Source of the DNA: Paractinoplanes aksuensis
Lineage (GTDB): Bacteria > Actinomycetota > Actinomycetes > Mycobacteriales > Micromonosporaceae
Assembly: GCF_024137025.1 (NCBI RefSeq)
Contig: NZ_JAMYJR010000053.1
Coordinates: 1 to 64,000, forward strand
DNA: 64,000 nucleotides
Direction: 5' to 3'
Positions within the stretch are counted from its first letter, which is position 1, and each line of letters begins with the position of its first letter. Position numbers and translations under genes: made by a program. Below, in pieces: positions 1-64,000 of this stretch. The notes beneath the pieces are model-generated. The model was not told where the DNA came from, did no database searches, and saw nothing but the letters and a program-made list of their open reading frames with translations.

Positions 1-78
1 ATTGGGCCGTTCTGCGGACGCCGTCAGGCGCGGGCTGGGCCACGCCGCAGCCCCGCGTGATCCACCAGATACGCCCTT

Positions 79-798
79 CTACCAGGCGACCGGGCCGGCG
101 TCGTCGAAGAAGGCGCCGGTCGGGCCGTCGTCGGGCAGCGTGGCCAGGTGGATCGCGATCGCCGCGCCCTGGGTGGGCGTGCGATAGCCGCTGAAGTGGT
201 TGAGGTCGGTCGCCACGTAACCCGGGCACCCCAGGTTGATCAGGATGTTCGTGCCCGCCAGCTCCTTGGCGTACTGCAGGGTGACGGCGTTCAAAAAGGT
301 CTTCGAGGGTGCGTACGCCGCGGAGACGGGCCCGGTCGCGTCCGTGTTCCCGCTCTGCAACGTCAACGAGCCCACGCTGCTCGACATGTTGACGATCCGC
401 GGCGCCGCCGAGCGGCGCAGCAGCGGCAGCATCGCGTTGGTGACCCGGATGACGCCGAGCACGTTGGTGTCGATCACCGTGCGGATCATCGCCGGGTCGA
501 CCACGGTCGGCTCCTGCGGCATACCGCCGGTGATCGCGGCGTTGTTGACCAGCACGTCCAGGCCGCGCTCGGCCAGCAGGCCGGCGGCGGCGGTCACGCT
601 CGCGTCGTCGGTCACGTCCAGGGGTACGCCGAACGCGTCCACGCCCGCGGCCCGCAACTTCTCGACGGCGGTCTCGCGCCGTTCGGCCGAGCGGGCGCCC
701 ACGCCGACCGTCCAGCCCAGCGCGCCCAGACCGGCCGCGATCTCGTACCCGATGCCCTTGTTGGCGCCGGTGACCAGCGCAATTGTCTTCTCGCTCAT
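79..798 (-). CDS. SDR family NAD(P)-dependent oxidoreductase
   Basis: This 239-residue protein is a classical short-chain dehydrogenase/reductase. Seen: the N-terminal Rossmann signature TGANKGIGYEIA, the NNAAI motif after strand beta-4, a serine in the NMSSSVG segment and a YAPSK active-site Tyr/Lys pair. Reading frame extends further upstream, but the ATG at 798 gives the family start right before the Rossmann strand, and the upstream part overlaps the divergent LysR gene. The family reduces carbonyls or oxidises alcohols with NAD(P)H in the cytosol; the substrate cannot be read from sequence. It is divergent from the LysR gene with only 69 bases between them, so that regulator is its likely controller. 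Confidence 0.9.
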   Translation of the reverse strand: MSEKTIALVTGANKGIGYEIAAGLGALGWTVGVGARSAERRETAVEKLRAAGVDAFGVPLDVTDDASVTAAAGLLAERGLDVLVNNAAITGGMPQEPTVVDPAMIRTVIDTNVLGVIRVTNAMLPLLRRSAAPRIVNMSSSVGSLTLQSGNTDATGPVSAAYAPSKTFLNAVTLQYAKELAGTNILINLGCPGYVATDLNHFSGYRTPTQGAAIAIHLATLPDDGPTGAFFDDAGPVAW

Positions 799-854
799 GA
801 ATCGATCCTGTCCGCGGCGGGCGATCCGGGCCAACACCATCTGGGTCGCCGGCG

Positions 855-869
855 ATACCGTGGGGGTAT
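855..869. promoter_or_regulatory. LysR-type T-N11-A palindrome overlapping the LysR start
   Basis: ATACC (855-859), five-base centre, GGTAT (865-869). It is a perfect 5-bp-arm inverted repeat with the T-N11-A spacing typical of LysR boxes. It overlaps the ATG at 868 of the regulator and lies 57 bases upstream of the divergent SDR start. This position suggests autorepression plus control of the SDR gene. Binding is inferred. Confidence 0.5.
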
Positions 870-1695
870 GGAAACGCGGGAGCTGCGCTACTTCGTCGCC
901 GTGGCCGAGGAGCTGCACTTCGGGCGGGCGGCGCAGCGGCTCGGCATGGCCCAGCCGCCGCTGTCCCGCGCGATCAGTCAGCTCGAGCGGCGTCTCGGCG
1001 TGAATCTGCTGCATCGCACCAGCCGCTCGGTGACGCTGACCGAGGCCGGGGCGGTGCTGCTGCGCGAGGGGCGGGCCGCTCTGGGCGCGGTCGAGGCGGC
1101 CGAACGGCGTACGCGCCGGGCCTCCGAAAATTCGGGCCTGGTGCTCGTCTCGAAGGCCGGGGCGACCGGCGAACTGCTGCCGAAGCTGCTCGACGCCTAC
1201 GCCGCCGAACCGGGAGCTGTGCCGATCGAGGTCGTGCTGTGCGGGGCGGGTCAGCAGGAGGCATTGCTGCGCGACGGGCGCGCCGACGTGGCGCTGCTGC
1301 ACCTGCCGTTCGACTCGACGGCCGGACTCGACGCCGAGGAGCTGACCACGGAAAGTCAGGTGCTGGTGATGCCGGCCGGGCACGAGCTGAGCACGCGGGC
1401 CAGCGTGCGGATGTCCGACCTGGCCGGGTTGGCCCTGCCGCGCTGGCCCGAGCTCGACGGCACGTATCTGCAGGGGCCCGGGCCCGAGGTGCACGATGCC
1501 ACCCAACTGCTGCAGTTGATCTCGCTGGGCCGGGCCGTGACCGTGCTGCCGGAGTCGGTCCGGGCGTCGCTGCACGAAGGGCTGACCACCGTTCCCGTTC
1601 TGGACGCGCCGCTGGTCACGACCGTGATCGCGTGGCCGCCGCACAGCCGGTCGCTAGCGCTGGCCGGGCTGGTTCAGGCAGCCACGCGCCTCTGA
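868..1695 (+). CDS. LysR family transcriptional regulator
   Basis: The 275-residue product has the LysR winged HTH at residues 1-60 (METRELRYFVAVAEELHF, then the AQPPLSRAISQLERRLG recognition region). A substrate-binding domain follows from about residue 90 to the end. The length is slightly short for the family (about 300). The start ATG at 868 gives the canonical N-terminus MxxRxLRYF. It is transcribed divergently from the SDR gene, the usual arrangement for a LysR regulator and its target, and a T-N11-A palindrome overlaps its start codon. The co-inducer is unknown. Confidence 0.92.
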   Translation: METRELRYFVAVAEELHFGRAAQRLGMAQPPLSRAISQLERRLGVNLLHRTSRSVTLTEAGAVLLREGRAALGAVEAAERRTRRASENSGLVLVSKAGATGELLPKLLDAYAAEPGAVPIEVVLCGAGQQEALLRDGRADVALLHLPFDSTAGLDAEELTTESQVLVMPAGHELSTRASVRMSDLAGLALPRWPELDGTYLQGPGPEVHDATQLLQLISLGRAVTVLPESVRASLHEGLTTVPVLDAPLVTTVIAWPPHSRSLALAGLVQAATRL

Positions 1696-1775
1696 GACAT
1701 CGACTCGGGCGACCCGCCTCTGATGGCCGCCGACCCGGGAGCGGCCCGGTCGACGCAGCGTTGCGCCGCTGGGGG

Positions 1776-4025
1776 TCACTGACGCGGGCGGGCCCGGTCG
1801 AGGCGGCGTTCCGCCTCCGAGAGTTTCGGGCTCGGGTGGGCCGGGTCGAGGCTGCGGCCCGCGTTGGTGAACACGGCCTCCAGGGGGCCCGGTTTCGCGT
1901 ACAGGAAGCCCTGGCCGGTCGGGCAGCCGAGCGCGAGCAGTTCGCGGGTCTGGTCGGCGGTCTCGATGCCCTCGGCGATCGTGCGCAGCCGCAGCACCTG
2001 GGCCAGCCGGATGACCGCCTCGGCGATGGCCGAACCGGTCGGGGTGCCGTCGAGCTCGGCCACGAAACTGCGGTCGATCTTGAGGATGTCGACCGGCAGC
2101 CGGGTCAGGTAGTGCAGCGACGAGTATCCGGTGCCGAAGTCGTCGACCGCGATCCGGATGCCGTGCCCGCGCAGCTCGTGCAGGGTGACGATGCTCTTCT
2201 CGTCGACGATCGCGGACTCGGTCACTTCGAGAACCAGGCGCTCCATCGGCAGCCCGGCCCGCTTCACGGCCGACAACACGTCGTGCACCAGCGTCGGCGT
2301 TTGCAACTGCCTCGGTGACAGATTCACCGACACGTACGGTGATCCGGGCGCGTGCACCAAGTCCGTGCAGGCCCGGGTGAGCACGTACAGACCGAGGTCG
2401 TAGATCAGGCCCGTCCGCTCGGCGACCGGGATGAAGTCGAGCGGCGGCACCAGACCGCGGACCGGGTGACGCCAGCGGACCAGGGCCTCGTACCCGCTCG
2501 GGTTTCCCGTCGCCAGGTCGACGATCGGCTGGTAGAGCACGATCAGCTCACCCCGCCCGGCCGCCCCGGTCAGGTCCTCGGCCAGCAGGGCGTCCATGGC
2601 GCGGCGGTCGACCATCGACGGGTCGTGCTTCATCCAGGAGTGCGCGCCGGCCCGCTTGGCCGCGTACATGGCCAGGTCGGCCCGGCGCATCAGCTCCTTG
2701 CTCGTGTCGCCGGGGCGGGTGCCGGTCAGCCCGATGCTGGCGTGCACGACGACCGTGTCCTCGCCCAGCCGCACCGGATGGGCCGCGAGCGCGGTCAGGA
2801 TGCGCTGGGCGACCAGGTCCGGCCCGACCCCACCGATCAGCAGTACGGCGAACTCGTCACCACCGATGCGGGCGCACGTGTCCGGGGCCCGCACGACTGC
2901 GCGCAGATGATGACCGAATTCGGTGAGCACGGCGTCACCGGCGGCATGCCCGTAGGCGTCGTTGATCAGCTTGAAGTCGTCGAGGTCGATGAGCAGCAGC
3001 GCCACCGGTTCCTCACGCCGGGCCGCGGCGGCCATCGCGTCGTCGAGCCCCGTGCGGTTGGCCAGCCCGGTCAGCGGGTCGGTGACGACCAGGTCGCGGG
3101 CCGAGCGCAGCGACACGGTCATGTGCACGACCACGGCCGCGACCATCAACAGCAGGCAGCCGACCAGGCCGCCCCACGGGAACATGTCCTGCTCGGCGAT
3201 GGTGACCGCGATCATCATGCCGACCCCGGTCAGCAGCGACACCATGACCAGACGCTGCGACCAGGCCGGGGCCCGGGCCGGCGATACGCGGGGGCCGTGC
3301 TGCGCGAGCGCGGTGATCGGGGCCAGGGTGAGCAGCAGGCTCGCGCCGACCATGCCCAGGCCGACCAGCCAGATGTCGGCCGTGCCGTCGCTGTGCAGGT
3401 CGGTGGCGTTCCAGGCGAGGTCGGTGACCAGCAACAGCGAGAGCCCGCCGACCAGCGGGGTGCCCGGCCGGGCCCCGCCGAGCAGCAGCGAACAGACGGC
3501 GGTGAGCACGAGCAGGTCACCGACGACGTAACCCAGGATGCGGCTGAGCTCGGGCCCGGCCAGATGCTGGGCGAAGGCCTGGTCGATGACGAAGTACCAG
3601 GCCAGCATGGTCCCCGCCGACACCACGATGACCACCTCGGCCGCGAACGACCAGCGGCTGCGGCCCCGGATCTCGAACAGCCGGGACAGGAAGGTGGCCG
3701 CGGCCAGCAGGACGAACATGAGCCCGCGGAGCCCGATGCCGGCCCAGTAGGCGAAGGCCGAGCCCGAGACGGTGAACCAGAGCAGCGTGAAGAACGCGGC
3801 CACGGCGCTGGCCCGGGCCAGACCGATGAGCCGCCAGCCCCACGGGTAGGGGCTGTTCCGGACGGCCCGGAAGCTGAACCAGACACCGACGGCGTCGAGC
3901 AGCAGCACCGAGCTGAACAGAACCGGCCGGCGCAGGTCAGGCACGGCCAGCGAGGCGATCTGACTGACGACGACCAGCCCCACCAGCGCCGCCGCGACCC
4001 GTGAGACCGGCCGCCACCTGGTCAT
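1776..4025 (-). CDS. membrane GGDEF-EAL protein (cyclic-di-GMP synthase/phosphodiesterase)
   Basis: About 749 residues from the ATG at 4025, or 786 if the start is at 4136. The N-terminal half has eight or nine hydrophobic segments (about residues 10-300) and no recognised sensor domain. A GGDEF domain follows with intact IGGDEFAVLL around residue 388, then an EAL domain with YEALVRW near residue 512, DDFGTGYSSLHYL and LKIDRSFV. Both catalytic signatures look intact, so it could make and break cyclic-di-GMP at the membrane; which activity dominates cannot be told. The start at 4025 precedes the first membrane helix directly, whereas the longer version adds a Pro/Arg-rich leader that overlaps the operator region. 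It is divergent from the TetR gene. Confidence 0.93.
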   Translation of the reverse strand: MTRWRPVSRVAAALVGLVVVSQIASLAVPDLRRPVLFSSVLLLDAVGVWFSFRAVRNSPYPWGWRLIGLARASAVAAFFTLLWFTVSGSAFAYWAGIGLRGLMFVLLAAATFLSRLFEIRGRSRWSFAAEVVIVVSAGTMLAWYFVIDQAFAQHLAGPELSRILGYVVGDLLVLTAVCSLLLGGARPGTPLVGGLSLLLVTDLAWNATDLHSDGTADIWLVGLGMVGASLLLTLAPITALAQHGPRVSPARAPAWSQRLVMVSLLTGVGMMIAVTIAEQDMFPWGGLVGCLLLMVAAVVVHMTVSLRSARDLVVTDPLTGLANRTGLDDAMAAAARREEPVALLLIDLDDFKLINDAYGHAAGDAVLTEFGHHLRAVVRAPDTCARIGGDEFAVLLIGGVGPDLVAQRILTALAAHPVRLGEDTVVVHASIGLTGTRPGDTSKELMRRADLAMYAAKRAGAHSWMKHDPSMVDRRAMDALLAEDLTGAAGRGELIVLYQPIVDLATGNPSGYEALVRWRHPVRGLVPPLDFIPVAERTGLIYDLGLYVLTRACTDLVHAPGSPYVSVNLSPRQLQTPTLVHDVLSAVKRAGLPMERLVLEVTESAIVDEKSIVTLHELRGHGIRIAVDDFGTGYSSLHYLTRLPVDILKIDRSFVAELDGTPTGSAIAEAVIRLAQVLRLRTIAEGIETADQTRELLALGCPTGQGFLYAKPGPLEAVFTNAGRSLDPAHPSPKLSEAERRLDRARPRQ

Positions 4026-4137
4026 CCGGGACAGTACGGCCACGCCCTCCCGATCGGACGAAAACCCCCGGCGCTGAGCCGGTCGAGATCGAGGCGGATC
4101 CGGCGGGATGTCTCCAGCGGCAGCCGTCACTCGCACT

Positions 4138-4160
4138 TTCGGATGTTCACGTCATCCGAA
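4138..4160. promoter_or_regulatory. 8-bp inverted repeat, candidate TetR operator
   Basis: TTCGGATG, seven bases, CATCCGAA: a perfect inverted repeat centred 33 bases upstream of the TetR GTG start and between the divergent GGDEF-EAL and TetR genes. TetR proteins commonly bind such palindromes in their own divergent promoter. A second small palindrome, GTGAGA-A-TCTCAC (4182-4194), covers the TetR start codon itself. Function is inferred from position and symmetry. Confidence 0.5.
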
Positions 4161-4181
4161 TGATATGAGTATCCTGATGCG

Positions 4182-5354
4182 GTGAGAATCTCACGGGTGG
4201 AACAGCAGGCCCGCACCCGGCGGGCGGTGCTCGAGGCGGCCCGATCCGAGTTCGCCGAGCGCGGCTTCATCGAGGCCAAGATCGACCGAATCGCCGACCG
4301 CGCCGACCTGACCCGCGGCGCCGTCTACTCGAACTTCGCGAGCAAGCGGGCGCTCTACCTGGCCGTCCTGCTCGACACCGCCAACAGCGACACACCCCCG
4401 ACCGGGAGCAACGCGTTGCCGCTCAGCGATGACGCTTCGAGCAGAGACGCAGCGAGCGGTGGCGCGTCGAGTGGGTCGGGGGACGGCGGGGGGCTCGACG
4501 GGGCCGGGCGGATCGTGGCGCTTGATGTGGCTGGTGCGGTTGAGGCGTTCGCGCGCACGTGGCTCGAACGGCTGCCGCTGGCCTACGGCGACACCACCGC
4601 CGGGCGGCTGCAGGCGCGGTCGCTGACCGGGGTGTTCGACGAAGACCCGCGCGGGCGGGCCGTTCTGGCTCAGATCACGCGGCTCGAGTCGTTGCTGCTG
4701 GCCGTCGCGCTCGAGTCGTGCCGGGCCCGGACCGCCGGGCGGCGGGTGCGGCTGGCCGAGCTGATCCTCACGATGTTGCACGGCGCGGCCGGCCTGGCCG
4801 AGACCGCGCCCGGCTTCGGCGACGCGTTCGACGTGGCCCGGGCCTGCCGTCACCTGGCCGGGCTCGACCTCGCCGACGAGTGGGATCCGCCCTATCTGCC
4901 TTACGTCCACCCGGCCCGGCTGGTCCGCGAGGCCTGGATCCCGCCCGGCGAAACGATCGACGAGCTCAGCGGCCGCCCCTTCACCGTCGGCGACGGCATG
5001 ATCGTGGCCCTCGGCCCCGGCCGGATCGGTGGCGCCGAGGACGCGGTCCGCGCCGCCCGCCCGGGCGAGATCGTCACGATCGCCGCGGTCATCGACGACC
5101 CGGCCGAGACGGGCGCTCTGGTCCGCCTGCGACTCACCGACCTGACCGCGAACCTGCGCCGGCTCTTCGGCCCGGCCTATCACCCGTCGCTACGCCTCGT
5201 CCTCGATGACACCGGCGCCCTCGCCTCGGCCGTCGGCGTCACCCCGGCCTTCGACACCGAGGTCTCCATCCGCGTCAGCGCGGACACGATCGTCAACCGA
5301 GCCGAGGGCCCCGGCGCCGCCTACGCCACCGCCACCGCCCGGGACTCGCCATGA
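4182..5354 (+). CDS. TetR/AcrR regulator with long C-terminal redoxin-like extension
   Basis: The 390-residue product is about twice the usual TetR length. Residues 1-60 form a TetR HTH (RRAVLEAARSEFAERGF, DLTRGAVYSNFASKRALY). A Ser/Gly/Asp-rich linker spans about 68-108, then a TetR-like helical ligand domain to about 230. The last 150 residues resemble the end of a thioredoxin-fold protein (LASAVGVTPAFDTEVSI, then VNRAEG), but without any CxxC; this assignment is tentative. The GTG at 4182 is the only start that keeps the HTH whole. A palindrome lies just upstream. It probably represses itself and perhaps the divergent GGDEF-EAL gene. Confidence 0.8.
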   Translation: MRISRVEQQARTRRAVLEAARSEFAERGFIEAKIDRIADRADLTRGAVYSNFASKRALYLAVLLDTANSDTPPTGSNALPLSDDASSRDAASGGASSGSGDGGGLDGAGRIVALDVAGAVEAFARTWLERLPLAYGDTTAGRLQARSLTGVFDEDPRGRAVLAQITRLESLLLAVALESCRARTAGRRVRLAELILTMLHGAAGLAETAPGFGDAFDVARACRHLAGLDLADEWDPPYLPYVHPARLVREAWIPPGETIDELSGRPFTVGDGMIVALGPGRIGGAEDAVRAARPGEIVTIAAVIDDPAETGALVRLRLTDLTANLRRLFGPAYHPSLRLVLDDTGALASAVGVTPAFDTEVSIRVSADTIVNRAEGPGAAYATATARDSP

Positions 5355-5564
5355 ACAGCATGTTCAGGCTCGTGGACACCTCCAGCGCGGCGTGCTCACG
5401 CTCGGCGCACCCCGCCGGAGACGGCGATCCGCGACTGGTTGGCACGGGCCTGCACAAGCCATAACAACCCCGGCGGAAACTCGGTCGGGCCCGAACGACG
5501 GGGACCGCAGGCGAGGCGCGCCGAACACCGGATTTAACGATATGAAGAAACGCAGGTGGGCGTG

Positions 5565-6152
5565 GTGAGTGATGTGCTGCATGTGTTGCGGTGTACGGGT
5601 TTTGCTGAGCTGGCGCGGGTGGCCGACGCCGCTGGGCTGAGCGAGGCGGAGACCGAGTCAGGCCTGATCGACCTGGCCGTCGACGGGCTGGTGACGCGCG
5701 AGATGGGGGCCTGGGGGCTCACCGCGGCCGGCACGGCGGAGGACCTTCGGCGGACCGCGGCCGAACTGGCGGCGGCCGGCACGGAAGGGCTGGTCGGGTC
5801 GGCGTACGAGAAGTTCATGGTTCTCAACCCGGAGCTGCTCGACCTCTGCTCGGCCTGGCAAATGCGCAGCGTCGATGGGGTGCCCACGCCCAACGATCAC
5901 CGCGACACCGCGTACGACACCAAGGTTCTGGAGCTTTTCGGCGATCTCGACCGGCGCGCGGAAGAGGTGTGCGCCGAGCTGGCCAAGGCCCTCCCCCGGT
6001 TCGGGCGCTATCGGCACCGGCTGGGCGCGGCCCTGGAACGAGCCCGCGGCGGTGCCCGGGAGGAACTGGCCGACAGCATGACCTCGTACCACGTGGTGTG
6101 GTTCCAACTGCACGAAGACCTGCTGGTCACCCTGGGCCGGCCGCGCGGATGA
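5565..6152 (+). CDS. winged-helix protein coupled to the PPDK-like gene
   Basis: The product is about 195 residues. The N-terminal 70 residues look like a MarR-type winged helix (LARVADAAGLSEAETESGLIDLAVDGLVT). The rest is helical, with a conserved-looking LNPELLDLCSAWQ segment near residue 90. GTG codons at 5556, 5562 and 5565 are all possible starts. The AGGTGGG at 5554-5560 favours 5565 as ribosome-binding site spacing and overlaps the 5556 codon. Its stop overlaps the next start (ATGA at 6149), so the two proteins are translationally coupled. From memory, similar HTH modules accompany PPDK-like proteins in actinobacteria. It may regulate or bind the partner rather than DNA. Confidence 0.75.
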   Translation: MSDVLHVLRCTGFAELARVADAAGLSEAETESGLIDLAVDGLVTREMGAWGLTAAGTAEDLRRTAAELAAAGTEGLVGSAYEKFMVLNPELLDLCSAWQMRSVDGVPTPNDHRDTAYDTKVLELFGDLDRRAEEVCAELAKALPRFGRYRHRLGAALERARGGAREELADSMTSYHVVWFQLHEDLLVTLGRPRG

Positions 6153-7405
6153 TCCACCCGCTCGAACCCGGCCTCGACAAGACGGCCGACGCCATCGGCG
6201 GCAAGGCGGCCGGGCTGGTCACCCTGATGCGGCTCGGTCTGCCCGTGCCACCCGGTTTCGTCGTGGACGTCGATGCCTGCCGGGCCTTCCTGCGCGACGG
6301 CACGATGCCGACCGGCCTCGAGGAGACCCGCGCCGCCCTGGATGCGGTCTCGGTGCGCTCCGGCGCCGCCGTCTCCATGCCCGGCATGATGACCACGGTG
6401 CTCGACGTCCGCGGCCCGATCTCCCCGGCCGTGCGCGACGTCTTCGCCTCGTGGAACACGCCCCGCGCCCGGACCTACCGCACCCTGAACGCCATTCCCC
6501 ACGACCTCGGCACCGCCGTTGTCGTCCAGGCCATGGTGTACGGCGACCGCGACCCCCACAGCGGCAGCGGCGTCGCTTTCAGCCGCGACCCCACCACGGG
6601 CGCCCGCGACCCGTACGGCGATGTGCTTTTCGGTCACCGCGGCGACGACGTCGTCTCGGGCCGCTCAGCCACCCTCCCACTGGCCGCACTCGAAGACCGG
6701 GAGCCCGCGACCTGGGCCGAGCTGACCGACGCGCTCGTGCGGCTGGAGAAGCACTTCGCCGACGCCTGCCACGTCGAATTCACTGTGGAGTCCGGCCGCC
6801 TGTGGCTGCTGCAGGTGCGCCCCGGCGGCCTGACCGCGCGGGCCGCCGTACGGGTAGCGGTCGACCTGGCCGACGAGGGACTGATCGACCGGCGCGAAGC
6901 CGTACGCCGCATCTCGCCCCAGCTTCTCCGGTCCGCCGCCGTCCCCCGGATGCTCGCCGGTGACCGCTTGGCCCTCGGCCGCGGCGCGTCGCCCGGAGTG
7001 GCCACCGGCCGGGTCGCCCTCACCGCCGACCGGGCCGTGCGCCTGGCCGCCGACGGGCCGGTCATCCTCGTACGCCCGGAGACCTCGCCCCTCGACCTGC
7101 ACGGGCTCGCCGCCGCGACGGGCATCGTCACCCACCGGGGCGGGCTGGCCAGTCACGCCGCCGTGGTCGCGCGGTCGCTGGGCCGCCCGGCCGTCGTCGG
7201 CGCCGCCGATCTGCGGCTCCCCGAGGGCACGGTCATCACCATCGACGGCACGAGCGGCGAGATCGCGCGCGGCAATCCCGGCCTGACCCCGGCCGTGGCC
7301 GACCCCCACCTGCACCGGCTGCTGGCGTGGGCCGACGACATCTCGGGCGACCGCTCCCCGCGCGGCGGCGAGGAACGGCTGGCCGCCGCCCGCGGAACGC
7401 TCTAG
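6149..7405 (+). CDS. compact PPDK-like protein (ATP-grasp plus phosphohistidine domain)
   Basis: The 418 residues align by eye to pyruvate, phosphate dikinase. There is an N-terminal nucleotide-binding part (GGKAAGLVTLMRLGLPVPPG, SVRSGAAVSMPGMM), the later ATP-grasp portion (GTAVVVQAMVYG, GSGVAFSRDPTTG) and the swivelling domain with THRGGLASHAAVVAR, whose His336 is the expected phosphocarrier. Two things are missing. About 100 residues normally lying between the PGMM motif and the SWNTPRARTYR segment are absent, and the whole C-terminal PEP/pyruvate TIM barrel is lacking. It may therefore autophosphorylate but cannot be a full PPDK. It overlaps the upstream HTH gene by ATGA, and its stop overlaps the convergent PRC-barrel stop. 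Confidence 0.85.
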   Translation: MIHPLEPGLDKTADAIGGKAAGLVTLMRLGLPVPPGFVVDVDACRAFLRDGTMPTGLEETRAALDAVSVRSGAAVSMPGMMTTVLDVRGPISPAVRDVFASWNTPRARTYRTLNAIPHDLGTAVVVQAMVYGDRDPHSGSGVAFSRDPTTGARDPYGDVLFGHRGDDVVSGRSATLPLAALEDREPATWAELTDALVRLEKHFADACHVEFTVESGRLWLLQVRPGGLTARAAVRVAVDLADEGLIDRREAVRRISPQLLRSAAVPRMLAGDRLALGRGASPGVATGRVALTADRAVRLAADGPVILVRPETSPLDLHGLAAATGIVTHRGGLASHAAVVARSLGRPAVVGAADLRLPEGTVITIDGTSGEIARGNPGLTPAVADPHLHRLLAWADDISGDRSPRGGEERLAAARGTL

Positions 7406-7758
7406 CGGCGGGCCAGACGGCGAACCCCGGCCGCACCGGTCTCGTACGGCAGGTTGTAGTGGGCGAAGACCTTGGGCTCCTCGGTGGCCGCCAGCTCGCC
7501 GTCGACGTCGATCGTCGGGGCGTCGCCGACCGTCTTCTTGTCGTAGCGCACGCGGACGGCGCCCGGCAGCACGGTCGCGCCGTCCAGGGGTACGAAAACC
7601 AGCCGGTGGCGGCCGATGATGCCGACCCGGACGGTGGCGAACGCGGGCTGGTCGGTGGCCGTGTCGACATACACCGCCTCCAGGTCGCCGATCTTGGCGC
7701 CGTCGGGGTCGATGACTTTCTCGCCGCGCCAGTCGCGCAGGTTCTCAGCGGGGAACAT
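7402..7758 (-). CDS. PRC-barrel domain protein
   Basis: A 118-residue soluble protein. The N-terminal 80 residues fit a PRC-barrel (RGEKVIDPDGAKIGDLEAVY, then LVFVPLDGATV), and a short acidic/basic tail follows. PRC-barrels bind RNA or protein partners; in actinobacteria many small stand-alone copies have no known role. The ATG at 7758 was chosen because the domain begins directly there; the upstream extension is low-quality sequence. The last bases overlap the stop codon of the convergent PPDK-like gene. Confidence 0.8.
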   Translation of the reverse strand: MFPAENLRDWRGEKVIDPDGAKIGDLEAVYVDTATDQPAFATVRVGIIGRHRLVFVPLDGATVLPGAVRVRYDKKTVGDAPTIDVDGELAATEEPKVFAHYNLPYETGAAGVRRLARR

Positions 7759-7856
7759 GCACGTCAGATGCCCTGCGACCGCCCCCGCGAAACGGCCCGG
7801 CCGGCGGCAGTAGGTTTGATGATCGTAGGGACCCGTTCTCACCGAGGAGACAAACG

Positions 7857-8393
7857 ATGAACGACCCGTTCGCCCGGCTGCCCGAGGTGCCCAGCTTCAC
7901 CGTCACCAGCACCACCGTCAAGGACGGCGAGGTGTTCGGCGCCGCGCAGATGTCCGGCCTGTTCGGCGTCCCCGGCGGGCAGGACGCCTCGCCCCAGCTC
8001 AGCTGGAGCGGCGCCCCCGAGGGCACCAGGAGCTACGCGGTGACCGTGTACGACCCCGACGCCCCCACCGGTTCCGGCTTCTGGCACTGGGCCGTGGCCG
8101 ACATCCCGGCCGCCGTCACCTCCCTGCCCGAGGGCGCGGGCGACGAGGCCGGCTCGGGCCTGCCCGAGGGCGCCTACCAGCTGCCCACCGACGGCGGCGC
8201 GGCCCGCTTCATCGGCGCCGCCCCGCCCGCCGGCCACGGCGCGCACCGCTACTTCATCACGGTGCACGCGCTCGACGTCGAAAAGATCGGCGTGCCGCCC
8301 ACGGCCACCCCGGCTTACCTGGGCTTCAACTTCCTGGGCCACATCCTGGGCCGCGCCACCCTGGTCGCTACCGCGGAGACCCCGGCCGCCTGA
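7857..8393 (+). CDS. YbhB/YbcL family PEBP-like protein
   Basis: The 178-residue product belongs to the phosphatidylethanolamine-binding/Raf-kinase-inhibitor-like family. It shows the PQLSWSGAPEGTRSYAVTVYDPDAPT signature region (residues about 45-72), FWHWAVADIP, and a conserved HRYFITVHALDVE strand. No signal peptide is seen, so it is cytosolic. Bacterial members are poorly characterised; a phospholipid or anionic ligand pocket is expected. A GGAG ribosome site lies eight bases before the ATG. A strong hairpin follows the gene, so it is probably monocistronic. Confidence 0.9.
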   Translation: MNDPFARLPEVPSFTVTSTTVKDGEVFGAAQMSGLFGVPGGQDASPQLSWSGAPEGTRSYAVTVYDPDAPTGSGFWHWAVADIPAAVTSLPEGAGDEAGSGLPEGAYQLPTDGGAARFIGAAPPAGHGAHRYFITVHALDVEKIGVPPTATPAYLGFNFLGHILGRATLVATAETPAA

Positions 8394-8401
8394 GCCCCAC
8401 T

Positions 8402-8427
8402 GGCCGCAGGGCGACTGCCCTGCGGCC
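8402..8427 (+). terminator. 11-bp perfect hairpin, likely terminator
   Basis: GGCCGCAGGGC, GACT loop, GCCCTGCGGCC, starting nine bases after the stop of the PEBP gene. There is no U-tract, which is common for terminators in high-GC actinobacteria. Confidence 0.6.
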
Positions 8428-8447
8428 GGTACGGGTATAGACCGGGC

Positions 8448-8807
8448 ATGGCGAAGTACGAGGTCAACGACAAAGCGGTCAGGCGGGCGTCGAGTCTCAT
8501 CGCGGCCCGCCAGTACGTGCTCGACAGCGACTGGGGCCAGGTCCAGCCCCGCGCCGGCGACGAGAACGCCTACCTCGAGAGGCACTCGTGGGACGACTAC
8601 GCCGGCTGGCACCTGGGCCTGACCGACGGCGCCACCGACGAGACCAAGGCCCGCTACGCCTTCGTCTACGGCGACCTGCGCCGCGTGCACCGCAGCGCCC
8701 TGATCGCCTGCGTCTACCGAGCTTCGGAATGGCGCCACAAGGCCGTCGAGCTGGCCGCCCACAACCTGCTGCAGGAACTCGACGCCGCCGCCGGCCTCGC
8801 GGAGTGA
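8448..8807 (+). CDS. conserved hypothetical protein, 119 aa
   Basis: A small soluble, mainly helical protein without signal peptide or membrane segment. It has a tryptophan/aspartate-rich middle (SWDDYAGWHLGL, residues about 49-60) and a helical end (HRSALIACVYRASEWRHKA). It resembles short conserved actinobacterial proteins of unknown role that I know only as hypotheticals. Codon use is typical of the window, and it stands alone between a terminator hairpin and a convergent flavoprotein gene. Confidence 0.7.
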   Translation: MAKYEVNDKAVRRASSLIAARQYVLDSDWGQVQPRAGDENAYLERHSWDDYAGWHLGLTDGATDETKARYAFVYGDLRRVHRSALIACVYRASEWRHKAVELAAHNLLQELDAAAGLAE

Positions 8808-8892
8808 GACCCGGGTTTTCCGGGGGTGACCACCCCCGCACGTGGAGCGAAGCGACCCTCGGCGAGAGCTGCGGTCCGCACCACCCACCCTG

Positions 8893-10224
8893 CTACGACA
8901 TCTTGATTCTTCTCAATGCTTCTACGTAGATCTCGGAGAACGTGGGGAAGGGCTGGATCGTGTCGCGCAGGACGGCGAGCGGGATGCGGGCGCGGATGGC
9001 CAGCGTGGCCTGTTGCAGCCACTCGCCGGCTTCGGGGCCGAGGGCGTACGCACCGACCAGCACTTCGCCGTCGCTCAGCAGGGTCAGAAAGCCCGGCGAT
9101 TCGGCGTACGCCCGGGACCAGGTCTCCATCTTGGCCACCTCCCGGATCGGGACCGTCGCGGTGAACGGCGCCTCGGTCGCCCCCACCGCCGCCGCCTCGG
9201 GGTCGGTGAAGACCGCCCGCGGCACGGCCCGGTAGTCGGCCTCGCGCGGCCGCCCGAGCAGGTTGTCGGCCACCACCTCGCCCTGGTACTTGCCCACGTG
9301 GGTCAGCATGTGCAGCCCGGTCACGTCGCCGATGGCCCACAGCCGCTCGGCCACCCGCAACCGGCCGTCGACCGGCACGCCGGCCTCGTCGACGGTCACC
9401 CCGGCCGTCTCCAGCCCGAGGTCGTGCACCCGGGGCCGCCGTCCGGTCGCCACCAGCAGGCGGTCGCCGCGCAGTTCCCGCCCGTCGTCCAGGGCGAGCA
9501 CGTAGTCGTCGCCGTCGCGCCGGGCCCCGACCGCGGCCGGTCCCAGCACCACTTCGACGCCGTCGCGGCGCAGGATCTCGCCCAGCGCCTTCCCCAGCGG
9601 CGCCGGTTCCCGCGGCAGCACGTGGTCGCCGCGGGCGGTCAGCACGACCCCGCCACCCAGCCGCCGTACGGCCTGGGCCATCTCGACCCCGACCGGGCCC
9701 GCGCCGAGCACGATGAGCCGCCGCGGCACCTCGGTCAGACCGGTGACCTCCCGGTTGGTCCAGACCCCGTCGAGCTCACGCAGCCCGGGGACCGGCGGGA
9801 TGATCGGCGACGCCCCGGTGGCCAGCACGACGTGATCGGCGGTGTGGCGCATCCCGTCGACCTCGACCAGGCCTGTCCCGGCCAGCCGGCCCCGGCCGCG
9901 CAGCAGGTCGATCCCGTTGTCGGCCAGCCATTTCTGCTGCCCGGCGTCCGAGTAGTTCGACACCATGAAGTCGCGCCAGGCCAGCGCCCGCTCGACGTCG
10001 ACCTCGGCCGTCGACTCGGCCTCGCGGGCCGCGTTGACCGCCGCCCCGGGTCGCAGCAGCGTCTTGGACGGGATGCAGGCGTAGTACGAGCACTCCCCGC
10101 CGACCAGTTCGCGCTCGACGACCGCCACCCGCAGGCCGCCGGCGGCGAGGTACCCGGCGCAGTGCTCCCCCGGCGAGCCGCCGCCGATCACGATGACGTC
10201 GTAGTCGTTCCGCTCAGTGGACAA
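8893..10224 (-). CDS. dihydrolipoamide-dehydrogenase-like FAD/NAD(P) disulfide oxidoreductase
   Basis: About 443 residues. Seen: the FAD dinucleotide motif VIVIGGGSPGEHCAG at the N-terminus, a redox-active GGECSYYACIPSKTL disulfide (CxxxxC), an NAD(P) motif LGAGPVGVEMA, the second FAD motif RLWAIGDVTG and a C-terminal dimerisation domain with PFPTFSEIYVEAL. The catalytic His of lipoamide dehydrogenase (HxxxxE) is not obvious, so the substrate may be a quinone or small disulfide. I place the start at the TTG at 10224, because GGAGG sits eight bases before it inside the end of the upstream SDR gene; a TTG at 10242 is possible. It is the third gene of an MFS-SDR-flavoprotein operon. Confidence 0.87.
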   Translation of the reverse strand: MSTERNDYDVIVIGGGSPGEHCAGYLAAGGLRVAVVERELVGGECSYYACIPSKTLLRPGAAVNAAREAESTAEVDVERALAWRDFMVSNYSDAGQQKWLADNGIDLLRGRGRLAGTGLVEVDGMRHTADHVVLATGASPIIPPVPGLRELDGVWTNREVTGLTEVPRRLIVLGAGPVGVEMAQAVRRLGGGVVLTARGDHVLPREPAPLGKALGEILRRDGVEVVLGPAAVGARRDGDDYVLALDDGRELRGDRLLVATGRRPRVHDLGLETAGVTVDEAGVPVDGRLRVAERLWAIGDVTGLHMLTHVGKYQGEVVADNLLGRPREADYRAVPRAVFTDPEAAAVGATEAPFTATVPIREVAKMETWSRAYAESPGFLTLLSDGEVLVGAYALGPEAGEWLQQATLAIRARIPLAVLRDTIQPFPTFSEIYVEALRRIKMS

Positions 10225-10924
10225 GTTGCTGACCTCCGTCAACGTCGTAGACGGCGCCGGTCAGGGCGGTGTTGGTCATCAGGTGGAGGACCAGGTCGGC
10301 GACGTCGGACGCGGTCACGACCCGGTGGATCGGCAGGGTGTCGCGCAGGTCCTGGCGGCGGGCCTCCAGGTCCGCGCCCAGGATCCGGGCCGACAGCGGC
10401 GTGTCCACGAACCCGGCCGCGACCGCGTTGACCCGGACCGGCCCGATCTCGAGGGCGGCGTTGGCCACGATCGCCCCAATGGCGGCGGTGCCGATGGCGG
10501 CCAGGCTGATGCCGACGGCGGCGTGCCGGGCGCCGGTGCCGCTGATGAACGTCAGCGAGCCACCGGGCCGCACCGCGGCCGCGCACAGCTTGACGATCCG
10601 CAGGTAGCCCAGGATGTGCTGGTCGAGGAAGGCCCGGGCCTGCTCGAAGTCCATGTCGGCGATCGGGGCGTAGAACGGGCCGCCCCCGCTGACCAGCACG
10701 TGGTCGACCGGCGTGGGCAGCCCGGCGAAGAACCGGGCCACCGCCTCGGTGTCGGCCAGGTCGAGCGGCTCGGCCACCGCGCCCAGCTCGTCGCGCACAG
10801 CCTCGAGCCGGGCCCGGTCGCGGCCGGTGACGACGACGTCGGCGTCGGCCGCGCGGGCCATCCGGGCCGTCTCCAGACCGATGCCGGAGGTGCCGCCGAT
10901 GACGACGACAGTGCTTCCCTTCAT
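10214..10924 (-). CDS. SDR family oxidoreductase
   Basis: The 236-residue short-chain dehydrogenase has a VVVIGGTSGIGLETA Rossmann motif, a VSGGGP segment in place of the usual NNAG, and an FISGTGA strand. The typical YxxxK is not evident (AVGISLAAIGTAAIGA occupies that stretch), so catalysis may be altered. The end DVDGGQQLVH is typical. The ATG at 10924 overlaps the stop of the upstream MFS gene (ATGA), and the gene overlaps the following flavoprotein start. This is strong evidence for one transcript. Such atypical SDRs beside exporters may act in drug or quinone modification; that is inference. Confidence 0.86.
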   Translation of the reverse strand: MKGSTVVVIGGTSGIGLETARMARAADADVVVTGRDRARLEAVRDELGAVAEPLDLADTEAVARFFAGLPTPVDHVLVSGGGPFYAPIADMDFEQARAFLDQHILGYLRIVKLCAAAVRPGGSLTFISGTGARHAAVGISLAAIGTAAIGAIVANAALEIGPVRVNAVAAGFVDTPLSARILGADLEARRQDLRDTLPIHRVVTASDVADLVLHLMTNTALTGAVYDVDGGQQLVH

Positions 10925-12312
10925 GATCCACTTCCTTTCATCAGTACGGCGTTGGTCCGCACGCCCCGGGCGGGGACGAACAGGGCCGTCAGCACGGCCG
11001 CGCCCAGGGTCACGACGGCCAGCACGACCATGGCGAACCGGTAGCGGTCGGCCAGCGGCCCGGCGAAGTCGGCCGCGCCGCTCACCCCGAGCAGCAGCGG
11101 GACGAGCGCGATCAGCACCACGCCGCCGACTCTCGACGCGGCGTCGTTGATCGCCGACGCCTCGCCCAGGTCCTGATCGGGCACGGCCGCCAGCACGCCG
11201 GCGGTGAGCGGCGCGACGGCCAGCCCGAGGCCCAGACCCCACAGAATCGCCCCGGGCAGGATCGCCCGGACGTACGGTTGGCCCGGCTGCGCCGCCGCGA
11301 GCCAGACGAACCCGATCGAGACCAGCAGGATCCCCGCCGCCATGGGCCAGCGGGTGCCGATCCGGGCCACCAGGGCGCCGGCCAGCGGCGAGACGATCAG
11401 GAAGACCGCCGACTCGGGGATCAGGGCCGCGCCGGCCTCGGTCGCGCTGTAGCCGAGGCGCAACTGGCACAGCAGCACGACCAGGTACGAAGCGGCCGAG
11501 ATGGCGCCGTAGAACAGCACCGTGGCCACGTTGATCGCGTCGAACGGCCGCGACCGGAACAGCGACGTGCGCAGCATCGGGCGGCCCAGCCGCGGCTCGA
11601 GCAGCACCAGGGCCACCAGACAGGCCACGCCGAGCACGCCGATCGGCCACGAGGTCGAGGTGAGCGCGAAGATGACCGCGCTCAGACCGACCACGGCCAG
11701 CAGCGCCCCGGCCACATCGACCGACAGCGGCCGCCGGTCCTCCGCGTCGGCCGGCACCCGCAGCAGCGCCAGCAACGCCAGGCCGATCAGGGGCACGTTG
11801 ACCAGGAAGACCCAGCGCCACGACGCGTGATCGACGAGCCAGCCCCCGCCGTACGGGCCGAGGGTCGTGCCCAGCGTCGAGATCCCGGCCCAGATGCCGA
11901 TGCCGCGGGCCCGGTCCGCCGTCGGCAACGATCCGTTGAGCAGGGCCAGGCTGCTCGGCACGACCAGCGCCCCGCCCGCGCCCTGCAGCAGCCGGGCCGC
12001 GATCAGCGCTCCCGCGTTCGGGGCGACGGCGCACGCGACCGAGGCGACGAGCATCACGAGCAGCCCGGCGATCAGCACCCGCTTGCGCCCGAACCGGTCG
12101 GCCAGGGCCCCCGAGAGCAAAAGCAGCGAGGCGACGGTGATCAGGTAACCGGTCAGCACCCACTGGATCTGGGTCACGCTCGCGGGCAGGTCCCGGCCGA
12201 TCGCGGGCACGGCCACGTTGATCATGTACGCGTCCACGAAGCCGACCATCGAGGCCAGCACCGTCGCCGTGATCAGGGCCACCCCGTCCGGCGAGCGCAG
12301 CTTGACTGTCAT
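10921..12312 (-). CDS. MFS transporter, DHA2/EmrB-like exporter
   Basis: The 463-residue membrane protein shows about 14 hydrophobic segments. It has the DHA2 signatures WVLTGYLITVASLLL, GALADRFGRKRVL (motif A) and RLLQGAGGALVVPSSLAL (motif C type). This family exports drugs and organic compounds using the proton gradient. It is the first gene of a coupled operon with an SDR and a flavoprotein, and is divergent from a VOC-domain gene. Export plus chemical modification or redox detoxification of one compound is a reasonable guess. No local TetR/MarR gene is attached to this operon. Confidence 0.93.
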   Translation of the reverse strand: MTVKLRSPDGVALITATVLASMVGFVDAYMINVAVPAIGRDLPASVTQIQWVLTGYLITVASLLLLSGALADRFGRKRVLIAGLLVMLVASVACAVAPNAGALIAARLLQGAGGALVVPSSLALLNGSLPTADRARGIGIWAGISTLGTTLGPYGGGWLVDHASWRWVFLVNVPLIGLALLALLRVPADAEDRRPLSVDVAGALLAVVGLSAVIFALTSTSWPIGVLGVACLVALVLLEPRLGRPMLRTSLFRSRPFDAINVATVLFYGAISAASYLVVLLCQLRLGYSATEAGAALIPESAVFLIVSPLAGALVARIGTRWPMAAGILLVSIGFVWLAAAQPGQPYVRAILPGAILWGLGLGLAVAPLTAGVLAAVPDQDLGEASAINDAASRVGGVVLIALVPLLLGVSGAADFAGPLADRYRFAMVVLAVVTLGAAVLTALFVPARGVRTNAVLMKGSGS

Positions 12313-12463
12313 GCCGTTCAGCCTCGGGCCCCGGGACCCCGGTTCGCACCCGTGGCATGCCCTGGTGCCGGGACGACCAGTGGGTCTCCCGGGCGCGATC
12401 CCGGGCCCGCGGGCGCGAGATTCGACGAGTCAAGTTTTCCGGTACGAACCCAGGAGCGCAGCA

Positions 12464-13081
12464 ATGGACATGAAGCTCGAAGTCGTCGTGGTCCCGGTGT
12501 CGGACGTCGACCGGGCCAAGGAGTTCTACACGAGGCTGGGCTGGCGGCTGGACGCCGATTTCGCCACCGACGACGGCTTCCGGGTCGTGCAGGTGACCCC
12601 GCCCGGCTCCCCCGCGTCGGTCATCTTCGGCAGTCTGGTCACCCAGCAGGCCCCCGGCTCCGCGCAGGGCCTGCACCTGGTGGTCAGCGACATCGACGCG
12701 GCCCACGACGAGCTCAAGCGGGTCGGCGCCGACCCGAGCGAGGTTTTCCACGACGCGGCCGGCGTCTTCCACCGCGGCGGCACCGACAACCGGGTGGCCG
12801 GCCCCGACCCGAGCCGCAGCAGCTACGGCTCGTTCCTGTCGTTCAGCGACCCCGACGGCAACGGCTGGCTGCTGCAGGAGATCACCAATCGGCTCCCGGG
12901 CCGGGTCGACCCCAGCACCACGGCCTTCGCCACCACCGCCGACCTGGCCGCGGCCCTGCGTCGGGCGGCCGCCGCGCACGGCGAGCACGAGAAGCGCATC
13001 GGCGCCGAGGACCCGGACTGGCCCGACTGGTACGCCGACTACATGGTCAAGGAGCAGGCCGGGGCCGAACTGCCGCTCTGA
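12464..13081 (+). CDS. VOC/glyoxalase-fold protein
   Basis: The 205 residues begin with a VOC domain (VVVPVSDVDRAKEFYTRLGW at the start, SFSDPDGNGWLLQE near residue 130). A helical extension of about 60 residues follows, ending in WPDWYADYMVKEQ. That extension is seen in a common actinobacterial VOC subgroup. VOC proteins are metal-dependent dioxygenases, lyases or resistance binders; the exact role is open. It is divergent from the MFS operon 151 bases away and may be related to it. It is followed by the odd G/C tract. Confidence 0.88.
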   Translation: MDMKLEVVVVPVSDVDRAKEFYTRLGWRLDADFATDDGFRVVQVTPPGSPASVIFGSLVTQQAPGSAQGLHLVVSDIDAAHDELKRVGADPSEVFHDAAGVFHRGGTDNRVAGPDPSRSSYGSFLSFSDPDGNGWLLQEITNRLPGRVDPSTTAFATTADLAAALRRAAAAHGEHEKRIGAEDPDWPDWYADYMVKEQAGAELPL

Positions 13082-13095
13082 GGCCGGGAACAGGA

Positions 13096-13254
13096 CGGGC
13101 GGGGGGGGGGGGGGGGCCCCCCCCCCCCCCGGGGGGCGGGGGGGCGGCCGCCCGTCGGCCCCCCCCCCCCGTGGCCCGGGGCGGGGGGGGGCCCCCCCCG
13201 CCCCGGGGGGGGGGGGCCCCGGGCGGGGGGGGGGGGGGGGCCCCCCCCCCGCCC
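13096..13254. other. pure G/C homopolymer tract, probable assembly artefact
   Basis: This stretch of about 159 bases consists of alternating long runs of G and of C (up to about 18), with two T and no A. It lies between the convergent VOC and PBP genes. Nothing else in the window looks like this. A real hairpin terminator misread by the sequencer or filled in by a consensus caller is the simplest explanation. Confidence 0.85.
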
Positions 13255-13268
13255 GAAGCTGTCAGTTC

Positions 13269-15902
13269 CTATCGTCCGCCGCCGTTCCCGCCACCGTTCC
13301 CGGGGAAACCGGTGTTCGGGTCGTTGTTGATCGGCGGGGTGCCCGTCCCGGGGTTGTTCGGGTCGCCGCCCGGGTTGTTGGGGTCGGTGCCGGGCGGGCA
13401 GACGGTGCCGCCCAGGATGCAGCCGTTGTTCTCCGGCGGCGGGGGCAGCGGGTCGAGGCCGTTGCCCTTCTTGCTCGGGTCGCCGACCTTCACGTCGGCC
13501 GGGAAGCGGCTCTTCTCGGCGTCCATGGCCTTGTTGGCCAGGTCCATGAAGACCTTCCAGGTGTCACCGGGGGTCGAGCCGCCGGTCATGCCCTTCTTGC
13601 CGCCGCCGGGCTTGTAGATCGGCATCAGCTGCATCTTGTCCTTGACGACCTTCTCGCGGCCGATCCAGACCGTGGCGGCCAGGTTGGGGGTGCCACCGAC
13701 CCACCAGGCGTCGCCGTTCTCGCCGCTCTTGCCGTCCTTGTACTCCCAGGTGCCGGACTTGCCGATGGCCTCGTAGCCGCTGCGCAGGTTCTGCCCGTTC
13801 TTGCCGGGGATCTTCTGCAGCACGTGGTCGATGGCGGCCACCACGTTCGGGTCGAAGACCTGGGTCGCCTTGATCCGCTCGGTGTGGAAGGTCTTGAACT
13901 TGCCGGTCTTCTCGTCGCGCTTCTGCACCGACTTCACGAAGTGGGCCTTGTTGTAGCGCCCCTCGTTGGCCAGCGTGGCCACACCGTTGGCGTGGTCGAG
14001 CGCGGTGATCGCGTACTGGCCGTAGCCGATCTCGTTGCCGTACTGCTTGAGCGCGTCGCCCTTGGCCTTGCCCAGGTCGACCCGGGCGCCGATCTTGGTC
14101 GGACTCGAGATGAACTGGATGCCGGCCTTGTGGGCCGCCTCGGCCACCTTGTCCGGGCCGAGCGCCGCGGCCAGGTGGTAGAAGGGGAAGTTGTACGACT
14201 GGACGGTCGCCTCGTCGAGCGGGCAGCGCCGCTTGTCACAGGTGAAATTCGTCCGGCTCGAGTTGTTGATCGCGTCGCCGCCGACCTTCTTGGCCTCGGA
14301 GTCCCAGGTCGTGTCCAGCCCGTAGCCGTCGCTCAGCGCGGCCAGCAGCGTGTAGATCTTGAACGACGAGCCGGGCGGGCGGCCACCGCCGATGAAGTCG
14401 CCGTCGCTGTTGTAGTTGGGGCCGGCGTAGTCCCAGCCCACGCCGTCCGAGCCGCCGTAGTAGGCGAGCACGTGCCCGGTCTGCGGGTCGATCGCGACCA
14501 GGGCCGTCTTGTACGTGGCGTCGAGCTTGCGCAGCGGCGACTTGCTGCTGGTGCGCATGGCCGCGGTCTCGGCCGCCTTCTGCACGGCCGGGTTGATCGT
14601 CGTGGTGATCCGCAGACCACCCTTCTTCTGCTCGGCGTCGCTGATGCCGATCGCCCGCAGTTCCTGCTTCACGTACTTGACGATCTTGCCGGTGGCGTTG
14701 TCGCCGCCGCAGGAGTTGCGGCACGCGTCCGGGTCGAACTTCTGGACCTTGGGGTACGCCGTCGGGAGCTGCTTGATCCAGCCCTTCTCGAGCATATTGG
14801 CGAGCGTGTACTTCCAGCGGATCTCGGCGTCGGGCCGGTTGTTCTGCGGGTCGTAGCCCCGGTGCGTCTTGGACGGCTCGGGCTGCTTGATCACCGAGGC
14901 GATGACGGCGGCCTCGGACGCGGTGATCGCGCCCTTCTGGCCGGGCTGGGTCAGCGAGGAGCGGTTGGGGCCGAAGTACGCCTTGACGGCCGCCTCGATG
15001 CCGTTCGCGCCCCGCCCGAAGTACACCGAGTTGAGGTAGCGCCCGAGGATCTCTTCCTTGGAGTAGTGGTCCTCCATCTTGCGGGCGATCACGGCCTCGC
15101 GCAGCTTGCGGTTGTAGCTGATCTCTTTCAGCTCGGCCGCGTGCCGCGCGTACTGCTGGGTGATCGTCGACGCGCCCTGCTGGTCGCCCCCGGTGAAGTT
15201 GTTCCAGGCGGCGCGGGCGATGCCCTTCATGTCGATGCCGCCGTGGTCGTAGAAGTTCTTGTCCTCGGCCGCCATCACGGCCTGGCCGATGATCGGGTTG
15301 ATGCCCTGGTAGGGCACCAGCGAGCGGGTCGAGTTGCCGATGGTGGCGACCACCGTCTTGTTGTCGGCCGCGACGATCTGGCTGACCTGGTCCTCGGCCT
15401 TGGGCTCGGTGAACTGCACGTCGTCGAAGAAGTAGGCGCCGCCGACCACGCCGGCCCCGAGCACGATGACGAGCACGGCCGCGGCCACGGTCAGCAGGTT
15501 GGTGCGGCGGCGCTTCTTGGCCGCCTTGGCCAGATCCTTGGCCGGCTTGGGCGGGGTCGAACCGGGCGGCGTGGGCCGGACAGCCGCGCGGGCCACGGCG
15601 GCCGAGGCGCCGACCTTGGCCGCGCCGACCGGCGCGGCGCCCACGGACGCGGAACCGACCGAAGCCCGGCCACCGACCGGAGCGGCGCCCACGGACGCCG
15701 AGCCGACCGAGGCGGAACCCACGGAAGCCGAGCCCACCGAGGCGGAGCCGACCGAGGCGGAACCGACCGAAGCCCGGCCGCCGACGGAGGCGGAACCGAC
15801 CGAAGCGCGCCCGCCCGCGGGCGCGGGAGGCACAGAGGCGGAGCCGGCGCCGGGCACGCGGGCCCGGGCGCTCGGAGACTGCGGATCGCCGTAGGGGTTC
15901 AT
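13269..15902 (-). CDS. class A penicillin-binding protein (PBP1-type transglycosylase/transpeptidase)
   Basis: The 877-residue protein has a cytoplasmic tail of about 130 residues with Gly-Ser-Ala-Ser-Val-Gly repeats. One membrane anchor follows (LLTVAAAVLVIVLGAGVVGG, about 135-155). The GT51 glycosyltransferase has the VMAAEDKNFYDHGG catalytic Glu region, GASTITQQYA and RKLREAVIA. The transpeptidase domain has the Ser in PPGSSFKIYTLL (SxxK), SYN in VQSYNFPFYH and a KSGTWEY triad variant of KTG. The C-terminus is a Pro/Asn/Gly-rich tail. It polymerises and cross-links peptidoglycan outside the membrane. The ATG at 15902 starts MNPYGDP. It is monocistronic and convergent with the VOC gene. Confidence 0.95.
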   Translation of the reverse strand: MNPYGDPQSPSARARVPGAGSASVPPAPAGGRASVGSASVGGRASVGSASVGSASVGSASVGSASVGSASVGAAPVGGRASVGSASVGAAPVGAAKVGASAAVARAAVRPTPPGSTPPKPAKDLAKAAKKRRRTNLLTVAAAVLVIVLGAGVVGGAYFFDDVQFTEPKAEDQVSQIVAADNKTVVATIGNSTRSLVPYQGINPIIGQAVMAAEDKNFYDHGGIDMKGIARAAWNNFTGGDQQGASTITQQYARHAAELKEISYNRKLREAVIARKMEDHYSKEEILGRYLNSVYFGRGANGIEAAVKAYFGPNRSSLTQPGQKGAITASEAAVIASVIKQPEPSKTHRGYDPQNNRPDAEIRWKYTLANMLEKGWIKQLPTAYPKVQKFDPDACRNSCGGDNATGKIVKYVKQELRAIGISDAEQKKGGLRITTTINPAVQKAAETAAMRTSSKSPLRKLDATYKTALVAIDPQTGHVLAYYGGSDGVGWDYAGPNYNSDGDFIGGGRPPGSSFKIYTLLAALSDGYGLDTTWDSEAKKVGGDAINNSSRTNFTCDKRRCPLDEATVQSYNFPFYHLAAALGPDKVAEAAHKAGIQFISSPTKIGARVDLGKAKGDALKQYGNEIGYGQYAITALDHANGVATLANEGRYNKAHFVKSVQKRDEKTGKFKTFHTERIKATQVFDPNVVAAIDHVLQKIPGKNGQNLRSGYEAIGKSGTWEYKDGKSGENGDAWWVGGTPNLAATVWIGREKVVKDKMQLMPIYKPGGGKKGMTGGSTPGDTWKVFMDLANKAMDAEKSRFPADVKVGDPSKKGNGLDPLPPPPENNGCILGGTVCPPGTDPNNPGGDPNNPGTGTPPINNDPNTGFPGNGGGNGGGR
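15609..15812 (-). repeat. GSASVG-type codon repeats in the PBP tail
   Basis: About eleven imperfect copies of a 15-18-base unit encode GSASVG/GRASVG/GAAPVG between residues about 31 and 98 of the PBP. The unit sequence at the DNA level (cggagccgaccgaggcggaa-like) is highly similar between copies, so copy number is likely to vary between strains. Confidence 0.85.
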
Positions 15903-16159
15903 CTATCCTCGTCGTCGCCGGAGTGAATCTCCTATTTACACGACCCGGCCAAGACCGGACAACGCGTCCTGACCGTGTCGAGCGCTTCTGAAGCCGAGTT
16001 CGGGAAGACATGATAGAGCGCGGGGCCTGAAATCGGGTGCTCACGTTCCGTGTCCGGCCTGGTCCGGCCGCTTGACCTGCGCCGAAAACTCAACGAACCG
16101 CTCTGCCTGCCGAAGTGATCCGCGACACCGTACGCACACTTCCCCGGACGGAGAACCCG

Positions 16160-16600
16160 GTGACCGCCGAACCGCGCACGAGCCCCAGCTGGCTCAGCCC
16201 AGTCCCGCCGGCCGCGGGCCATACGACCCAGAACATGCAGGTCAGGCAGCAGGCGAGCGGTCTCGGGGACCGTTACCGAGGGCCGGCCCCGGCCCAGGCC
16301 AGGCCGTTCGGCACGCCGCCCTCGTCGGCCTATCCGGGCCGTAGCGCGGCGCCCGCGCCCCGCAGCCTGCCGCCGTCGGCCCAGCGGCCGCCCGGCATCG
16401 GCACGATCATCGTCGTCACATTCATTTTCGGCCTGGTCGGGCTCGTTCCGACCATGCTGCGGGCTCGGAAGGCGGCCCTCATGGGCGCTTCCACCACCCC
16501 GTACTGGATGTCGTTCGGCTGCACGATGGCGGTGGGCTACGCGCTCGGTCTCGCGCTCGTCCTCTACTCGGTCATGAGCCTGGGCCTGAAGCTGCCGTGA
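16160..16600 (+). CDS. small membrane protein with Pro-rich N-terminus
   Basis: 146 residues from the GTG at 16160, chosen because GGAG lies nine bases before it; a GTG at 16115 would add 15 residues. The first 80 residues are Pro/Ala/Arg-rich and presumably cytoplasmic. Two hydrophobic segments follow (IGTIIVVTFIFGLVGLVPTM and FGCTMAVGYALGLALVLYSV). No family is recognised. Its stop overlaps the GTG of the next GGDEF-EAL gene (GTGA), so it is the first gene of a cyclic-di-GMP operon and may be a membrane partner. Confidence 0.75.
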   Translation: MTAEPRTSPSWLSPVPPAAGHTTQNMQVRQQASGLGDRYRGPAPAQARPFGTPPSSAYPGRSAAPAPRSLPPSAQRPPGIGTIIVVTFIFGLVGLVPTMLRARKAALMGASTTPYWMSFGCTMAVGYALGLALVLYSVMSLGLKLP

Positions 16601-18861
16601 ACGACCGGGGCGAACGGCTGATCGACGTCGCCGTCGCCGGGTGCGGGGTCTTCCTCGCCGCCTTCTTCGTCTTCTACGTGGGTGGCTGGGGCAGCGATGC
16701 GCTGCGGCAGCTGGTGACCGACGGCGCCTACCTGCCGCCGGCGCTGCTGGCCGTGGTGGCCGGCGTGCACCTGGTGCGCGCCGGGGGTCTCGACCCGCGC
16801 GCCCGCCGGGCCTGGTCGCTCATCACCGCCTCGTACGTCTGCCAGTTGGTCGCCCACAGCGCCTGGTTCGTCGAGGACAACTTTCTCGGCGGCCCGCCGC
16901 CCTACCCGGCCGTCGCCGACTACGGGTTCCTCGCCTTCATCCCGTTCATGCTGGCCGGTCTGCTCCTGCTGCCCGGCGTACGCCGGACCCGGACCGAACG
17001 CACCAAGCTCGCCATCGACTCGCTGATCGTCGGCACCGGCACCTTCATGGTGCTGTGGTACCTGGTCATCGGCCCCTCGATCCGCGCCGCCGGCGCCACC
17101 GGCCTGCAGGTCTTCGTCTCGTCGGCGCTGCCGGTGGGCGACCTGCTGCTCGTGCTGGCGCTGGCCTCGACGCTGCTGCGCCGGCGCGAACGCAGCGAGG
17201 CCACCCTGCTGCTGGCGGGCGCGGTCGCGCTCTACATTGTGGCCGACGTCGCGTACAGCTGGATCACCCTGAACCACCAGTTCACCGGGGGCACCTGGCC
17301 CGACCTGTTCTGGCTGGCCGGCAACTACGTGCTCGCCCTGGCCGCCCGCCGGCGGCACCGGGAGGGCCGGGCCGCGACGCACGGCCGCGCCGGCCGGGCC
17401 CGGCTCACCCTGCTTCCGTACGCGGCCAGCGCCATCGCCTACGGCCTGCTCGGCTATCTGGCCCGGGAGCAGGACCTCTACCCGCTCGGCGGCATGATCA
17501 TCGGCGCCATCGTGCTGACCTCGCTGGTCGTCGCCCGCCAGATGTACGCGCTGCGCGAGAACCGCAACCTGGCCGTCACCGACCCGCTGACCGGGCTGGC
17601 CAACCGCACCCTGGTCGGCGAGCGGCTGACCCAGCTGGTGACCGACCCGCCGCGCGACGGCCGCACGGGCGCGGTCATGCTGATCGACCTCGACCGGTTC
17701 AAGCCGATCAACGACGCCTACGGGCACGAGGCGGGCGACGCGGTGCTGACCGCGGTCGCGACCGCGCTGCGGTCCGTGCTGCGCCCCGGGGACACCGCGG
17801 GCCGGCTCGGGGGCGACGAGTTCGCGGTCGTCTTCCCCGGCCTGCCCGACCGCCTCGCCGCCGAGCGGATCGCCGAACGGCTCGTGGCCGCCCTGCGGAC
17901 CCCGGTGATCTTCGGCGACCTGGTGCTGACCGTGGCCGCCAGCGTCGGCGTGGCCTTCCGCGAGAGCGACACCCAGGACGCCGAGGAGCTGCTGGCCCAC
18001 GCCGACACGGCCATGTACGCGGCCAAGCGCTCCGGCCGCGCCCAGTACCTCGTCTACACCCCCGAACTGGACACCCGGGCCCGCGACGCCGAGCTGCGCG
18101 CGGCCGTCGAGCGGGACGAGTTCGTGCTGCACTACCAGCCGGTGGTCGACATGGCCACGGGCGCTGTCACCGCGGCCGAGGCCCTGGTGCGCTGGAACCA
18201 CCCCGAGCGCGGCCTGGTCATGCCGGGTGAGTTCATCGACCTGGCCGAGGAGACCGGCGCGATCGTGCCGCTGGGCGAGTGGGTGCTGCGCGAGGCCTGC
18301 CGGCAGGCCGCCGAGTGGCGGGCGGAGATCCCGGCCGCCGAGGGCATCTGGCTCACCGTGAACCTGTCCCCGCAGCAGATCAAGAAGGGCAACCTGCTGC
18401 AGGTGGTGACCACGGTCCTGGCCGAGACCGGGTTCCCGGCCGACCGGCTGGTGCTCGAGCTGACCGAGCACGAGGTGCTGGAGCCGGACGAGGCGACCGT
18501 GGCCCTGCTCGAGCAGCTGTGCGCGACCGGGGTGTCGTTCGCGGTCGACGACTTCGGCACCGGCCACGCGGCTATCAACTACCTGCGGGCGCTGCCGGTC
18601 CAGGTGCTCAAGATCGACCGGTCGTTCGTGGCCGGCATCGACGAGAGCGAGGAGGAGTACGCGATCGCCGACGCCGTGGTCGCGCTGGGCACCGCGTTCG
18701 CCATGCACGTGGTGGCCGAGGGCATCGAGCGGCCCACCCAGGCCGAGCGGCTGCTGGCCATGGGCTGCCGCTACGGCCAGGGCTTCCACTTCCACCGCCC
18801 GCAGCCGCCGGCCCAGCTCGCCGAGCTGCTGCGCGGCGCCGCAGTCACGATCGGCCGCTGA
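16597..18861 (+). CDS. membrane GGDEF-EAL protein
   Basis: The 754-residue product has about nine hydrophobic segments (residues 1-310). The GGDEF domain has DPLTGLANRTLVGERL and LGGDEFAVV near residue 405, and the EAL domain has AEALVRWNHP near 527, DDFGTGHAAINYLRALP and LKIDRSFV. Both active sites look intact. The overall plan matches the proteins at 1776-4025 and 62531 onward but with a different membrane part. It is translationally coupled to the preceding small membrane gene and three bases from the next GGDEF gene, so three membrane proteins are made together. Confidence 0.93.
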   Translation: MNDRGERLIDVAVAGCGVFLAAFFVFYVGGWGSDALRQLVTDGAYLPPALLAVVAGVHLVRAGGLDPRARRAWSLITASYVCQLVAHSAWFVEDNFLGGPPPYPAVADYGFLAFIPFMLAGLLLLPGVRRTRTERTKLAIDSLIVGTGTFMVLWYLVIGPSIRAAGATGLQVFVSSALPVGDLLLVLALASTLLRRRERSEATLLLAGAVALYIVADVAYSWITLNHQFTGGTWPDLFWLAGNYVLALAARRRHREGRAATHGRAGRARLTLLPYAASAIAYGLLGYLAREQDLYPLGGMIIGAIVLTSLVVARQMYALRENRNLAVTDPLTGLANRTLVGERLTQLVTDPPRDGRTGAVMLIDLDRFKPINDAYGHEAGDAVLTAVATALRSVLRPGDTAGRLGGDEFAVVFPGLPDRLAAERIAERLVAALRTPVIFGDLVLTVAASVGVAFRESDTQDAEELLAHADTAMYAAKRSGRAQYLVYTPELDTRARDAELRAAVERDEFVLHYQPVVDMATGAVTAAEALVRWNHPERGLVMPGEFIDLAEETGAIVPLGEWVLREACRQAAEWRAEIPAAEGIWLTVNLSPQQIKKGNLLQVVTTVLAETGFPADRLVLELTEHEVLEPDEATVALLEQLCATGVSFAVDDFGTGHAAINYLRALPVQVLKIDRSFVAGIDESEEEYAIADAVVALGTAFAMHVVAEGIERPTQAERLLAMGCRYGQGFHFHRPQPPAQLAELLRGAAVTIGR

Positions 18862-18863
18862 GC

Positions 18864-20306
18864 ATGGGGCGCGGCTGGAAGACGTACGTGGCCGTCATGG
18901 CGGTCACGGTCCTGGCCGGCTCGCTGCTGACCGACGGCAGCCCGGCCGAGCTGACCGTCAGCTTAGGCACCGGGCTGTCGATGGCCGCGGCGATCCTGAT
19001 CGGCCTGCGGCGGGTCCCGCACGGCGAGCGCGCGCCGTGGCGCTTCTTCGCGCTCGGGCTGCTGCTCACCGCGCTGGCCTCGCTGGCCGACGGGCAGGGG
19101 GCCGACGTCCTGCCGGGCGACGGGCCGGACCTGGCCGACGCGCTCTACCTGGCGTTCTATCCGGCCATCGGCATCGGCCTGATCCTGATGATCAAACTGT
19201 CGCGCCGCCGCACGGACTGGGCCGCCCTCGTCGACGCGGCCACCGTCACCGCCGGTCTCGCCCTGCTGGCCTGGATCTACGCGATCGGCCCGGCCCTGCG
19301 CGACGACACAGTCGGCCTGGCCGCCCGGCTCGTCACCATCGCGTACCCGATCGCCGATCTGCTGCTGCTGGCCATCACCATCCGGCTGCTGCGCAGCAAC
19401 GGGCGCGAGGGCCGCCGGGCACCCACACTGGTCGCTGCGGCGGTCCTCGGGTACCTCGCCGGCGACATGGCGTGGGTGATCGTGCCCCACGTGAACGAGG
19501 CCTGGGCCGACGTGGCCGGGGTGGGCCAGGTGATCAACACCGTCTACGAGCTCTCGGTGCTGGTGCTGACGATGGCAATCGCGTGGCCTCAGGTCCGCGG
19601 CGACGGGCAGGGCGCGGCTTCGGTGTCCCAGCTCAGCCGGGTCCAGCTGGCCGTGCTGACCGCGGCCGTGATGATCTCGCCCGCCCTGATGATCGAGCAG
19701 CAGCTCACCGGCGGGATCACCAACGGCCTGGCCATCGCGATCGGCTCGGCCATCATGTTCCTGCTGGTCATGGCCCGGTTCACCCAATTGCTGAAGCAGG
19801 CCGAGCGGCAGTCCCGCACGGTCAGCGCGCTCTCCCGCACCGACGAGCTGACCAACCTGCCCAACCGGCGCGCCTGGAACGACGAGCTGCCACGCGTGCT
19901 CGAACGGGCCCGATCGGCGCGGGCCCCGGTCGTGGTCAGCATGATCGACCTCGACCACTTCAAGAGCTTCAACGACACGTACGGGCACCCGGCGGGCGAC
20001 CGCCTGCTGAGCGCGGCCGCCGCGGCCTGGTCGGCCGAGCTGCGCGACGGCGACGTGCTGGCCCGTTACGGCGGCGAGGAGTTCATCGTCCTGCTGCCCG
20101 GCACGGACGAGAGCAAGGCGACCGCCGTACTCGAAAGGTTGCGGGCCGTGACCCCGGCCGCCCAGACGTTCTCGGCCGGCCTGGCCCGGTGGGACAACAC
20201 CGAGACCTCGGAGGCCCTGATCGCCCGGGCCGACAGCGCGCTGTACGCGGCCAAGGCGGCCGGCCGCGACCGCATCCTGGCCGCCGAGGCCTACGCCGTC
20301 TCGTGA
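18864..20306 (+). CDS. membrane diguanylate cyclase (GGEEF)
   Basis: 480 residues. About nine or ten hydrophobic segments occupy residues 5-300, then a GGDEF-family domain begins with SRTDELTNLPNRRAWNDEL and carries YGGEEFIVLLPG near residue 402. GGEEF variants are active cyclases. No EAL domain is present, so it would only make cyclic-di-GMP. The start ATG at 18864 lies two bases after the stop of the upstream GGDEF-EAL gene, implying a common transcript. Its 3' end overlaps the convergent MarR gene by 16 bases. Confidence 0.92.
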   Translation: MGRGWKTYVAVMAVTVLAGSLLTDGSPAELTVSLGTGLSMAAAILIGLRRVPHGERAPWRFFALGLLLTALASLADGQGADVLPGDGPDLADALYLAFYPAIGIGLILMIKLSRRRTDWAALVDAATVTAGLALLAWIYAIGPALRDDTVGLAARLVTIAYPIADLLLLAITIRLLRSNGREGRRAPTLVAAAVLGYLAGDMAWVIVPHVNEAWADVAGVGQVINTVYELSVLVLTMAIAWPQVRGDGQGAASVSQLSRVQLAVLTAAVMISPALMIEQQLTGGITNGLAIAIGSAIMFLLVMARFTQLLKQAERQSRTVSALSRTDELTNLPNRRAWNDELPRVLERARSARAPVVVSMIDLDHFKSFNDTYGHPAGDRLLSAAAAAWSAELRDGDVLARYGGEEFIVLLPGTDESKATAVLERLRAVTPAAQTFSAGLARWDNTETSEALIARADSALYAAKAAGRDRILAAEAYAVS

Positions 20307-20890
20307 TCGGGGCAGGTGACCCGTAGTTCGGCGTCGCCGAAGGGCGCGTCGACGAAGTTGCAGTGATGTGGGCGTTCCCGGTCGTCCGGGTGTGCCTCGG
20401 GCACGAAGAAGCGGCAGGTCAGGCACATCCGCGAGACCGGGATGGCCCGCCTGTCCTGCAGCTCGCGCATCAGCGTGGTGGCGCCGCGCAGCATGGCCGC
20501 GAAATCCTCGCCGGGCAGGGCGGCCACCGCGCCGCTGAGGGCCTCGGAGGCGACGGTCAGCCGGTCGGCCTCGGTCCCGCCGGCCGGGGTCAGGCGCACG
20601 AGCAGCACCCGGGCGTCGCCGGGGTCGCGGGTCGAGTCGACCAGTTCCTTGCGGCGCAGCACCTTCACGGCGTCGCTGATGGTGGGCGGGGTCGAAGCCA
20701 GCGCGGCCACGATCTCGCCCTGGCGCAGCGGGCGCGCGCTGTCGCCGAGCAGCGTGACGATGTCGGCCTGCAGCGGCGAGAGGTTGTGGGGGCCGGTGTT
20801 GCGCCACGCCTCCATCCGGACGGCCTGGCCGAGCCGGGCCAGACCGAGCAGCAGCTGGCTGGCCGGCGGTGGGCCGGGTACGTGCTCCAT
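20291..20890 (-). CDS. MarR family regulator with C-terminal four-cysteine cluster
   Basis: The 199-residue protein has a MarR winged helix (residues about 35-110: LSPLQADIVTLL, RQGEIVAALASTPPTISDAV, then the wing DPGDARVLLVRLTP). After a helical dimer part it carries an unusual tail, CLTC near 156-159, HHC at 177 and VTC at 193. The four Cys with neighbouring His could hold zinc or an Fe-S cluster, or act as a thiol switch. It is divergent from an AhpD-like gene, and two copies of a 13-bp motif lie in the shared promoter. A peroxide or electrophile sensor is the natural inference. The start at 20890 gives MEHVPG. Confidence 0.88.
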   Translation of the reverse strand: MEHVPGPPPASQLLLGLARLGQAVRMEAWRNTGPHNLSPLQADIVTLLGDSARPLRQGEIVAALASTPPTISDAVKVLRRKELVDSTRDPGDARVLLVRLTPAGGTEADRLTVASEALSGAVAALPGEDFAAMLRGATTLMRELQDRRAIPVSRMCLTCRFFVPEAHPDDRERPHHCNFVDAPFGDAELRVTCPDHETA

Positions 20891-20913
20891 TAGCACATCG
20901 TACGAAGCAATTG

Positions 20914-20926
20914 TTGGCAGAAACAA
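20914..20926. promoter_or_regulatory. MarR operator copy 1, TTGGCAGAAACAA
   Basis: This 13-mer matches the second site at 10 of 13 positions (TTGGCAG, three variable bases, CAA). It lies 24 bases upstream of the MarR start, where binding would block the regulator's own promoter. Confidence 0.55.
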
Positions 20927-20978
20927 ATAACGCTGTGTGCCGCTGAACACGTTGCCGGCGAACTCGCTGCGGGCGATA

Positions 20979-20993
20979 GTTGGCAGTGCCAAC
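20979..20993. promoter_or_regulatory. MarR operator copy 2, perfect palindrome GTTGGCAGTGCCAAC
   Basis: Seven-base perfect arms around one central G, 24 bases upstream of the AhpD-like start. MarR dimers bind palindromes of this size. Together with copy 1 it implies coordinated repression of both divergent genes. Confidence 0.65.
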
Positions 20994-21016
20994 AGATACG
21001 AGGAAGGACGATTCAC

Positions 21017-21547
21017 ATGTCACGTCTTGCCACCGTCGACCCCACCACCGCCGAGCCCCAGGCCCGGGCCCTGCTGGGCAAGGTCGAGCGCGCCCTCGGC
21101 GTCACCCCCAACATGATGCGGGCCATGGCCAGCTCCCCGGCCGTGCTCGACGCCTATCTGCAGTTCAGCGGCGCGCTGTCCAAGGGCCGGCTGCCGGGCC
21201 GCGTGCAGGAGCAGATCGCGCTGGTCGCCGCCGTCGAGAACGAGTGCGACTACTGCCTCGCGGCCCACACCGTGCTCGGCGCCCGGGCCGGCGTCAGCGA
21301 GGACGACCTGGCCGCCGGGCGCAAGGCGCAGGCGTCGGACCCCAAGGTCGAAGCTGCGTTGAGTTTCGCGAAAGCGGTCATCGCGACCAAGGGTTTCGTC
21401 ACCGACGAGGACCTCGCCGCGGTCCGGGCCGCGGGTTACAGCGACGGCGAGATCGGTGAGATCGTGGCCGCGGTGGCGCTCAACACCTTCACCAACTACT
21501 TCAACTCGGTCGGCCAGACCACGCTGGACTTCCCGGCCGTACGTTAG
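21017..21547 (+). CDS. AhpD/carboxymuconolactone-decarboxylase-like peroxidase
   Basis: 176 residues of the AhpD-like fold. The active-site signature ENECDYCLAAHT gives the thiol pair Cys77/Cys80 with Glu76 and His84, as in alkylhydroperoxidase D. The family reduces peroxides with help of a lipoyl or thiol donor. GAGGAAGG precedes the ATG at 21017. It is divergent from the Cys-rich MarR regulator with a perfect palindrome at its promoter, so peroxide- or electrophile-induced expression is likely. It is convergent with the LexA-like gene three bases away. Confidence 0.9.
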   Translation: MSRLATVDPTTAEPQARALLGKVERALGVTPNMMRAMASSPAVLDAYLQFSGALSKGRLPGRVQEQIALVAAVENECDYCLAAHTVLGARAGVSEDDLAAGRKAQASDPKVEAALSFAKAVIATKGFVTDEDLAAVRAAGYSDGEIGEIVAAVALNTFTNYFNSVGQTTLDFPAVR

Positions 21548-21550
21548 AAC

Positions 21551-22195
21551 TCAGGTGCGGCGCAGCACCGACACGACCTTGCCGAGCACGGTGGCCCGGT
21601 CGCCGTCGATGTTCTCGTAGGCCCGGTTGCGCGGCTCGAGGACAACGTGGCCGCCCCGGCGGCGATAGACCTTCACGGTCGCCTCGTCGTCGATCATGGC
21701 GGCCACGATGTCCCCGTTGTAGGCCTCGTGCTGCTGCTTCACCACGACGATGTCACCGTCGCAGATGGCCGCGTCGATCATCGAGTCACCGCGTACGCGC
21801 AGACCGAACAGACTGCCCCGGCCCACCAGGTCGCGGGGCAGCGCGAGCACCTCGTCGGAGTTCTGCTCGGCCAGGATGGGCGTGCCCGCCGCGATGTCAC
21901 CGAGCAGCGGCACGCCCACGGTCGCCGGCTGCTCGGGCTGCCGCTGCTGAGGCAGCAGGAACATGCGTACGTCAATGGGCCTGGTCGCCCGCCCACGGCG
22001 CAGGAAGCCGGCCTCCTCGAGCGCGCGCAGATGCCGCCCGACCGTCGAGGTGGAAGCGAGCCCGAGCGCGTCCGCGATCTCCCGCGACGAGGGCGAGTAA
22101 CCGTGGCGCTGGGCCCAGGTCTGAACGACGGTGAGGATCTGGCGTTGCCGCTCAGTCAACCGCGACGTGTCGTAGTAGTCCTCATCCGTCAGCAC
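21551..22195 (-). CDS. lexA: LexA-like repressor
   Basis: The 214 residues show the LexA winged helix (TERQRQILTVVQTWAQRHGY, SSREIADALGLASTSTVGRH) and a C-terminal S24 peptidase domain with self-cleavage site Ala103-Gly104 in GDIAAGTPI, nucleophile Ser138 in RGDSM and general-base Lys175 in ATVKVY. It should be cleaved on RecA activation and repress DNA-damage genes. No actinobacterial SOS box (GAAC-N4-GTTC) is visible in the 69 bases upstream, which is unusual because lexA normally represses itself. It may be a second LexA paralogue. It is divergent from the proline racemase gene. Confidence 0.88.
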   Translation of the reverse strand: MLTDEDYYDTSRLTERQRQILTVVQTWAQRHGYSPSSREIADALGLASTSTVGRHLRALEEAGFLRRGRATRPIDVRMFLLPQQRQPEQPATVGVPLLGDIAAGTPILAEQNSDEVLALPRDLVGRGSLFGLRVRGDSMIDAAICDGDIVVVKQQHEAYNGDIVAAMIDDEATVKVYRRRGGHVVLEPRNRAYENIDGDRATVLGKVVSVLRRT

Positions 22196-22264
22196 TCCAA
22201 GATCTTGCCAGGCCCATCACCACCGGCCCGGGAGGCGCGCCGACAGATGCCTAGGCTGATCCGC

Positions 22265-23278
22265 ATGGAGCGGATCAGCACGATCGACTATCACACGGCC
22301 GGTGAACCGTTCCGGATCGTGCCGGAGCCGCCGGTGCCGCTGCCGGGCGCCACGGTGGCCGACCGGCGCCGGCTGGCCATCGACAGCGCCGACGCCCGCC
22401 GCCTGCGCGAGCTGCTGTGTTTCGAGCCGCGCGGGCACGCGGACATGTACGGCGGCTTCCTCGTTCCGCCCGACGACGACGGCGCCCACCTGGGCGTGCT
22501 GTTCTGGCACAAGGACGGCTTCTCCACCGCCTGCGGCCACGGCACCATCGCGCTCGGCGTCTGGGCCGTGGATTCCGGCCTGGTCGCCGCGCCGGCCGAC
22601 GGCAGCGTCGAGGTGGTCGTCGACGTGCCCTCGGGCCGGGTCACGGCCCGGGTGCACCGCGACCATGGGCGTACGGCCGCTGTTGATTTCATTAATGTGC
22701 CGAGCTATGTCGTGGCCAGCGACATCAAGCTGACCACCTCTCGCGGCGAACTGTCAGTGACTGTCGCCTACGGCGGCGCCCTCTACGCTACGGTCGACGC
22801 CACCACGGCCGGCCTGCGCGTCGACCCCGGCCACTACCGCGACCTCATCGACCTCGGCCGCGAGATCAAATGGGCCCTCGACGACAGCGCCCACGCCGCC
22901 CACGCCAGTGATCCCCGGCTCAGCGGGATCTACGGCACCATTTGGTACGAGGAACTGCCGTCCCCCGACGGCCAGGTGCACCAGCGCAACGTGACGGTGT
23001 TCGCCGACGGCGAGGTCGACCGCTCCCCGTGCGGCTCCGGCACCAGCGCCCGCCTGGCCGTGCTGGCCGCCGAGGGCCGCGTCGCCGTGAACGGCCCGCG
23101 GTTGCAGCACGAGTCGATCGTCGGCTCCCGCTTCACCGGAACGGTCGTCGCCACCACCACCGCCGACGGCTACCCGGCCGTCATCCCCCAGGTCACCGGT
23201 CTGGCCTACCCGACCGGCGAGCACACGTTCGTCGTCCACCCCGAGGACCCGCTCGTCCCCGGCTTCGTCCTGCGGTGA
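22265..23278 (+). CDS. proline racemase / 4-hydroxyproline epimerase family protein
   Basis: The 337-residue enzyme has both catalytic cysteines of the two-base racemase mechanism, Cys90 in STACGHGTIALG and Cys256 in DRSPCGSGTSARLA. Trans-3-hydroxyproline dehydratases have Thr at the second site, so a true racemase or 4-hydroxyproline 2-epimerase is favoured. It acts in the cytosol, probably in (hydroxy)proline use. The ATG at 22265 gives MERISTIDYHTAGEP, the normal family N-terminus. Its stop overlaps the GTG start of a DMT transporter, so the pair is an operon. Confidence 0.92.
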   Translation: MERISTIDYHTAGEPFRIVPEPPVPLPGATVADRRRLAIDSADARRLRELLCFEPRGHADMYGGFLVPPDDDGAHLGVLFWHKDGFSTACGHGTIALGVWAVDSGLVAAPADGSVEVVVDVPSGRVTARVHRDHGRTAAVDFINVPSYVVASDIKLTTSRGELSVTVAYGGALYATVDATTAGLRVDPGHYRDLIDLGREIKWALDDSAHAAHASDPRLSGIYGTIWYEELPSPDGQVHQRNVTVFADGEVDRSPCGSGTSARLAVLAAEGRVAVNGPRLQHESIVGSRFTGTVVATTTADGYPAVIPQVTGLAYPTGEHTFVVHPEDPLVPGFVLR

Positions 23279-24168
23279 ACCGGCTCGGACTGCTGCAGGT
23301 CAGCGCGGCCGGCATCCTGTGGGGCACGGGCGGACTGGCCGTCACCCTGCTCCACGAACGCGACGACCTGGGCGCGATGACCGTCAGCGCCTGGCGGATG
23401 CTGCTGGCCGCCGTCGCCCTGATCGGCTTCGCCGCCCTGACCCGCCGCGCGCGAGCCGTCCTCGACCTGTTCCGCGCCCACCCCGGCCGAACCGTGCTCG
23501 TCGGCTGCGGCACGGCGGCCTACCAGGGCCTCTACTTCGTGTCGGTGCTGCTGGTGGGGGTCAGCGTGGCCACCGTCGTATCGCTCGGCCTGGCCCCCGT
23601 CCTGGCCGCCGTCTGGGAACACCTGCGCGCCGGCACGCGCCCGCCGGCCCGCCAGACCACGGTGCTGATGGCCGCGTTGACCGGCCTCGTCCTGATCAGC
23701 GCGACCGCCGGGCACGGCTCGGAAGGGCCGGGCGGTTCCCCGTACGCGGGTCTGGCCCTGGCCATAGCGGCCGGAGTCACCTATGCGGCGACCACCCTCC
23801 TGGGACACTCGCTCGCCCGGCGCACCGACCCCATCACGCTGACCACCGCCACCACGACCGTCGGCGGCGTCGCCCTGCTCCCGTTCCTGGCCCTGGCCGC
23901 CGTCACCGGCCGGCCGCTGCTCGGCACGAGCGCCGCCTCCCTGGCCCTGCTCGCCTACCTGGGCCTGGCCACGATGGCCCTGGCCTACGGGCTGCTGTAC
24001 GCGGGCCTGCGCACCACCTCGGGCTCGGCCGCCACCATCGCCACCCTGCTCGAACCCGTCTCGGCCGCCCTGCTGGCCGCGGCCGTCCTCGGCGAACGCC
24101 TCCCCTGGCCCGCCCTGCTGGGCGGCACCCTGATCCTGGCCGCGGTGGCCGCGTTGCGTCCCGCCTGA
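23275..24168 (+). CDS. EamA/DMT superfamily transporter
   Basis: 297 residues with ten hydrophobic segments in two EamA repeats (GILWGTGGLAVTLL at the start; AYGLLYAGLRTTSGSAATIATLLEP in the second repeat). DMT proteins of this type export amino acids or metabolites. It starts at the GTG that overlaps the racemase stop (GTGA at 23275), so transport of proline-related compounds is likely but inferred. Confidence 0.92.
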   Translation: MNRLGLLQVSAAGILWGTGGLAVTLLHERDDLGAMTVSAWRMLLAAVALIGFAALTRRARAVLDLFRAHPGRTVLVGCGTAAYQGLYFVSVLLVGVSVATVVSLGLAPVLAAVWEHLRAGTRPPARQTTVLMAALTGLVLISATAGHGSEGPGGSPYAGLALAIAAGVTYAATTLLGHSLARRTDPITLTTATTTVGGVALLPFLALAAVTGRPLLGTSAASLALLAYLGLATMALAYGLLYAGLRTTSGSAATIATLLEPVSAALLAAAVLGERLPWPALLGGTLILAAVAALRPA

Positions 24169-24373
24169 GCGCACCAATGGTCCGACAGCAGGCGGGAGAC
24201 CCGTGGCACGCTCCCCCGAGCGTTGATCTCACCGACAGTAGGTATCGAGTTCCGATGCAGTCCTCCCCGGCCGGCGACGGCAGAGTGCCGCTACAGCCTC
24301 CACCCACGAACCGGCTGCCCAACCGGCTGCGCCGGCGGATTCGAGCACTAGGCGCCTATACCGGCATCCGCCA

Positions 24374-25000
24374 TTGGCTCATGGTCCGCGGCACGCTGTC
24401 GGCGGCAGCGGAACGCTGGAGTCCGCGAACCTGACCGGGGCGGATCTCTCCGGGGTGGATCTGTTCGGGGTGGACCTGTGTCACGCCCACCTGTCCGGGG
24501 CGACGCTCACCCGCGCCGACCTGTCCGAGGCCGACCTCACCCGCTCGAACCTCGCCGGTGCCGATCTCTCCGCGGCGAACCTGCTGCGGGCCGACCTGTC
24601 CGAGGCCGACATCACCGGCGCCAACCTGGCCGGAGCTAACCTGACCCAGGCCTTCCTCATCAATGCCAACCTCACCCAGGCCAACCTGACCGGTGCGCTC
24701 ATGGGAAAGCGCACCGTCCTGTTCGGCGCCAGACTCATTGACGCCCGCCTGACCGGCGCCCGGCTCACCGGCGCCAACCTGTCCGGAGCCGACCTGTCCG
24801 GAGCCGACCTGGCCGATGCGGACCTGACCAAGGCCAACCTGGCCGACGCCTGCTGGAACACGGCAACGACCTGGCCCGAACCCGACGCCGGCTGGATCAC
24901 CGAGCGCTCGGACCGGCTTCGGACCGGCCACTACCGCATCCGAGGCGGCCCCCGGAGCGCCCGGGACGGCGCGGGGTCAGCCCGCCACCCGGCGGCCTGA
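24374..25000 (+). CDS. pentapeptide repeat protein
   Basis: About 208 residues, with roughly 30 A(D/N)LXX repeats between residues 18 and 155 (ANLTGADLSG, ADLTRSNLAG and so on), predicting a right-handed quadrilateral beta-helix. Known members mimic DNA and protect gyrase or simply act as scaffolds. The start is weak: only a TTG at 24374 exists in frame and no clear ribosome site is seen. A different frame just upstream runs from an ATG at 24254 into the repeats region and stops at 24434, so a lost N-terminus by frameshift is possible. It ends within a strong terminator hairpin. Confidence 0.78.
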   Translation: MAHGPRHAVGGSGTLESANLTGADLSGVDLFGVDLCHAHLSGATLTRADLSEADLTRSNLAGADLSAANLLRADLSEADITGANLAGANLTQAFLINANLTQANLTGALMGKRTVLFGARLIDARLTGARLTGANLSGADLSGADLADADLTKANLADACWNTATTWPEPDAGWITERSDRLRTGHYRIRGGPRSARDGAGSARHPAA

Positions 25001-25005
25001 CCCCG
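24972..25005. terminator. long bidirectional hairpin
   Basis: CGGGGTCAG (24972-24980) pairs with CTGACCCCG (24997-25005), and inside it CCGCC pairs with GGCGG around an ACCC loop. It covers the stop of the pentapeptide gene and lies 20 bases before the stop of the convergent secreted protein. It probably terminates both. Confidence 0.7.
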
Positions 25006-25024
25006 GCTGCTCAGACGTGGGTAC

Positions 25025-25465
25025 TTACACGCACCACTCCGAACCGCCGCACGGCTCCTCCTCGAAGCGGGCCGACGAGGCCGAGTCGTTCTTGACGCCG
25101 CCGCCGGTGAAGTTGGCCCACGCGTAGGGCTGGACCCACTGCGTACGGCCGGAGCCGAAGTTGTTGTGCTCGTAGACCCGCAGCCACTGGTTGGTGTTGT
25201 TGTGCACCGAGGAGGCCTGGTCGTTGAGGTTCACGCCGTTGTGGAACTTGTGATCCCAGAACCAGCCGACGCCATTGCCGCCCTGAGCCAGCCCGGCCAA
25301 CGTGGCCGGACTGCCGTTACGGTCCTTGTCCTGGTAGAAACAGACCTGTCGCGCCGGGCACTGATACCCCGCCGAAGCCGGCGAGGAAATCCCGAAGAGC
25401 GACCCGGTGACCGCCACAGCGATCCCGATCCCGGCCGCCAGAGTGCGCCTGTTCAACAGGTTCAC
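25025..25465 (-). CDS. secreted peptidase-inhibitor I36-like protein
   Basis: 146 residues. The signal peptide is clear (RRTLAAGIGIAVAVTGSLFG, cleavage after SPASA). The mature part of about 115 residues has a beta/gamma-crystallin-like look (CFYQDKDRNG, WLRVYEHNNFGS) and four Cys. It resembles the Streptomyces I36 inhibitor (SMPI) group, which blocks metalloproteases, but many members are simply structural. The GTG at 25465 was chosen because GGAGG lies just upstream and the signal peptide starts there. Exported and convergent with the pentapeptide gene. Confidence 0.78.
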   Translation of the reverse strand: MNLLNRRTLAAGIGIAVAVTGSLFGISSPASAGYQCPARQVCFYQDKDRNGSPATLAGLAQGGNGVGWFWDHKFHNGVNLNDQASSVHNNTNQWLRVYEHNNFGSGRTQWVQPYAWANFTGGGVKNDSASSARFEEEPCGGSEWCV

Positions 25466-25563
25466 CGAACCTCCAAATTGTACGAGAATCCCTTTCCTCG
25501 ACGACCGTACGGCGGAGGTCTTGAAGAGTTGTTGACGTCCACTGGAGCCCGGTGCGCGCCCGG

Positions 25564-25962
25564 TCAGAAACCGGAGTTGTAGCGCTCCACACCCCGCGCG
25601 GCCGCGATCGGCCCGACGATGAGAAAGGCGATCCACGTCAGCGGGTAGGTCACGATGCCGACGAACACGAAGACCAGCAGGAAGTTGACCCAGAACAGCG
25701 CCCAGAAACTGACCATGAGAGCAATGCCGAGCCCGACCCGACCGGCGTACAGGTTGCCGACCCCGAAAATACCGAAGACGCCGAGGATGATCTCCAACGC
25801 GACAGCCACCCCGGCCGAACGCTGAGGCCGGGCAATCACCGGCCCGCCGTAGGGCGCGGGCTGAACACCGTATGGCACAGGCAGTGGAGCCTGCTGGTAG
25901 CCGTACGGAGCCTGGTACTCAGGGCCACCCGGTTGAGGGCCGCCCCCGTAGGGATAAGTCAC
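25564..25962 (-). CDS. TM2-domain-like small membrane protein
   Basis: 132 residues. The first 50 are Pro/Tyr/Gly/Gln-rich (PYGGGPQPGGPEYQAPYGYQ region). Two or three hydrophobic stretches follow, with VGNLYAGRVGLGIALM, the glycine-rich turn of TM2 proteins, and a third segment VFVGIVTYPLTWIAFLIVG. The role of such proteins in actinobacteria is unknown. It lies in the same orientation as the I36-like gene, 98 bases upstream of it. Confidence 0.82.
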   Translation of the reverse strand: MTYPYGGGPQPGGPEYQAPYGYQQAPLPVPYGVQPAPYGGPVIARPQRSAGVAVALEIILGVFGIFGVGNLYAGRVGLGIALMVSFWALFWVNFLLVFVFVGIVTYPLTWIAFLIVGPIAAARGVERYNSGF

Positions 25963-26138
25963 ACCAATGACTTTGACTCAAATGCGCTCCGGGAGTTGTC
26001 CCCCTAACGGCCGAACTGTTTCTTCCAGCGGCTGAACAGAGTTGGCCGGACTGCTCCGAGAACCGCCTGCACGACGCCGGTTCGTTCCCTGTCAAGGCGA
26101 ACACCCCGGCGTCGGGCTCGGCGCGCAACGGCGTGCGG

Positions 26139-27518
26139 TTACGGACTCAGCATCTGCACGACCTCGTCATCGGTCCGGCCGACACCGGTGAGACCGGCGC
26201 CCACGATCGGCCGGCAACTGTCCGCGTCGCCCGTGTAGGACAGCTGTTTGCCGGTGGCCGCGTCCAGCGTCACGAACTGGTCCTTCGTCCGGACCAGGAC
26301 GTTGCTGGACGTGAGGAGGCAGGTCGACAACTCCGGGACCTTCAGGGACCACACCTTTTTGCCGGTCGTGACGTCAACGGCCATGTACTCGACGCTTTTG
26401 CCGCCGCCGTTCGGAGCCCGAACGATCAGCACGATTTTGTCGTTGATCGATTGGACGTTGTCGTTGAAATACTTCGGCGTCTTGAGGCGCCACAGGGGCT
26501 TCGCCGATGGCAGCTGGAACGCACTGACCGAGTACGGAACACTGTGCGGACCGTTCCCGACGACGCTGACGATGATCTCGCCGCTCGGCGTCGACACTGT
26601 CTTCTCCCCGGAATCGCCGGCGAAGGCATGCCCGGTCCAGGCCATGGTCCCCGTCTGGGGGAGGTCGATCGCCCCGGTGGTGACACCGGACGATCTGAAC
26701 GTGCCGAGCGTCTTCCATGACCCCGGCACGGTCATGCGTACGGTGTTCGACTCGCCCGCGTAAACCGTCTTGTCGGTGCCGACGGCGACGTAGTTGCCGA
26801 TCGTGCCGAGCAGATCGGCCCGCGGGTACAGCCGCCCGGTCGCCAGATCGACGGCGAGGCGGAGCAACTTCTGCGGCTGCGGCCAGAGCAGCACGCCCCA
26901 CTTGCCGTCGAAGGTGGTGGACAGCGCCTGAAGGTTTCCGTCGTAGGCCTGGCAGGAGAGGTCCTCTGGCGACGGCTTGATCACCGTGGTCGACCAGACC
27001 TGCGCGCCGGTCTGCGCGTCCCAAGCGTCCAATTGCAGAGCGTGGGTCTCCTCGGTGAGACCGGCGGCCGGAACCGTCTTGATGAGCACGGTCAGGATGA
27101 GGCGCTTGCCGTCCACGATGACGTCGTCGGCGCCGCACTCACCGGAGAAGGAGCCTGCGGTCAGGCCACCGAGTGGCGTCCCGTCGGCGTCGTACACCTG
27201 CAGGGTGGATTCGTCGTAGGTGAAGTCACGAAGGAAGCTGCTGACGATGTCGAAACCGCGACCCTGCACGTTGGCGATCACGTTGACCCGCCCGGGCCCC
27301 TCGATGCGGGCCAGCGCCGTGCCCGGCGTCGGCGGGGCGGCCGACGGAGGCGGCAACGATGGCGAAGGCGATGGCGAAGGGGTGTCCGTCGCCGCGGTGG
27401 TAGTGACGGCGGTGTCAGTCGGAGCCGGTGGTGTTTTGGCGGCGGGGGAATCACCGCACGCGGCCAGCGCGAGCACCGTCACCACGACGGCGAAGCGGGA
27501 TATGGATCTGAGCAGCAC
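26139..27518 (-). CDS. lipoprotein with PQQ-like beta-propeller, third gene of the nucleosidase operon
   Basis: About 459 residues. The lipoprotein signal has basic residues, a hydrophobic core and the lipobox LALAAC with the acylated Cys near residue 22. A Thr/Pro/Ser linker follows. The rest is a repeating beta-structure with PQQ/WD-like blades (DAQTGAQVWSTTV, DVTTGKKVWSLKVPE, DAATGKQLSYTGD), that is, an extracytoplasmic propeller anchored to the outer face of the membrane. The start is GTG 27518, with AGGGA upstream. It lies 25 bases after the membrane-peptide gene in the same orientation, so it probably shares the nucleosidase transcript and could be an extracellular sensor or scaffold. 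Confidence 0.82.
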   Translation of the reverse strand: MLLRSISRFAVVVTVLALAACGDSPAAKTPPAPTDTAVTTTAATDTPSPSPSPSLPPPSAAPPTPGTALARIEGPGRVNVIANVQGRGFDIVSSFLRDFTYDESTLQVYDADGTPLGGLTAGSFSGECGADDVIVDGKRLILTVLIKTVPAAGLTEETHALQLDAWDAQTGAQVWSTTVIKPSPEDLSCQAYDGNLQALSTTFDGKWGVLLWPQPQKLLRLAVDLATGRLYPRADLLGTIGNYVAVGTDKTVYAGESNTVRMTVPGSWKTLGTFRSSGVTTGAIDLPQTGTMAWTGHAFAGDSGEKTVSTPSGEIIVSVVGNGPHSVPYSVSAFQLPSAKPLWRLKTPKYFNDNVQSINDKIVLIVRAPNGGGKSVEYMAVDVTTGKKVWSLKVPELSTCLLTSSNVLVRTKDQFVTLDAATGKQLSYTGDADSCRPIVGAGLTGVGRTDDEVVQMLSP

Positions 27519-27543
27519 AAATTTCCCTGTTCGGTAGTCGGAA

Positions 27544-27840
27544 TCAGACTCGTCGGCGCAGCCATCGGCGGGCGATCCCCACCGTGACCACCACCAGGAA
27601 CAAAAAGATGACGGCACGCCACAGATCACCGTCGGTGTTCTTCCCGGTGTACGACATCGCGCCGACGACGAAGAACACGATGTCGACAGCCACGATCACC
27701 AGGAGGGCCTTCGTGTCCGCCCCCAGGCCTCTGGGGGCCAGTGGCGCGTGGATGATCTGGTCACCGGTGCCCTGGTTGGCGTAGACGTGGCCACCGCGCT
27801 TCGGTGCGTTCTTCTGCACGAACTCGTCCGGCGAATCCAT
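27544..27840 (-). CDS. small two-helix membrane protein with N-terminal VYANQG motif
   Basis: 98 residues. Residues 7-30 carry FVQKN, GG and VYANQGTGDQII, the same motif as in the C-terminal tail of the nucleosidase encoded one base upstream. Two membrane helices follow (about 45-64, ALLVIVAVDIVFFVVGAM; about 73-90, LWRAVIFLFLVVVTVGIA) and an Arg-rich end RRWLRRRV. The motif would be cytoplasmic under the positive-inside rule. No known family is recognised. Placement between an enzyme with the same motif and a lipoprotein suggests a membrane adaptor or pore that meets the nucleosidase by homotypic motif assembly; this is inference. Confidence 0.82.
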   Translation of the reverse strand: MDSPDEFVQKNAPKRGGHVYANQGTGDQIIHAPLAPRGLGADTKALLVIVAVDIVFFVVGAMSYTGKNTDGDLWRAVIFLFLVVVTVGIARRWLRRRV

Positions 27841-27841
27841 C

Positions 27842-28729
27842 TCATTCCTCCACTCGGGCCCGCAGGTTGATGATCTGATGGCCGCTGCCCTGATTGGCGT
27901 AGACGGTTCCCCCGGTGGGCTGGTTCTTCTGGACGAACCTGGTGCCCACTGGTCGTTGCTCCGACCTGGTCGGATCCGGCCGCTCGGCAATGGCTGCGGT
28001 ATCGAGCACCTCGAAGGCGAGCGCGGCGGCATGGCGGGCCGCGGCGCCCTGCCAGCGCTCGTCGTTGGCCGGGCTCTTGTCGCTGAGCAGATCGGAGATT
28101 CCGCGGACGACCAGAGTGGACACGCCCTCGTTGACATAGGCGCCGCGCAGAAAGCCGTAGCTCTCCATGTCGACGGCCAGCGCATCACCGCAATACGCGG
28201 TGAGCAGCTCGGCGGTGCTCGACCGGTCGTGCGCGACCACCTTGCCCCCGGCGGCGATGGGCTTCACGAACGCCGTCGGACGGTCGGCGGGCGGAGCCGG
28301 CCGGATGCGATCCGGCCAATGTCCCCGGCGCGCCACCGCCTGGGCGCGCTGAACGAGCCCGAACGAGGGCGCCTCGGTCTTGATGCGCGGCGCGTACGCG
28401 GTTCGGCCGTCCTTACCAGCCTCGTAGTCGTACACGGCATCGGCCACGACGACATCACCGTGCCGAACGTCCTTGCGGCCCCCGGCGATCCCGACGAACA
28501 TCGCGACGTCCGGCGCGAACGTCGTCACGGCCCGCTCGAGCAGGATGCCGGCCGTGGCGTTACCCGGCCCCGCCTGGGCCACCGCGACCTGCCACGAGGT
28601 CCGGCCCCGGAACGTCCCGACGTCGAACAGAAGGCCGCGCTCGTAGCGCTCGGTCAGCGGCTGTGTCAGGTGGTCCACGACGGCCGTGTGTTCCAAATCC
28701 AGTGCGGTGAGAAAGACCACCGTCGGCAT
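27842..28729 (-). CDS. PNP/MTAN-fold nucleosidase with C-terminal VYANQG tail
   Basis: 295 residues. Residues 1-245 form the phosphorylase/nucleosidase fold: FVGIAGGRKDVRHGDVVVAD near 78-97, VDMESYGFLRGA with Glu189, and VVRGISDLLSD with the catalytic Asp213. These match 5'-methylthioadenosine/AMP-type nucleosidases that split N-glycosidic bonds. After a linker the last 31 residues carry FVQKN, TGG and VYANQGSGHQII, repeated at the head of the next gene. The ATG at 28729 has AGGAG just upstream; a longer frame to 28891 is unlikely. Nucleosidases of this kind are effectors in bacterial conflict systems; here a Gly/Asn/Gln motif on an effector tail points the same way. It is first in a three-gene operon. 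Confidence 0.88.
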   Translation of the reverse strand: MPTVVFLTALDLEHTAVVDHLTQPLTERYERGLLFDVGTFRGRTSWQVAVAQAGPGNATAGILLERAVTTFAPDVAMFVGIAGGRKDVRHGDVVVADAVYDYEAGKDGRTAYAPRIKTEAPSFGLVQRAQAVARRGHWPDRIRPAPPADRPTAFVKPIAAGGKVVAHDRSSTAELLTAYCGDALAVDMESYGFLRGAYVNEGVSTLVVRGISDLLSDKSPANDERWQGAAARHAAALAFEVLDTAAIAERPDPTRSEQRPVGTRFVQKNQPTGGTVYANQGSGHQIINLRARVEE

Positions 28730-29183
28730 CGATCTCCTCAGTGAGAGTCCTGTTTGGATTCGCCGGCCGGAAATCCTGCCGTCCGGCGCGGGCTCATCGT
28801 GGCGTCGGCAACTGCCGGTCACCATCCGCTGGCCGCCGTCAAGCAGGGGCACGATCGGCCGCCACGAAGTCCGGACGGCTCGATTTGACACCCGGATCGG
28901 CGGATGCCCTCACGTCCAGATGTCTCGTCCCAGGTGCGAATCACAGCCCGGGTTCGGGCCGGTCCCCAGGATCATGGAAGGACCTTCCGGCAACCTTCCG
29001 GCAACCTTCCACCGACCGGCCGCTTCCGGTCCCGTCGTCGAAGACGACGCGGTACTGCGGATCGCCTGAATCCGGCGGCACCCGAACGGGCGAGTTTGCC
29101 GCCGGCCGCCTCGGGTATTTCTCGCCCGGGAAGGTGACCTTTGGCGCCTTCCCGATCACATTCCGGGGCGACGGCGAGAAGTC
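28730..29183. other. 454-base divergent intergenic region between the nucleosidase operon and the TIR gene
   Basis: No gene of convincing quality is seen. It must hold both divergent promoters. The only ordered element I see is a set of three 11-base-spaced direct repeats at 28982-29010 (listed separately). Reading frames across it are of shadow quality and lack ribosome sites. Confidence 0.6.
28982..29010 (+). promoter_or_regulatory. three ACCTTCC heptamers at 11-base spacing
   Basis: ACCTTCC occurs at 28982, 28993 and 29004, the first two followed by GGCA spacers. Heptameric direct repeats with four-base spacers, in phase with one helical turn, are the layout of SARP/OmpR-type activator sites in actinobacteria. 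The set is about 170 bases before the TIR gene and 250 before the nucleosidase. Confidence 0.45.
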
Positions 29184-32100
29184 ATGACGAACTTCTTCAT
29201 CAGCTACACCCACAGCGATCGCGACTGGGCCGTCTGGCTGGACTGGCTGCTGCGATCGGCGGGTTACAGCGTCGTCATGCAGGAGTCCGACTTCACCGTC
29301 GGCGAGGACTTCGTCAAGAAGATCGAACAGGCCACTCAGGAGGCCGAGCGGACAATCGCAGTGCTGAGCCGGCGATACCAGATGGCACCGTTCGCATCGG
29401 TGGAATGGCGGGTGGCCTTCGCTCGCGACCCGGACGGATCCCGGGGCCTGATCATCCCGGTGCTGGTCGAGGACTATCCGGTGTCTGGCCTACTGTCCCT
29501 GCGCACGCACATCGATGTGACCGATCTGAGCAACGGGCAAGCGACCACCGCCATTCTCACTGGTCTGGACCGACTGCACCTGGACAAGACCGGCGACCCG
29601 CACTTCGACCGGCCCCAGCCACCGTTCCCCGCCCCGCCGCCCACCCCCTCCGTACTGGAGCAGGGCGGCGACGCCGAACAGCGCCTCGTCACCGTCGCGT
29701 CGATGAAGGTCGCCATGCGGGTCGGCCCCGAGGTCGACGGCCTGCGGATGCTGCACGCGAATCAATCCCTGGAACGCATCGTCGAACCGATCGTCGGCGA
29801 GTACGGCGGCGTGAGCTTGACCCGCACCAGCCTCGACTTGCTGCTGGTCTTCGGCGCCCGGCAGGCGCACGACGACGACGCGGTGCGGGCGGTCCTGGCC
29901 TGCCTGGAGATCCACAGCGCCCTCGAGGCCAACGTCGAACTACCGGAGGTCACCGTCAGCACCGGGGTCGCCACCGGGACAGCCTTGATCATCGACGACG
30001 AAGGGCGGCCGTCCTATCCCTTTCTGGTCGAGGGCCCGGTCATGCAGATCAGCGGTCACCAGCAGTCGCTAGCGGCAGAGAATCAGATCCTCGTCGACCG
30101 GATGACTGAAGCCATCACCAACCGGGACATCACCTACGAGGCCCGGCGGGACGGCTACGAGCCCGCTGGCCGGCTGCTCGGAGTGGTCGACACGCCGAGA
30201 CTGGTCGGGCTGGTCGGTCGTGACGCCGAGTTGCGCCGGCTGACCGCGACCTACGAGTTGGTCATGTCAGCCGGTAACCCCGAGTTCGTCACCGTTATCG
30301 GCACTCCCGGCGTCGGCAAGACCCGACTTCTCGAGGAACTGCGCAACAAGTTGGCCGGAACCGTTGCGCATTGGCAGGTGGTGCGCAGCTATCCGTACGG
30401 CGATCCGGTGTTGTGGCCGCTCGCCCGGCTCTTCAAGGATTACGCCTCGATCAGCGACCACGACTCCGAAGAGGTGTTGGAGACCAAGCTGCGTTCCGTA
30501 CTGCACCGGTTCCGGCTCGAGGAGGTCGAGGTCAATTGGCTGCTCGGGCACCTGCTGCCGTTGATCGGGACCAGCGAGCGCGCGGACTGGCAGCCGACCG
30601 ACCGGGACGAGGCCTTCGGGGCGTACCGCCGAGTCCTGGAAGAGATCGCCTCGACCGGCCCCACTGTGATCGTCTTCGAAGACGCGCACTGGGCCGATGA
30701 GTCGTTGTTGGACTTCATCGAGGACATGGCCGAGTCGCTGTCCGCCACCCGGTTGATGGTCGCCATCCTGGCCCGCCCGGAACTCACTCAACGACGAGAC
30801 ACCTGGCTGGGCGGCCGTCCGCGGGTTACCACGATCACCCTCGAACCGCTGACCGAGTCCGAGACCCGCACCCTGATCGACGAGATCGCGTCCGCGTCCG
30901 GCGACGGCCTGCCCGAGACCGCCGTCGCGATGATCGTCTCCAAGGTCGGCGGCAATCCGCTGTTTGTCGAGGAGTATGTGAAACCCCTCCTTGACGCGCA
31001 GGCCGGCGAGACCGCGGCAACCGCGGCGGAGGGTCTGCAGCCTCCGCCCACTATTCACGCCTCGATCGGCGGCCGTCTCGACCAGCTGCCCGAGGTCGAA
31101 CGCAGCTTTCTGCTCGACGCCGCGGTCATCGGCCGGGTGATGAGCCTGCCGTTCCTGGGCCACCTCACCGACCAGGACGAGCCGAGTACCCGCCGGCTCG
31201 TCGACCGTCTGGTGCGGCACGGGTTCTTGGTGCAGGTACGTCGTGGTGGGGCGAGTTACCGGCGCGAGTACGTCTTCCGGCATGACGTGATGCGCGACGT
31301 CGCCCTCTCCCGGATGTCCCGCCGTTCCCGGCTGAACCGGCACCTACGCGCCGCCGCCTACCTGGCCTCGCGCGTGGGTGAGGCGGTGGCCGACACAACC
31401 GAGTTGCTCGCCTTCCACTATCACGCCGCCATGCAGCTGACCGAGGCGCTCGGCGACGACTCGGAAGGTTTGCGTGACCCGGCGGTGGACGCGTTCATCG
31501 CGGCCGGCGACCGGGCGGCCGACCTCGGTATCGCCAGTAACGCCGTGAAGCATTACGACCTGGCGCTGACGCTCTGCCCGGCCGGCGACGACCGGTTGCC
31601 CGAGATCATGCTCCGGGCCGGGCGGGCCCAGTTGCACTCCGGCGTGGACAGCTCCGACCTGCTCAGCCGCGCCCGGGAAGAGTTGCGCCGGCTGGGCCGC
31701 TACGAGCGGGCCGCCGAGGCCGACGTGCTGCTGGCCGGGATGGCCCTGGCCACCGGCGACCGGCAGCGGGCCGACCGGCTCGTCATGCAGGCGCTCGAAC
31801 TGGCTGCCAGTGGCAGCCCCACATCGTCGACCACAGTCGCGATCTTGATTACCTGTTCAGCGCATCTGTGTTTGCTCGGCCGCTACAAGGAGGCGATCAG
31901 TGCGGGCCTGAAGGCCATCCAGATTGCCGAGCAGCGCGTGTTGCCCAGCCGGGTCGCCCGGGCGCTGACCCACGTCGGCCTGGCCCACGTGATGACCGGG
32001 CGGCCCTCGGGCATCGGGGAGATCAAGCAGAGCATCGAGATCCAGAAACGGCTGGGCGGTAGTGTCGCGCCCATCTCCTACAGCAGCTTGGCCTACGCGT

Positions 32101-32891
32101 ACGCGAATCTGGGTGATGTTGCCGGCACCCTCGAGGCGACCGAAAGCGGATTCCGGGTGGCCACCAACCAATGGTCCCGGCCCGAGCGCCTGTGGTTGCG
32201 CGGCGAGCAGGCGTTCGGCGACTTCTGGCGGGGCGACTGGGACGCAGTGCTGAAGACCGCCGACTACTTCGAGCGGGCGTCCCGGCGGCATTTCATGGAG
32301 CCGTCGGTGCGCAACCGCCGGGCGGCGATCCTGCTGGCTCGGGACGAGTTCCACGAGGCCCTGTCCGAGGCCAGGGAGTCGCTGCGGCTGACCGAGAAGT
32401 TCACCGCGCCGATCGGTATGCCGCCGGCCATGTCGGTGTACGCCTCCTGCCTGCTCCGCTCCGGCCGGATGGAAGAGGCCGGCGATCTGATCGGCAAATT
32501 GCTCGACTTCCAGCGCGGCAAGGTCCTCGACCCAGCCCTTGGCATTGAGTTCCCGGTCCAGCTCAAGGCGCTCGGCTTCGGCTCGAGTGTGCTGCAGGAA
32601 ATGGAGATCAAGCCGTCCGGCTGGCTCGACGCGGCCCGACTCTGTCTGCAGGGCCGGTTCGGCGACGCGGTGGAGAAGTATCGGGCCATCGGCTCCCTGC
32701 CTGACGTCGCGATCGGGCAGGTGATGGTGGCTGAGACGCTGATCGCCCGGGCCGAGGTGGTCGAAGCCGGCGACCGGCTGCGTGAGGCTCACGCTTTCTT
32801 CCGCTCGGTTCACGCCCGGCACTACCTGGAACGCGTCGACGAACTCTTCCGCATCGCGGGCCCCAGCGCCGGCTCACCAGACGTCGAATAG
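29184..32891 (+). CDS. TIR / cyclase-like / AAA-ATPase / TPR protein (NLR-like architecture)
   Basis: 1235 residues. Residues 1-125 are a TIR domain (NFFISYTHSDRDWAVWLDWL) with a plausible catalytic Glu74 in FASVEWR, so NAD cleavage is possible. A Pro-rich linker (about 140-155) leads to a degenerate class III nucleotide-cyclase fold (165-330) where the usual FADI metal-binding motif reads VASMKVAM, so it is probably inactive or a ligand-binding module. Then comes an AAA/STAND ATPase with Walker A GTPGVGKTR near 373 and Walker B VIVFEDAHWAD near 495. A long TPR-like helical region covers about 700-1210. This is a sensor-switch-effector plan as in NLR immunity proteins. It is divergent from the nucleosidase operon. 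ATG 29184 has GGCGAGAAG upstream. Confidence 0.87.
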   Translation: MTNFFISYTHSDRDWAVWLDWLLRSAGYSVVMQESDFTVGEDFVKKIEQATQEAERTIAVLSRRYQMAPFASVEWRVAFARDPDGSRGLIIPVLVEDYPVSGLLSLRTHIDVTDLSNGQATTAILTGLDRLHLDKTGDPHFDRPQPPFPAPPPTPSVLEQGGDAEQRLVTVASMKVAMRVGPEVDGLRMLHANQSLERIVEPIVGEYGGVSLTRTSLDLLLVFGARQAHDDDAVRAVLACLEIHSALEANVELPEVTVSTGVATGTALIIDDEGRPSYPFLVEGPVMQISGHQQSLAAENQILVDRMTEAITNRDITYEARRDGYEPAGRLLGVVDTPRLVGLVGRDAELRRLTATYELVMSAGNPEFVTVIGTPGVGKTRLLEELRNKLAGTVAHWQVVRSYPYGDPVLWPLARLFKDYASISDHDSEEVLETKLRSVLHRFRLEEVEVNWLLGHLLPLIGTSERADWQPTDRDEAFGAYRRVLEEIASTGPTVIVFEDAHWADESLLDFIEDMAESLSATRLMVAILARPELTQRRDTWLGGRPRVTTITLEPLTESETRTLIDEIASASGDGLPETAVAMIVSKVGGNPLFVEEYVKPLLDAQAGETAATAAEGLQPPPTIHASIGGRLDQLPEVERSFLLDAAVIGRVMSLPFLGHLTDQDEPSTRRLVDRLVRHGFLVQVRRGGASYRREYVFRHDVMRDVALSRMSRRSRLNRHLRAAAYLASRVGEAVADTTELLAFHYHAAMQLTEALGDDSEGLRDPAVDAFIAAGDRAADLGIASNAVKHYDLALTLCPAGDDRLPEIMLRAGRAQLHSGVDSSDLLSRAREELRRLGRYERAAEADVLLAGMALATGDRQRADRLVMQALELAASGSPTSSTTVAILITCSAHLCLLGRYKEAISAGLKAIQIAEQRVLPSRVARALTHVGLAHVMTGRPSGIGEIKQSIEIQKRLGGSVAPISYSSLAYAYANLGDVAGTLEATESGFRVATNQWSRPERLWLRGEQAFGDFWRGDWDAVLKTADYFERASRRHFMEPSVRNRRAAILLARDEFHEALSEARESLRLTEKFTAPIGMPPAMSVYASCLLRSGRMEEAGDLIGKLLDFQRGKVLDPALGIEFPVQLKALGFGSSVLQEMEIKPSGWLDAARLCLQGRFGDAVEKYRAIGSLPDVAIGQVMVAETLIARAEVVEAGDRLREAHAFFRSVHARHYLERVDELFRIAGPSAGSPDVE

Positions 32892-32903
32892 ACCAGCGGT
32901 GGT

Positions 32904-34241
32904 TCAGCTCGGCAGGGTTCGGCCGTCCGGGACGGTCAGGGGGCCGGTCAGGTTGACCTCGCCGTCGATGGTGACATCGGCGCCGAAAGTGACCTCTCCG
33001 GTGACCTTCAGGCGGGTGGCGTTGCGTAGGGAGGGTGGGCCGGCCGGGAAGTAGCGTTCGAAGTCCGGCAGCAGCTTGTAGTGGGCCGGGTCCAGGGTCA
33101 CGACCGGGCCCGGGGGCTCGTAGGTCGGGACCAGGTGGCCGTCGGCCGTCAGGTCGTAGGCGTCGGAGCGGACCACCAGCAGGTCGTCAGTGGTCTTGAC
33201 CGGGGCGAAGCGGGTGCGGGGAACCAGCACCGGCCGGGCGCCCTCGATGGAGCCGATGGCTGCGCCCATGGCTGTTTCGAGCTGGATGACCGGCGTACTG
33301 GAAGAGTCTTTGGGGTCGACCGTCTTGCGGTTGACGATGAGCGGGAGCGAGGGCGCCGCCGGGTCCGCCTCTTGCAGCTGCTTCAGCGCCTGCAGATCGA
33401 TCCACAGGTTGTTCGTGTTGTAGTACTTCCAGCGTTCGATGGCGCTGAACGACGTGTCGCCCTCGGGGACCTGGGCCGTCTCGCGCAGCACGACCCGGCC
33501 CTGGTGGCGGGCCAGGTGCCCGCCCTTGCGGTCGGCCTCGGTGCCCTGCACGACCTCCATCGCGAACGGGATCTGTTCCGACGCCATCCAGGCGGCCACG
33601 CGGACGTCGACCGTGGCGCCCAGGTTGTCGGCGTTCGAGACGAAGCACCAGCGCACGCCCGACTCGAGCAGCCGGTCGAGCGTCCCCGAGGCGGCCAGGG
33701 CCGTGTACAGGTCGCCGTGGCCGGGCGGGCACCATTCCAGCGACGGGTCAGCCGGCCACTCGACCGGGAACAGGTCGTCGGCGCGCAGCTTGGGCTCGCG
33801 GCCTTGCAGGAAGTCTTGAGCCTCGATGCGGGCCATCGACGGGCCGCGGGTCGCCGCCGAGTTCATCAGCAGCAGCGGCAGGCGGGCGCCGTAACGCTCG
33901 CGGACGGCTGCCACCTGGGTGGCCACGATGTCGAGGAAGTTCTTACCGGGCTTGACCTCGAGCATCGACTTCGGGCCGGTCAGGCCCATGCTCGTGCCCA
34001 GGCCACCGTTGAGTTTGAGCACGGCCAGCTGGTCGAGGATCTCACGGGCCCGGTCGGCCGAGGGCTCGGGCAGGTCGTCCAGCCCGGGGACGTCGGTCAG
34101 CGGTTCCAGTTCGTCGCCGGGGAGCAGGCCCGCCCGGGGCGCCACCACCTGGTCGAGCCGGCGGCGCAAAGCTGCCAGCTCGACCGGGTGGGCGCCGTCC
34201 TTTTCCGCCTTCGACAAAGTTGCTTGGGCAAAAGCCTCCAT
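32904..34241 (-). CDS. UTP-glucose-1-phosphate uridylyltransferase, UDPGP family
   Basis: The 445-residue enzyme is of the eukaryotic-like UDPGP type rather than the bacterial GalU type. Seen: the nucleotide-binding loop VLKLNGGLGTSMGLTGPKS near residues 73-92, FVSNADNLGATVD, YYNTNNLWIDLQ, and a C-terminal left-handed beta-helix-like end (VTFGADVTIDGEVNLTGPL). It makes UDP-glucose for glycans and envelope polymers. The length equals the family norm. It ends 12 bases from the convergent TIR gene and starts 24 bases after the Lon stop, in the same orientation, so it may be cotranscribed with Lon. Confidence 0.94.
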   Translation of the reverse strand: MEAFAQATLSKAEKDGAHPVELAALRRRLDQVVAPRAGLLPGDELEPLTDVPGLDDLPEPSADRAREILDQLAVLKLNGGLGTSMGLTGPKSMLEVKPGKNFLDIVATQVAAVRERYGARLPLLLMNSAATRGPSMARIEAQDFLQGREPKLRADDLFPVEWPADPSLEWCPPGHGDLYTALAASGTLDRLLESGVRWCFVSNADNLGATVDVRVAAWMASEQIPFAMEVVQGTEADRKGGHLARHQGRVVLRETAQVPEGDTSFSAIERWKYYNTNNLWIDLQALKQLQEADPAAPSLPLIVNRKTVDPKDSSSTPVIQLETAMGAAIGSIEGARPVLVPRTRFAPVKTTDDLLVVRSDAYDLTADGHLVPTYEPPGPVVTLDPAHYKLLPDFERYFPAGPPSLRNATRLKVTGEVTFGADVTIDGEVNLTGPLTVPDGRTLPS

Positions 34242-34265
34242 GCCGAAGACACTATCGCCGGGGAC

Positions 34266-36575
<2,310 letters not shown>

Positions 36576-36640
36576 CCGGCACCTCCGAAAAGTTGAGTAT
36601 GAGCCGCTCAACCTCGGACCCCGTCAACATCTTCCGGCGT

Positions 36641-36823
36641 TCACTGCCAGCGAACATCGCCTGAAAGAAGACTGAGAAGCACCCCGTCCACGAACGCGCC
36701 GTCGACCCAGGCCGAGCCGCGGCGGATGCCCTCCTCGGCGAAGCCGGCCCGGATCGCGGTGGCCCACATGGCCACGTCCGACTCGATGCGGGCCCGCAGC
36801 CCGACCTTTTCCCCGCGAAGCAT
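36641..36823 (-). pseudogene. GNAT acetyltransferase remnant with internal deletion
   Basis: 60 residues. The first half (MLRGEKVGLRARIESDV) is the typical N-terminus of a RimJ-like GNAT protein, and the second half (RRGSAWVDGAFVDGVLLSLL) is its typical C-terminus. The central acetyl-CoA-binding core of about 100 residues is missing without loss of frame. A deletion inside one gene explains this best. Whether it is still translated is unknown; no activity is expected. Confidence 0.65.
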
Positions 36824-36930
36824 GTGCCCTGTCTATCACCGCCGCGAGTGGCACAAACAGGTGATTCGTCCGGAGTGGGGGTGGGTAGACGATCGAACGA
36901 CGAAGATCACAACCCCTGGAGGTTCCTCCC

Positions 36931-37575
36931 GTGCGTCGCTCCGCAACCCTTGCCACTTTGACCGGCCTCGCGCTGGGCCTGTCGGCGTGCAGCACGCCTA
37001 CGCCCAGCCCCACTCCGGTTGCGGCCGCGCCGACGTCCTCAGCCGCGTCGCCGGCGTCGTCATCGCCGGGCGCGACCGCCACCACGGAGACCACCAAGGT
37101 CGATCCTGTCGCGGCGACCAAGCAGATCCTGGCCGGTGAGCGGCAGGCGCTGATCCACATCACCGAGGACGACAAGGACTGGAGCGCCACCTACGAGGGC
37201 CCGATCGCCATCGGCCCCGGCACCGACGACGGCGCCCGCTTCCGGCTCGTCCCGTCCGGCGGCGATGGCCTGTTCCTGATCGAGGCGCTGCGGGCCCGCG
37301 AGGAGGGCGGCCGCTGGTGCGTGAACGCCGACACCCGCGACGAGCCGGTCAGCCTGGGCACGGTCAAGTGTGCCGAGAACGAGAAGACCCTGTTCCGGGT
37401 CAGTGCCACCGGCAAGAAGGACGACCAGGGCCGCCCCACGCACTGGATCAACAACGAGAAGTACGGCACCGTCCAGGTCAAGAACGACGGCTCGGCCCTC
37501 TACATCCAGGAGGTCGGCGACGGCGGCAGCCGCGGCACCTTCAGCTTCGTCGACCGCGGCGCCGTCGAGGGATAG
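36931..37575 (+). CDS. lipoprotein of unknown function
   Basis: 214 residues. The lipoprotein signal peptide ends in the lipobox LSAC (Cys near residue 20), followed by a Pro/Thr/Ser/Ala linker to about residue 60. The globular part of about 150 residues contains two Cys (WCVNAD, VKCAEN), suited to a disulfide outside the cell, and beta-rich segments such as THWINNEKYGTVQVKNDG. It may be a lectin- or RICIN-like fold, but I cannot assign a family. GTG 36931 is preceded by GGAGG. It stands alone. Confidence 0.82.
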   Translation: MRRSATLATLTGLALGLSACSTPTPSPTPVAAAPTSSAASPASSSPGATATTETTKVDPVAATKQILAGERQALIHITEDDKDWSATYEGPIAIGPGTDDGARFRLVPSGGDGLFLIEALRAREEGGRWCVNADTRDEPVSLGTVKCAENEKTLFRVSATGKKDDQGRPTHWINNEKYGTVQVKNDGSALYIQEVGDGGSRGTFSFVDRGAVEG

Positions 37576-37610
37576 ACGCGGACGCTCGCGACGCCGTTGA
37601 TGGACAGGGG

Positions 37611-37662
37611 AGCAGGCGCTCGCGGCGCCGCTCAGGGGTAGGCGAGCAGGCGCTCCCGGCGC
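37611..37662. repeat. 18-base direct repeat at a gene end
   Basis: AGCAGGCGCTC(G/C)CGGCGC occurs at 37611-37628 and 37645-37662, one base different. The second copy lies in the last codons of the FhuF-like gene. A local tandem duplication is likely; each copy can also fold as a short GC hairpin between the two convergent genes. Confidence 0.5.
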
Positions 37663-38429
37663 GAGTCGTCGTCACGCAGGGGGCAGGTGTCGCAGCGGTT
37701 CTCGGCCGGCGGCCCGGGCTCGCACGTGCTGCGGTAATAGAGGCAGCACGTGCCCCGAACCTGGTGCAACCGCTCGCCCACCGGGAACGGCCGGCTCCGC
37801 AGGAAGCGGATCGGGGCGTGCCGGGCCAGGGCGTCGAGCAGCCGCTGGGCCCTCGTCCAGGCGGCCTGCTGGTCGCGCCCGGCCAGTTCGGCCAGCCACA
37901 AAGAAGTGGCGGTGACGTCGTCGGCGGCCAGCCCCCACAGGTTGCGCAGGCCGAACGGGGCCCGCGTGCGCACCGCCTCGAACAGCGGGGTCAGCGTGGC
38001 CGCGACCCCCACCGCCCACCATTCATCAAGGGCTTTTTCGTCGGGCAGCACGACGCTGTCCGGATGGGCGGCCGCCGGGTCGACGGCCAGAACCGCAATT
38101 CTTCCCGTACGAACCCCGCGCGCGTCGAACTCGCCCGTGCCCGACGGCAGCGCGGTCAGGTTGGCCGGCGCCGGATCGGGGCAGCGCCGGTCGAGCAGCA
38201 TCGAGCCCACGGTCGGCCCGATCACGGCGGCGGCCAGGGCGGAGCCGAGGGTGCTGCCGGCAACGTTACGACCGCCGTGCTCGGCGATCAGCAGGGCGAG
38301 CCACCGGTCGAGGAAACCGTCGGCGGCGGCCAGCGACACCCAGCCCGCTCCCGGTCGTACGGAAAAGCCCGCGTAGTCGTCGAGCGCCGCCAGCCGAGCG
38401 GCGGTCTCGTCGACCGGGGCAGGCGTCAT
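37632..38429 (-). CDS. FhuF-like siderophore-iron reductase
   Basis: 265 residues. The C-terminal cysteine pattern GTCCLYY (228-229) and RCDTC (246, 249) fits the [2Fe-2S] site of the FhuF/ferric reductase C-terminal domain, though the spacing between the two Cys pairs is wider than in E. coli FhuF. The N-terminal part is helical as in the family. The protein reduces ferric siderophores in the cytosol to release iron. A near-consensus iron-repressor box abuts the ATG at 38429, giving direct support for iron control. Monocistronic. Confidence 0.87.
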   Translation of the reverse strand: MTPAPVDETAARLAALDDYAGFSVRPGAGWVSLAAADGFLDRWLALLIAEHGGRNVAGSTLGSALAAAVIGPTVGSMLLDRRCPDPAPANLTALPSGTGEFDARGVRTGRIAVLAVDPAAAHPDSVVLPDEKALDEWWAVGVAATLTPLFEAVRTRAPFGLRNLWGLAADDVTATSLWLAELAGRDQQAAWTRAQRLLDALARHAPIRFLRSRPFPVGERLHQVRGTCCLYYRSTCEPGPPAENRCDTCPLRDDDSRRERLLAYP

Positions 38430-38447
38430 GCGGTAAGGCTAACCTAA
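38429..38447 (-). promoter_or_regulatory. DmdR/IdeR-type iron box
   Basis: Read on the minus strand, TTAGGTTAGCCTTACCGCA matches the consensus TTAGGTTAGSCTAACCTAA at 16 of 19 positions. It ends on the first base of the FhuF-like start codon, so bound repressor would cover the ribosome site or a leaderless promoter. Confidence 0.75.
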
Positions 38448-38465
38448 CCGCGGACCGAGGCCGAC

Positions 38466-38544
38466 GGGGAAGCGCTTCCCCTCGTAAAGCGCTTGTTTCT
38501 GCACATAGTGTTGATCGCCGAGCGTCAATATTGAGAGAGCGCTT
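38466..38544. promoter_or_regulatory. three AGCGCTT operators of LacI type
   Basis: A 16-bp perfect palindrome GGGGAAGCGCTTCCCC (38466-38481), AAGCGCTT (38487-38494) and GAGAGCGCTTCCCC (38536-38544 core) share the AAGCGCTT centre bound by LacI-family sugar repressors. They lie 55-130 bases upstream of the CBM6-DUF1996 gene, so that gene is probably carbohydrate-regulated. The repressor is not in this window. Confidence 0.65.
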
Positions 38545-38598
38545 CCCCGAGCCTGATACTGCCTGGCATCCCCGTCCCTCCCCCGAAGGGAATCCCCG

Positions 38599-39933
38599 AT
38601 GCGCAGGTACTTAGCGGCGATACTGCTCGCCGCGGCCACCGTCCTCGTGGCCTCCGCGCCCGCCGGCGCCGCCACAACGACGGTGCAGGCCGAGGCGTAC
38701 GCCGCTCAATCCGGCAGCCAGGTCGAGCCCACTGCCGACACGGGCGGCGGCCAGAACGTCGCCTACCTCGGCGAGGGCGACTGGCTCCGGTACGACAACG
38801 TCATACTGACCGGCGTCACCAGCGTCTCGGCCCGGGTCGCCTCCGCGGTCGGCACCGGCCGGGTCGAGCTGCGCACCGGCTCGGCCACCGGACCCCTGCT
38901 GGCCCAGTTCACGATCACGGCGACCGGCGGCTGGCAGACCTGGACCACGCTGACCGCCGCCGCGACAGCCAACCATCCGGTTGGTTCGCAAACCGTCTTC
39001 GCAGTGCTGCGCAACACCACCGGCGGCGACTTCGTCAACCTCAACTGGTTCACGTTCGGCGACGGCACGCCACCCGCCCAGGACGGCTGGGTGCCGATCG
39101 ACACCGCGGCCTGGAACGCGCAACTCGCCGAGTTCCGCGCACTGACCCCACGGCCCGTGCCGGCCGGCACGGTGCGCGTACCCGAATTCAACGCGACCTG
39201 TGCCTACAGCCACTCGCACCCGGACGACCCGATCATCTTCCCGGGCCTGCCGGGCGCCTCGCACATGCACTCGTTCCTCGGCAACACCAGCACCAACGCG
39301 TACACCACGACCCGCACCCTGCTGGCCAACGCGGGCACCACCTGCCGCCCCGCGCCGGACCTGTCGGCGTACTGGATCCCGACCCTGTACCAGGGCGACC
39401 GGGTCATCGAGCCCAAGGACGTGGTCGTCTATTACGGCTCGCGCCTGACCGACCCCTCGGCCACGGTGCCCTTCCCCCAGGGCTTCCGCATGATCGCCGG
39501 CGACGCCAAACTGCAGACGCCGACGCCCGCGGGCTCGGTCAACGCGTTCTACTGCGCCGGGCCGGGTGGCGAGATCGGGCGCAGCGCCGACGGCAACTGG
39601 CCGGTCTGCGCACCGACCGCGGTGCTCATGTTCCACCTGGTCTTCCAGGACTGCTGGGACGGCCGCAACCTCGACAGCCCCACCCACAAAGCACACGTGT
39701 CGTACAGCTACGACGGCACCTGCCGCGGTGACTACCCGGTGGCCATCCCCAACCTATCGTTCCTCATCGCCTACCCCACCAGCGGCAGCTCGAGCGGCCT
39801 CCGGCTGGCGTCGGGGATGGCCTCGTCGATGCACGGCGACGCGTTCATGGCCTGGGAGAACCGGGCGCTCGGCGAGCGGGTGAAGAACTGCGTCGTCCAA
39901 AAAGCGAAGTGCAACACCAACGGCGACTTCTAA
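38599..39933 (+). CDS. secreted CBM6-DUF1996 protein
   Basis: 444 residues. Signal peptide MRRYLAAILLAAATVLVASA with AGA cleavage. Residues about 26-155 are a CBM6-like carbohydrate-binding module (VQAEAYAAQSG, GQNVAYLGEGDWLRYDNV, NLNWFTFGDG). Residues about 195-435 are DUF1996 (IIFPGLPGASHMHSFLGN, AYWIPTLYQGDRVIEP, DCWDGRNLDSPTHKAH), probably a polysaccharide-acting or binding domain; its chemistry is not established. Three LacI-type operators precede it, fitting a role in plant or fungal polymer use. Exported and monocistronic. Confidence 0.88.
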   Translation: MRRYLAAILLAAATVLVASAPAGAATTTVQAEAYAAQSGSQVEPTADTGGGQNVAYLGEGDWLRYDNVILTGVTSVSARVASAVGTGRVELRTGSATGPLLAQFTITATGGWQTWTTLTAAATANHPVGSQTVFAVLRNTTGGDFVNLNWFTFGDGTPPAQDGWVPIDTAAWNAQLAEFRALTPRPVPAGTVRVPEFNATCAYSHSHPDDPIIFPGLPGASHMHSFLGNTSTNAYTTTRTLLANAGTTCRPAPDLSAYWIPTLYQGDRVIEPKDVVVYYGSRLTDPSATVPFPQGFRMIAGDAKLQTPTPAGSVNAFYCAGPGGEIGRSADGNWPVCAPTAVLMFHLVFQDCWDGRNLDSPTHKAHVSYSYDGTCRGDYPVAIPNLSFLIAYPTSGSSSGLRLASGMASSMHGDAFMAWENRALGERVKNCVVQKAKCNTNGDF

Positions 39934-39991
39934 ACCGGGTCCACCGTTCGCCGATCATGCCCGGGTCAGAACACTGGGCAGGGGGTACGCG

Positions 39992-41461
39992 GTGGGCAGA
40001 TGGCGCCGGCCGGCGGCCTGGCAGGCCTACCTCGCCCTGTGCGCGTTGGCCTCCGGGGTCTACTACGCGTTTCCGTACGAAATCGTGCAGTCGGTCGTCG
40101 TCGCCGTGCTCGGCATGTCGGCGGCCGGCGCCATCGTGGCCGGCGTCAAAATCAACAAGCCGGCCGTACGCTGGCCCTGGTACCTGCTGGCGGCCGCGCG
40201 CGCCTGTTTCGCGCTGGCCGAGGTCGTCTACTGGTTACAACACTTCTCGACCGGGGGCGACGTCTTCCCCGGGTACGCCGACTGGTTGTACCTGGCCTTC
40301 GCGGTCATGCTGGCGGTGGCGGTGGTCGGCCTCGTCCGGGCCCGCCGCCCCGGCAAAGATCTGCCCGGCCTGATCGACGCCCTGGTGCTGTCCACCGGTG
40401 CCGCCATGCTGGCCTGGGTCTTCCTGCTGGTTCCTTATGTACGGGCCGAGGACCTGAGCGCTCTGGGCCGGGCGGTCTCCCTGGCCTATCCCGTCTCCGA
40501 CCTGCTCGTCCTGGCCGTGCTGTCCCGCCTGGTGACCGGCCGCGGCGACCGCCCGCCGGCCTATTGGCTGTTCGTCGGCAGCGTGATCGCCCTGCTCATC
40601 GCCGACGTCGGCTACGCCCTGCTCGAGCTGAGCATCGGCTACACAGCGGGCAACATCGTCGACCTGGGCTGGCTGGCCATGCAGGCCCTGGGTGGCACGG
40701 CCGCGCTGCACCCGTCGGTGGCCGCGCTGTCGAGACGCAGCGCCCCCGTGGCCGCCCAGGCCACCGCCCCGCGCCGCCGCGTCATCATGCTGGCCGCGGC
40801 CAGCCTGACCGCGCCGGCCGTGCTGGCCATCGAGTGGCTACGCGGCATGCCCATCGACGTCCCGGTCATCGTGGCCGGCAGCACCATCCTGTTCCTGCTG
40901 GTCATCGCCCGCATGGACGGCCTGGTCCGCCAGCTGGCGGGCGCGCTGCACGCGGTCGAACGCCAGGCCAGCACCGACCAGCTGACCGGCCTGGCCAACC
41001 GCCGCCGGTTCTACGACCGCTGGTCCACCACACTGACCACGTCCACCGGCCCGACCGCGCTGCTCTATCTCGACCTGGACGGCTTCAAACCGGTCAACGA
41101 CACGTACGGCCACGAGGCCGGGGACGCCGTGCTGGTCGAGGTGGCGGCCCGCATCAACGCCGCGATCCGCGTGGGCGACGTCGTGGCCCGCCTCGGCGGC
41201 GACGAGTTCGCCGTGATCCTGCCCGACACCGACGACGAGCTGGCCGGCACGGTCGCCGAGCGCATCCTGAAGTCGCTCTCGGAGCCCTTCGACGCCCTCT
41301 CCCACGAGGTCTGCGTAGGCGCCAGCATCGGCGTCATCACGGCCACCCCCGACGCCAACCCCGAAGCCGAACTCCGCCGAGCCGACCAGGCCATGTACAC
41401 CGCCAAAAACAGCGGCCGCAACCGCGTGCACCACAGCTTCCCGGTAACGTCCGCCGTCTAG
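39992..41461 (+). CDS. membrane diguanylate cyclase (GGDEF)
   Basis: 489 residues: about nine membrane segments, then GGDEF with STDQLTGLANRRRFYDRW and LGGDEFAVILPD near residue 403. The membrane half is similar in plan to the protein at 18864-20306 (both have an AxxxxDALVLSTG/VDAATVTAG-type stretch followed by YPVSDLLVL/YPIADLLLL), so the two are probably paralogues. Only synthesis of cyclic-di-GMP is expected. The GTG at 39992 was chosen as the start; GGGGG lies ahead of it. It is immediately followed in frame by decayed sequence. Confidence 0.92.
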   Translation: MGRWRRPAAWQAYLALCALASGVYYAFPYEIVQSVVVAVLGMSAAGAIVAGVKINKPAVRWPWYLLAAARACFALAEVVYWLQHFSTGGDVFPGYADWLYLAFAVMLAVAVVGLVRARRPGKDLPGLIDALVLSTGAAMLAWVFLLVPYVRAEDLSALGRAVSLAYPVSDLLVLAVLSRLVTGRGDRPPAYWLFVGSVIALLIADVGYALLELSIGYTAGNIVDLGWLAMQALGGTAALHPSVAALSRRSAPVAAQATAPRRRVIMLAAASLTAPAVLAIEWLRGMPIDVPVIVAGSTILFLLVIARMDGLVRQLAGALHAVERQASTDQLTGLANRRRFYDRWSTTLTTSTGPTALLYLDLDGFKPVNDTYGHEAGDAVLVEVAARINAAIRVGDVVARLGGDEFAVILPDTDDELAGTVAERILKSLSEPFDALSHEVCVGASIGVITATPDANPEAELRRADQAMYTAKNSGRNRVHHSFPVTSAV

Positions 41462-41479
41462 GCTCTCCCGAGGGCGAAC

Positions 41480-41608
41480 GGGGCGCTCGGCATCTTCCTG
41501 CGATCACGACGGGAACGGGTCACCCCCGAGGCGGTCGGCCTGGCCCCCGGGCCCCGGCGTCGCACACCCGGCCTGCGCCGGGAAGAGGTGGCGCTGTCGG
41601 CCGGTCTG
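41480..41608 (+). pseudogene. N-terminal remnant of an XRE/MmyB-type regulator
   Basis: About 43 codons read ALGIFLRSRRERVTPEAVGL, then RRRTPGLRREEVAL and SAGL. That is the start of the same regulator family as the intact gene at 51506-52348 (FLRRRRQAIRPAEVGL, RRTAGLRREEVAMLAG). The initiator codon and the remaining 230 residues are gone. The remnant stops in unrelated sequence directly before the decayed epimerase. Confidence 0.7.
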
Positions 41609-41677
41609 ACAGGAACTCCGGATTCCACGGTCCGGTGTCCTACCGCCCCGATCGCGGGCGAGCCTACGGTCGGCGTC

Positions 41678-42172
41678 ATGCGGGTTCTGGTCACAGGCGG
41701 TACAGGATTCATCGGTTCGGCCGTCACCACGGCGCTGCTGCGGGACGGCCACGAGGTCGTGGCGCTGGTCCGCGACACCTCCCGGCCGCTGACGGCCGGG
41801 GTCACCGCGCGCCCGGGAGACATGACCCGACCCGAAACGTACGCACCGCTGGTAGCCGACGTCGACGCAGTGATCCACGCCGCGCAACTGTCGGCCGGCG
41901 GCCGGCTGACCCGCGGCCGCGCCCGCGCGGTCTTCGCCGCCGACCGCCTGATGACCAGGACCTTGGCCGAGGCCTGCCTGACCCACGGCCGCCGGCTGAT
42001 CTACACCGGAGGCTGCTTCGACTGGGGCGACCACGGCCACGACTGGATCGACGAGGACACGCCCCGGCACCCTCACCGACAGGCGCCGGCCACGCCGAAC
42101 AAGCGACCCGGCTGGACGAGCGGCATCGGACGGAGGGGCTCGACCTCGGCTTCTGCGGTTGCTCCTGGCCCC
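41678..42172 (+). pseudogene. frameshifted NAD-dependent epimerase/dehydratase remnant
   Basis: From the ATG at 41678, MRVLVTGGTGFIGSAVTTAL is a good extended-SDR Rossmann start, and homology-like sequence runs for about 130 residues to GHDWIDEDTPRHP. The family sequence then continues in the +1 frame (SPTGAGHAEQATRLDERHR, TEGLDLGF), which fits loss of one C near 42072. After about 42172 no more family sequence is seen, so the C-terminal half is deleted. Together with the XRE remnant this marks a decayed locus. Confidence 0.7.
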
Positions 42173-42292
42173 GCCGGCCGTCGCGGACGAGATTCGCAAC
42201 ACCGTGTGCGGACGCGGCCGCTCTCACGCGCGTACGAAGGGGCGAGAGCGGCCGCGTGTGACTGTCAGCGGTCGATGATCCGCAGTTCGGTT

Positions 42293-42643
42293 CTACAGGT
42301 CCGTCCGGGGGCCGCCGGGAGCGTCGACCCACTCCCGCCAGTGGAACGAGTACTGCTGGACGCGGTTGACGACCCGGTAGATGATTTCGACGTAAGCGTT
42401 GCCGTATTGCCCTTGCCACGCGATCATGCGGTTGTAGGCGTCAGTGTGACTGCCGTACCAGATGCCCCAGTCGAACCAGGGGGACCAGTAGGCGGGCTCG
42501 ACGTCTCCCGACGAGGCATTCACGGTGACACCGGCCGGCGGGGAATCAGCCGGTGCAGCTTGAGCCGGTACGGCAGTCGCGGTGAGACCCACAGCAATTG
42601 CCGTGGCCACCATGCCGAATTTCACGGCACCCAATTTTCTCAC
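42293..42643 (-). CDS. small secreted protein
   Basis: 116 residues. Signal peptide KFGMVATAIAVGLTATAV with AQA cleavage near residue 29. The mature part of about 85 residues is rich in Trp and Tyr (YWSPWFDWGIWYGSH, RVQQYSFHWREWVD) and has no Cys. No family is recognised. It starts with GTG 42643. It is divergent from another small secreted protein of similar style, with an AT-richer spacer between them. Possible recent acquisition. Confidence 0.65.
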   Translation of the reverse strand: MRKLGAVKFGMVATAIAVGLTATAVPAQAAPADSPPAGVTVNASSGDVEPAYWSPWFDWGIWYGSHTDAYNRMIAWQGQYGNAYVEIIYRVVNRVQQYSFHWREWVDAPGGPRTDL

Positions 42644-42891
42644 TCGTACTCCTTGGATCTCGACACTTCGGGCTCGCCGAACGGCGGACCACGACTTTCA
42701 CTGTCCACGCTAGACAATCCGAGTGGAGATCTTCTTTACCAGTTCGGCGAAGTCGTATGGCGGAAGTAAAGAACGGGCCTTCCCTGCTGGTCGACCGACG
42801 AGTTACTTCAATGAAGTCAGTATCAAGTCTTTTTTCACAGCAACTTGGAACACTCAACTCCGCCAGAATTGAGGACTACCGTGGGGGGTTC

Positions 42892-43224
42892 ATGCGAACG
42901 CGACGGGCATTGTTGATCGGGATAGCGACTGCGTTGATCGCGGGTGGAGCCGCGGCCGGCACTCAATCCGAGGGCTTGACGGCATCGACCGGTTCGGAGT
43001 TGTCGCGAGGAGTCGCGGTGACCGTTTGGCGCGCCGTCTACTGGTCACAGAGATACGAGCAAGCCTATCAGCTTTACGCCCTTCTCTCCGAAGAGCACTA
43101 TGGCGATAAAGAATACAAACTGAATTACTCGAATGGCGCTTGGACCGTCTGGGAACGGAACATCTACGCTGATCCCGGAACAGGAACGGGCCGCATCCGG
43201 CAGTCGCGTTCGGTAGCGCTGTAG
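42892..43224 (+). CDS. small secreted protein
   Basis: 110 residues. Signal-like N-terminus RTRRALLIGIATALIAGGAA, then a charged, Tyr-rich mature part (YWSQRYEQAYQLYALLSEEH, GAWTVWERNIY). Function is unknown. ATG 42892 is preceded by GGGGGG. Like its divergent neighbour it has AYW/VYWS-type aromatic clusters and unusually low GC for this genome; the two may be distant relatives or partners. Confidence 0.6.
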   Translation: MRTRRALLIGIATALIAGGAAAGTQSEGLTASTGSELSRGVAVTVWRAVYWSQRYEQAYQLYALLSEEHYGDKEYKLNYSNGAWTVWERNIYADPGTGTGRIRQSRSVAL

Positions 43225-43261
43225 GCCCGTCGGGCGCCGCGCACCAGCCACCTGGAGGTTG

Positions 43262-43711
43262 TCAGGCGCTGGCGATGGCCTTGTCCAGCAGGGCGTGCAG
43301 TTGCTTTTGCTCTGTTTTGTCGAGGCCGGCCAGTGGTGAATGCCGCGCGACGAGTTCGATCAGTTCCTCGCGTACTCGCCGGCCGTCGGCTGTCAGTACC
43401 AGGGTGCGGACCCGGCCGTCGCGGGGGTGGGGGCGGCGTTCGGCGAGGCCGCGTTCTTCGAGTTTGGCGCTCAGCAGGGTGACGTTGGACGGGTCGCAGT
43501 GCAGCTGGGCTGCGAGCTTGCGCAGGGGTAGCGGGTCGGTGTCGGGGCGCAGCAGCCAGACCAGGTTGGCCACCGACTCGGTGAGGTCGAGGCGTTCGAG
43601 GCCGGCCCGCATGCGTTCGGTCACCTGGCCGGACAAGGTCATCACCTGCCCCAGCAGGGCCACCGCGATCTCGTCCGCCACGAAGCCGACAATAGCCTGC
43701 GCCTCGTTCAA
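43262..43711 (-). CDS. MarR family regulator
   Basis: 149 residues with the MarR winged helix (LPLRKLAAQLHCDPSNVTLLSAKL with wing RRPHPRDGRVRTLVLT). The start is TTG 43711, whose last bases form the stop of the upstream quinone oxidoreductase (TTGA); a later GTG is possible. The tight coupling says the regulator controls the oxidoreductase operon it belongs to, probably through the TGAGTTACTCA palindrome ahead of the first gene. The ligand is unknown. Confidence 0.86.
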   Translation of the reverse strand: MNEAQAIVGFVADEIAVALLGQVMTLSGQVTERMRAGLERLDLTESVANLVWLLRPDTDPLPLRKLAAQLHCDPSNVTLLSAKLEERGLAERRPHPRDGRVRTLVLTADGRRVREELIELVARHSPLAGLDKTEQKQLHALLDKAIASA

Positions 43712-44688
43712 GGGATCAGGACGAGCTTGCCCTGGACTTCCCGGTTCTCCAGCCGCCGGTGCGCTTCTGCGGCTTCGGCGAGCGGGAGTGTCGTCACCTC
43801 GGGCGCGATGCTCCCGTCGGCCAGCAGGTCGATCAGCGCCGTCATGTCGGCCCGGAACGCGGCCGGATCCTTGCGCACCATATTCAGTACGGTGTGGACT
43901 GCCAGCCGAGGGCCGGGAGTCAGTTTCGCTCGGGCGATGGCGGCGAGAGTGCGCGCGAGAGCGCCGGCCTTCGAGTACCCGGCGTCGGCGGTGAAGCTGA
44001 ACCCGTACGAAATAACCACGCCTTCGCGAGATGTCGCCCGCCGGGACACCGCTAGCGAGGGACCACCGACGGGATCGAAGGTGGCCGCCACCGGCGCGGG
44101 AAGCGCGGTGGGGTCCGCGACCCAGGTCGCACCGAGCGATTTCACCCGTTCGCGGCGGGCCGGGCTGGAGGTGCCGTAGACCTCGACGCCGGCCGCGCGG
44201 GCGATCTGCGTCAGCGCCGAGCCCACTCCCCCGGCCGCACCGAGCACGAGCACCGACTGCCCCGGGCGGGGTTTCGCGACGTGATGGAACATCTGCCACG
44301 CGGTCAGGTAGTTGAGCAGCAGCGCGTCCAGGACGGCCGCGTCGAGCCCGTCCGGCATCGGCACGACCTGGGTCGTGGGCGCGAGCACATGGGTGGCGTA
44401 ACCGCCCGTCCCGACCAGGGCGCCGACCCGGTCCCCGACGGCGAACCCCGTCACCTGCGGCCCCAGCTCGAGCACGTGGCCGACGACGTCGAATCCCAGC
44501 ACCTCGGGCAGCGCGCCGGGGCTCAGCCCCCGGCGGGTGGCGATGTCGTGGAAAGCGACGCCCGCCGCTTCGGCCCGGATCAGCACCTGCCCCGGACCGG
44601 GTGCCGGCCAGGGAGCGGTCTCGGCCACCAGCACTTCTGGCCCACCGGGAGAGGTCAGTCGTACCCGGGTCATGCTCACGTCGCTCAT
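43708..44688 (-). CDS. zinc-independent quinone/enone oxidoreductase (MDR family)
   Basis: 326 residues of the medium-chain reductase fold. GroES-like N-terminal half (VLIRAEAAGVAFHDIATRRG, GFDVVGHVLELG), then the NADPH-binding VLVLGAAGGVGSALTQIARA. No zinc ligands are seen. It probably reduces quinones or enones with NADPH in the cytosol. I prefer the ATG at 44688 (MSDVSMTRVRL); 44673 is an alternative. It is coupled to the MarR gene downstream. An inverted repeat directly before the start suggests a leaderless or closely regulated promoter. Confidence 0.9.
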   Translation of the reverse strand: MSDVSMTRVRLTSPGGPEVLVAETAPWPAPGPGQVLIRAEAAGVAFHDIATRRGLSPGALPEVLGFDVVGHVLELGPQVTGFAVGDRVGALVGTGGYATHVLAPTTQVVPMPDGLDAAVLDALLLNYLTAWQMFHHVAKPRPGQSVLVLGAAGGVGSALTQIARAAGVEVYGTSSPARRERVKSLGATWVADPTALPAPVAATFDPVGGPSLAVSRRATSREGVVISYGFSFTADAGYSKAGALARTLAAIARAKLTPGPRLAVHTVLNMVRKDPAAFRADMTALIDLLADGSIAPEVTTLPLAEAAEAHRRLENREVQGKLVLIP

Positions 44689-44689
44689 G

Positions 44690-44716
44690 CTTGAGACAAT
44701 ACATGAGTTACTCAAG
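44690..44716. promoter_or_regulatory. MarR operator candidate before the quinone oxidoreductase
   Basis: CTTGAG (44690-44695) and CTCAAG (44711-44716) form an inverted repeat, and inside it TGAGTTACTCA (44704-44714) is a perfect 11-bp palindrome. It sits within 28 bases of the start codon. Likely target of the MarR protein encoded at the end of the same operon. Confidence 0.55.
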
Positions 44717-44737
44717 CTTCTAGGATGCCCGCGAGTG

Positions 44738-45238
44738 TCAGCGAGACTCCTGGAGCAGCCGCACGTAGGTGATCACGTTCTGGGCGGCATGGAAGATCGG
44801 GGACTGCGGATGACGGCCCTTGCCCAGGTCATTCTCGGGGGCCCGCAGCGCATGCTCGCCGCTGTAGGCCAGGGCGCGCAGGACAACCTCGCCCGCCGGC
44901 GGGAGGGAGGCGTCGATCGAGGGCGACAGGTGGTCGAGATGTTCTTCGACGACGCGCAGGGCGTCGCGGGTGGCCTCGGCCACCTGGGGGTGCTCCCCGC
45001 AACCGATGAAGCCGCCGCCGGTGCTCGTATAGAGGCTGGTGGTGCCATCGGCGAGAGCGACCAGCGTGTAGCCGCCCTTCTTCCAAGTCGTGTCCATCAC
45101 CAGGCCCCACACGCGCGGCAGCTCAGAAGTCGGGGCGACGCCGACCTCGGCCGGGGTGGTGCGCAGGATCATGCCGCGCAGTTCGAGGTACTGGTCGTCG
45201 GGCTTCGGGGCCGGGTTCCGCCGGAATCTATCGAACAC
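44738..45238 (-). CDS. conserved hypothetical protein, 166 aa
   Basis: A soluble protein without signal peptide: FDRFRRNPAPKPDDQYLELR start, a beta-rich centre (YTLVALADGTTSLYTSTGGG) and a helical end. It resembles an actinobacterial family of unknown function that I cannot name. It starts with GTG 45238 and lies divergent from the MFS gene. No partner is evident. Confidence 0.75.
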   Translation of the reverse strand: MFDRFRRNPAPKPDDQYLELRGMILRTTPAEVGVAPTSELPRVWGLVMDTTWKKGGYTLVALADGTTSLYTSTGGGFIGCGEHPQVAEATRDALRVVEEHLDHLSPSIDASLPPAGEVVLRALAYSGEHALRAPENDLGKGRHPQSPIFHAAQNVITYVRLLQESR

Positions 45239-45276
45239 GGCTCATATCTTGGCCGGAACGTGTGACGTAAGCAACT

Positions 45277-45325
45277 GTTTACTTATGGCGGGAGGGGATC
45301 ATAATAAGTCAGCAGGCGTTTACTT
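45277..45325. promoter_or_regulatory. two GTTTACTT direct repeats, candidate TetR sites
   Basis: GTTTACTT at 45277-45284 and 45318-45325, each preceded by a TAAG half (TAAGCAACTGTTTACTT; TAAGTCAGCAGGCGTTTACTT). The region is clearly AT-richer than its surroundings. Both lie between the hypothetical gene and the MFS start, so they may bind the TetR protein encoded downstream of the MFS gene. Confidence 0.4.
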
Positions 45326-45344
45326 CTAGCTGTTGGGAACACCC

Positions 45345-46823
45345 ATGACGCAAACCGTCGAAAAGACCGAGGCCAAGAGCGGCGGATCGCTGCTGGTGCT
45401 GTATCTGGCGCTGGGCGGCCTGGCTTTCGCCGTGCTCCAGTCGCTGGTGTCGCCGGCGTTGTCGACCATCGGGCGCGAGCTTCAGGTGTCGACCAGCGAC
45501 GTCAGTTGGGTCGTCACGGCGTACCTGCTGTCGGCCTCGGTCCTGACGCCGATCCTCGGCCGGCTCGGTGACATGCGGGGCAAGCGCAAGGTGCTGATCG
45601 GCGTGCTGGCGATCCTCGCCGCGGGCACGATCGTCGCCGCGCTGGCGCCCAACCTGACCGTGCTGATCATCGGGCGCGTGCTGCAGGGCGCGGCCGGTGC
45701 GATCCTGCCGCTGTCGATCGGCATGGTGCGGGACGAGCTTCCCCGCGAGCGCGTGGCCACCACGGTCGGCCTGATCTCGGCGATCTTCGGCGTCGGCGCC
45801 GGTATCGGCATCGTGGCGGCCGGGCCGATCGTCGAGCACCTGTCGTGGCACTGGCTGTTCTGGCTGCCGCTGGTGCTGGTCGTGGTCGCGCTGCTCGGGG
45901 CGATCTTCGGCATGAAGGAGTCGGCCGTCCGTACGCCGGGCAAGCTGGATGTGCTCGGCGCGACCATCCTCTCCGTCTCGCTGGTGTCGCTGCTGCTGGC
46001 GATCAGCAAGGGCCAGGCCTGGGGCTGGGGTGACGGCAAGACCGTCGGGCTGCTCGCGCTGGGCGTCGTCGGCCTGATCGGGTTCGTGTTCGTCGAGCTG
46101 CGGGTCAAGGAGCCGCTGATCGACATGCGGCTCATGAAGATCCGCGGTGTGTGGGCCACCGACCTGGTCGCGCTGATCCTCGGCTTCGCCATGTTCGGCA
46201 CGTTCCTGCTGGTCCCGACGCTGCTGCAGCTGCCCGCGATCACCGGCTACGGCTTCGGCAAGTCGGTCTCGCAGGCCGGTCTGTTCCTGCTGCCGACCGT
46301 CGTCATGATGGTGGTGTTCGGGCCGCTGGCCGGCATCCTGAACCGCAAGTACGGGCCGAAGCTGCCGATGTTCCTCGGCGCGCTCTTCGTGGTCGCCGCG
46401 TTCACCCTGCCCGCCATCGCGCACGGCCAGATCTGGCAGGTTCTCGCCTCCGGCATCCTGACCGGCGCCGGCATCGGCTTCGCCTTCGCGGCGATGTCCA
46501 ACGCCATCATCGAAAGCGTCCCGGCCGCCCAGACCGGCGAGGCGACAAGCGTCAACACCATTGCCCGTACGATCGGCAGCAGCATCGGCACGGCCGTCGT
46601 CGCCGCCGTGATCACCTCGAACACGACGCCGCAGGGCCTGCCCACCGACGCCGCGTTCACCAACGGCTTCTGGGTCTGCGCCGCCGTGGCCGCGCTCGCG
46701 GTTGTCGCCGCCCTGGCCCTCCCCCGAGCCCACAAGCGCCACGAGGAAGCGGTCGAGACCGGCGTGGACGACCTGCCGCCCGAGCCCGACGAGATCCACG
46801 TGCTGCACCGCACCAACGCCTGA
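45345..46823 (+). CDS. MFS drug exporter, DHA2 family
   Basis: 492 residues with 14 hydrophobic segments. Seen: WVVTAYLLSASVLTPILGRLGD (motif for this family), RVLQGAAGAILPLSIGM (motif C type). Proton-driven efflux of organic compounds is expected. The ATG at 45345 (MTQTVEK) is preferred over a TTG 12 bases earlier. A TetR gene follows after 72 bases in the same orientation and AT-rich repeats lie upstream, the usual set-up of a ligand-induced efflux pump. Confidence 0.93.
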   Translation: MTQTVEKTEAKSGGSLLVLYLALGGLAFAVLQSLVSPALSTIGRELQVSTSDVSWVVTAYLLSASVLTPILGRLGDMRGKRKVLIGVLAILAAGTIVAALAPNLTVLIIGRVLQGAAGAILPLSIGMVRDELPRERVATTVGLISAIFGVGAGIGIVAAGPIVEHLSWHWLFWLPLVLVVVALLGAIFGMKESAVRTPGKLDVLGATILSVSLVSLLLAISKGQAWGWGDGKTVGLLALGVVGLIGFVFVELRVKEPLIDMRLMKIRGVWATDLVALILGFAMFGTFLLVPTLLQLPAITGYGFGKSVSQAGLFLLPTVVMMVVFGPLAGILNRKYGPKLPMFLGALFVVAAFTLPAIAHGQIWQVLASGILTGAGIGFAFAAMSNAIIESVPAAQTGEATSVNTIARTIGSSIGTAVVAAVITSNTTPQGLPTDAAFTNGFWVCAAVAALAVVAALALPRAHKRHEEAVETGVDDLPPEPDEIHVLHRTNA

Positions 46824-46895
46824 GCAATTCCCGACGGGGTGCGACCGCGCGACAGCGGCCGCACCCCGTCGCGCTACCAGCAGAGAGGACGGCGG

Positions 46896-47456
46896 ATGAC
46901 AACCGAGCGGCGCCGGCGCGACTCCGCGCAGACCCGGCAGGACCTGCTCGACGTGGCGCGGAACCGGTTCGCGCGCCACGGCTACGCCGCCACCACGGTC
47001 CGCGACATCGCCGACGAGGCCCGGGTCAACGTCGCCCTCATCAACCGGTACTTCACCTCGAAGGAAGGCCTGTTCCGGGCGTGCCTGACCTTCGCCGCGT
47101 CCGACGTGAGCCGGGAGGAGACCGCGACCGGGCCGGCCGAGATCGCCGCCCGGCTCGCACACCGGCTGGGCAGTTCGCTGGACGACCGGCGGCAACTCGA
47201 CGCGCTCCTGCTGCTGATCCGGACGTCGGGCGACGAACGCATCGACGACCTGCGGCGCTCGGTGCTGCGGTCGCTGAGCGAGAAGCTGGCCCCGGGCGGT
47301 TCCGGCGAGGCGTTGCTGCGGTCCCAGATCGTGCTGGCCGCGGCGGTCGGCATCAGCCTGATGAGGGCCGCGCTCGACCTGCAGCCGATCGCCTCGGCGA
47401 CCGAGGACGATCTGCGCGAACCACTTACCGATCTGATCCAGTCGTTGTTGCGCTGA
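46896..47456 (+). CDS. TetR/AcrR family regulator
   Basis: 186 residues. The TetR HTH covers residues 10-55 (TRQDLLDVARNRFARHGYAA, VNVALINRYFTSKEGLF), followed by a helical ligand domain. The ATG at 46896 has GGACGG upstream; a longer frame to 46839 has no ribosome site. It is the natural repressor of the upstream MFS exporter. The C-terminal part resembles the TetR_C_17-like group, low certainty. Confidence 0.88.
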   Translation: MTTERRRRDSAQTRQDLLDVARNRFARHGYAATTVRDIADEARVNVALINRYFTSKEGLFRACLTFAASDVSREETATGPAEIAARLAHRLGSSLDDRRQLDALLLLIRTSGDERIDDLRRSVLRSLSEKLAPGGSGEALLRSQIVLAAAVGISLMRAALDLQPIASATEDDLREPLTDLIQSLLR

Positions 47457-47552
47457 CCGGAGCCGGCGGCCCGCGATAGCAGAAGCTTCAACCACGACTT
47501 CGTCACCGGCCCCACCGGCGGTTGGCGGCCGCATGGTTCGATGTGCGACGTC

Positions 47553-48956
47553 ATGCGCGTCCCCATCATTGCCGTCGCCACCCTGGTCGCTCTCGCCGGC
47601 GTTGTTCTTCCGCTCCGGGAGACCGCGGCTGTTCCGCCACGAGCGGCCGAGAAGCCGGCCGCCATGTTCCTGCGGCACGGCGCGGGCGCGCCCGTCATGG
47701 TGGTCGCGCACCGCGGCTACTGGCGGGGCGCCCCGGAGAACTCGCTCGACGCGGTCACCAAGGCTGTCGCGCACGGGGCGCAGGTGGTCGAACTCGACAT
47801 CCGGCGCACCAGGGACGGCGAGCTCGTGCTCATGCACGACGACAGCGTCGACCGGACGACCGACGGCAAGGGACGGGTCGCCGACCTCACGCTGGCCGAG
47901 GTGCAGACGCTGCGGCTGCGCGAAGGACTGGGCGGCAAGTACGCACCGATCACCGGCGTGCGCGTGCCGACCTTGCGGGACGCGATGCTGGCCCTGCGCG
48001 ACAGCGGCGCCCTGGTCAACCTGGACCGCGGGTGGGCCTACCGCGACCAGATCTACGACCTGCTGGTCGAGCTGGGCCAGGTGGAGCAGGGCATCTTCAA
48101 GAGCGGCGCGCCGATCGACGAGGTGACCGCCTTCCTCGACCGGGATCCGCGGATCGTCTACAACCACGTGGTCGGCGACGCCAACGCCATGGACATCGGC
48201 GCCTTCCCGCCGGGGCGCCCGCCGCAGGCGTACGAGCTGGTCTTCGACCGCCTGACCGACCCCCAGATCCAGCCGGCGGCGGTGGCCCGGGCCAAGACCA
48301 CGAGCCGGGTCTGGGTCAGCACCATGTGGTACGGGATGGCGGCCGGATACACCGACGAGGCGTCGCTGCGGGACCCGGCGCTCGGCTGGGGCTCGCTGGT
48401 CGACCGGCACGGCGCCGACATGATCCAGACCGACGACCCCGACGACCTGACCGCGTGGCTGACCGCCCGCGAGCTCGGCCAGCCGTGGCCGCGGCTGCCC
48501 GGCGGCACCGTGCGGGTGCAGGCCGAGGACTACTCCCCCGCCGGCCAGGGCACGGGCTATTACGACCTGGACGACATCAACCGCGGCGGCGCGGCCCGCC
48601 CGTTCGAGGGCGTGGACGTCGGCGACACCGCGGGCGCGATCGTCGTCGGCTGGATCCGGGCCGGCGAGTGGATCCGCTACGACATCACCGTGCCCCGTAC
48701 CGGCAACTACCGCGTCTCGGCCCGGGTGGCGTCGCCCTACCGCCCCGCCGGCCGGTTCACCCTCACCTTCGACGGCAATCGCACCACGCCGCCGGTCGAG
48801 GTCGTCACGACCACGTCCCATTACGCCTTCACCTCCCAGGTCGTCGCCGACTCCTGGCCCCTGACCAAGGGCACGCACTCGGTCGTCTTCCGGGCCGACG
48901 CCGCCGTCTACCAGAACTTCAACCTCGACCATCTGGACTTCCTGCTGCTCCGCTGA
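47553..48956 (+). CDS. secreted glycerophosphodiester phosphodiesterase with CBM6-like module
   Basis: 467 residues. Signal peptide RVPIIAVATLVALAGVVLPL. Residues about 50-320 are a GDPD barrel with AHRGYWRGAPENSLDA, VVELDIRRTRDGELVLMHDD (metal and catalytic residues) and a C-terminal GADMIQTDDPDDL. Residues about 330-467 are a CBM6-type module (VQAEDYSPAGQGTGYYD, RAGEWIRYDITVPRTGNYRV, FNLDHLDFLLL). It may cleave glycerophosphodiesters of teichoic acids or lipids on a glycan surface. ATG 47541 is an alternative start four codons earlier. Its last 38 bases overlap the convergent kinase gene. Confidence 0.9.
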   Translation: MRVPIIAVATLVALAGVVLPLRETAAVPPRAAEKPAAMFLRHGAGAPVMVVAHRGYWRGAPENSLDAVTKAVAHGAQVVELDIRRTRDGELVLMHDDSVDRTTDGKGRVADLTLAEVQTLRLREGLGGKYAPITGVRVPTLRDAMLALRDSGALVNLDRGWAYRDQIYDLLVELGQVEQGIFKSGAPIDEVTAFLDRDPRIVYNHVVGDANAMDIGAFPPGRPPQAYELVFDRLTDPQIQPAAVARAKTTSRVWVSTMWYGMAAGYTDEASLRDPALGWGSLVDRHGADMIQTDDPDDLTAWLTARELGQPWPRLPGGTVRVQAEDYSPAGQGTGYYDLDDINRGGAARPFEGVDVGDTAGAIVVGWIRAGEWIRYDITVPRTGNYRVSARVASPYRPAGRFTLTFDGNRTTPPVEVVTTTSHYAFTSQVVADSWPLTKGTHSVVFRADAAVYQNFNLDHLDFLLLR

Positions 48957-49836
48957 GCTTCAGCCGGGCCAGACGCAGGCCGCGCTCGCATCCGGCCACC
49001 AGCCGCGCCGGGTCGACGGCCAGTTCGAGCAGAAGCCCGGCCGCGAAGACGTCACCGGCCCCCGTGGCATCGACGATCTCGCTCTCGGTCAGCGGTGTCT
49101 GCGCGATGAAGGTGCCGTTGACGTCGATGCCGTCCGGCTGCTTGACGACCAGGACGGCCTGGGCCGGCGGGTCGGTCAGCTCGCGCCGCTCACGCCGGTT
49201 GAGCAGCAGATAGTCACTCAACCGCAGCATGCCGTCGATCTCGTCCGTGCGATCGACGCACCACACATGACCGGGGTCGCACGAGATCAGGGTCTGCGGG
49301 CTGGTCGCTTTCACGGCCCTCAGCACGGCCAGCAAGCGGCCCGGCGTGCGCTCGTCGAGAAACGACGTGACGTGGATCAGCCGCGCCGAGCCCAGATAGG
49401 CGACCACCTCGTCGAAATGGGCATCCAGATGATCGGCAAGGGCGGTGTTGGCCCCGGCATGGGTCAACAGGGTGCGCTCCCCCTCGTGCATCACGGAGAC
49501 GCACACGCCACCCATCCGATCGTCCGAGAACACAAAGCGACGATCCGTCCCGTACGCGTCGAGGGCCGCCACCGCCGACAACCCACCCGGAGGCACCCAC
49601 CCCGCCACCCCCACATACCCGAGGCGCAGCCCGCTGCCGGCCCGAGCCATCGTGTGGATCGTGGTGAACGCCGACCCACCGAGCGCCACCTCGTAGTCGG
49701 TCGAGCCCAGCACGTCCGCGACAGTCCCCGCGCCAACGCTGTGCTCGACCCCCCGCTCCAGCGCGGGCGGCAACACCACCCGCGCCAGGTAGTCGAGGTT
49801 GAGCGCACCGACACCGACAACATCCGGACCAGTCAT
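48919..49836 (-). CDS. PfkB family carbohydrate kinase
   Basis: 305 residues. The N-terminal GVGALNLDYLARV strand and the C-terminal EIVDATGAGDVFAAGLLLEL signature with the catalytic Asp in DATGAGD define the ribokinase/PfkB family. A GGSAFTTIHTMAR segment forms the substrate lid region. The sugar or nucleoside substrate is unknown. The ATG at 49836 was chosen as the family N-terminus begins there; the longer frame overlaps the divergent hydrolase promoter. It overlaps the 3' end of the GDPD gene on the opposite strand. Confidence 0.88.
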   Translation of the reverse strand: MTGPDVVGVGALNLDYLARVVLPPALERGVEHSVGAGTVADVLGSTDYEVALGGSAFTTIHTMARAGSGLRLGYVGVAGWVPPGGLSAVAALDAYGTDRRFVFSDDRMGGVCVSVMHEGERTLLTHAGANTALADHLDAHFDEVVAYLGSARLIHVTSFLDERTPGRLLAVLRAVKATSPQTLISCDPGHVWCVDRTDEIDGMLRLSDYLLLNRRERRELTDPPAQAVLVVKQPDGIDVNGTFIAQTPLTESEIVDATGAGDVFAAGLLLELAVDPARLVAGCERGLRLARLKLSGAAGSPDGRG

Positions 49837-49889
49837 GTCCCTGATCCTGCATCTCGGTCCGCGGGGCCGGCGAGGCACATAATCACTGC

Positions 49890-50678
49890 ATGGTCCGGAT
49901 ACGAGTGGCACTCGTCATCCTCGTGGTGCTGGCCCTGATCCTGGCCGCGATCTGGTTTCTGCAACGACGTTTGATCTATTTCCCCGACCCGGCCGACCCA
50001 CCGCTGGTGACCGGGGCCGAGCGGGTCACGCTGTACACGAGCGACGGGCTGGAACTCGGTTCCTGGCTGTTCCGGCCCCCTTCCGGTGCGCCGGATCAGC
50101 GCATGTCGGTGCTGGTGGCACCCGGCAACGCGGGCAACCGGTCCGGACGCGCCCCGCTGGCCGCCGCGCTGGCCGCCGAAGGCTTCACCGTCCTGCTGAT
50201 CGACTACCGCGGCTACGGCGGCAACCCCGGCCGCCCATCAGAACAAGGGCTGGCCCGCGACGCCGAAGCCGCATGGCAATTCCTTACCGCTGACTTCGGC
50301 GACAGGCTCATCTATTTCGGCGAAAGCCTGGGCGCGGCGGTCGTGACCGGCTTGGCTACGCGGCACCCGCCACAGATGCTCGTGTTGCGCTCACCATTCA
50401 TCGACCTGGCCTCGGCGGGTCGTGAGCACTATCCGTTCCTCCCGGTCGACCTGATGCTCCGCGACAAGTTCCCGGTCGCCGCACCGATCAGCAAAATCAC
50501 CGCACCCACGCTGGTCATCTATGGCACCGCCGACAGGGTCGTCCCGCCCCGGCAGAGCACGACGGTGGCCGACAACGCCGCCGGCCTCCTCCGCGTCATG
50601 TCCGTCGAAAACGCAGGTCACAACGACGACTACCGCAAACAGCTGGTCGAAGGACTCGCCGAGCGAGACTGGTCGTAA
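49890..50678 (+). CDS. membrane-anchored alpha/beta hydrolase
   Basis: 262 residues. One N-terminal membrane anchor (VALVILVVLALILAAIWFL). Alpha/beta-hydrolase fold with the nucleophile elbow FGESLGAAV, oxyanion segment VAPGNAGNRSGRAPL, Asp in YGTADRVVPP and His in ENAGHNDDY, so a complete Ser-Asp-His triad. It resembles the ABHD13/Bem46 group, probably an esterase or depalmitoylase-like enzyme facing the outside. Substrate unknown. It is divergent from the kinase gene. Confidence 0.9.
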   Translation: MVRIRVALVILVVLALILAAIWFLQRRLIYFPDPADPPLVTGAERVTLYTSDGLELGSWLFRPPSGAPDQRMSVLVAPGNAGNRSGRAPLAAALAAEGFTVLLIDYRGYGGNPGRPSEQGLARDAEAAWQFLTADFGDRLIYFGESLGAAVVTGLATRHPPQMLVLRSPFIDLASAGREHYPFLPVDLMLRDKFPVAAPISKITAPTLVIYGTADRVVPPRQSTTVADNAAGLLRVMSVENAGHNDDYRKQLVEGLAERDWS

Positions 50679-50738
50679 GCCTGGCAACACAGGCAGTGAT
50701 GGCTCGGCGTACTCGCCGTCGGAGCTTCCGGCAGTTGG

Positions 50739-51473
50739 TCAGGCGAAGCTGGTTGTGGCGAGCGCAGCCGCGACAAGCAGGCCCAGGCCGTTGGTGGCCC
50801 AGTGCAGGGCGGCTGCGGCCAGCAGGCTGCCGCTTCGGCGGCGGAGCTCGCAGAGCAGCACACCAGCCAACGCCGTGAAGGCCACCGCCCCCAGCACGGC
50901 CAGGATGCGACCGGTGGCGCCCGAGCCGAAGACCGAGCCGACGGCGGCATTGGCGCTGTTGAGGCGCAGCGAGGGCAGGATGTGCCACAGGCCGAACAGG
51001 ACCGAGGACGTGATGCTGGCCCAGACCGCACCCCGGTGACGGTTGACCAGGCCCAGCAGGACGCCGCGGAAGGCGATCTCTTCGAGCAGCACCGTGCCCA
51101 GCGGCACGATGATGAACGCGGTCATCAGGGCGGCGCCGGGGTGCAGATGGTAGCGGACGTCGTGGAACGCCGGCCTGGTCAAGGGCAGGGCCACGCCGAT
51201 CCCGTAGACGACGGCGACGGCCAGGACGGCGCCCACCGCGTACTTGAGGCCGGGCACGAACGTGCGGCGTGAGAGCCCGAGATCGTGCCAGCTCAGACCG
51301 GCCCGGCGGGCCAGGAGGACGAGCAGCACGGCGACGACCGGACCGGCCACCAGACCGGTGTGGTGCGGGCCGAACTTGTCGGCGACGTTCACCGCGGCGA
51401 GGATCAGGACGACGGCGCCGAGGAGGAGGAACAACCTGCGGCGGGACTGAGGTTTGACGGCAACTGAAGACAT
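50739..51473 (-). CDS. CPBP family intramembrane glutamic endopeptidase
   Basis: 244 residues with about seven hydrophobic segments. The CPBP/Abi signatures are present: EEIAFRGVLLG (EExxxR), FGLWHILPS (FxxxH) and HWATNGLG (HxxxN). The family includes prenyl-protein proteases and bacteriocin-immunity proteins. ATG 51473 was chosen over a GTG start at 51509. Substrate unknown. It lies convergent to the hydrolase gene and 32 bases downstream of the XRE regulator in the same orientation. Confidence 0.9.
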   Translation of the reverse strand: MSSVAVKPQSRRRLFLLLGAVVLILAAVNVADKFGPHHTGLVAGPVVAVLLVLLARRAGLSWHDLGLSRRTFVPGLKYAVGAVLAVAVVYGIGVALPLTRPAFHDVRYHLHPGAALMTAFIIVPLGTVLLEEIAFRGVLLGLVNRHRGAVWASITSSVLFGLWHILPSLRLNSANAAVGSVFGSGATGRILAVLGAVAFTALAGVLLCELRRRSGSLLAAAALHWATNGLGLLVAAALATTSFA

Positions 51474-51505
51474 GACCGGCCGAAGCGTACCCGCGAACGC
51501 GGAAC

Positions 51506-52348
51506 TCACACGCCGGCCGGGAACTCTTGGAGACCGAGCACACGCAGCAGCTCGAACCGCTCTCTGGTGTCGTCGTCGGCCGGGGTGAGCACCAGCAGCA
51601 TCTGGCCCAGGTCGGGCGTGACCAGGGTTTCACAATCCATGAGCAGCGGCCCGACCCGCGAGTTCACGAAGGTCTTGCGGTCGAAGCGCCGGACCGCCAC
51701 CTCGTGCTCGGCCCAGAGCCGGCGGAAGTCGTCACTCTCCGCGGACAGCCGCGCGATCAGGTCGGCCAGCGCCGGGTCGTCGTGCCGGCGCCCGGCCACC
51801 GCCCGCAGGTCGGCCACGATCACCCGGGAGTGACGGTCTTCGTCCTCCGAAGGGTGGACGGCGCGGGCCGACGGGTCGGTGAACCACCGGTAGGCGTGGT
51901 AGCGCCGGTGGCCGGTGAGGCCGACCTGGTTGCCCGAGAGCAGCAGGGCGCCCCGGTTCTGAGCGAGCGTCTCCCCGAGATCCGACAGCACGACCGCGGG
52001 GGTGTCGCCGAGAAGGTCGAGCATGCGCAGCAAACCGGCGCGGGCCAGCCGGGCCGGGCCCTCGGCCGGGGGCGGCTGATGGCCGGCGAGGTGGAACAGG
52101 TGGTCGCGCTCGTCGTCGGACAGCCGCAGCGCCCGCGCCAGCGACGCCAGCAGCTGGGTGGACGGCTGGCTGCTGCGGCCCTGTTCCAGCCGGACGACGT
52201 AGTCGACCGACATGCCGGCCAGCATCGCCACCTCTTCGCGCCGCAGCCCCGCCGTGCGGCGCGGGCGACCGTCGCCCAGACCGACCTCGGCCGGGCGGAT
52301 CGCCTGGCGCCGGCGACGCAGGAAGTCGGCCAGCTCATCCCTTTGCAT
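51506..52348 (-). CDS. XRE-type regulator with MmyB-like ligand domain
   Basis: 280 residues. HTH at residues 5-65 (LADFLRRRRQAIRPAEVGL, LRREEVAMLAGMSVDYVVRLEQ) and an MmyB-like PAS-fold ligand domain from about 105 to 265. This large actinobacterial family is often divergent from an oxidoreductase it controls, as here with the aldo/keto reductase 125 bases away. It can bind fatty-acid-like ligands. ATG 52348 starts MQRDELADFL. The remnant at 41480 belongs to the same family. Confidence 0.92.
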   Translation of the reverse strand: MQRDELADFLRRRRQAIRPAEVGLGDGRPRRTAGLRREEVAMLAGMSVDYVVRLEQGRSSQPSTQLLASLARALRLSDDERDHLFHLAGHQPPPAEGPARLARAGLLRMLDLLGDTPAVVLSDLGETLAQNRGALLLSGNQVGLTGHRRYHAYRWFTDPSARAVHPSEDEDRHSRVIVADLRAVAGRRHDDPALADLIARLSAESDDFRRLWAEHEVAVRRFDRKTFVNSRVGPLLMDCETLVTPDLGQMLLVLTPADDDTRERFELLRVLGLQEFPAGV

Positions 52349-52473
52349 GCGTCCATGCTGCCTCGATCGGCAGTCATGTAGCCAGGGAGCGCCGATCCCA
52401 CGATGAACGCTCCGCTGCCGCCCGGCTCGCATCGGGGGCATGGTCGGTGAGAACAACGACGAAGGAGCACACG

Positions 52474-53472
52474 ATGCAGACAGTCACTCTCGGCAAGACC
52501 GGTCCGACCGTGAGCAAGCTCGGCCTCGGCGCGATGGGCATGTCCCACGGCGTCTACGGCCCGGCCGACCGGTCCGAGAGCATCGCCACCGTGCACGCCG
52601 CCCTCGACGCCGGCGTCACGCTGATCGACACGGGCGACTTCTACGGCATGGGCCACAACGAGCTGCTGCTGGCCGAGGCCCTGCGCGGCCGTCCCCGCGA
52701 CAGCTACGTGCTGAGCGTCAAGTTCGGCGGCCTGCGCGGCCCCGACATGTCCTGGAACGGTCAGGACGGTCGCCCCGAGGCGGTCAAGAACTTTCTGGCC
52801 TACACGCTGACCAGGCTCGGCACCGACCACATCGACATCTACCGCCCCGCCCGTCTCGACCCCGCGGTGCCGATCGAAGAGACCGTCGGGGCGATCAAAG
52901 AGATGATCGAAGCCGGCTTCGTGCGTCACGTCGGCCTGTCCGAGGTCGGCCCCGACACGATCCGCCGGGCCGCCGCGGTCCACCCGATCGCCGACCTGCA
53001 GATCGAATACTCGCTGATCTCCCGGGCGATCGAGGCCGACGTCCTGCCCACTCTGCGCGAGCTGGGCATCGGCCTCACGGCGTACGGCGTGCTGAGCCGC
53101 GGCCTGATCTCCGGCCACTGGAACGCCGACCGCGGCGGCGACCCGGGCGACTTCCGCGGCCACACCCCGCGCTTCTCCGGCGACAACCTCGACCACAACC
53201 TGTCCCTGGTCGAGGCCCTGCGCCGCGTCGCCACCACCAAGGGCTGCACGGTGGCCCAACTGGCCATCGCCTGGGTGGCCGCCCGGGGCGACGACATCGT
53301 CCCGCTGATCGGCGCCCGCACCCGCGACCGCCTGTCCGAGGCCCTGCCCGCCCTCGACGTCGACCTGACCGCCGACGACCTGGCCGAGATCGAAAAGGCC
53401 GTCCCGGCCGGCGCCGCCAAGGGCGACCGCTACCCCACCGCGATGATGAACACCCTCGGCGCCGGCAACTAA
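52474..53472 (+). CDS. aldo/keto reductase
   Basis: 332 residues of the AKR barrel. Seen: LGKTGPTVSKLGLGAMGMSH, catalytic Asp/Tyr in DTGDFYGMGHNELLL, Lys in SVKFGG, and the NADPH region QIEYSLISRAIEADVLP, PLIGARTRDRLSEAL. The usual HRxD motif reads YRPARLD, common in this subgroup. It reduces aldehydes or sugars with NADPH; the substrate is unknown. ATG 52474 has AAGGAG seven bases before it. It is divergent from the XRE regulator. Confidence 0.93.
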   Translation: MQTVTLGKTGPTVSKLGLGAMGMSHGVYGPADRSESIATVHAALDAGVTLIDTGDFYGMGHNELLLAEALRGRPRDSYVLSVKFGGLRGPDMSWNGQDGRPEAVKNFLAYTLTRLGTDHIDIYRPARLDPAVPIEETVGAIKEMIEAGFVRHVGLSEVGPDTIRRAAAVHPIADLQIEYSLISRAIEADVLPTLRELGIGLTAYGVLSRGLISGHWNADRGGDPGDFRGHTPRFSGDNLDHNLSLVEALRRVATTKGCTVAQLAIAWVAARGDDIVPLIGARTRDRLSEALPALDVDLTADDLAEIEKAVPAGAAKGDRYPTAMMNTLGAGN

Positions 53473-53560
53473 CTTGTCCGACGGGGCGCCCACTCATCGC
53501 GGCTGTTACTCGAACCTAGACTTCATACAACAACCCAGATGAGGGGTACTCCGGCTGCTT

Positions 53561-56500
53561 TCAGGAACGGCGATGAGCGCGCGCTACCACCTCGTCCTCT
53601 CGTAACGGACCACCGTCATGGCTCAAACACAGCGGTGCTTGGATCTTTGTAAACGAAGTGCCTTCACCAGCTCCATAAAACATGCCTACGCTCAGGCTGC
53701 TGAGATCCTCCAGCGAGGTGTTCCGCAATTCAGCTGTGTGCTGGGCTGCGGCGATCTGGGCGGGTGCAGTCAGCCGCCCGAAGAATTGGTTGGCCGTGTT
53801 GCCAAAAACCTGGTTGTGGATTCCTTTAGGCGCTTGCGACGCGAGGACGACGCCGAGTCCGTATTTGCGAACCTGACGAATAATTTCGATCGTGCTGTTC
53901 GTACTCGTGTTTGCCCCGACTGCCGGAACAAAATTCTGAGCCTCGTCCATGACCAGCAGACCGCCGAGCCTACCGACGCCCGCCGGATGCGCCTTGAACC
54001 ACGAGAAAAGCGTTGCCTGGAGGCGGGCGACGAAGCGGGTCCCCTCCTCCTTTGAGAGCCCGACGAAGTTGATGACCGAAATTCTGGAGGACATGCCCTC
54101 GGCTGGGGTCAGCAGCATGCCGGGATCAGCGGCGGGGATCGACTCGTCGAACAGGCGGTCGGTCTCCGCCACTGCCTCCAGGGTGTCCGCGATCTGCATG
54201 GCGATGCGCCTCGTGCGGCTGTTGAACAGGCCGTCTGGCGGCTCATTGAGATAATCGACAAAGCCGGTCAGTGTGCGCTCGCCGCTCCTGACGTAGGTGG
54301 CGAGCGCACGCTGCAGAACACCCTGCTGCTGCAACGCCCGAGAGCCGTTCCCTCGGATTCCAGCCTGGGGCCCGAGACTGGCCACGGTAGATGCGATGAG
54401 GCGTTGGAAGTCGTCCTCATCCGTTAGGACCGGTCCGAAATCGGGTAGGGGATGGAAGGAGAGCGGGCGGCCCCGCTTGAGGCCCGGGGTCCATACCAGC
54501 ACCTCGGTTTTCCCGAAGTAGCGCTCCGCTTGCTCCTCCTGCTCCGGCGTCCACCCGTCCGGCGGCTGAGGCCAACGGTCTCCCAGCCGGGCCAGATCGT
54601 CATTTGGATCAAGGACGATGGCCGACACACCACGGAGAGCGCATTGCTCGATGAGCCGCTTCACCAGAACGGTCTTGCCGGAACCCGCAGCGCCTACCAC
54701 TACCGTGTGTTTGGTGAGCTGGCTGGTTGCCACAAGGAATGGAGCACCCCCTCGGGCTTTCACGCCGACTATGATGTCCGCCGGCGCCGTTGCCTCGACT
54801 GATTCCTGGTCAGTTGGTCCGTTGAGGTACTGCCGCAGATCGTCAGCAACGACAGCAAACAGCTCGGTCCGGCTGGACGGTTTCGCGGTGCGCAACCAGG
54901 CTTCCAGCCCCGGTGGTCGCTGGTTGAGCATTGTTCGCAAGGCGGCCAGCGTGCGCAGGTCGCCCCCGCTGATCGGGACCGGCAACCCGCCGCGAGCGAC
55001 GAAATCCTCCCGAATCTCAGTCATCCTCTGACCGCTCGGATAGCCCGTATTACGGAGTAAGGTCAGGCGGCGGGTCGGAAGGCCTTTGGCCAACCCTGCT
55101 TCGGCAACCGCGTCACGAATCCGGTTCTGCGCCGCGATCGGGTTTTCACTTGCGATCCCGCGGAACGACCAATGCGCCTCTCTGTCGGTCCGCTCGGTGA
55201 TTTGATAACGCAGCCGGGCGTGCAGAGCGTGCTTTCCACCGAAGTCCGCGTCGATTGTGAACTTGGCTTGGTCCACCTCTAGTTCATGTATGAGGCTCAG
55301 CAGCCCGGCTTCGAGTAGCGCGGGCATCACGCTGTCCTCGGTCGCTTTGTCGAGCGGTGTCGTAGCGTCTGCTTCGTCCCGTAGCTTGTCGAACAGGTCG
55401 TTGAGAACTTCACTGTCGACCGTGGCCACTGGACGCGTCAGCGCCGGCGATGCAACCCTGTCCTCCAGGGATTCCAGTTCGGTGACCACACCGCTTTGGA
55501 CGCATGTGGCGATATGTTCGGCCACACGAACGAGCAGCCGTCGTGCGGTATATCGAGACGGCACTTCAGCGAAAGCCCTATCGGCGATCGGCCACGTGGC
55601 ATACGGCGGCTCGAACTGCACAGACTCATAAGCCAATCGAAGCCGTCGGCTGACAATCGCGGTGGCGGTCACCTTGTCGGGAATCTCCCCCAGAGCCGGC
55701 AGCACCTCGAAGCGATCCAGAGCGCTTCTCACCACTGCTGCCCGTGAGATCTTCTGCCAGGAATCCTCCTGACACGCGACGATCATCAGCGTGCGACGAG
55801 TTTCCTCTCGCAGATCCATGAGTCCGGACGCGATGTCTCCGCTCATACGCTGCGCGATGCGGCTCTCCCGATTGGCCGGGCTCGCAAGCGAGGTATCTGA
55901 GGCGCGTACAAGGTCGTCAAGCTGGTCGAACGCGAACACCAGCGGTCCGGCGAGAGCGAAGAGGCGCGTCAAGTCACGCAGGAGAAGCTGGGCCGGTCGC
56001 CGTCGACCTGAAAGGCCCCATTCAGCCCGAGTCTCGACAGCGCCGGGGTCGTCGGCCAGATATGCCTTGCCGTGTTCAACGGCATCGCCGTAGGACGCCA
56101 GTAGTGCAAGTGCACGAGCCGTGTCGGCGGCTTCGTTGCCGACCTGCCGGTCCAGGCGCCGGATTCCGTCGACGAACGCATCGACAGCAGCACGCGTCAG
56201 CGTCAGTTCACCCAGAATGGCAGCGCGATGCTGAACATCGATACCGGCGTCCCTTGTCAGCACGCCGAGAAGGTAAAGAAGCTGGTCCTGACCGCCGTCC
56301 TCCTTCCGGTATAAGCTGTCGATCAAGCTTCCGGTAGCACTGGTCCAGAAATCCTGACCGGCCACCAACTTCATGTAGAAAAAGAAGCCTCCCTGCCGCT
56401 GGATCTCTTGCCGGGCCCAGCCCAAGAGGTGGGTCTTGCCGGACCCGCGGTCGCCCTGCAGTACAGAGATCGTCGGAGTGTTCCTTTGGGCCAGCAAGGT

Positions 56501-56638
56501 AATCGACCGGGACAAACGCCTGGACACCGTCGAATGGAGACTTCCCACGTGGTGCGGTTCCAACGATGCCCACACCTCCTCCGAGGTGAGGACCGGGCTG
56601 AGGTTCACCGCGTCGAGGGCTGCGAGCTCCCGGCTCAC
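53561..56638 (-). CDS. dual P-loop ATPase: N-terminal AAA/STAND module plus C-terminal HerA/FtsK-type motor
   Basis: 1025 residues with two separate ATPases. N-terminal: Walker A QGDRGSGKTH (residues 61-70) and Walker B LVFAFDQLDD (233-242), similar in style to the large ATPases of BREX-type systems. C-terminal: Walker A VGAAGSGKTVLVKRL near 650, Walker B GGLLVMDEAQNFVP near 896 and a sensor-like VRKYGLGVVLASQ, as in HerA/FtsK translocases. A hexameric DNA pump is the expected activity. GTG start overlaps the stop of the winged-helix gene (GTGA at 56638). It is the last gene of a four-gene coupled operon with a nuclease. GC is clearly lower than the flanks. Confidence 0.88.
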   Translation of the reverse strand: MSRELAALDAVNLSPVLTSEEVWASLEPHHVGSLHSTVSRRLSRSITLLAQRNTPTISVLQGDRGSGKTHLLGWARQEIQRQGGFFFYMKLVAGQDFWTSATGSLIDSLYRKEDGGQDQLLYLLGVLTRDAGIDVQHRAAILGELTLTRAAVDAFVDGIRRLDRQVGNEAADTARALALLASYGDAVEHGKAYLADDPGAVETRAEWGLSGRRRPAQLLLRDLTRLFALAGPLVFAFDQLDDLVRASDTSLASPANRESRIAQRMSGDIASGLMDLREETRRTLMIVACQEDSWQKISRAAVVRSALDRFEVLPALGEIPDKVTATAIVSRRLRLAYESVQFEPPYATWPIADRAFAEVPSRYTARRLLVRVAEHIATCVQSGVVTELESLEDRVASPALTRPVATVDSEVLNDLFDKLRDEADATTPLDKATEDSVMPALLEAGLLSLIHELEVDQAKFTIDADFGGKHALHARLRYQITERTDREAHWSFRGIASENPIAAQNRIRDAVAEAGLAKGLPTRRLTLLRNTGYPSGQRMTEIREDFVARGGLPVPISGGDLRTLAALRTMLNQRPPGLEAWLRTAKPSSRTELFAVVADDLRQYLNGPTDQESVEATAPADIIVGVKARGGAPFLVATSQLTKHTVVVGAAGSGKTVLVKRLIEQCALRGVSAIVLDPNDDLARLGDRWPQPPDGWTPEQEEQAERYFGKTEVLVWTPGLKRGRPLSFHPLPDFGPVLTDEDDFQRLIASTVASLGPQAGIRGNGSRALQQQGVLQRALATYVRSGERTLTGFVDYLNEPPDGLFNSRTRRIAMQIADTLEAVAETDRLFDESIPAADPGMLLTPAEGMSSRISVINFVGLSKEEGTRFVARLQATLFSWFKAHPAGVGRLGGLLVMDEAQNFVPAVGANTSTNSTIEIIRQVRKYGLGVVLASQAPKGIHNQVFGNTANQFFGRLTAPAQIAAAQHTAELRNTSLEDLSSLSVGMFYGAGEGTSFTKIQAPLCLSHDGGPLREDEVVARAHRRS

Positions 56639-57270
56639 ACCGACGCCTCGATCTTGAGCAGGTGCCTGTCCTCTCCTCCGATCCTCAGCGATGCCTCCCG
56701 GTCAGCATCGGTGAGGGCAGACTGGTTGAGCTCACTCTTCAAATGGAATCCGGGGAGCTCGATCATCCGGTCGAGCGCGGCATCCACCATGTCGCGTGAC
56801 GTGGTGCCAAGCCTCGGCCGCAGCGACGACAGCTTCACCCACGATCCGGGACGCCGAGACGTGAGGTCGGCGTACGCTGCGTAGATCCACGTCTCGAGGT
56901 CGGGCTGAAAGAATTCCTTGAACTTCGTGCCGGACCGCGCCAAATGCTGCCCGACTCTTTCCAGAACCGCGTAGAGGACACCAGAAGGGAACTTCGCATC
57001 ATCCGGTGGTCCATCGAGTAAGGCCGACTCACACCAAGCTAATCCTCGGGCCGACAGCGAGTAGGTGTGTATTCCGCGCTCGCTGACCTTAATGATGGGC
57101 TCATCCTCGGAAGGGCTCGAACGGAGAATCTTACTGTCGGCGCAGCGCCGGACGTCTGCCGTGATTTCCAAGCCGGCAAGCTCCCGGAGCTCCCTGTTCG
57201 TTATTGGGCGAGCCACCACCATCAGTGCAAACATCGAAGCTTGCCACCGGGTTGTCGACACATTGGTCAC
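56635..57270 (-). CDS. winged-helix protein of the HerA-nuclease operon
   Basis: 211 residues, predicted as two winged-helix-like parts (TNRELRELAGLEITADVRRCAD in the first 45 residues; LRPRLGTTSRDMVDAALDRM near 155-175). It has no signal peptide or known enzyme motif. It may bind DNA ends or act as an adaptor between the ATPase and the other proteins, or regulate the operon. GTG 57270 has AGGAGG upstream. It lies 27 bases after the unknown gene and overlaps the ATPase start. Confidence 0.75.
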   Translation of the reverse strand: MTNVSTTRWQASMFALMVVARPITNRELRELAGLEITADVRRCADSKILRSSPSEDEPIIKVSERGIHTYSLSARGLAWCESALLDGPPDDAKFPSGVLYAVLERVGQHLARSGTKFKEFFQPDLETWIYAAYADLTSRRPGSWVKLSSLRPRLGTTSRDMVDAALDRMIELPGFHLKSELNQSALTDADREASLRIGGEDRHLLKIEASV

Positions 57271-57297
57271 GGCAATCCTCCTGGGTTTTACGTCAGC

Positions 57298-58404
57298 TCA
57301 GAGCCCGGCGAGTTGGCCGGGCACCAGTTCCACTCGACCGGCGGGGCTGGTCAGCTCACCGGAGACAGTGATCTCGCGATGCTCGCGATGTGCCGTGATG
57401 GCTCGGTCGTACGATGCTTGGTCAGCAAGACGAACCCAGACCGCACGTCGTGCGCTCTCCACTCGGTCGGTCCGAAGCCAGCCACGTACCTTGATCCGCC
57501 ACCGGTCCGCACCGACGACATCGTCGTGCAAGCTCTCGACGATCCCGGTCACCGTCGCCGCACCTGAAGCGACCAACTTCCGCAGCCGACTTCCAGCCGC
57601 CTGTAGTAACGGACCAGATCCAGCCGGAAACGGCAGGACATGGCTCGACGCCCCGTCCAGCGGCATGGCACGAGCCCAGCGGAATGTGATTTCGAAGGCG
57701 TCCCTGCGCTCGGTTCCGCACAGATCGCCGAGCGCCTGGCACAGATTCGCGGAAACACCCTCAGTCACCGCGTCGTCGAAGGCGGCCGGAGTTCCGGTCA
57801 TCACGGCGGATTGAGCCGCCGCTGCTGACTCCAGCATCTGGGTGAGAACGGCTCGGCCGGTCAACTCCTCGTCGACGGCTGTCCGCGCCACGGCGCCGAT
57901 GGCCAAGCGCATCTCCACGATATAGCTGCCCGCACGGGTTGGCCCTAATTCCGCCGCCCGCAGTATCCCGCGCAGCCCCGGCGCGGCTCTTCCTACGAAC
58001 GCGTAGTGCGGTCCTTCGGCGATCGTCCGGGTGGCGACGTCCAGTAGGTTGCGAATGGCGTTGATAGTCTGGACGCCGCCGAGCAACGAGGCATAGCCAG
58101 GATCGTGACCGGAAGCGAATGCCTTGAAGTACTGCCTGTCCAGCTTCGGTAACGCGATCTCGGAAGCGATGTCCGTCGCAGGCCGGTCCTCGAGATCAGC
58201 CAGGCAGCGGAGAATTTCCCGGATTCGCCGCGCGGAATCACCCATGATGTCGCTGGCCGGGACCAGAACTTCGAAGTTGTCCGGGTGGTGCCACATCGTC
58301 GCTCGCTCGCCGCCGGGACCGTTCCTGAGCGCGGGTTGCCAGCCTGTGTTGGTCAAATAGTCGACGATATCGGCCACCTTTAGAACATCCATCGTGGCGG
58401 TCAC
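57298..58404 (-). CDS. unknown protein of the HerA-nuclease operon
   Basis: 368 residues. A small N-terminal domain (residues 8-85: VVDYL-like start, MWHHPDNFEVLVPASD, then RRIREILRCLADLEDRPATDIASEI) resembles the compact HicA-like/dsRBD-fold domains seen next to defence ATPases; the similarity is from memory. The remaining 280 residues are mixed alpha/beta with a beta-rich C-terminus (WRIKVRGWLRTDRVESARRAV, ITVSGELTSPAGRVELVPG). No catalytic motif is seen. GTG start overlaps the nuclease stop. Probably a structural or recognition subunit. Confidence 0.8.
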   Translation of the reverse strand: MTATMDVLKVADIVDYLTNTGWQPALRNGPGGERATMWHHPDNFEVLVPASDIMGDSARRIREILRCLADLEDRPATDIASEIALPKLDRQYFKAFASGHDPGYASLLGGVQTINAIRNLLDVATRTIAEGPHYAFVGRAAPGLRGILRAAELGPTRAGSYIVEMRLAIGAVARTAVDEELTGRAVLTQMLESAAAAQSAVMTGTPAAFDDAVTEGVSANLCQALGDLCGTERRDAFEITFRWARAMPLDGASSHVLPFPAGSGPLLQAAGSRLRKLVASGAATVTGIVESLHDDVVGADRWRIKVRGWLRTDRVESARRAVWVRLADQASYDRAITAHREHREITVSGELTSPAGRVELVPGQLAGL

Positions 58405-58904
58405 CGGTCCAGCTCCGTCTCCGTGAGCCGGCGGAGGGTAGCTGCCGTCAAGACGTTGGCGATCGGAACCCGCACCGCGCGTTTGCGGGAACGGTCGGGC
58501 GCAGCGATCGGTTGCTCGGTCTCAAGTGACAGGTAGTAGCCGAGATGCCGGAGCAGAACACCGTCAGTAAGCGACGAAGCGTACAGGTGACTTTCGGCCG
58601 GCACTGTGATCAGGAAGAGGTAACGACGTATGGAGAAGTTCGGCCCGGCTAGCCTGTTGAACTGCCACTCGTCAAGGCCCCGATAGTTCAGATAGCCCGC
58701 GGATACCGACGGCGTCGACCAGGTTTTTACCTGCGCCTCGATGGTGGGCGAGTATGTCCGAGCACGACCTGCGACGGACTTCAACCCGAGATCGACGCCG
58801 TCGGCATCGATGTCTTCTTTGGTGACAACAAGCCCGGCTGCCGAGGCCAAGACGCGTACGTAGTCTTCACCGAACTTGCCCTGGTGCTGTCTCGCGTCGA
58901 GCAT
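58401..58904 (-). CDS. DUF4365-like PD-(D/E)xK nuclease, first gene of the operon
   Basis: 167 residues. The early helix GKFGEDYVRVLASAAGLVV is followed by DADGVDLGL (Asp38) and IEAQVKTW (Glu56, Gln58, Lys60), which together read as a PD-(D/E)xK nuclease core of the DUF4365 type. ATG 58904 has GGAGGG eight bases upstream; a TTG at 58907 is possible. The four genes from here to the ATPase overlap or nearly touch, so they are one unit. A DNA-cleaving role in defence is the inference. Confidence 0.8.
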   Translation of the reverse strand: MLDARQHQGKFGEDYVRVLASAAGLVVTKEDIDADGVDLGLKSVAGRARTYSPTIEAQVKTWSTPSVSAGYLNYRGLDEWQFNRLAGPNFSIRRYLFLITVPAESHLYASSLTDGVLLRHLGYYLSLETEQPIAAPDRSRKRAVRVPIANVLTAATLRRLTETELDR

Positions 58905-59093
58905 CAAACTTCCCTCCGCGAGCCTTGCTCACCGTAGCGGGAAGCTTACTGCCGGCTATGCGTCAAAGTCAGACCCTGGCTTGTCGGCATTGAGATTGCG
59001 CCTGCGATCCGCATTCTGCTAGTGCGTTGTCCATGAACGTTTGCTGGGTTGGTGACACGCCGGGCGGCGTTCGTCGTGGCCAGAGATGTTGGG

Positions 59094-59130
59094 CTCACTC
59101 TCGACGGTGATGTTCGCTGTCGAGAGTGAG
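59094..59130 (+). promoter_or_regulatory. 12-bp perfect hairpin ahead of the transposase
   Basis: CTCACTCTCGAC, 13-base loop, GTCGAGAGTGAG. The right arm ends eight bases before the GTG of the transposase and takes up its GAG-rich ribosome site. Such stems prevent translation from read-through transcripts in several insertion sequences; it may also be part of the terminal repeat of the element. Confidence 0.6.
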
Positions 59131-59138
59131 GTGGGCCG

Positions 59139-59990
59139 GTGGCCGAGCCGGTACGGGCACGGCGGTTGACTCAGGACGAGGGCCGCAGGCTGCAGCAACT
59201 GGTGCGCCGTGGGAAGCATGATTCGGTCCGTGTCCGCCGGGCGTTGATCATCATGGCGTCGGCGTCCGGGACGCCGGTGCCCTCGATCGCCAGGCTGGTT
59301 GCGGCGCATGAAGACACGGTGCGCGACGTGATCCACCTGTTCAACGAGATCGGTCTTCGCGCGTTGGACCCTCAGTGGGCGGGAGGCCGTCCCCGCCGGA
59401 TCAATGACGACGATGAAGCGTTCATCGTCGCGACGGCCACCACGCGCCCGAGCAAACTCGGTCGCCCGTTCACCCGCTGGAGCCTGCGCAAACTCGCCGA
59501 CTACCTGGCCACCAACCCGGTGCGCCAGGTGACCGTCGGACGGGAACGGCTGCCGGCAGCTGCTGCGCGACAACGACGTCAGCTGGCAGCGCACCCGGAC
59601 CTGGAAAGAATCCAAGGACCCCGACTTCGACGCCAAGCTGGACCGCATCGAAGAGGTGACAACCCGGTTCCCGCAGCGGTGTTTCGCGTTCGACCAGTTC
59701 GGGCCGCTGTCGATCCGCCCGCACCACGGTGGCGGCTGGGCGCCGCGAACGCATCCCGACCGGTTGCCGGCGACCTACAAACGCACCCATGGGATCCGCT
59801 ACTTCCACGGCTGCTACAGCTTCGCCGACGACCAGCTCTGGGGTGTGATGCGCTGCCGCAAAGGCGGCGACCACACCCTGTCCGCGCTCAAATCCATCCG
59901 CAAGGCCCGGCCGGACGGCGCCCCGATCTACGTCATCCTCGACAACCTGTCAGCGAACAAGACGCCGACGATCCGGGCCTGGGCGGCCCG
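59139..59990 (+). pseudogene. IS630-type transposase, frameshifted and 3'-truncated
   Basis: Frame one gives an intact N-terminal HTH half (ARRLTQDEGRRLQQLVRRGK, PVPSIARLVAAHEDTVRDVI, PLTRWSLRKLADYL-like). Near 59552 one extra base shifts the frame; the family sequence then continues as LLRDNDVSWQRTRTWKESKD, FAFDQFGPLSIRP and IYVILDNLSANKTPTIRAWAAR, which includes the second DDE-type Asp. Sequence after about 59990 is no longer transposase, so the last 100 residues with the final Glu are lost. No poly-A slippery site is seen, so programmed frameshifting is unlikely. Confidence 0.82.
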
Positions 59991-60675
59991 GGCTGAGCAG
60001 GCGGCGCGACACGGTTCGGCACTCGGGTGGCAGGTCTCGGGGCTGGATGGCGCCGCTTCGGCAGTGTTGGACGATGTTGCGCAGCACCTGCCACAACTGT
60101 TCGATGTTGCCGGGCCAGCTCGATCTGCTCAGCATCTGCAGGGCCGGTGGGGAGCACTCCAGGCGGCCGTCCGGCACCAGTTTGGCGAGGAAGAACGGGA
60201 CCAGCGCCTGCACGTCCTCGGGGTGGTAGCGCAGCGGCGGCAGTTCGACCGTGCTGGCGAAGAAGCGCAGCAGACCCGCGAGCTCCCCACTGTCGTGGCG
60301 CGGGCTGAGGGTGAGCGCGACCCACGGCGCGGCCGAAGCGGTGCGGGCCTGTTCGAGCAGGCGGCACAGGGTTTCCAGCAGGGCCCCGGCCGCGCGGTCG
60401 GCGTGCTGGATGAGCAGGGCGCCGCCGGATCCCTGCAGCTCGCGACGCACGTCGTCGAGCCAGGCGCGGCCGGGGGTGGCCGCGTCGGCCACGGCGAAGT
60501 GCGCGCCGGGGTGGTCGTGCTGGTGGATGGCGCGCAGCACGGCCAGTTTCCCCACGCCGGCCTCGCCTTCGAGCACGAGCCACTCGCCGGATGCGTACGC
60601 CGCCTTCGCCTGCAGGCAGCCGCGTAGCCACAGGCCGCCCGAGCCGGCCAGGCCGGGCAGGAAGGCGCGCGGCTC
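59990..60675 (-). pseudogene. core fragment of a sigma-54-type activator (AcoR/MimR-like)
   Basis: About 225 codons read LWLRGCLQAKAAYASGEWLV, GEAGVGKLAVLRAIHQ (degenerate Walker A), TVELPPLRYHPEDVQALVPF, WPGNIEQLWQVLRNIV and DLPPECRTVSRRLLSP. That is the middle of the actinobacterial NtrC-like activators. The N-terminal GAF part and the C-terminal Fis-type HTH are missing. The break after RRLLSP coincides with the break in the transposase, so one rearrangement cut both. Such activators sit divergent from mim/prm monooxygenase genes, matching the stub at 60991. Confidence 0.78.
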
Positions 60676-60921
60676 ATGGACCCGGCGCCCGAGACGTACA
60701 ACCCGTGGACCGTCGTCAATGTGGTCTTCCACCACTTGGCTGCTCAGGGCCTGCATCCCGTGCTGGGCGGCGCCGACCCAGGTGGCCCGGCGGCTGACCT
60801 GCTGCGCGCGTTCGGCATCGAACCGGCGGCCGAGGGCGACCGCCAGGTCGGGGAAAGAGTCAAAAAGCACCTGGCCGACATCCGCGCCGCGGTTTTCGAA
60901 GAACGCCCTGACTCAATGTGA
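60676..60921 (+). CDS. conserved small protein of monooxygenase loci
   Basis: 81 residues: MDPAPETYNPWTVVNVVFHH, LHPVLGGADPG, then a helical end. I recognise this as a conserved actinobacterial hypothetical that lies just before prmA/mimA-type genes; that recollection could not be checked here. It is complete and precedes the monooxygenase stub by 69 bases. It may be the only intact gene left of the original locus. Soluble, function unknown. Confidence 0.65.
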   Translation: MDPAPETYNPWTVVNVVFHHLAAQGLHPVLGGADPGGPAADLLRAFGIEPAAEGDRQVGERVKKHLADIRAAVFEERPDSM

Positions 60922-60990
60922 GACCGCCGCTCACCGGCAGTTGAGTTCTGATGCGTCGGGTAGGACGCAGACAAGGATGAGGAGTGACTC

Positions 60991-61287
60991 ATGAGTCGGC
61001 AGAGTGTGGCCAAGGCTCATCAGAAGATCCAGGAGCTGTCCTGGGAACCGCAGTACCACCAGCCGGTCTCGCACTACGGAACCGACTACACGTTCCGCAA
61101 GGCGCAGAAGAAGGACCCGCTCAAGCAGGTGCTGCGCTCGTACTTCCCGATGCAGGAGGAGAAGGACCACCGGGTCTACGGCGCGTCGGACGGCGCCATC
61201 CGCGGCAACATGTTCCGCCAGGTGCAGGAACGCTGGCTGGAATGGCAGAAGCTGTTCCTGTCGATCATCCCGTTGCCGGAGATCGCT
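60991..61287 (+). pseudogene. 5' stub of a binuclear-iron monooxygenase alpha subunit (prmA/mimA-like)
   Basis: 99 codons from a good ATG with GAGGAG upstream: MSRQSVAKAHQKIQELSWEP, HYGTDYTFRKAQKKDPLKQV, RGNMFRQVQERWLEWQKLFL, then LPLPEIA. This is the N-terminus of propane/alkene monooxygenase hydroxylase alpha subunits (about 540 residues). Immediately after, the family sequence ends, before any iron-binding Glu/His residue, so it cannot be active. The frame runs on into the antisense-quality reading of the NRAMP remnant, but that is not a real fusion. Confidence 0.82.
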
Positions 61288-61414
61288 GGTCGCCGAGGAG
61301 CAGACGCCGTGGGGTGGCAGCCCCGCCCTGACGAGCGAGATCGGCGAGCTGGACGAGGGTCTGCCCCAGGATCACCGCCACCTTGCCGGTCAGGGCGCCG
61401 ATCCGCGACCTGCC

Positions 61415-62413
61415 GAGCTGTGCCGCGAGCACTTCCCCAAGCCGGTGTCGCGCGGGCTGTGGGTGCAGGCCGAGATCATCGCGATGGCGACCGACCTGGC
61501 CGAGTTCCTGGGCGCTGCGGTCGGCCTCTACCTGCTCTTCGGCGTGCCGCTGTTCCCGGCCGGGCTGATCACGGCGGTCGTCGCGTTCGGCATCCTGGCC
61601 CTGGAACAGCGCGGCTACCGCCGCTTCGAGCTGGCCATCGCGGGCCTGCTCGGCATTGTCTTCCTCGGTTTCCTGTACGACCTGATCGTCGTCGGCGCCG
61701 ACCCCGGTGGACTCGCGGCCGGGCTCGTCCCCCGGCTGGCCGGCGGCGACAGCCTGCTGCTGGTGTGCGGCATCATCGGGGCCACGGTCATGCCCCACGT
61801 CGTCTATCTGCACTCGGCGCTGACCAAGTCCCGGGTCGCCTGCCGCGACGACGGCGAGAAACGCGAACTGCTGCGCTTCCAGCGGATCGACGTGCTGATC
61901 GGGCTGGGCGCGGCCGGTCTGATCAACCTGTCGATGCTGGTCATCGCGGCCTCGCTGTTCCACGGCACCGCGTTCGCGACCGGCGACGCGATCCAGTCGG
62001 CCCACGACGGGCTGGGCCGGCTGGTCGGTGGCGGCGCGGCCCTGGCCTTCGCGGTGGCGTTGCTGGCCTCCGGCCTGTCGTCGTCCAGCGTCGGGACGTA
62101 CGCCGGTCAGATCGTGATGCAGGGTTTCATCCGCCGCCGCATCCCGCTGTTCGTGCGCCGCGCGGTGACCATGACGCCCGCCCTGGTCGTGCTCGCGCTC
62201 GGCCTGCCGCTGACCGACAGCCTGGTGATCTCGCAGGTGGTGCTCTCGTTCGGGATCCCGTTCGCCCTGGTGCCGTTGCTGATGCTCACCCGTCGCCGGG
62301 ACATCATGGGCACCTTCGTCAACAAGCCCCTCACCAACGCCGTGGCTGCCGCCATCGCCACGCTCATCATCGGCCTCAACGCTTTCCTGCTCTACGACAC
62401 TTTTCTGGCCTGA
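61415..62413 (+). pseudogene. 5'-truncated NRAMP (MntH-type) metal transporter
   Basis: 332 codons from ELCREHFPKPVSRGLWVQAE to the stop, with the helix-6 motif MPHVVYLHSALTK and about eight membrane segments. It lacks the first about 90 residues including the helix-1 DPGN metal site. An RDLP stretch just upstream in another frame (about 61400-61413) suggests one lost base before the break. The 61288-61400 spacer is unassigned. Without helix 1 it should not transport Mn/Fe. Either a pseudogene or, if a hidden start exists, a non-functional membrane protein. Confidence 0.78.
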
Positions 62414-62530
62414 GTGGCGCTCTGCTACCGGTTAGCAACCGGAAGTGGGTCAACCGGGAACCGGGGCGTCCGATGCTCGGTCTAGCGGGACTTCTCCCGC
62501 ACCGATCCGAGGACGGACGAGGAGGCCGGC

Positions 62531-64000
62531 GTGTCGTTGTCCCGTGTCCGTCCCGCCCGCGCGCTCACCGTGCTGTTCGCCCTGCTGCTGGCCGGCCTGG
62601 CCGGCTACGCCGTGGTGGCCAACTGGCAGCAGGCGGCGCTGGTGCGCGAGGTGGCGGCCGCCGGCTCCGACACCGACGCGTACCAGAAGGCGGCCTTCGA
62701 GCTGACCACCGAGATGGCGGTGCTGCAGGGCACCATGCTGGAGCACGACGGCGAGGAACGCGACGAGCTGCTCGCCGCCAACCAGCGGGCCGACGACGCG
62801 ATGGCCCGCATGGCCATGATCGACGAGGAGCACAGCGGCGAGGCCACCGACGTGGCCACCCGGCACCGCAACCTGCGCATGGTCGTCGTGGGCTTCCTGG
62901 CCCAGGTCGACCGGGGTGACATGGGCGCGGCCAAGGTGACCGTCGAAGAGGTGCTCGAGCCCGAGTACACGGCGATGATGAACGAACTGCTGGCCGAGCA
63001 GGACCACCACCTGGCCGACTACGACCGCAAGCAGGCCCAGGCCCTGCAGGAGTCGCGCAACTCGGTGATCGCCGTCCTGGTCGTCTTCGTGGCCGGGCTG
63101 GTCGTGCTGGGCGCCCTGGGCCTGTCCCGCCGCGCCTACCGCCGGCAGGTCGAGGCCATGGCCGGCACCGACCCGCTGACCGGGCTGCGCAGCCGGGCCG
63201 CCTTCGCCGAGCACGTCGCCGAGGCGCTGCCTGGCGAGCCGACCGTGCTGGTCATCAACGTGGACGGGTTCCGCGACGTCAACGAGCAGCTCGGGCACCG
63301 CGTCGGCGACCTGCTGCTGGTCGAGACCGGCCGCCGGCTGGCCTCGCTGGTCCGCGGCGCCGACGTGGTCGCCCGGCTCGGCGGCGACGAGTTCGCCGTG
63401 CTGCTGCGCGACCCCGAGCCCCGGATCGGCGAGACGATCGCGGCCCGCCTGACCGAGGCCTTCGACCGCTCGTTCGTGCTCGACGAGATCACCATCGACC
63501 TCGAGGTCAGCATCGGCGCCGCCACCGCGGCGCCCGGCGAGGACGTCGTCACCGTGCTGCGGCACGCCGACGCCGCCATGCACGAGGCCAAGCAGAACCG
63601 CACCGGCTTCTGCCGCTTCCAGGGCGAGAACCGGCAGGACGCCGCGGCCCGGCTCTCGCTGCTGGGCGACCTGCGCCGCGCCGTCGAGGACCCGGAACAG
63701 CTGACCCTGCACTACCAGCCCAAGGTCGCGGTCGACACGGGCGAGCTGGTCGGCGTCGAGGCCCTGGCCCGCTGGCACCACCCGGAGCGCGGCCCGGTCT
63801 CACCGGCCGACTTCATCCCGGTCCTCGAGGTCACCAACCTCATGCACCGCTTCACCGAGCGGGTGCTGACGATGGCGCTGCGACAGGCCCGGACCTGGCT
63901 CGACGCCGGCCACCGGGTGCCCATCGCCGTCAACGTGTCGGCCCGCAGCCTGCTCGATCCGCAGTTCCCCGACCGAGTGGCGACGCTGCTGGCCGACAGC
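62531..64000 (+). CDS. membrane GGDEF-EAL protein, cut by the window end
   Basis: 490 codons are visible from the GTG at 62531, which has GGAGG five bases upstream; no stop is reached. Order: membrane helix (about residues 10-30), an extracytoplasmic helical domain of about 145 residues rich in Met, Glu and Asp, a second helix (about 178-200), a GGDEF domain (TDPLTGLRSRAAFAEH, RLGGDEFAVLL near 283), and the start of an EAL domain (LHYQPKVAVDTGELVGVEAL, ARWHHPERGPVSP). This is the layout of a chemoreceptor-like periplasmic-sensing cyclic-di-GMP enzyme. Both sites seen so far are intact. Confidence 0.9.
   Translation, partial: MSLSRVRPARALTVLFALLLAGLAGYAVVANWQQAALVREVAAAGSDTDAYQKAAFELTTEMAVLQGTMLEHDGEERDELLAANQRADDAMARMAMIDEEHSGEATDVATRHRNLRMVVVGFLAQVDRGDMGAAKVTVEEVLEPEYTAMMNELLAEQDHHLADYDRKQAQALQESRNSVIAVLVVFVAGLVVLGALGLSRRAYRRQVEAMAGTDPLTGLRSRAAFAEHVAEALPGEPTVLVINVDGFRDVNEQLGHRVGDLLLVETGRRLASLVRGADVVARLGGDEFAVLLRDPEPRIGETIAARLTEAFDRSFVLDEITIDLEVSIGAATAAPGEDVVTVLRHADAAMHEAKQNRTGFCRFQGENRQDAAARLSLLGDLRRAVEDPEQLTLHYQPKVAVDTGELVGVEALARWHHPERGPVSPADFIPVLEVTNLMHRFTERVLTMALRQARTWLDAGHRVPIAVNVSARSLLDPQFPDRVATLLADS

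Follow-up and report, generated by a model that had tools for sequence, protein, structure and literature searches.

We identified in Paractinoplanes aksuensis a four-gene locus in which genes C and D are a core of their own, for which the gene pair A-B and five other modules serve as alternative partners. The locus lies on the minus strand of the window, the whole 64,000-nucleotide stretch of contig NZ_JAMYJR010000053.1 that was analysed. The context gives good support to a probable defence role, in agreement with the first-pass annotation, which had proposed a candidate DNA defence system: A and B match PADLOC defence candidates, and defence-type partners occur at 141 of 157 C-D loci. This reading rests on the exchange of defence-type partners, the co-inheritance of the genes, the fold match of the D motor, the PADLOC candidates and the accessory occurrence of the locus. 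With somewhat better than even confidence, we take A-B-C-D to be an anti-invader system, directed at phage or conjugative DNA, with C-D as its motor core and A-B as its effector module. The wider conservation of C-D, and the place of the DUF4365 pair as one exchangeable partner, had been missed by the first reading.

Layout and base composition of the locus

An open reading frame check of the window confirmed the order A-B-C-D on the minus strand at positions 53561 to 58904, with all four reading frames present as first annotated. Gene A (58401..58904, 167 aa) starts at an ATG at 58904 with GGAGG upstream, the mechanical start of the frame being a TTG one codon earlier; the residue numbers E56 and K60 given before are correct when counted from the ATG. 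Gene B (57298..58404, 368 aa) is followed on the same strand by a gap of 27 bases (57271..57297), which separates modules A-B and C-D and contains the AGGAGG ribosome-binding site of C, and then by gene C (56635..57270, 211 aa) and gene D (53561..56638, 1025 aa). The A/B and C/D junctions are GTGA overlaps, as had been reported together with the gap. The stop/start overlap of 4 bases between C and D recurs in 54/78 and 51/75 called C-D pairs, more than chance would give.

The operon, at 61-65% GC in 1-kb steps, is the lowest stretch of the window, the rest of which is mostly at 65-75%; C-D stands at 62% against 71% in its flanks, 8.5 points below them, which bears out the lowered GC noted earlier. 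We considered and rejected the use of base composition as a general indicator of mobility, the core-minus-flank difference having a mean of only -0.7 points (sd 2.7) over 150 C-D loci. A broken transposase, previously placed after the operon, is found at about 59139-59993 and is therefore upstream of these minus-strand genes.

Domains of the four proteins

Gene A encodes a DUF4365 protein (PF14280, 4.7e-9 in the Pfam search) of the type called DREN (DNA and RNA effector nuclease) in SPARDA, according to the consulted part of PMC12205087. Its match to the PADLOC model PDC-M02A is 4.1e-77, and it carries a GxD motif (G36, D38) and E56-x-Q58-x-K60, in line with the nuclease first proposed. G36, D38 and Q58 are invariant in 12/12 aligned four-gene loci. 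K60 is kept in all 22 stand-alone A rows and in 10/12 aligned four-gene loci; its loss from the other two is an observation against the defence reading.

For B, earlier described as a protein without known motif, neither a Pfam match at E 1 (as also for C) nor a PDB sequence match up to E 1 was found. In PADLOC, B matches PDC-M02B at 6.1e-111. In a model of mean pLDDT 82.4, the C-terminus (about residues 280-368) is an OB fold by structure comparison (Z 10.5 to SilF and 8.3 to PriB). The N-terminal part is alpha/beta in the model, with one weak row (1whz, Z 7.7, residues 2-83), residues 1-277 being barely covered by the fold comparison.

An alignment of 35 C sequences suggests that C probably consists of two putative winged-helix-like units in tandem. 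For the winged helix of the first-pass annotation, the sequence matches are weak: MCM4_WHD (0.045) and DUF6293_C (0.086) appeared in one of two homologues searched, and the Pfam search of the window's own C gave no wHTH match. C also weakly matched one PDC-M02A model in PADLOC (E 0.0044). A relationship with calmodulin (profile E about 5e-6 to 9e-5, among 60/188 PDB matches listed) was judged to be chance: the matched positions, about 57-172, include the variable linker of C, and no EF-hand motif was seen.

Gene D encodes in a single chain, on the minus strand, an N-terminal AAA_16/STAND-like ATPase (55445..56635), a middle domain (54812..55444) and a C-terminal HerA/FtsK-type motor domain (53561..54787, from structure comparison), so that the pairing of an AAA/STAND P-loop with a HerA/FtsK motor, read earlier from the window, is upheld by the AAA_16 and DUF87/HerA domains. 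Both P-loops are intact and invariant, with their Walker A lysines at residues 68 and 655; the Walker motifs of the motor are unchanged in 68 rows, and the N-terminal Walker A GxxGxGKTH and DQxD are likewise invariant. AAA_16 was found in 32/32 N-terminal halves; the match of D to ORC-CDC6-like (8.1e-5) falls under that family's cut-off, and the PDB profile search of this half was unspecific. The C-terminus matches DUF87 over its cut-off (1.8e-8). Its closest structures are the DndH C-domain (7es4, Z 28.7) and HerA (4d2i, Z 28.3), and it also resembles the HerA of SIR2 and DUF4297 antiphage complexes as well as the VirB4 and TrwB coupling proteins. In Foldseek, D matched HerA-NurA of Thermococcus best. 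The structure comparison covers residues 483-1018 well and the N-terminal half barely. In most HerA rows the alignment begins at D residue 615-619 and HerA chain residue about 110-152, leaving uncovered the chain's N-terminal domain, where a HAS barrel would lie; a few structure rows start at D residue 290 or 482-483. The middle domain gave nothing significant in Pfam or PDB profile searches, and a probability under 1% against profiles of A and of DUF559. The helix-strand-strand-strand-helix-strand order of this domain in the structure model raises the idea that it may be an inactive REase.

Conservation of the unit and exchange of partners

Thirteen of the 80 best D loci of named genomes carry A-B-C-D, in one order and on one strand throughout. 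The coupled operon of a nuclease and a HerA motor, with both ATPases in one chain, is upheld as read earlier, and its four genes recur together outside the window. We consider it very improbable that A-B (PDC-M02) and C-D are two independent systems made neighbours by chance insertion. The 27-base gap between the modules would suit such a history, as would the C-D loci without A-B (143/157) and the stand-alone A-B pairs of other genus members, where A lies beside B in 15 of 20 loci and C or D in none. However, the 13 further four-gene loci are spread over several families in one order, and B of all 14 four-gene loci forms one clade (SH-aLRT 99), separate from 24 stand-alone B rows; for 8 Streptomyces-like loci classed as stand-alone B, the flank seen was about 1.5 kb only. 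The four genes also correlate in their pairwise distances (r 0.73-0.93, permutation p 0.0001, in 11 loci after 3 near-duplicates of the 14 were left out), and with the B clade this largely refutes the chance reading. Judged from these sequence comparisons, A-B-C-D is one conserved unit, a gene set of soil bacteria that probably moves horizontally. A scan of genome contigs with B alone returned no relative, although the scan with the D profile found A-B-C-D loci; the single-sequence patterns were too specific.

C adjoins D in 156/157 C-D loci. We identified six partner classes, namely a DUF559 nuclease, AbiU/AIPR (5e-113 to PADLOC AbiU), TIR with a MinD-like ATPase, trypsin-WD40 with Trypco1, an unnamed P-loop protein, and A-B. 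At least one of these adjoins 141/157 C-D loci, in counts corrected, at the C-D loci only, for genes missed by the gene caller. None of the six is present at the other 16, an observation that counts against the defence reading. Among controls, partner profiles other than those of A and B matched 0/261 genes of 20 control loci, and partner profiles matched 3/496 distal genes.

In the genome of the window, each of the three C-D loci has a different partner. Of 56 genomes, 17 contain two or more examined C-D loci, with different partners wherever two are known, and in 12/12 genomes with two or more known partner classes all classes differ (shuffled p 0.006). This pattern was rejected as a proof of function, each class being mostly a separate old D lineage. 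On a D tree of the 157 C-D loci, from which 10 near-duplicates and 3 loci with D no longer than 900 aa had been removed, partner classes changed 16 times, against a least possible 7 and a shuffled mean of 80. Since the classes follow the D tree so closely, partner exchange has been old and rare, a further point against the defence reading. We see an even chance that C-D serves actinobacteria as a general immune chassis into which effectors plug: it would recognise invading DNA and drive the adjoining effector module, of which there are at least six unrelated kinds, and one genome would run several such devices. No description of an exchangeable-effector arrangement on C-D was found in the literature searched.

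The occurrence of the locus is patchy. D was found in 55/67 genomes of the genus, a frequency that would also fit a housekeeping role, and is absent from the other 12; a C-D locus with adjoining A-B occurs in 1/67 among the loci examined. D is absent from 390/396 genomes of the phylum at E 1e-50, a figure that is overstated, as only two candidates per genome were scored. The commonness of D in the genus and the Thermococcus HerA-NurA match both suit an unlikely alternative, in which C-D would serve chromosome maintenance or repair as a HerA-like motor for end processing or segregation, with its nuclease partners working, as NurA does, on breaks in the DNA of the cell itself. Against it stand the absences of D, the rarity of A-B-C-D in the genus and its unusual base composition in the window, the TIR, AbiU/AIPR and trypsin-Trypco1 modules, none of them known for a part in repair, and the genomes with several C-D loci and different partners.

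Ties of D to mobile elements are modest, given that none was found in the phage records or viral contigs searched and that only 3/72,556 plasmid records had a match at E 1e-30; this too weighs against the defence reading. Two C-D loci are on plasmid-labelled records, of which one has ribosomal protein genes and is perhaps chromosomal, and at least one C-D copy is present on an alphaproteobacterial megaplasmid. We give least credence to the locus belonging to the machinery that a mobile element uses for its own transfer or exclusion, to which the plasmid-labelled loci and the resemblance of the motor to VirB4 and TrwB would point, but which the scarcity of D in phage, viral and plasmid sequences opposes.

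Known systems and proposed function

Genes A and B, side by side here, match PDC-M02A and PDC-M02B of the PADLOC candidate PDC-M02. No PDC-M02 model matched D among the best 25 of 29 families, and A-B without C-D is frequent. No PDC-M02C or PDC-M02D name was seen (the neighbouring models PDLC04336 and PDLC04272 are M02B and M01B), and no mention of the PDC-M02 name was found in the literature searched.

SIR2-HerA (Nezha) and DUF4297-HerA combine a HerA motor with a separate effector enzyme, as here, and the D motor matches their HerA chains; their effectors are however SIR2 or DUF4297, where A is DUF4365. The HerA chains solved for these complexes have about 480-700 residues, fewer than D, and are not known to include an N-terminal AAA/STAND half; we know of no C-like partner in either. 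For DndFGH, the top structure match of the motor to the DndH C-domain is tied with HerA, and the PADLOC DndH match of D is only 5.8e-4; neither DndF nor DndG was among the PADLOC families listed for the four proteins (best 25 of 32 for B and 25 of 29 for D). The best PADLOC match of D is mad8 of MADS (3.2e-22), over residues 624-992 of the motor only, and no other MADS gene was among the matches listed for the four proteins. PglZ and BrxC of BREX were also absent from the Pfam and PADLOC families listed for them (best 25 in PADLOC for B and D).

A described theme close to this locus is that of HerA-FtsK capture systems, in which, according to the consulted part of PMC10853773, an Orc/CDC6-type ATPase, HerA/FtsK, wHTH and nuclease are joined and proposed to intercept invading DNA. 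In the Orc/CDC6 class, such domains lie in one neighbourhood, in single or several chains, a layout that A-D would share. The D design fits this idea: the motor is present, and the GxD and QxK motifs of A predict the active REase. The N-terminal ATPase of D is a candidate Orc/CDC6 ATPase and C a candidate wHTH protein. For the inactive REase that capture systems require between ATPase core and wHTH, the candidate in D is the middle domain, by its strand order. A term search of the main text of that paper did not return DUF4365, DUF559, AIPR or trypsin, and the section consulted does not describe a single C-D core that exchanges six classes of effector. The earlier proposal of an undescribed system is not upheld as stated, as A and B match PDC-M02 and the capture theme is described. 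The consulted part of PMC12799240 reports nuclease-protease pairs acquired by Hachiman and AVAST, with effector genes recurrently gained by unrelated immune cores. A trypsin-like partner and recurrent effector acquisition are shared with C-D loci, but the core here is HerA with a STAND-like ATPase plus C, and the other partner families differ.

In the anti-invader reading that we favour, D would assemble into a ring of six that travels on double-stranded DNA by means of its HerA domain, with its N-terminal STAND/Orc-like ATPase as a switch or loader. C would dock the complex, either to DNA or to a trigger specific to the invader. On activation, DNA would be passed to A, as a QxK-type PD-(D/E)xK nuclease, and B would be an adaptor whose OB fold may bind single strands or bring the nuclease into position. 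The outcome would be cutting of the invader's DNA, or that of the infected cell, and may be protection against phage. Abortive infection, in which C-D would sense infection and release an effector to kill the cell or halt its growth, is a sub-case of defence whose odds overlap with those of the favoured reading; we hold it to be a serious possibility, somewhat short of even. The partner kinds (nuclease, NADase-type TIR, AbiU, protease) are suicide effectors elsewhere, with DUF4365 the DREN of SPARDA and AbiU1/AIPR an abortive-infection family (consulted parts of PMC12205087 and PMC3506569), and the N-terminal ATPase of D is STAND-like, but a motor of the DNA-translocating type points to DNA being handled directly.

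Should C-D act as a single core that senses, translocates and drives unrelated killing or cutting enzymes, recognition would be separate from execution in these systems. The unnamed candidate PDC-M02 would be tied to a HerA motor, as would DUF559, which is widespread but of unknown function, and AbiU/AIPR and Trypco1 would gain a common partner.

A C-D core with exchangeable partners

We identified D, the dual P-loop ATPase encoded by the last gene of the operon at 53561-58904, in 55/67 genomes of the genus. The small protein C adjoins it in 156/157 examined loci (80 from named genomes and 77 of a genus set, with eight identical pairs common to both), and the two genes overlap by 4 bases at stop and start in 54/78 and 51/75 called pairs. 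The named loci are the best 80 of 480 relatives from a profile scan with D, and the genus set comprises the window and 76 loci retrieved through a match to D, among them one from a different family of the order.

At least one of six partner modules stands beside C-D in 141/157 loci. Among the best 80 named loci, these were DUF559 (37), TIR plus a MinD-like protein (14), A-B, the nuclease and OB-fold protein encoded ahead of C-D in the window (13), P625, an unnamed P-loop protein (6), and trypsin, with or without Trypco1 (5), with none in five loci. The genus set gave DUF559 (23), trypsin (15), P625 (14), AbiU (11), DUF559 with P625 (2) and A-B (1), with none in 11. The module usually sits immediately upstream of C, on the same strand; that of AbiU is downstream of D, and the genes for trypsin read away from C on the opposite strand. 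Family identities were assigned by searching one or two representatives per module: DUF559 (1.1e-10), AbiU (AIPR, 1.7e-40; PADLOC AbiU, 5e-113), trypsin (Trypsin_2, 4.3e-14, with WD40 repeats; Trypco1, 1.4e-17) and TIR (TIR_2, 3.6e-12, plus a ParA/MinD-type ATPase), while the P625 representative gave no confident family. Setting A and B aside, the partner profiles matched 0/261 genes in 20 control loci, and partner profiles matched 3/496 distal genes of the named loci.

In a FastTree phylogeny of 144 D proteins, which carried long-branch warnings, the partner label required 16 changes, against a minimum of 7 and a shuffled mean of 80, indicating that partners are long inherited and seldom exchanged. 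TIR-MinD and trypsin each occupied one branch, and A-B appeared in three places. In two loci (L139 and L143), C-D has both P625 and DUF559 upstream of it, as overlapping genes, and modules can thus be combined. A divergently oriented series of small genes (about 103, 230, 104, 124 and 118 aa), WXG100/ESX-type by eye, is common to the DUF559-C-D loci L010, L023, L035 and L036 and their relatives.

The window's genome (G000) holds three C-D loci with three partners: A-B in the window, DUF559 (L010) and P625 (L011), the latter two on G000:C27 and C6. Multiple C-D loci occur in 17/56 genomes having examined loci, and partners were all different in 12/12 genomes with two or more known partners (shuffled p 0.006); since each partner class mostly has its own D lineage, this alone is no proof of a division of labour. 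Across a phylum draw, D was found at E 1e-50 in at least 6/396 genomes, including the window's. In plasmid records it was found at E 1e-30 in 3/72,556; none was found in phage records and viral contigs. Of the three plasmid records, one is a Methylobacterium megaplasmid, outside the actinobacteria, that carries DUF559-C-D. In another, from Tsukamurella tyrosinosolvens (L245, 3523-9243), DUF559-C-D sits between the ribosomal protein genes rplN and rpsQ, accompanied by a PIN/VapB pair and other genes.

The four-gene locus

Rechecking the sequence bore out the first-pass annotation on the four open reading frames with their strand and overlaps, on the gap of 27 bases and on the reduced GC. As the operon lies on the minus strand, its genes run A, B, C, D, and the transposase remnant that had been placed after it lies upstream. 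This broken transposase-like gene (59139-59993), which matches HTH_29 and HTH_32 and has its remainder in another frame, directly precedes the operon and is adjoined by a minus-strand ORF with an AAA+ lid domain (59953-60870). The most likely start codon of A is the ATG at 58904; it is preceded by GGAGG and yields the E56/K60 numbering originally given.

Within the genus, A-B and C-D are mostly separate. In the 20 loci retrieved through a match to B, A lay beside B in 15 and C or D near it in none, and the window is the one of 77 C-D loci in which A-B adjoins C-D. In 4/20 stand-alone A-B loci (L073, L074, L075, L076), a helicase-like gene (955-962 aa; SNF2-like by eye) follows on the same strand, 124-152 bases beyond B, and is possibly another motor for A-B.

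The proposed search for the same four genes elsewhere recovered A-B-C-D, in a single order and strand, in 13 of the best 80 of 480 relatives from named genomes: Streptomyces (4), Kribbella (3), Amycolatopsis (2), and Kibdelosporangium, Umezawaea, Rhodococcus rhodnii and a Streptosporangiales MAG (one each). D of the four Streptomyces loci shares 60-62% identity with D of the window, versus 39-45% for the other 63 aligned rows. B of the 14 four-gene loci formed one clade (SH-aLRT 99), separate from 24 stand-alone rows, in a tree with a long-branch warning. Pairwise distances are correlated among the four genes (r 0.73-0.93, p 0.0001), as computed on the 11 loci left once three near-duplicates were removed; shared species history would also lead one to expect this. 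On these comparative grounds, the four genes belong together as one unit. L199 and L214 are closely similar four-gene loci whose records bear the names Kibdelosporangium aridum and Rhodococcus rhodnii, through either recent transfer or a mislabelled record.

Component proteins

A matched DUF4365 (4.7e-9), as first proposed, and PDC-M02A (4.1e-77), of the unnamed PADLOC candidate system PDC-M02. Across 12 aligned four-gene loci, A invariably has G36, D38 and Q58, and it has K60 in 10/12, with G in its place in L204 and R in L208; these two are also the only exceptions in a wider set (K in 34/36 rows), and 22/22 stand-alone rows retain the lysine. The A proteins of L204 and L208 may be decayed or non-catalytic versions. 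PMC12205087 describes DUF4365 as DREN, the DNA and RNA effector nuclease of SPARDA.

B, initially described as lacking a known motif, indeed had no Pfam family at E 1, but matched PADLOC PDC-M02B (6.1e-111). A structure predicted from 14 sequences (mean pLDDT 82.4) ends in a predicted OB fold (residues 280-368) resembling SilF (Z 10.5, rmsd 2.0, 75 aligned), PriB (Z 8.3, rmsd 2.9, 77 aligned) and SSB and RPA chains (Z about 6.7-7.8); the comparison is informative for this C-terminal part and barely covers the N-terminal part. The genome of the window holds one further match to PDC-M02B, a more distant one (L051/L089, G000:C26:176278-177366), which lies away from C-D and outside the genes called by the gene caller.

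The winged-helix label given to C may apply: two short conserved blocks in an alignment of 35 sequences resemble winged helices. C itself had no family match, and one homologue matched winged-helix-type families weakly. D does combine two ATPases in one chain, with AAA_16 in the N-terminal half (32/32 members), a middle domain for which no family was found, and a HerA-type motor in the remaining part. In 68/68 aligned sequences, the first half of D carries a Walker A motif and DQxD, and the second half a Walker A motif and MDEAQ, tolerating one or two variable places. The structure predicted from these 68 sequences (mean pLDDT 88.5) resembled the DndH C-domain (Z 28.7, rmsd 4.1, 326 aligned) and Sulfolobus HerA (Z 28.3, rmsd 3.8, 321 aligned).

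Relation to known systems and proposed action

Among published themes, HerA-FtsK capture systems of the Orc/CDC6 class (PMC10853773, resumed in PMC12839542) come nearest. A-B-C-D likewise has a HerA motor and a nuclease motif; the possible counterparts of the Orc/CDC6 ATPase, inactive REase and wHTH of that class are the AAA_16 half of D, its middle domain without family match, and C with its weak winged-helix-type matches. A-B-C-D thus probably functions in the manner of such a system, and may be one itself.

The name PDC-M02 was not found in the literature searched, which gave SPARDA alone for DUF4365, HerA and defense in one paper. HerA and DUF559 co-occurred there in two papers, each word once per paper. 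Among the matches listed for HerA, AIPR and DUF559 pairings, only PMC3506569 bears on defence, its available text naming HerA and AIPR separately. The kinds of parts are already known, and the A-B pair is catalogued in PADLOC but unnamed. The exchangeable-effector C-D core has good comparative evidence. We found no description of it in a search of main texts, chiefly outside the subscription journals, so an earlier description is possible.

Domains, motifs, linkage and partner exchange were demonstrated in this analysis, and the likeliest reading of A-B-C-D is an anti-invader device. By analogy with the HerA and STAND families, which also suggest the trigger, substrate and protection, D would form a hexameric ring that handles DNA, its N-terminal ATPase and C would determine the timing, and the neighbouring partner module would be the executor. 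The A-B version would either restrict invader DNA or kill the cell.
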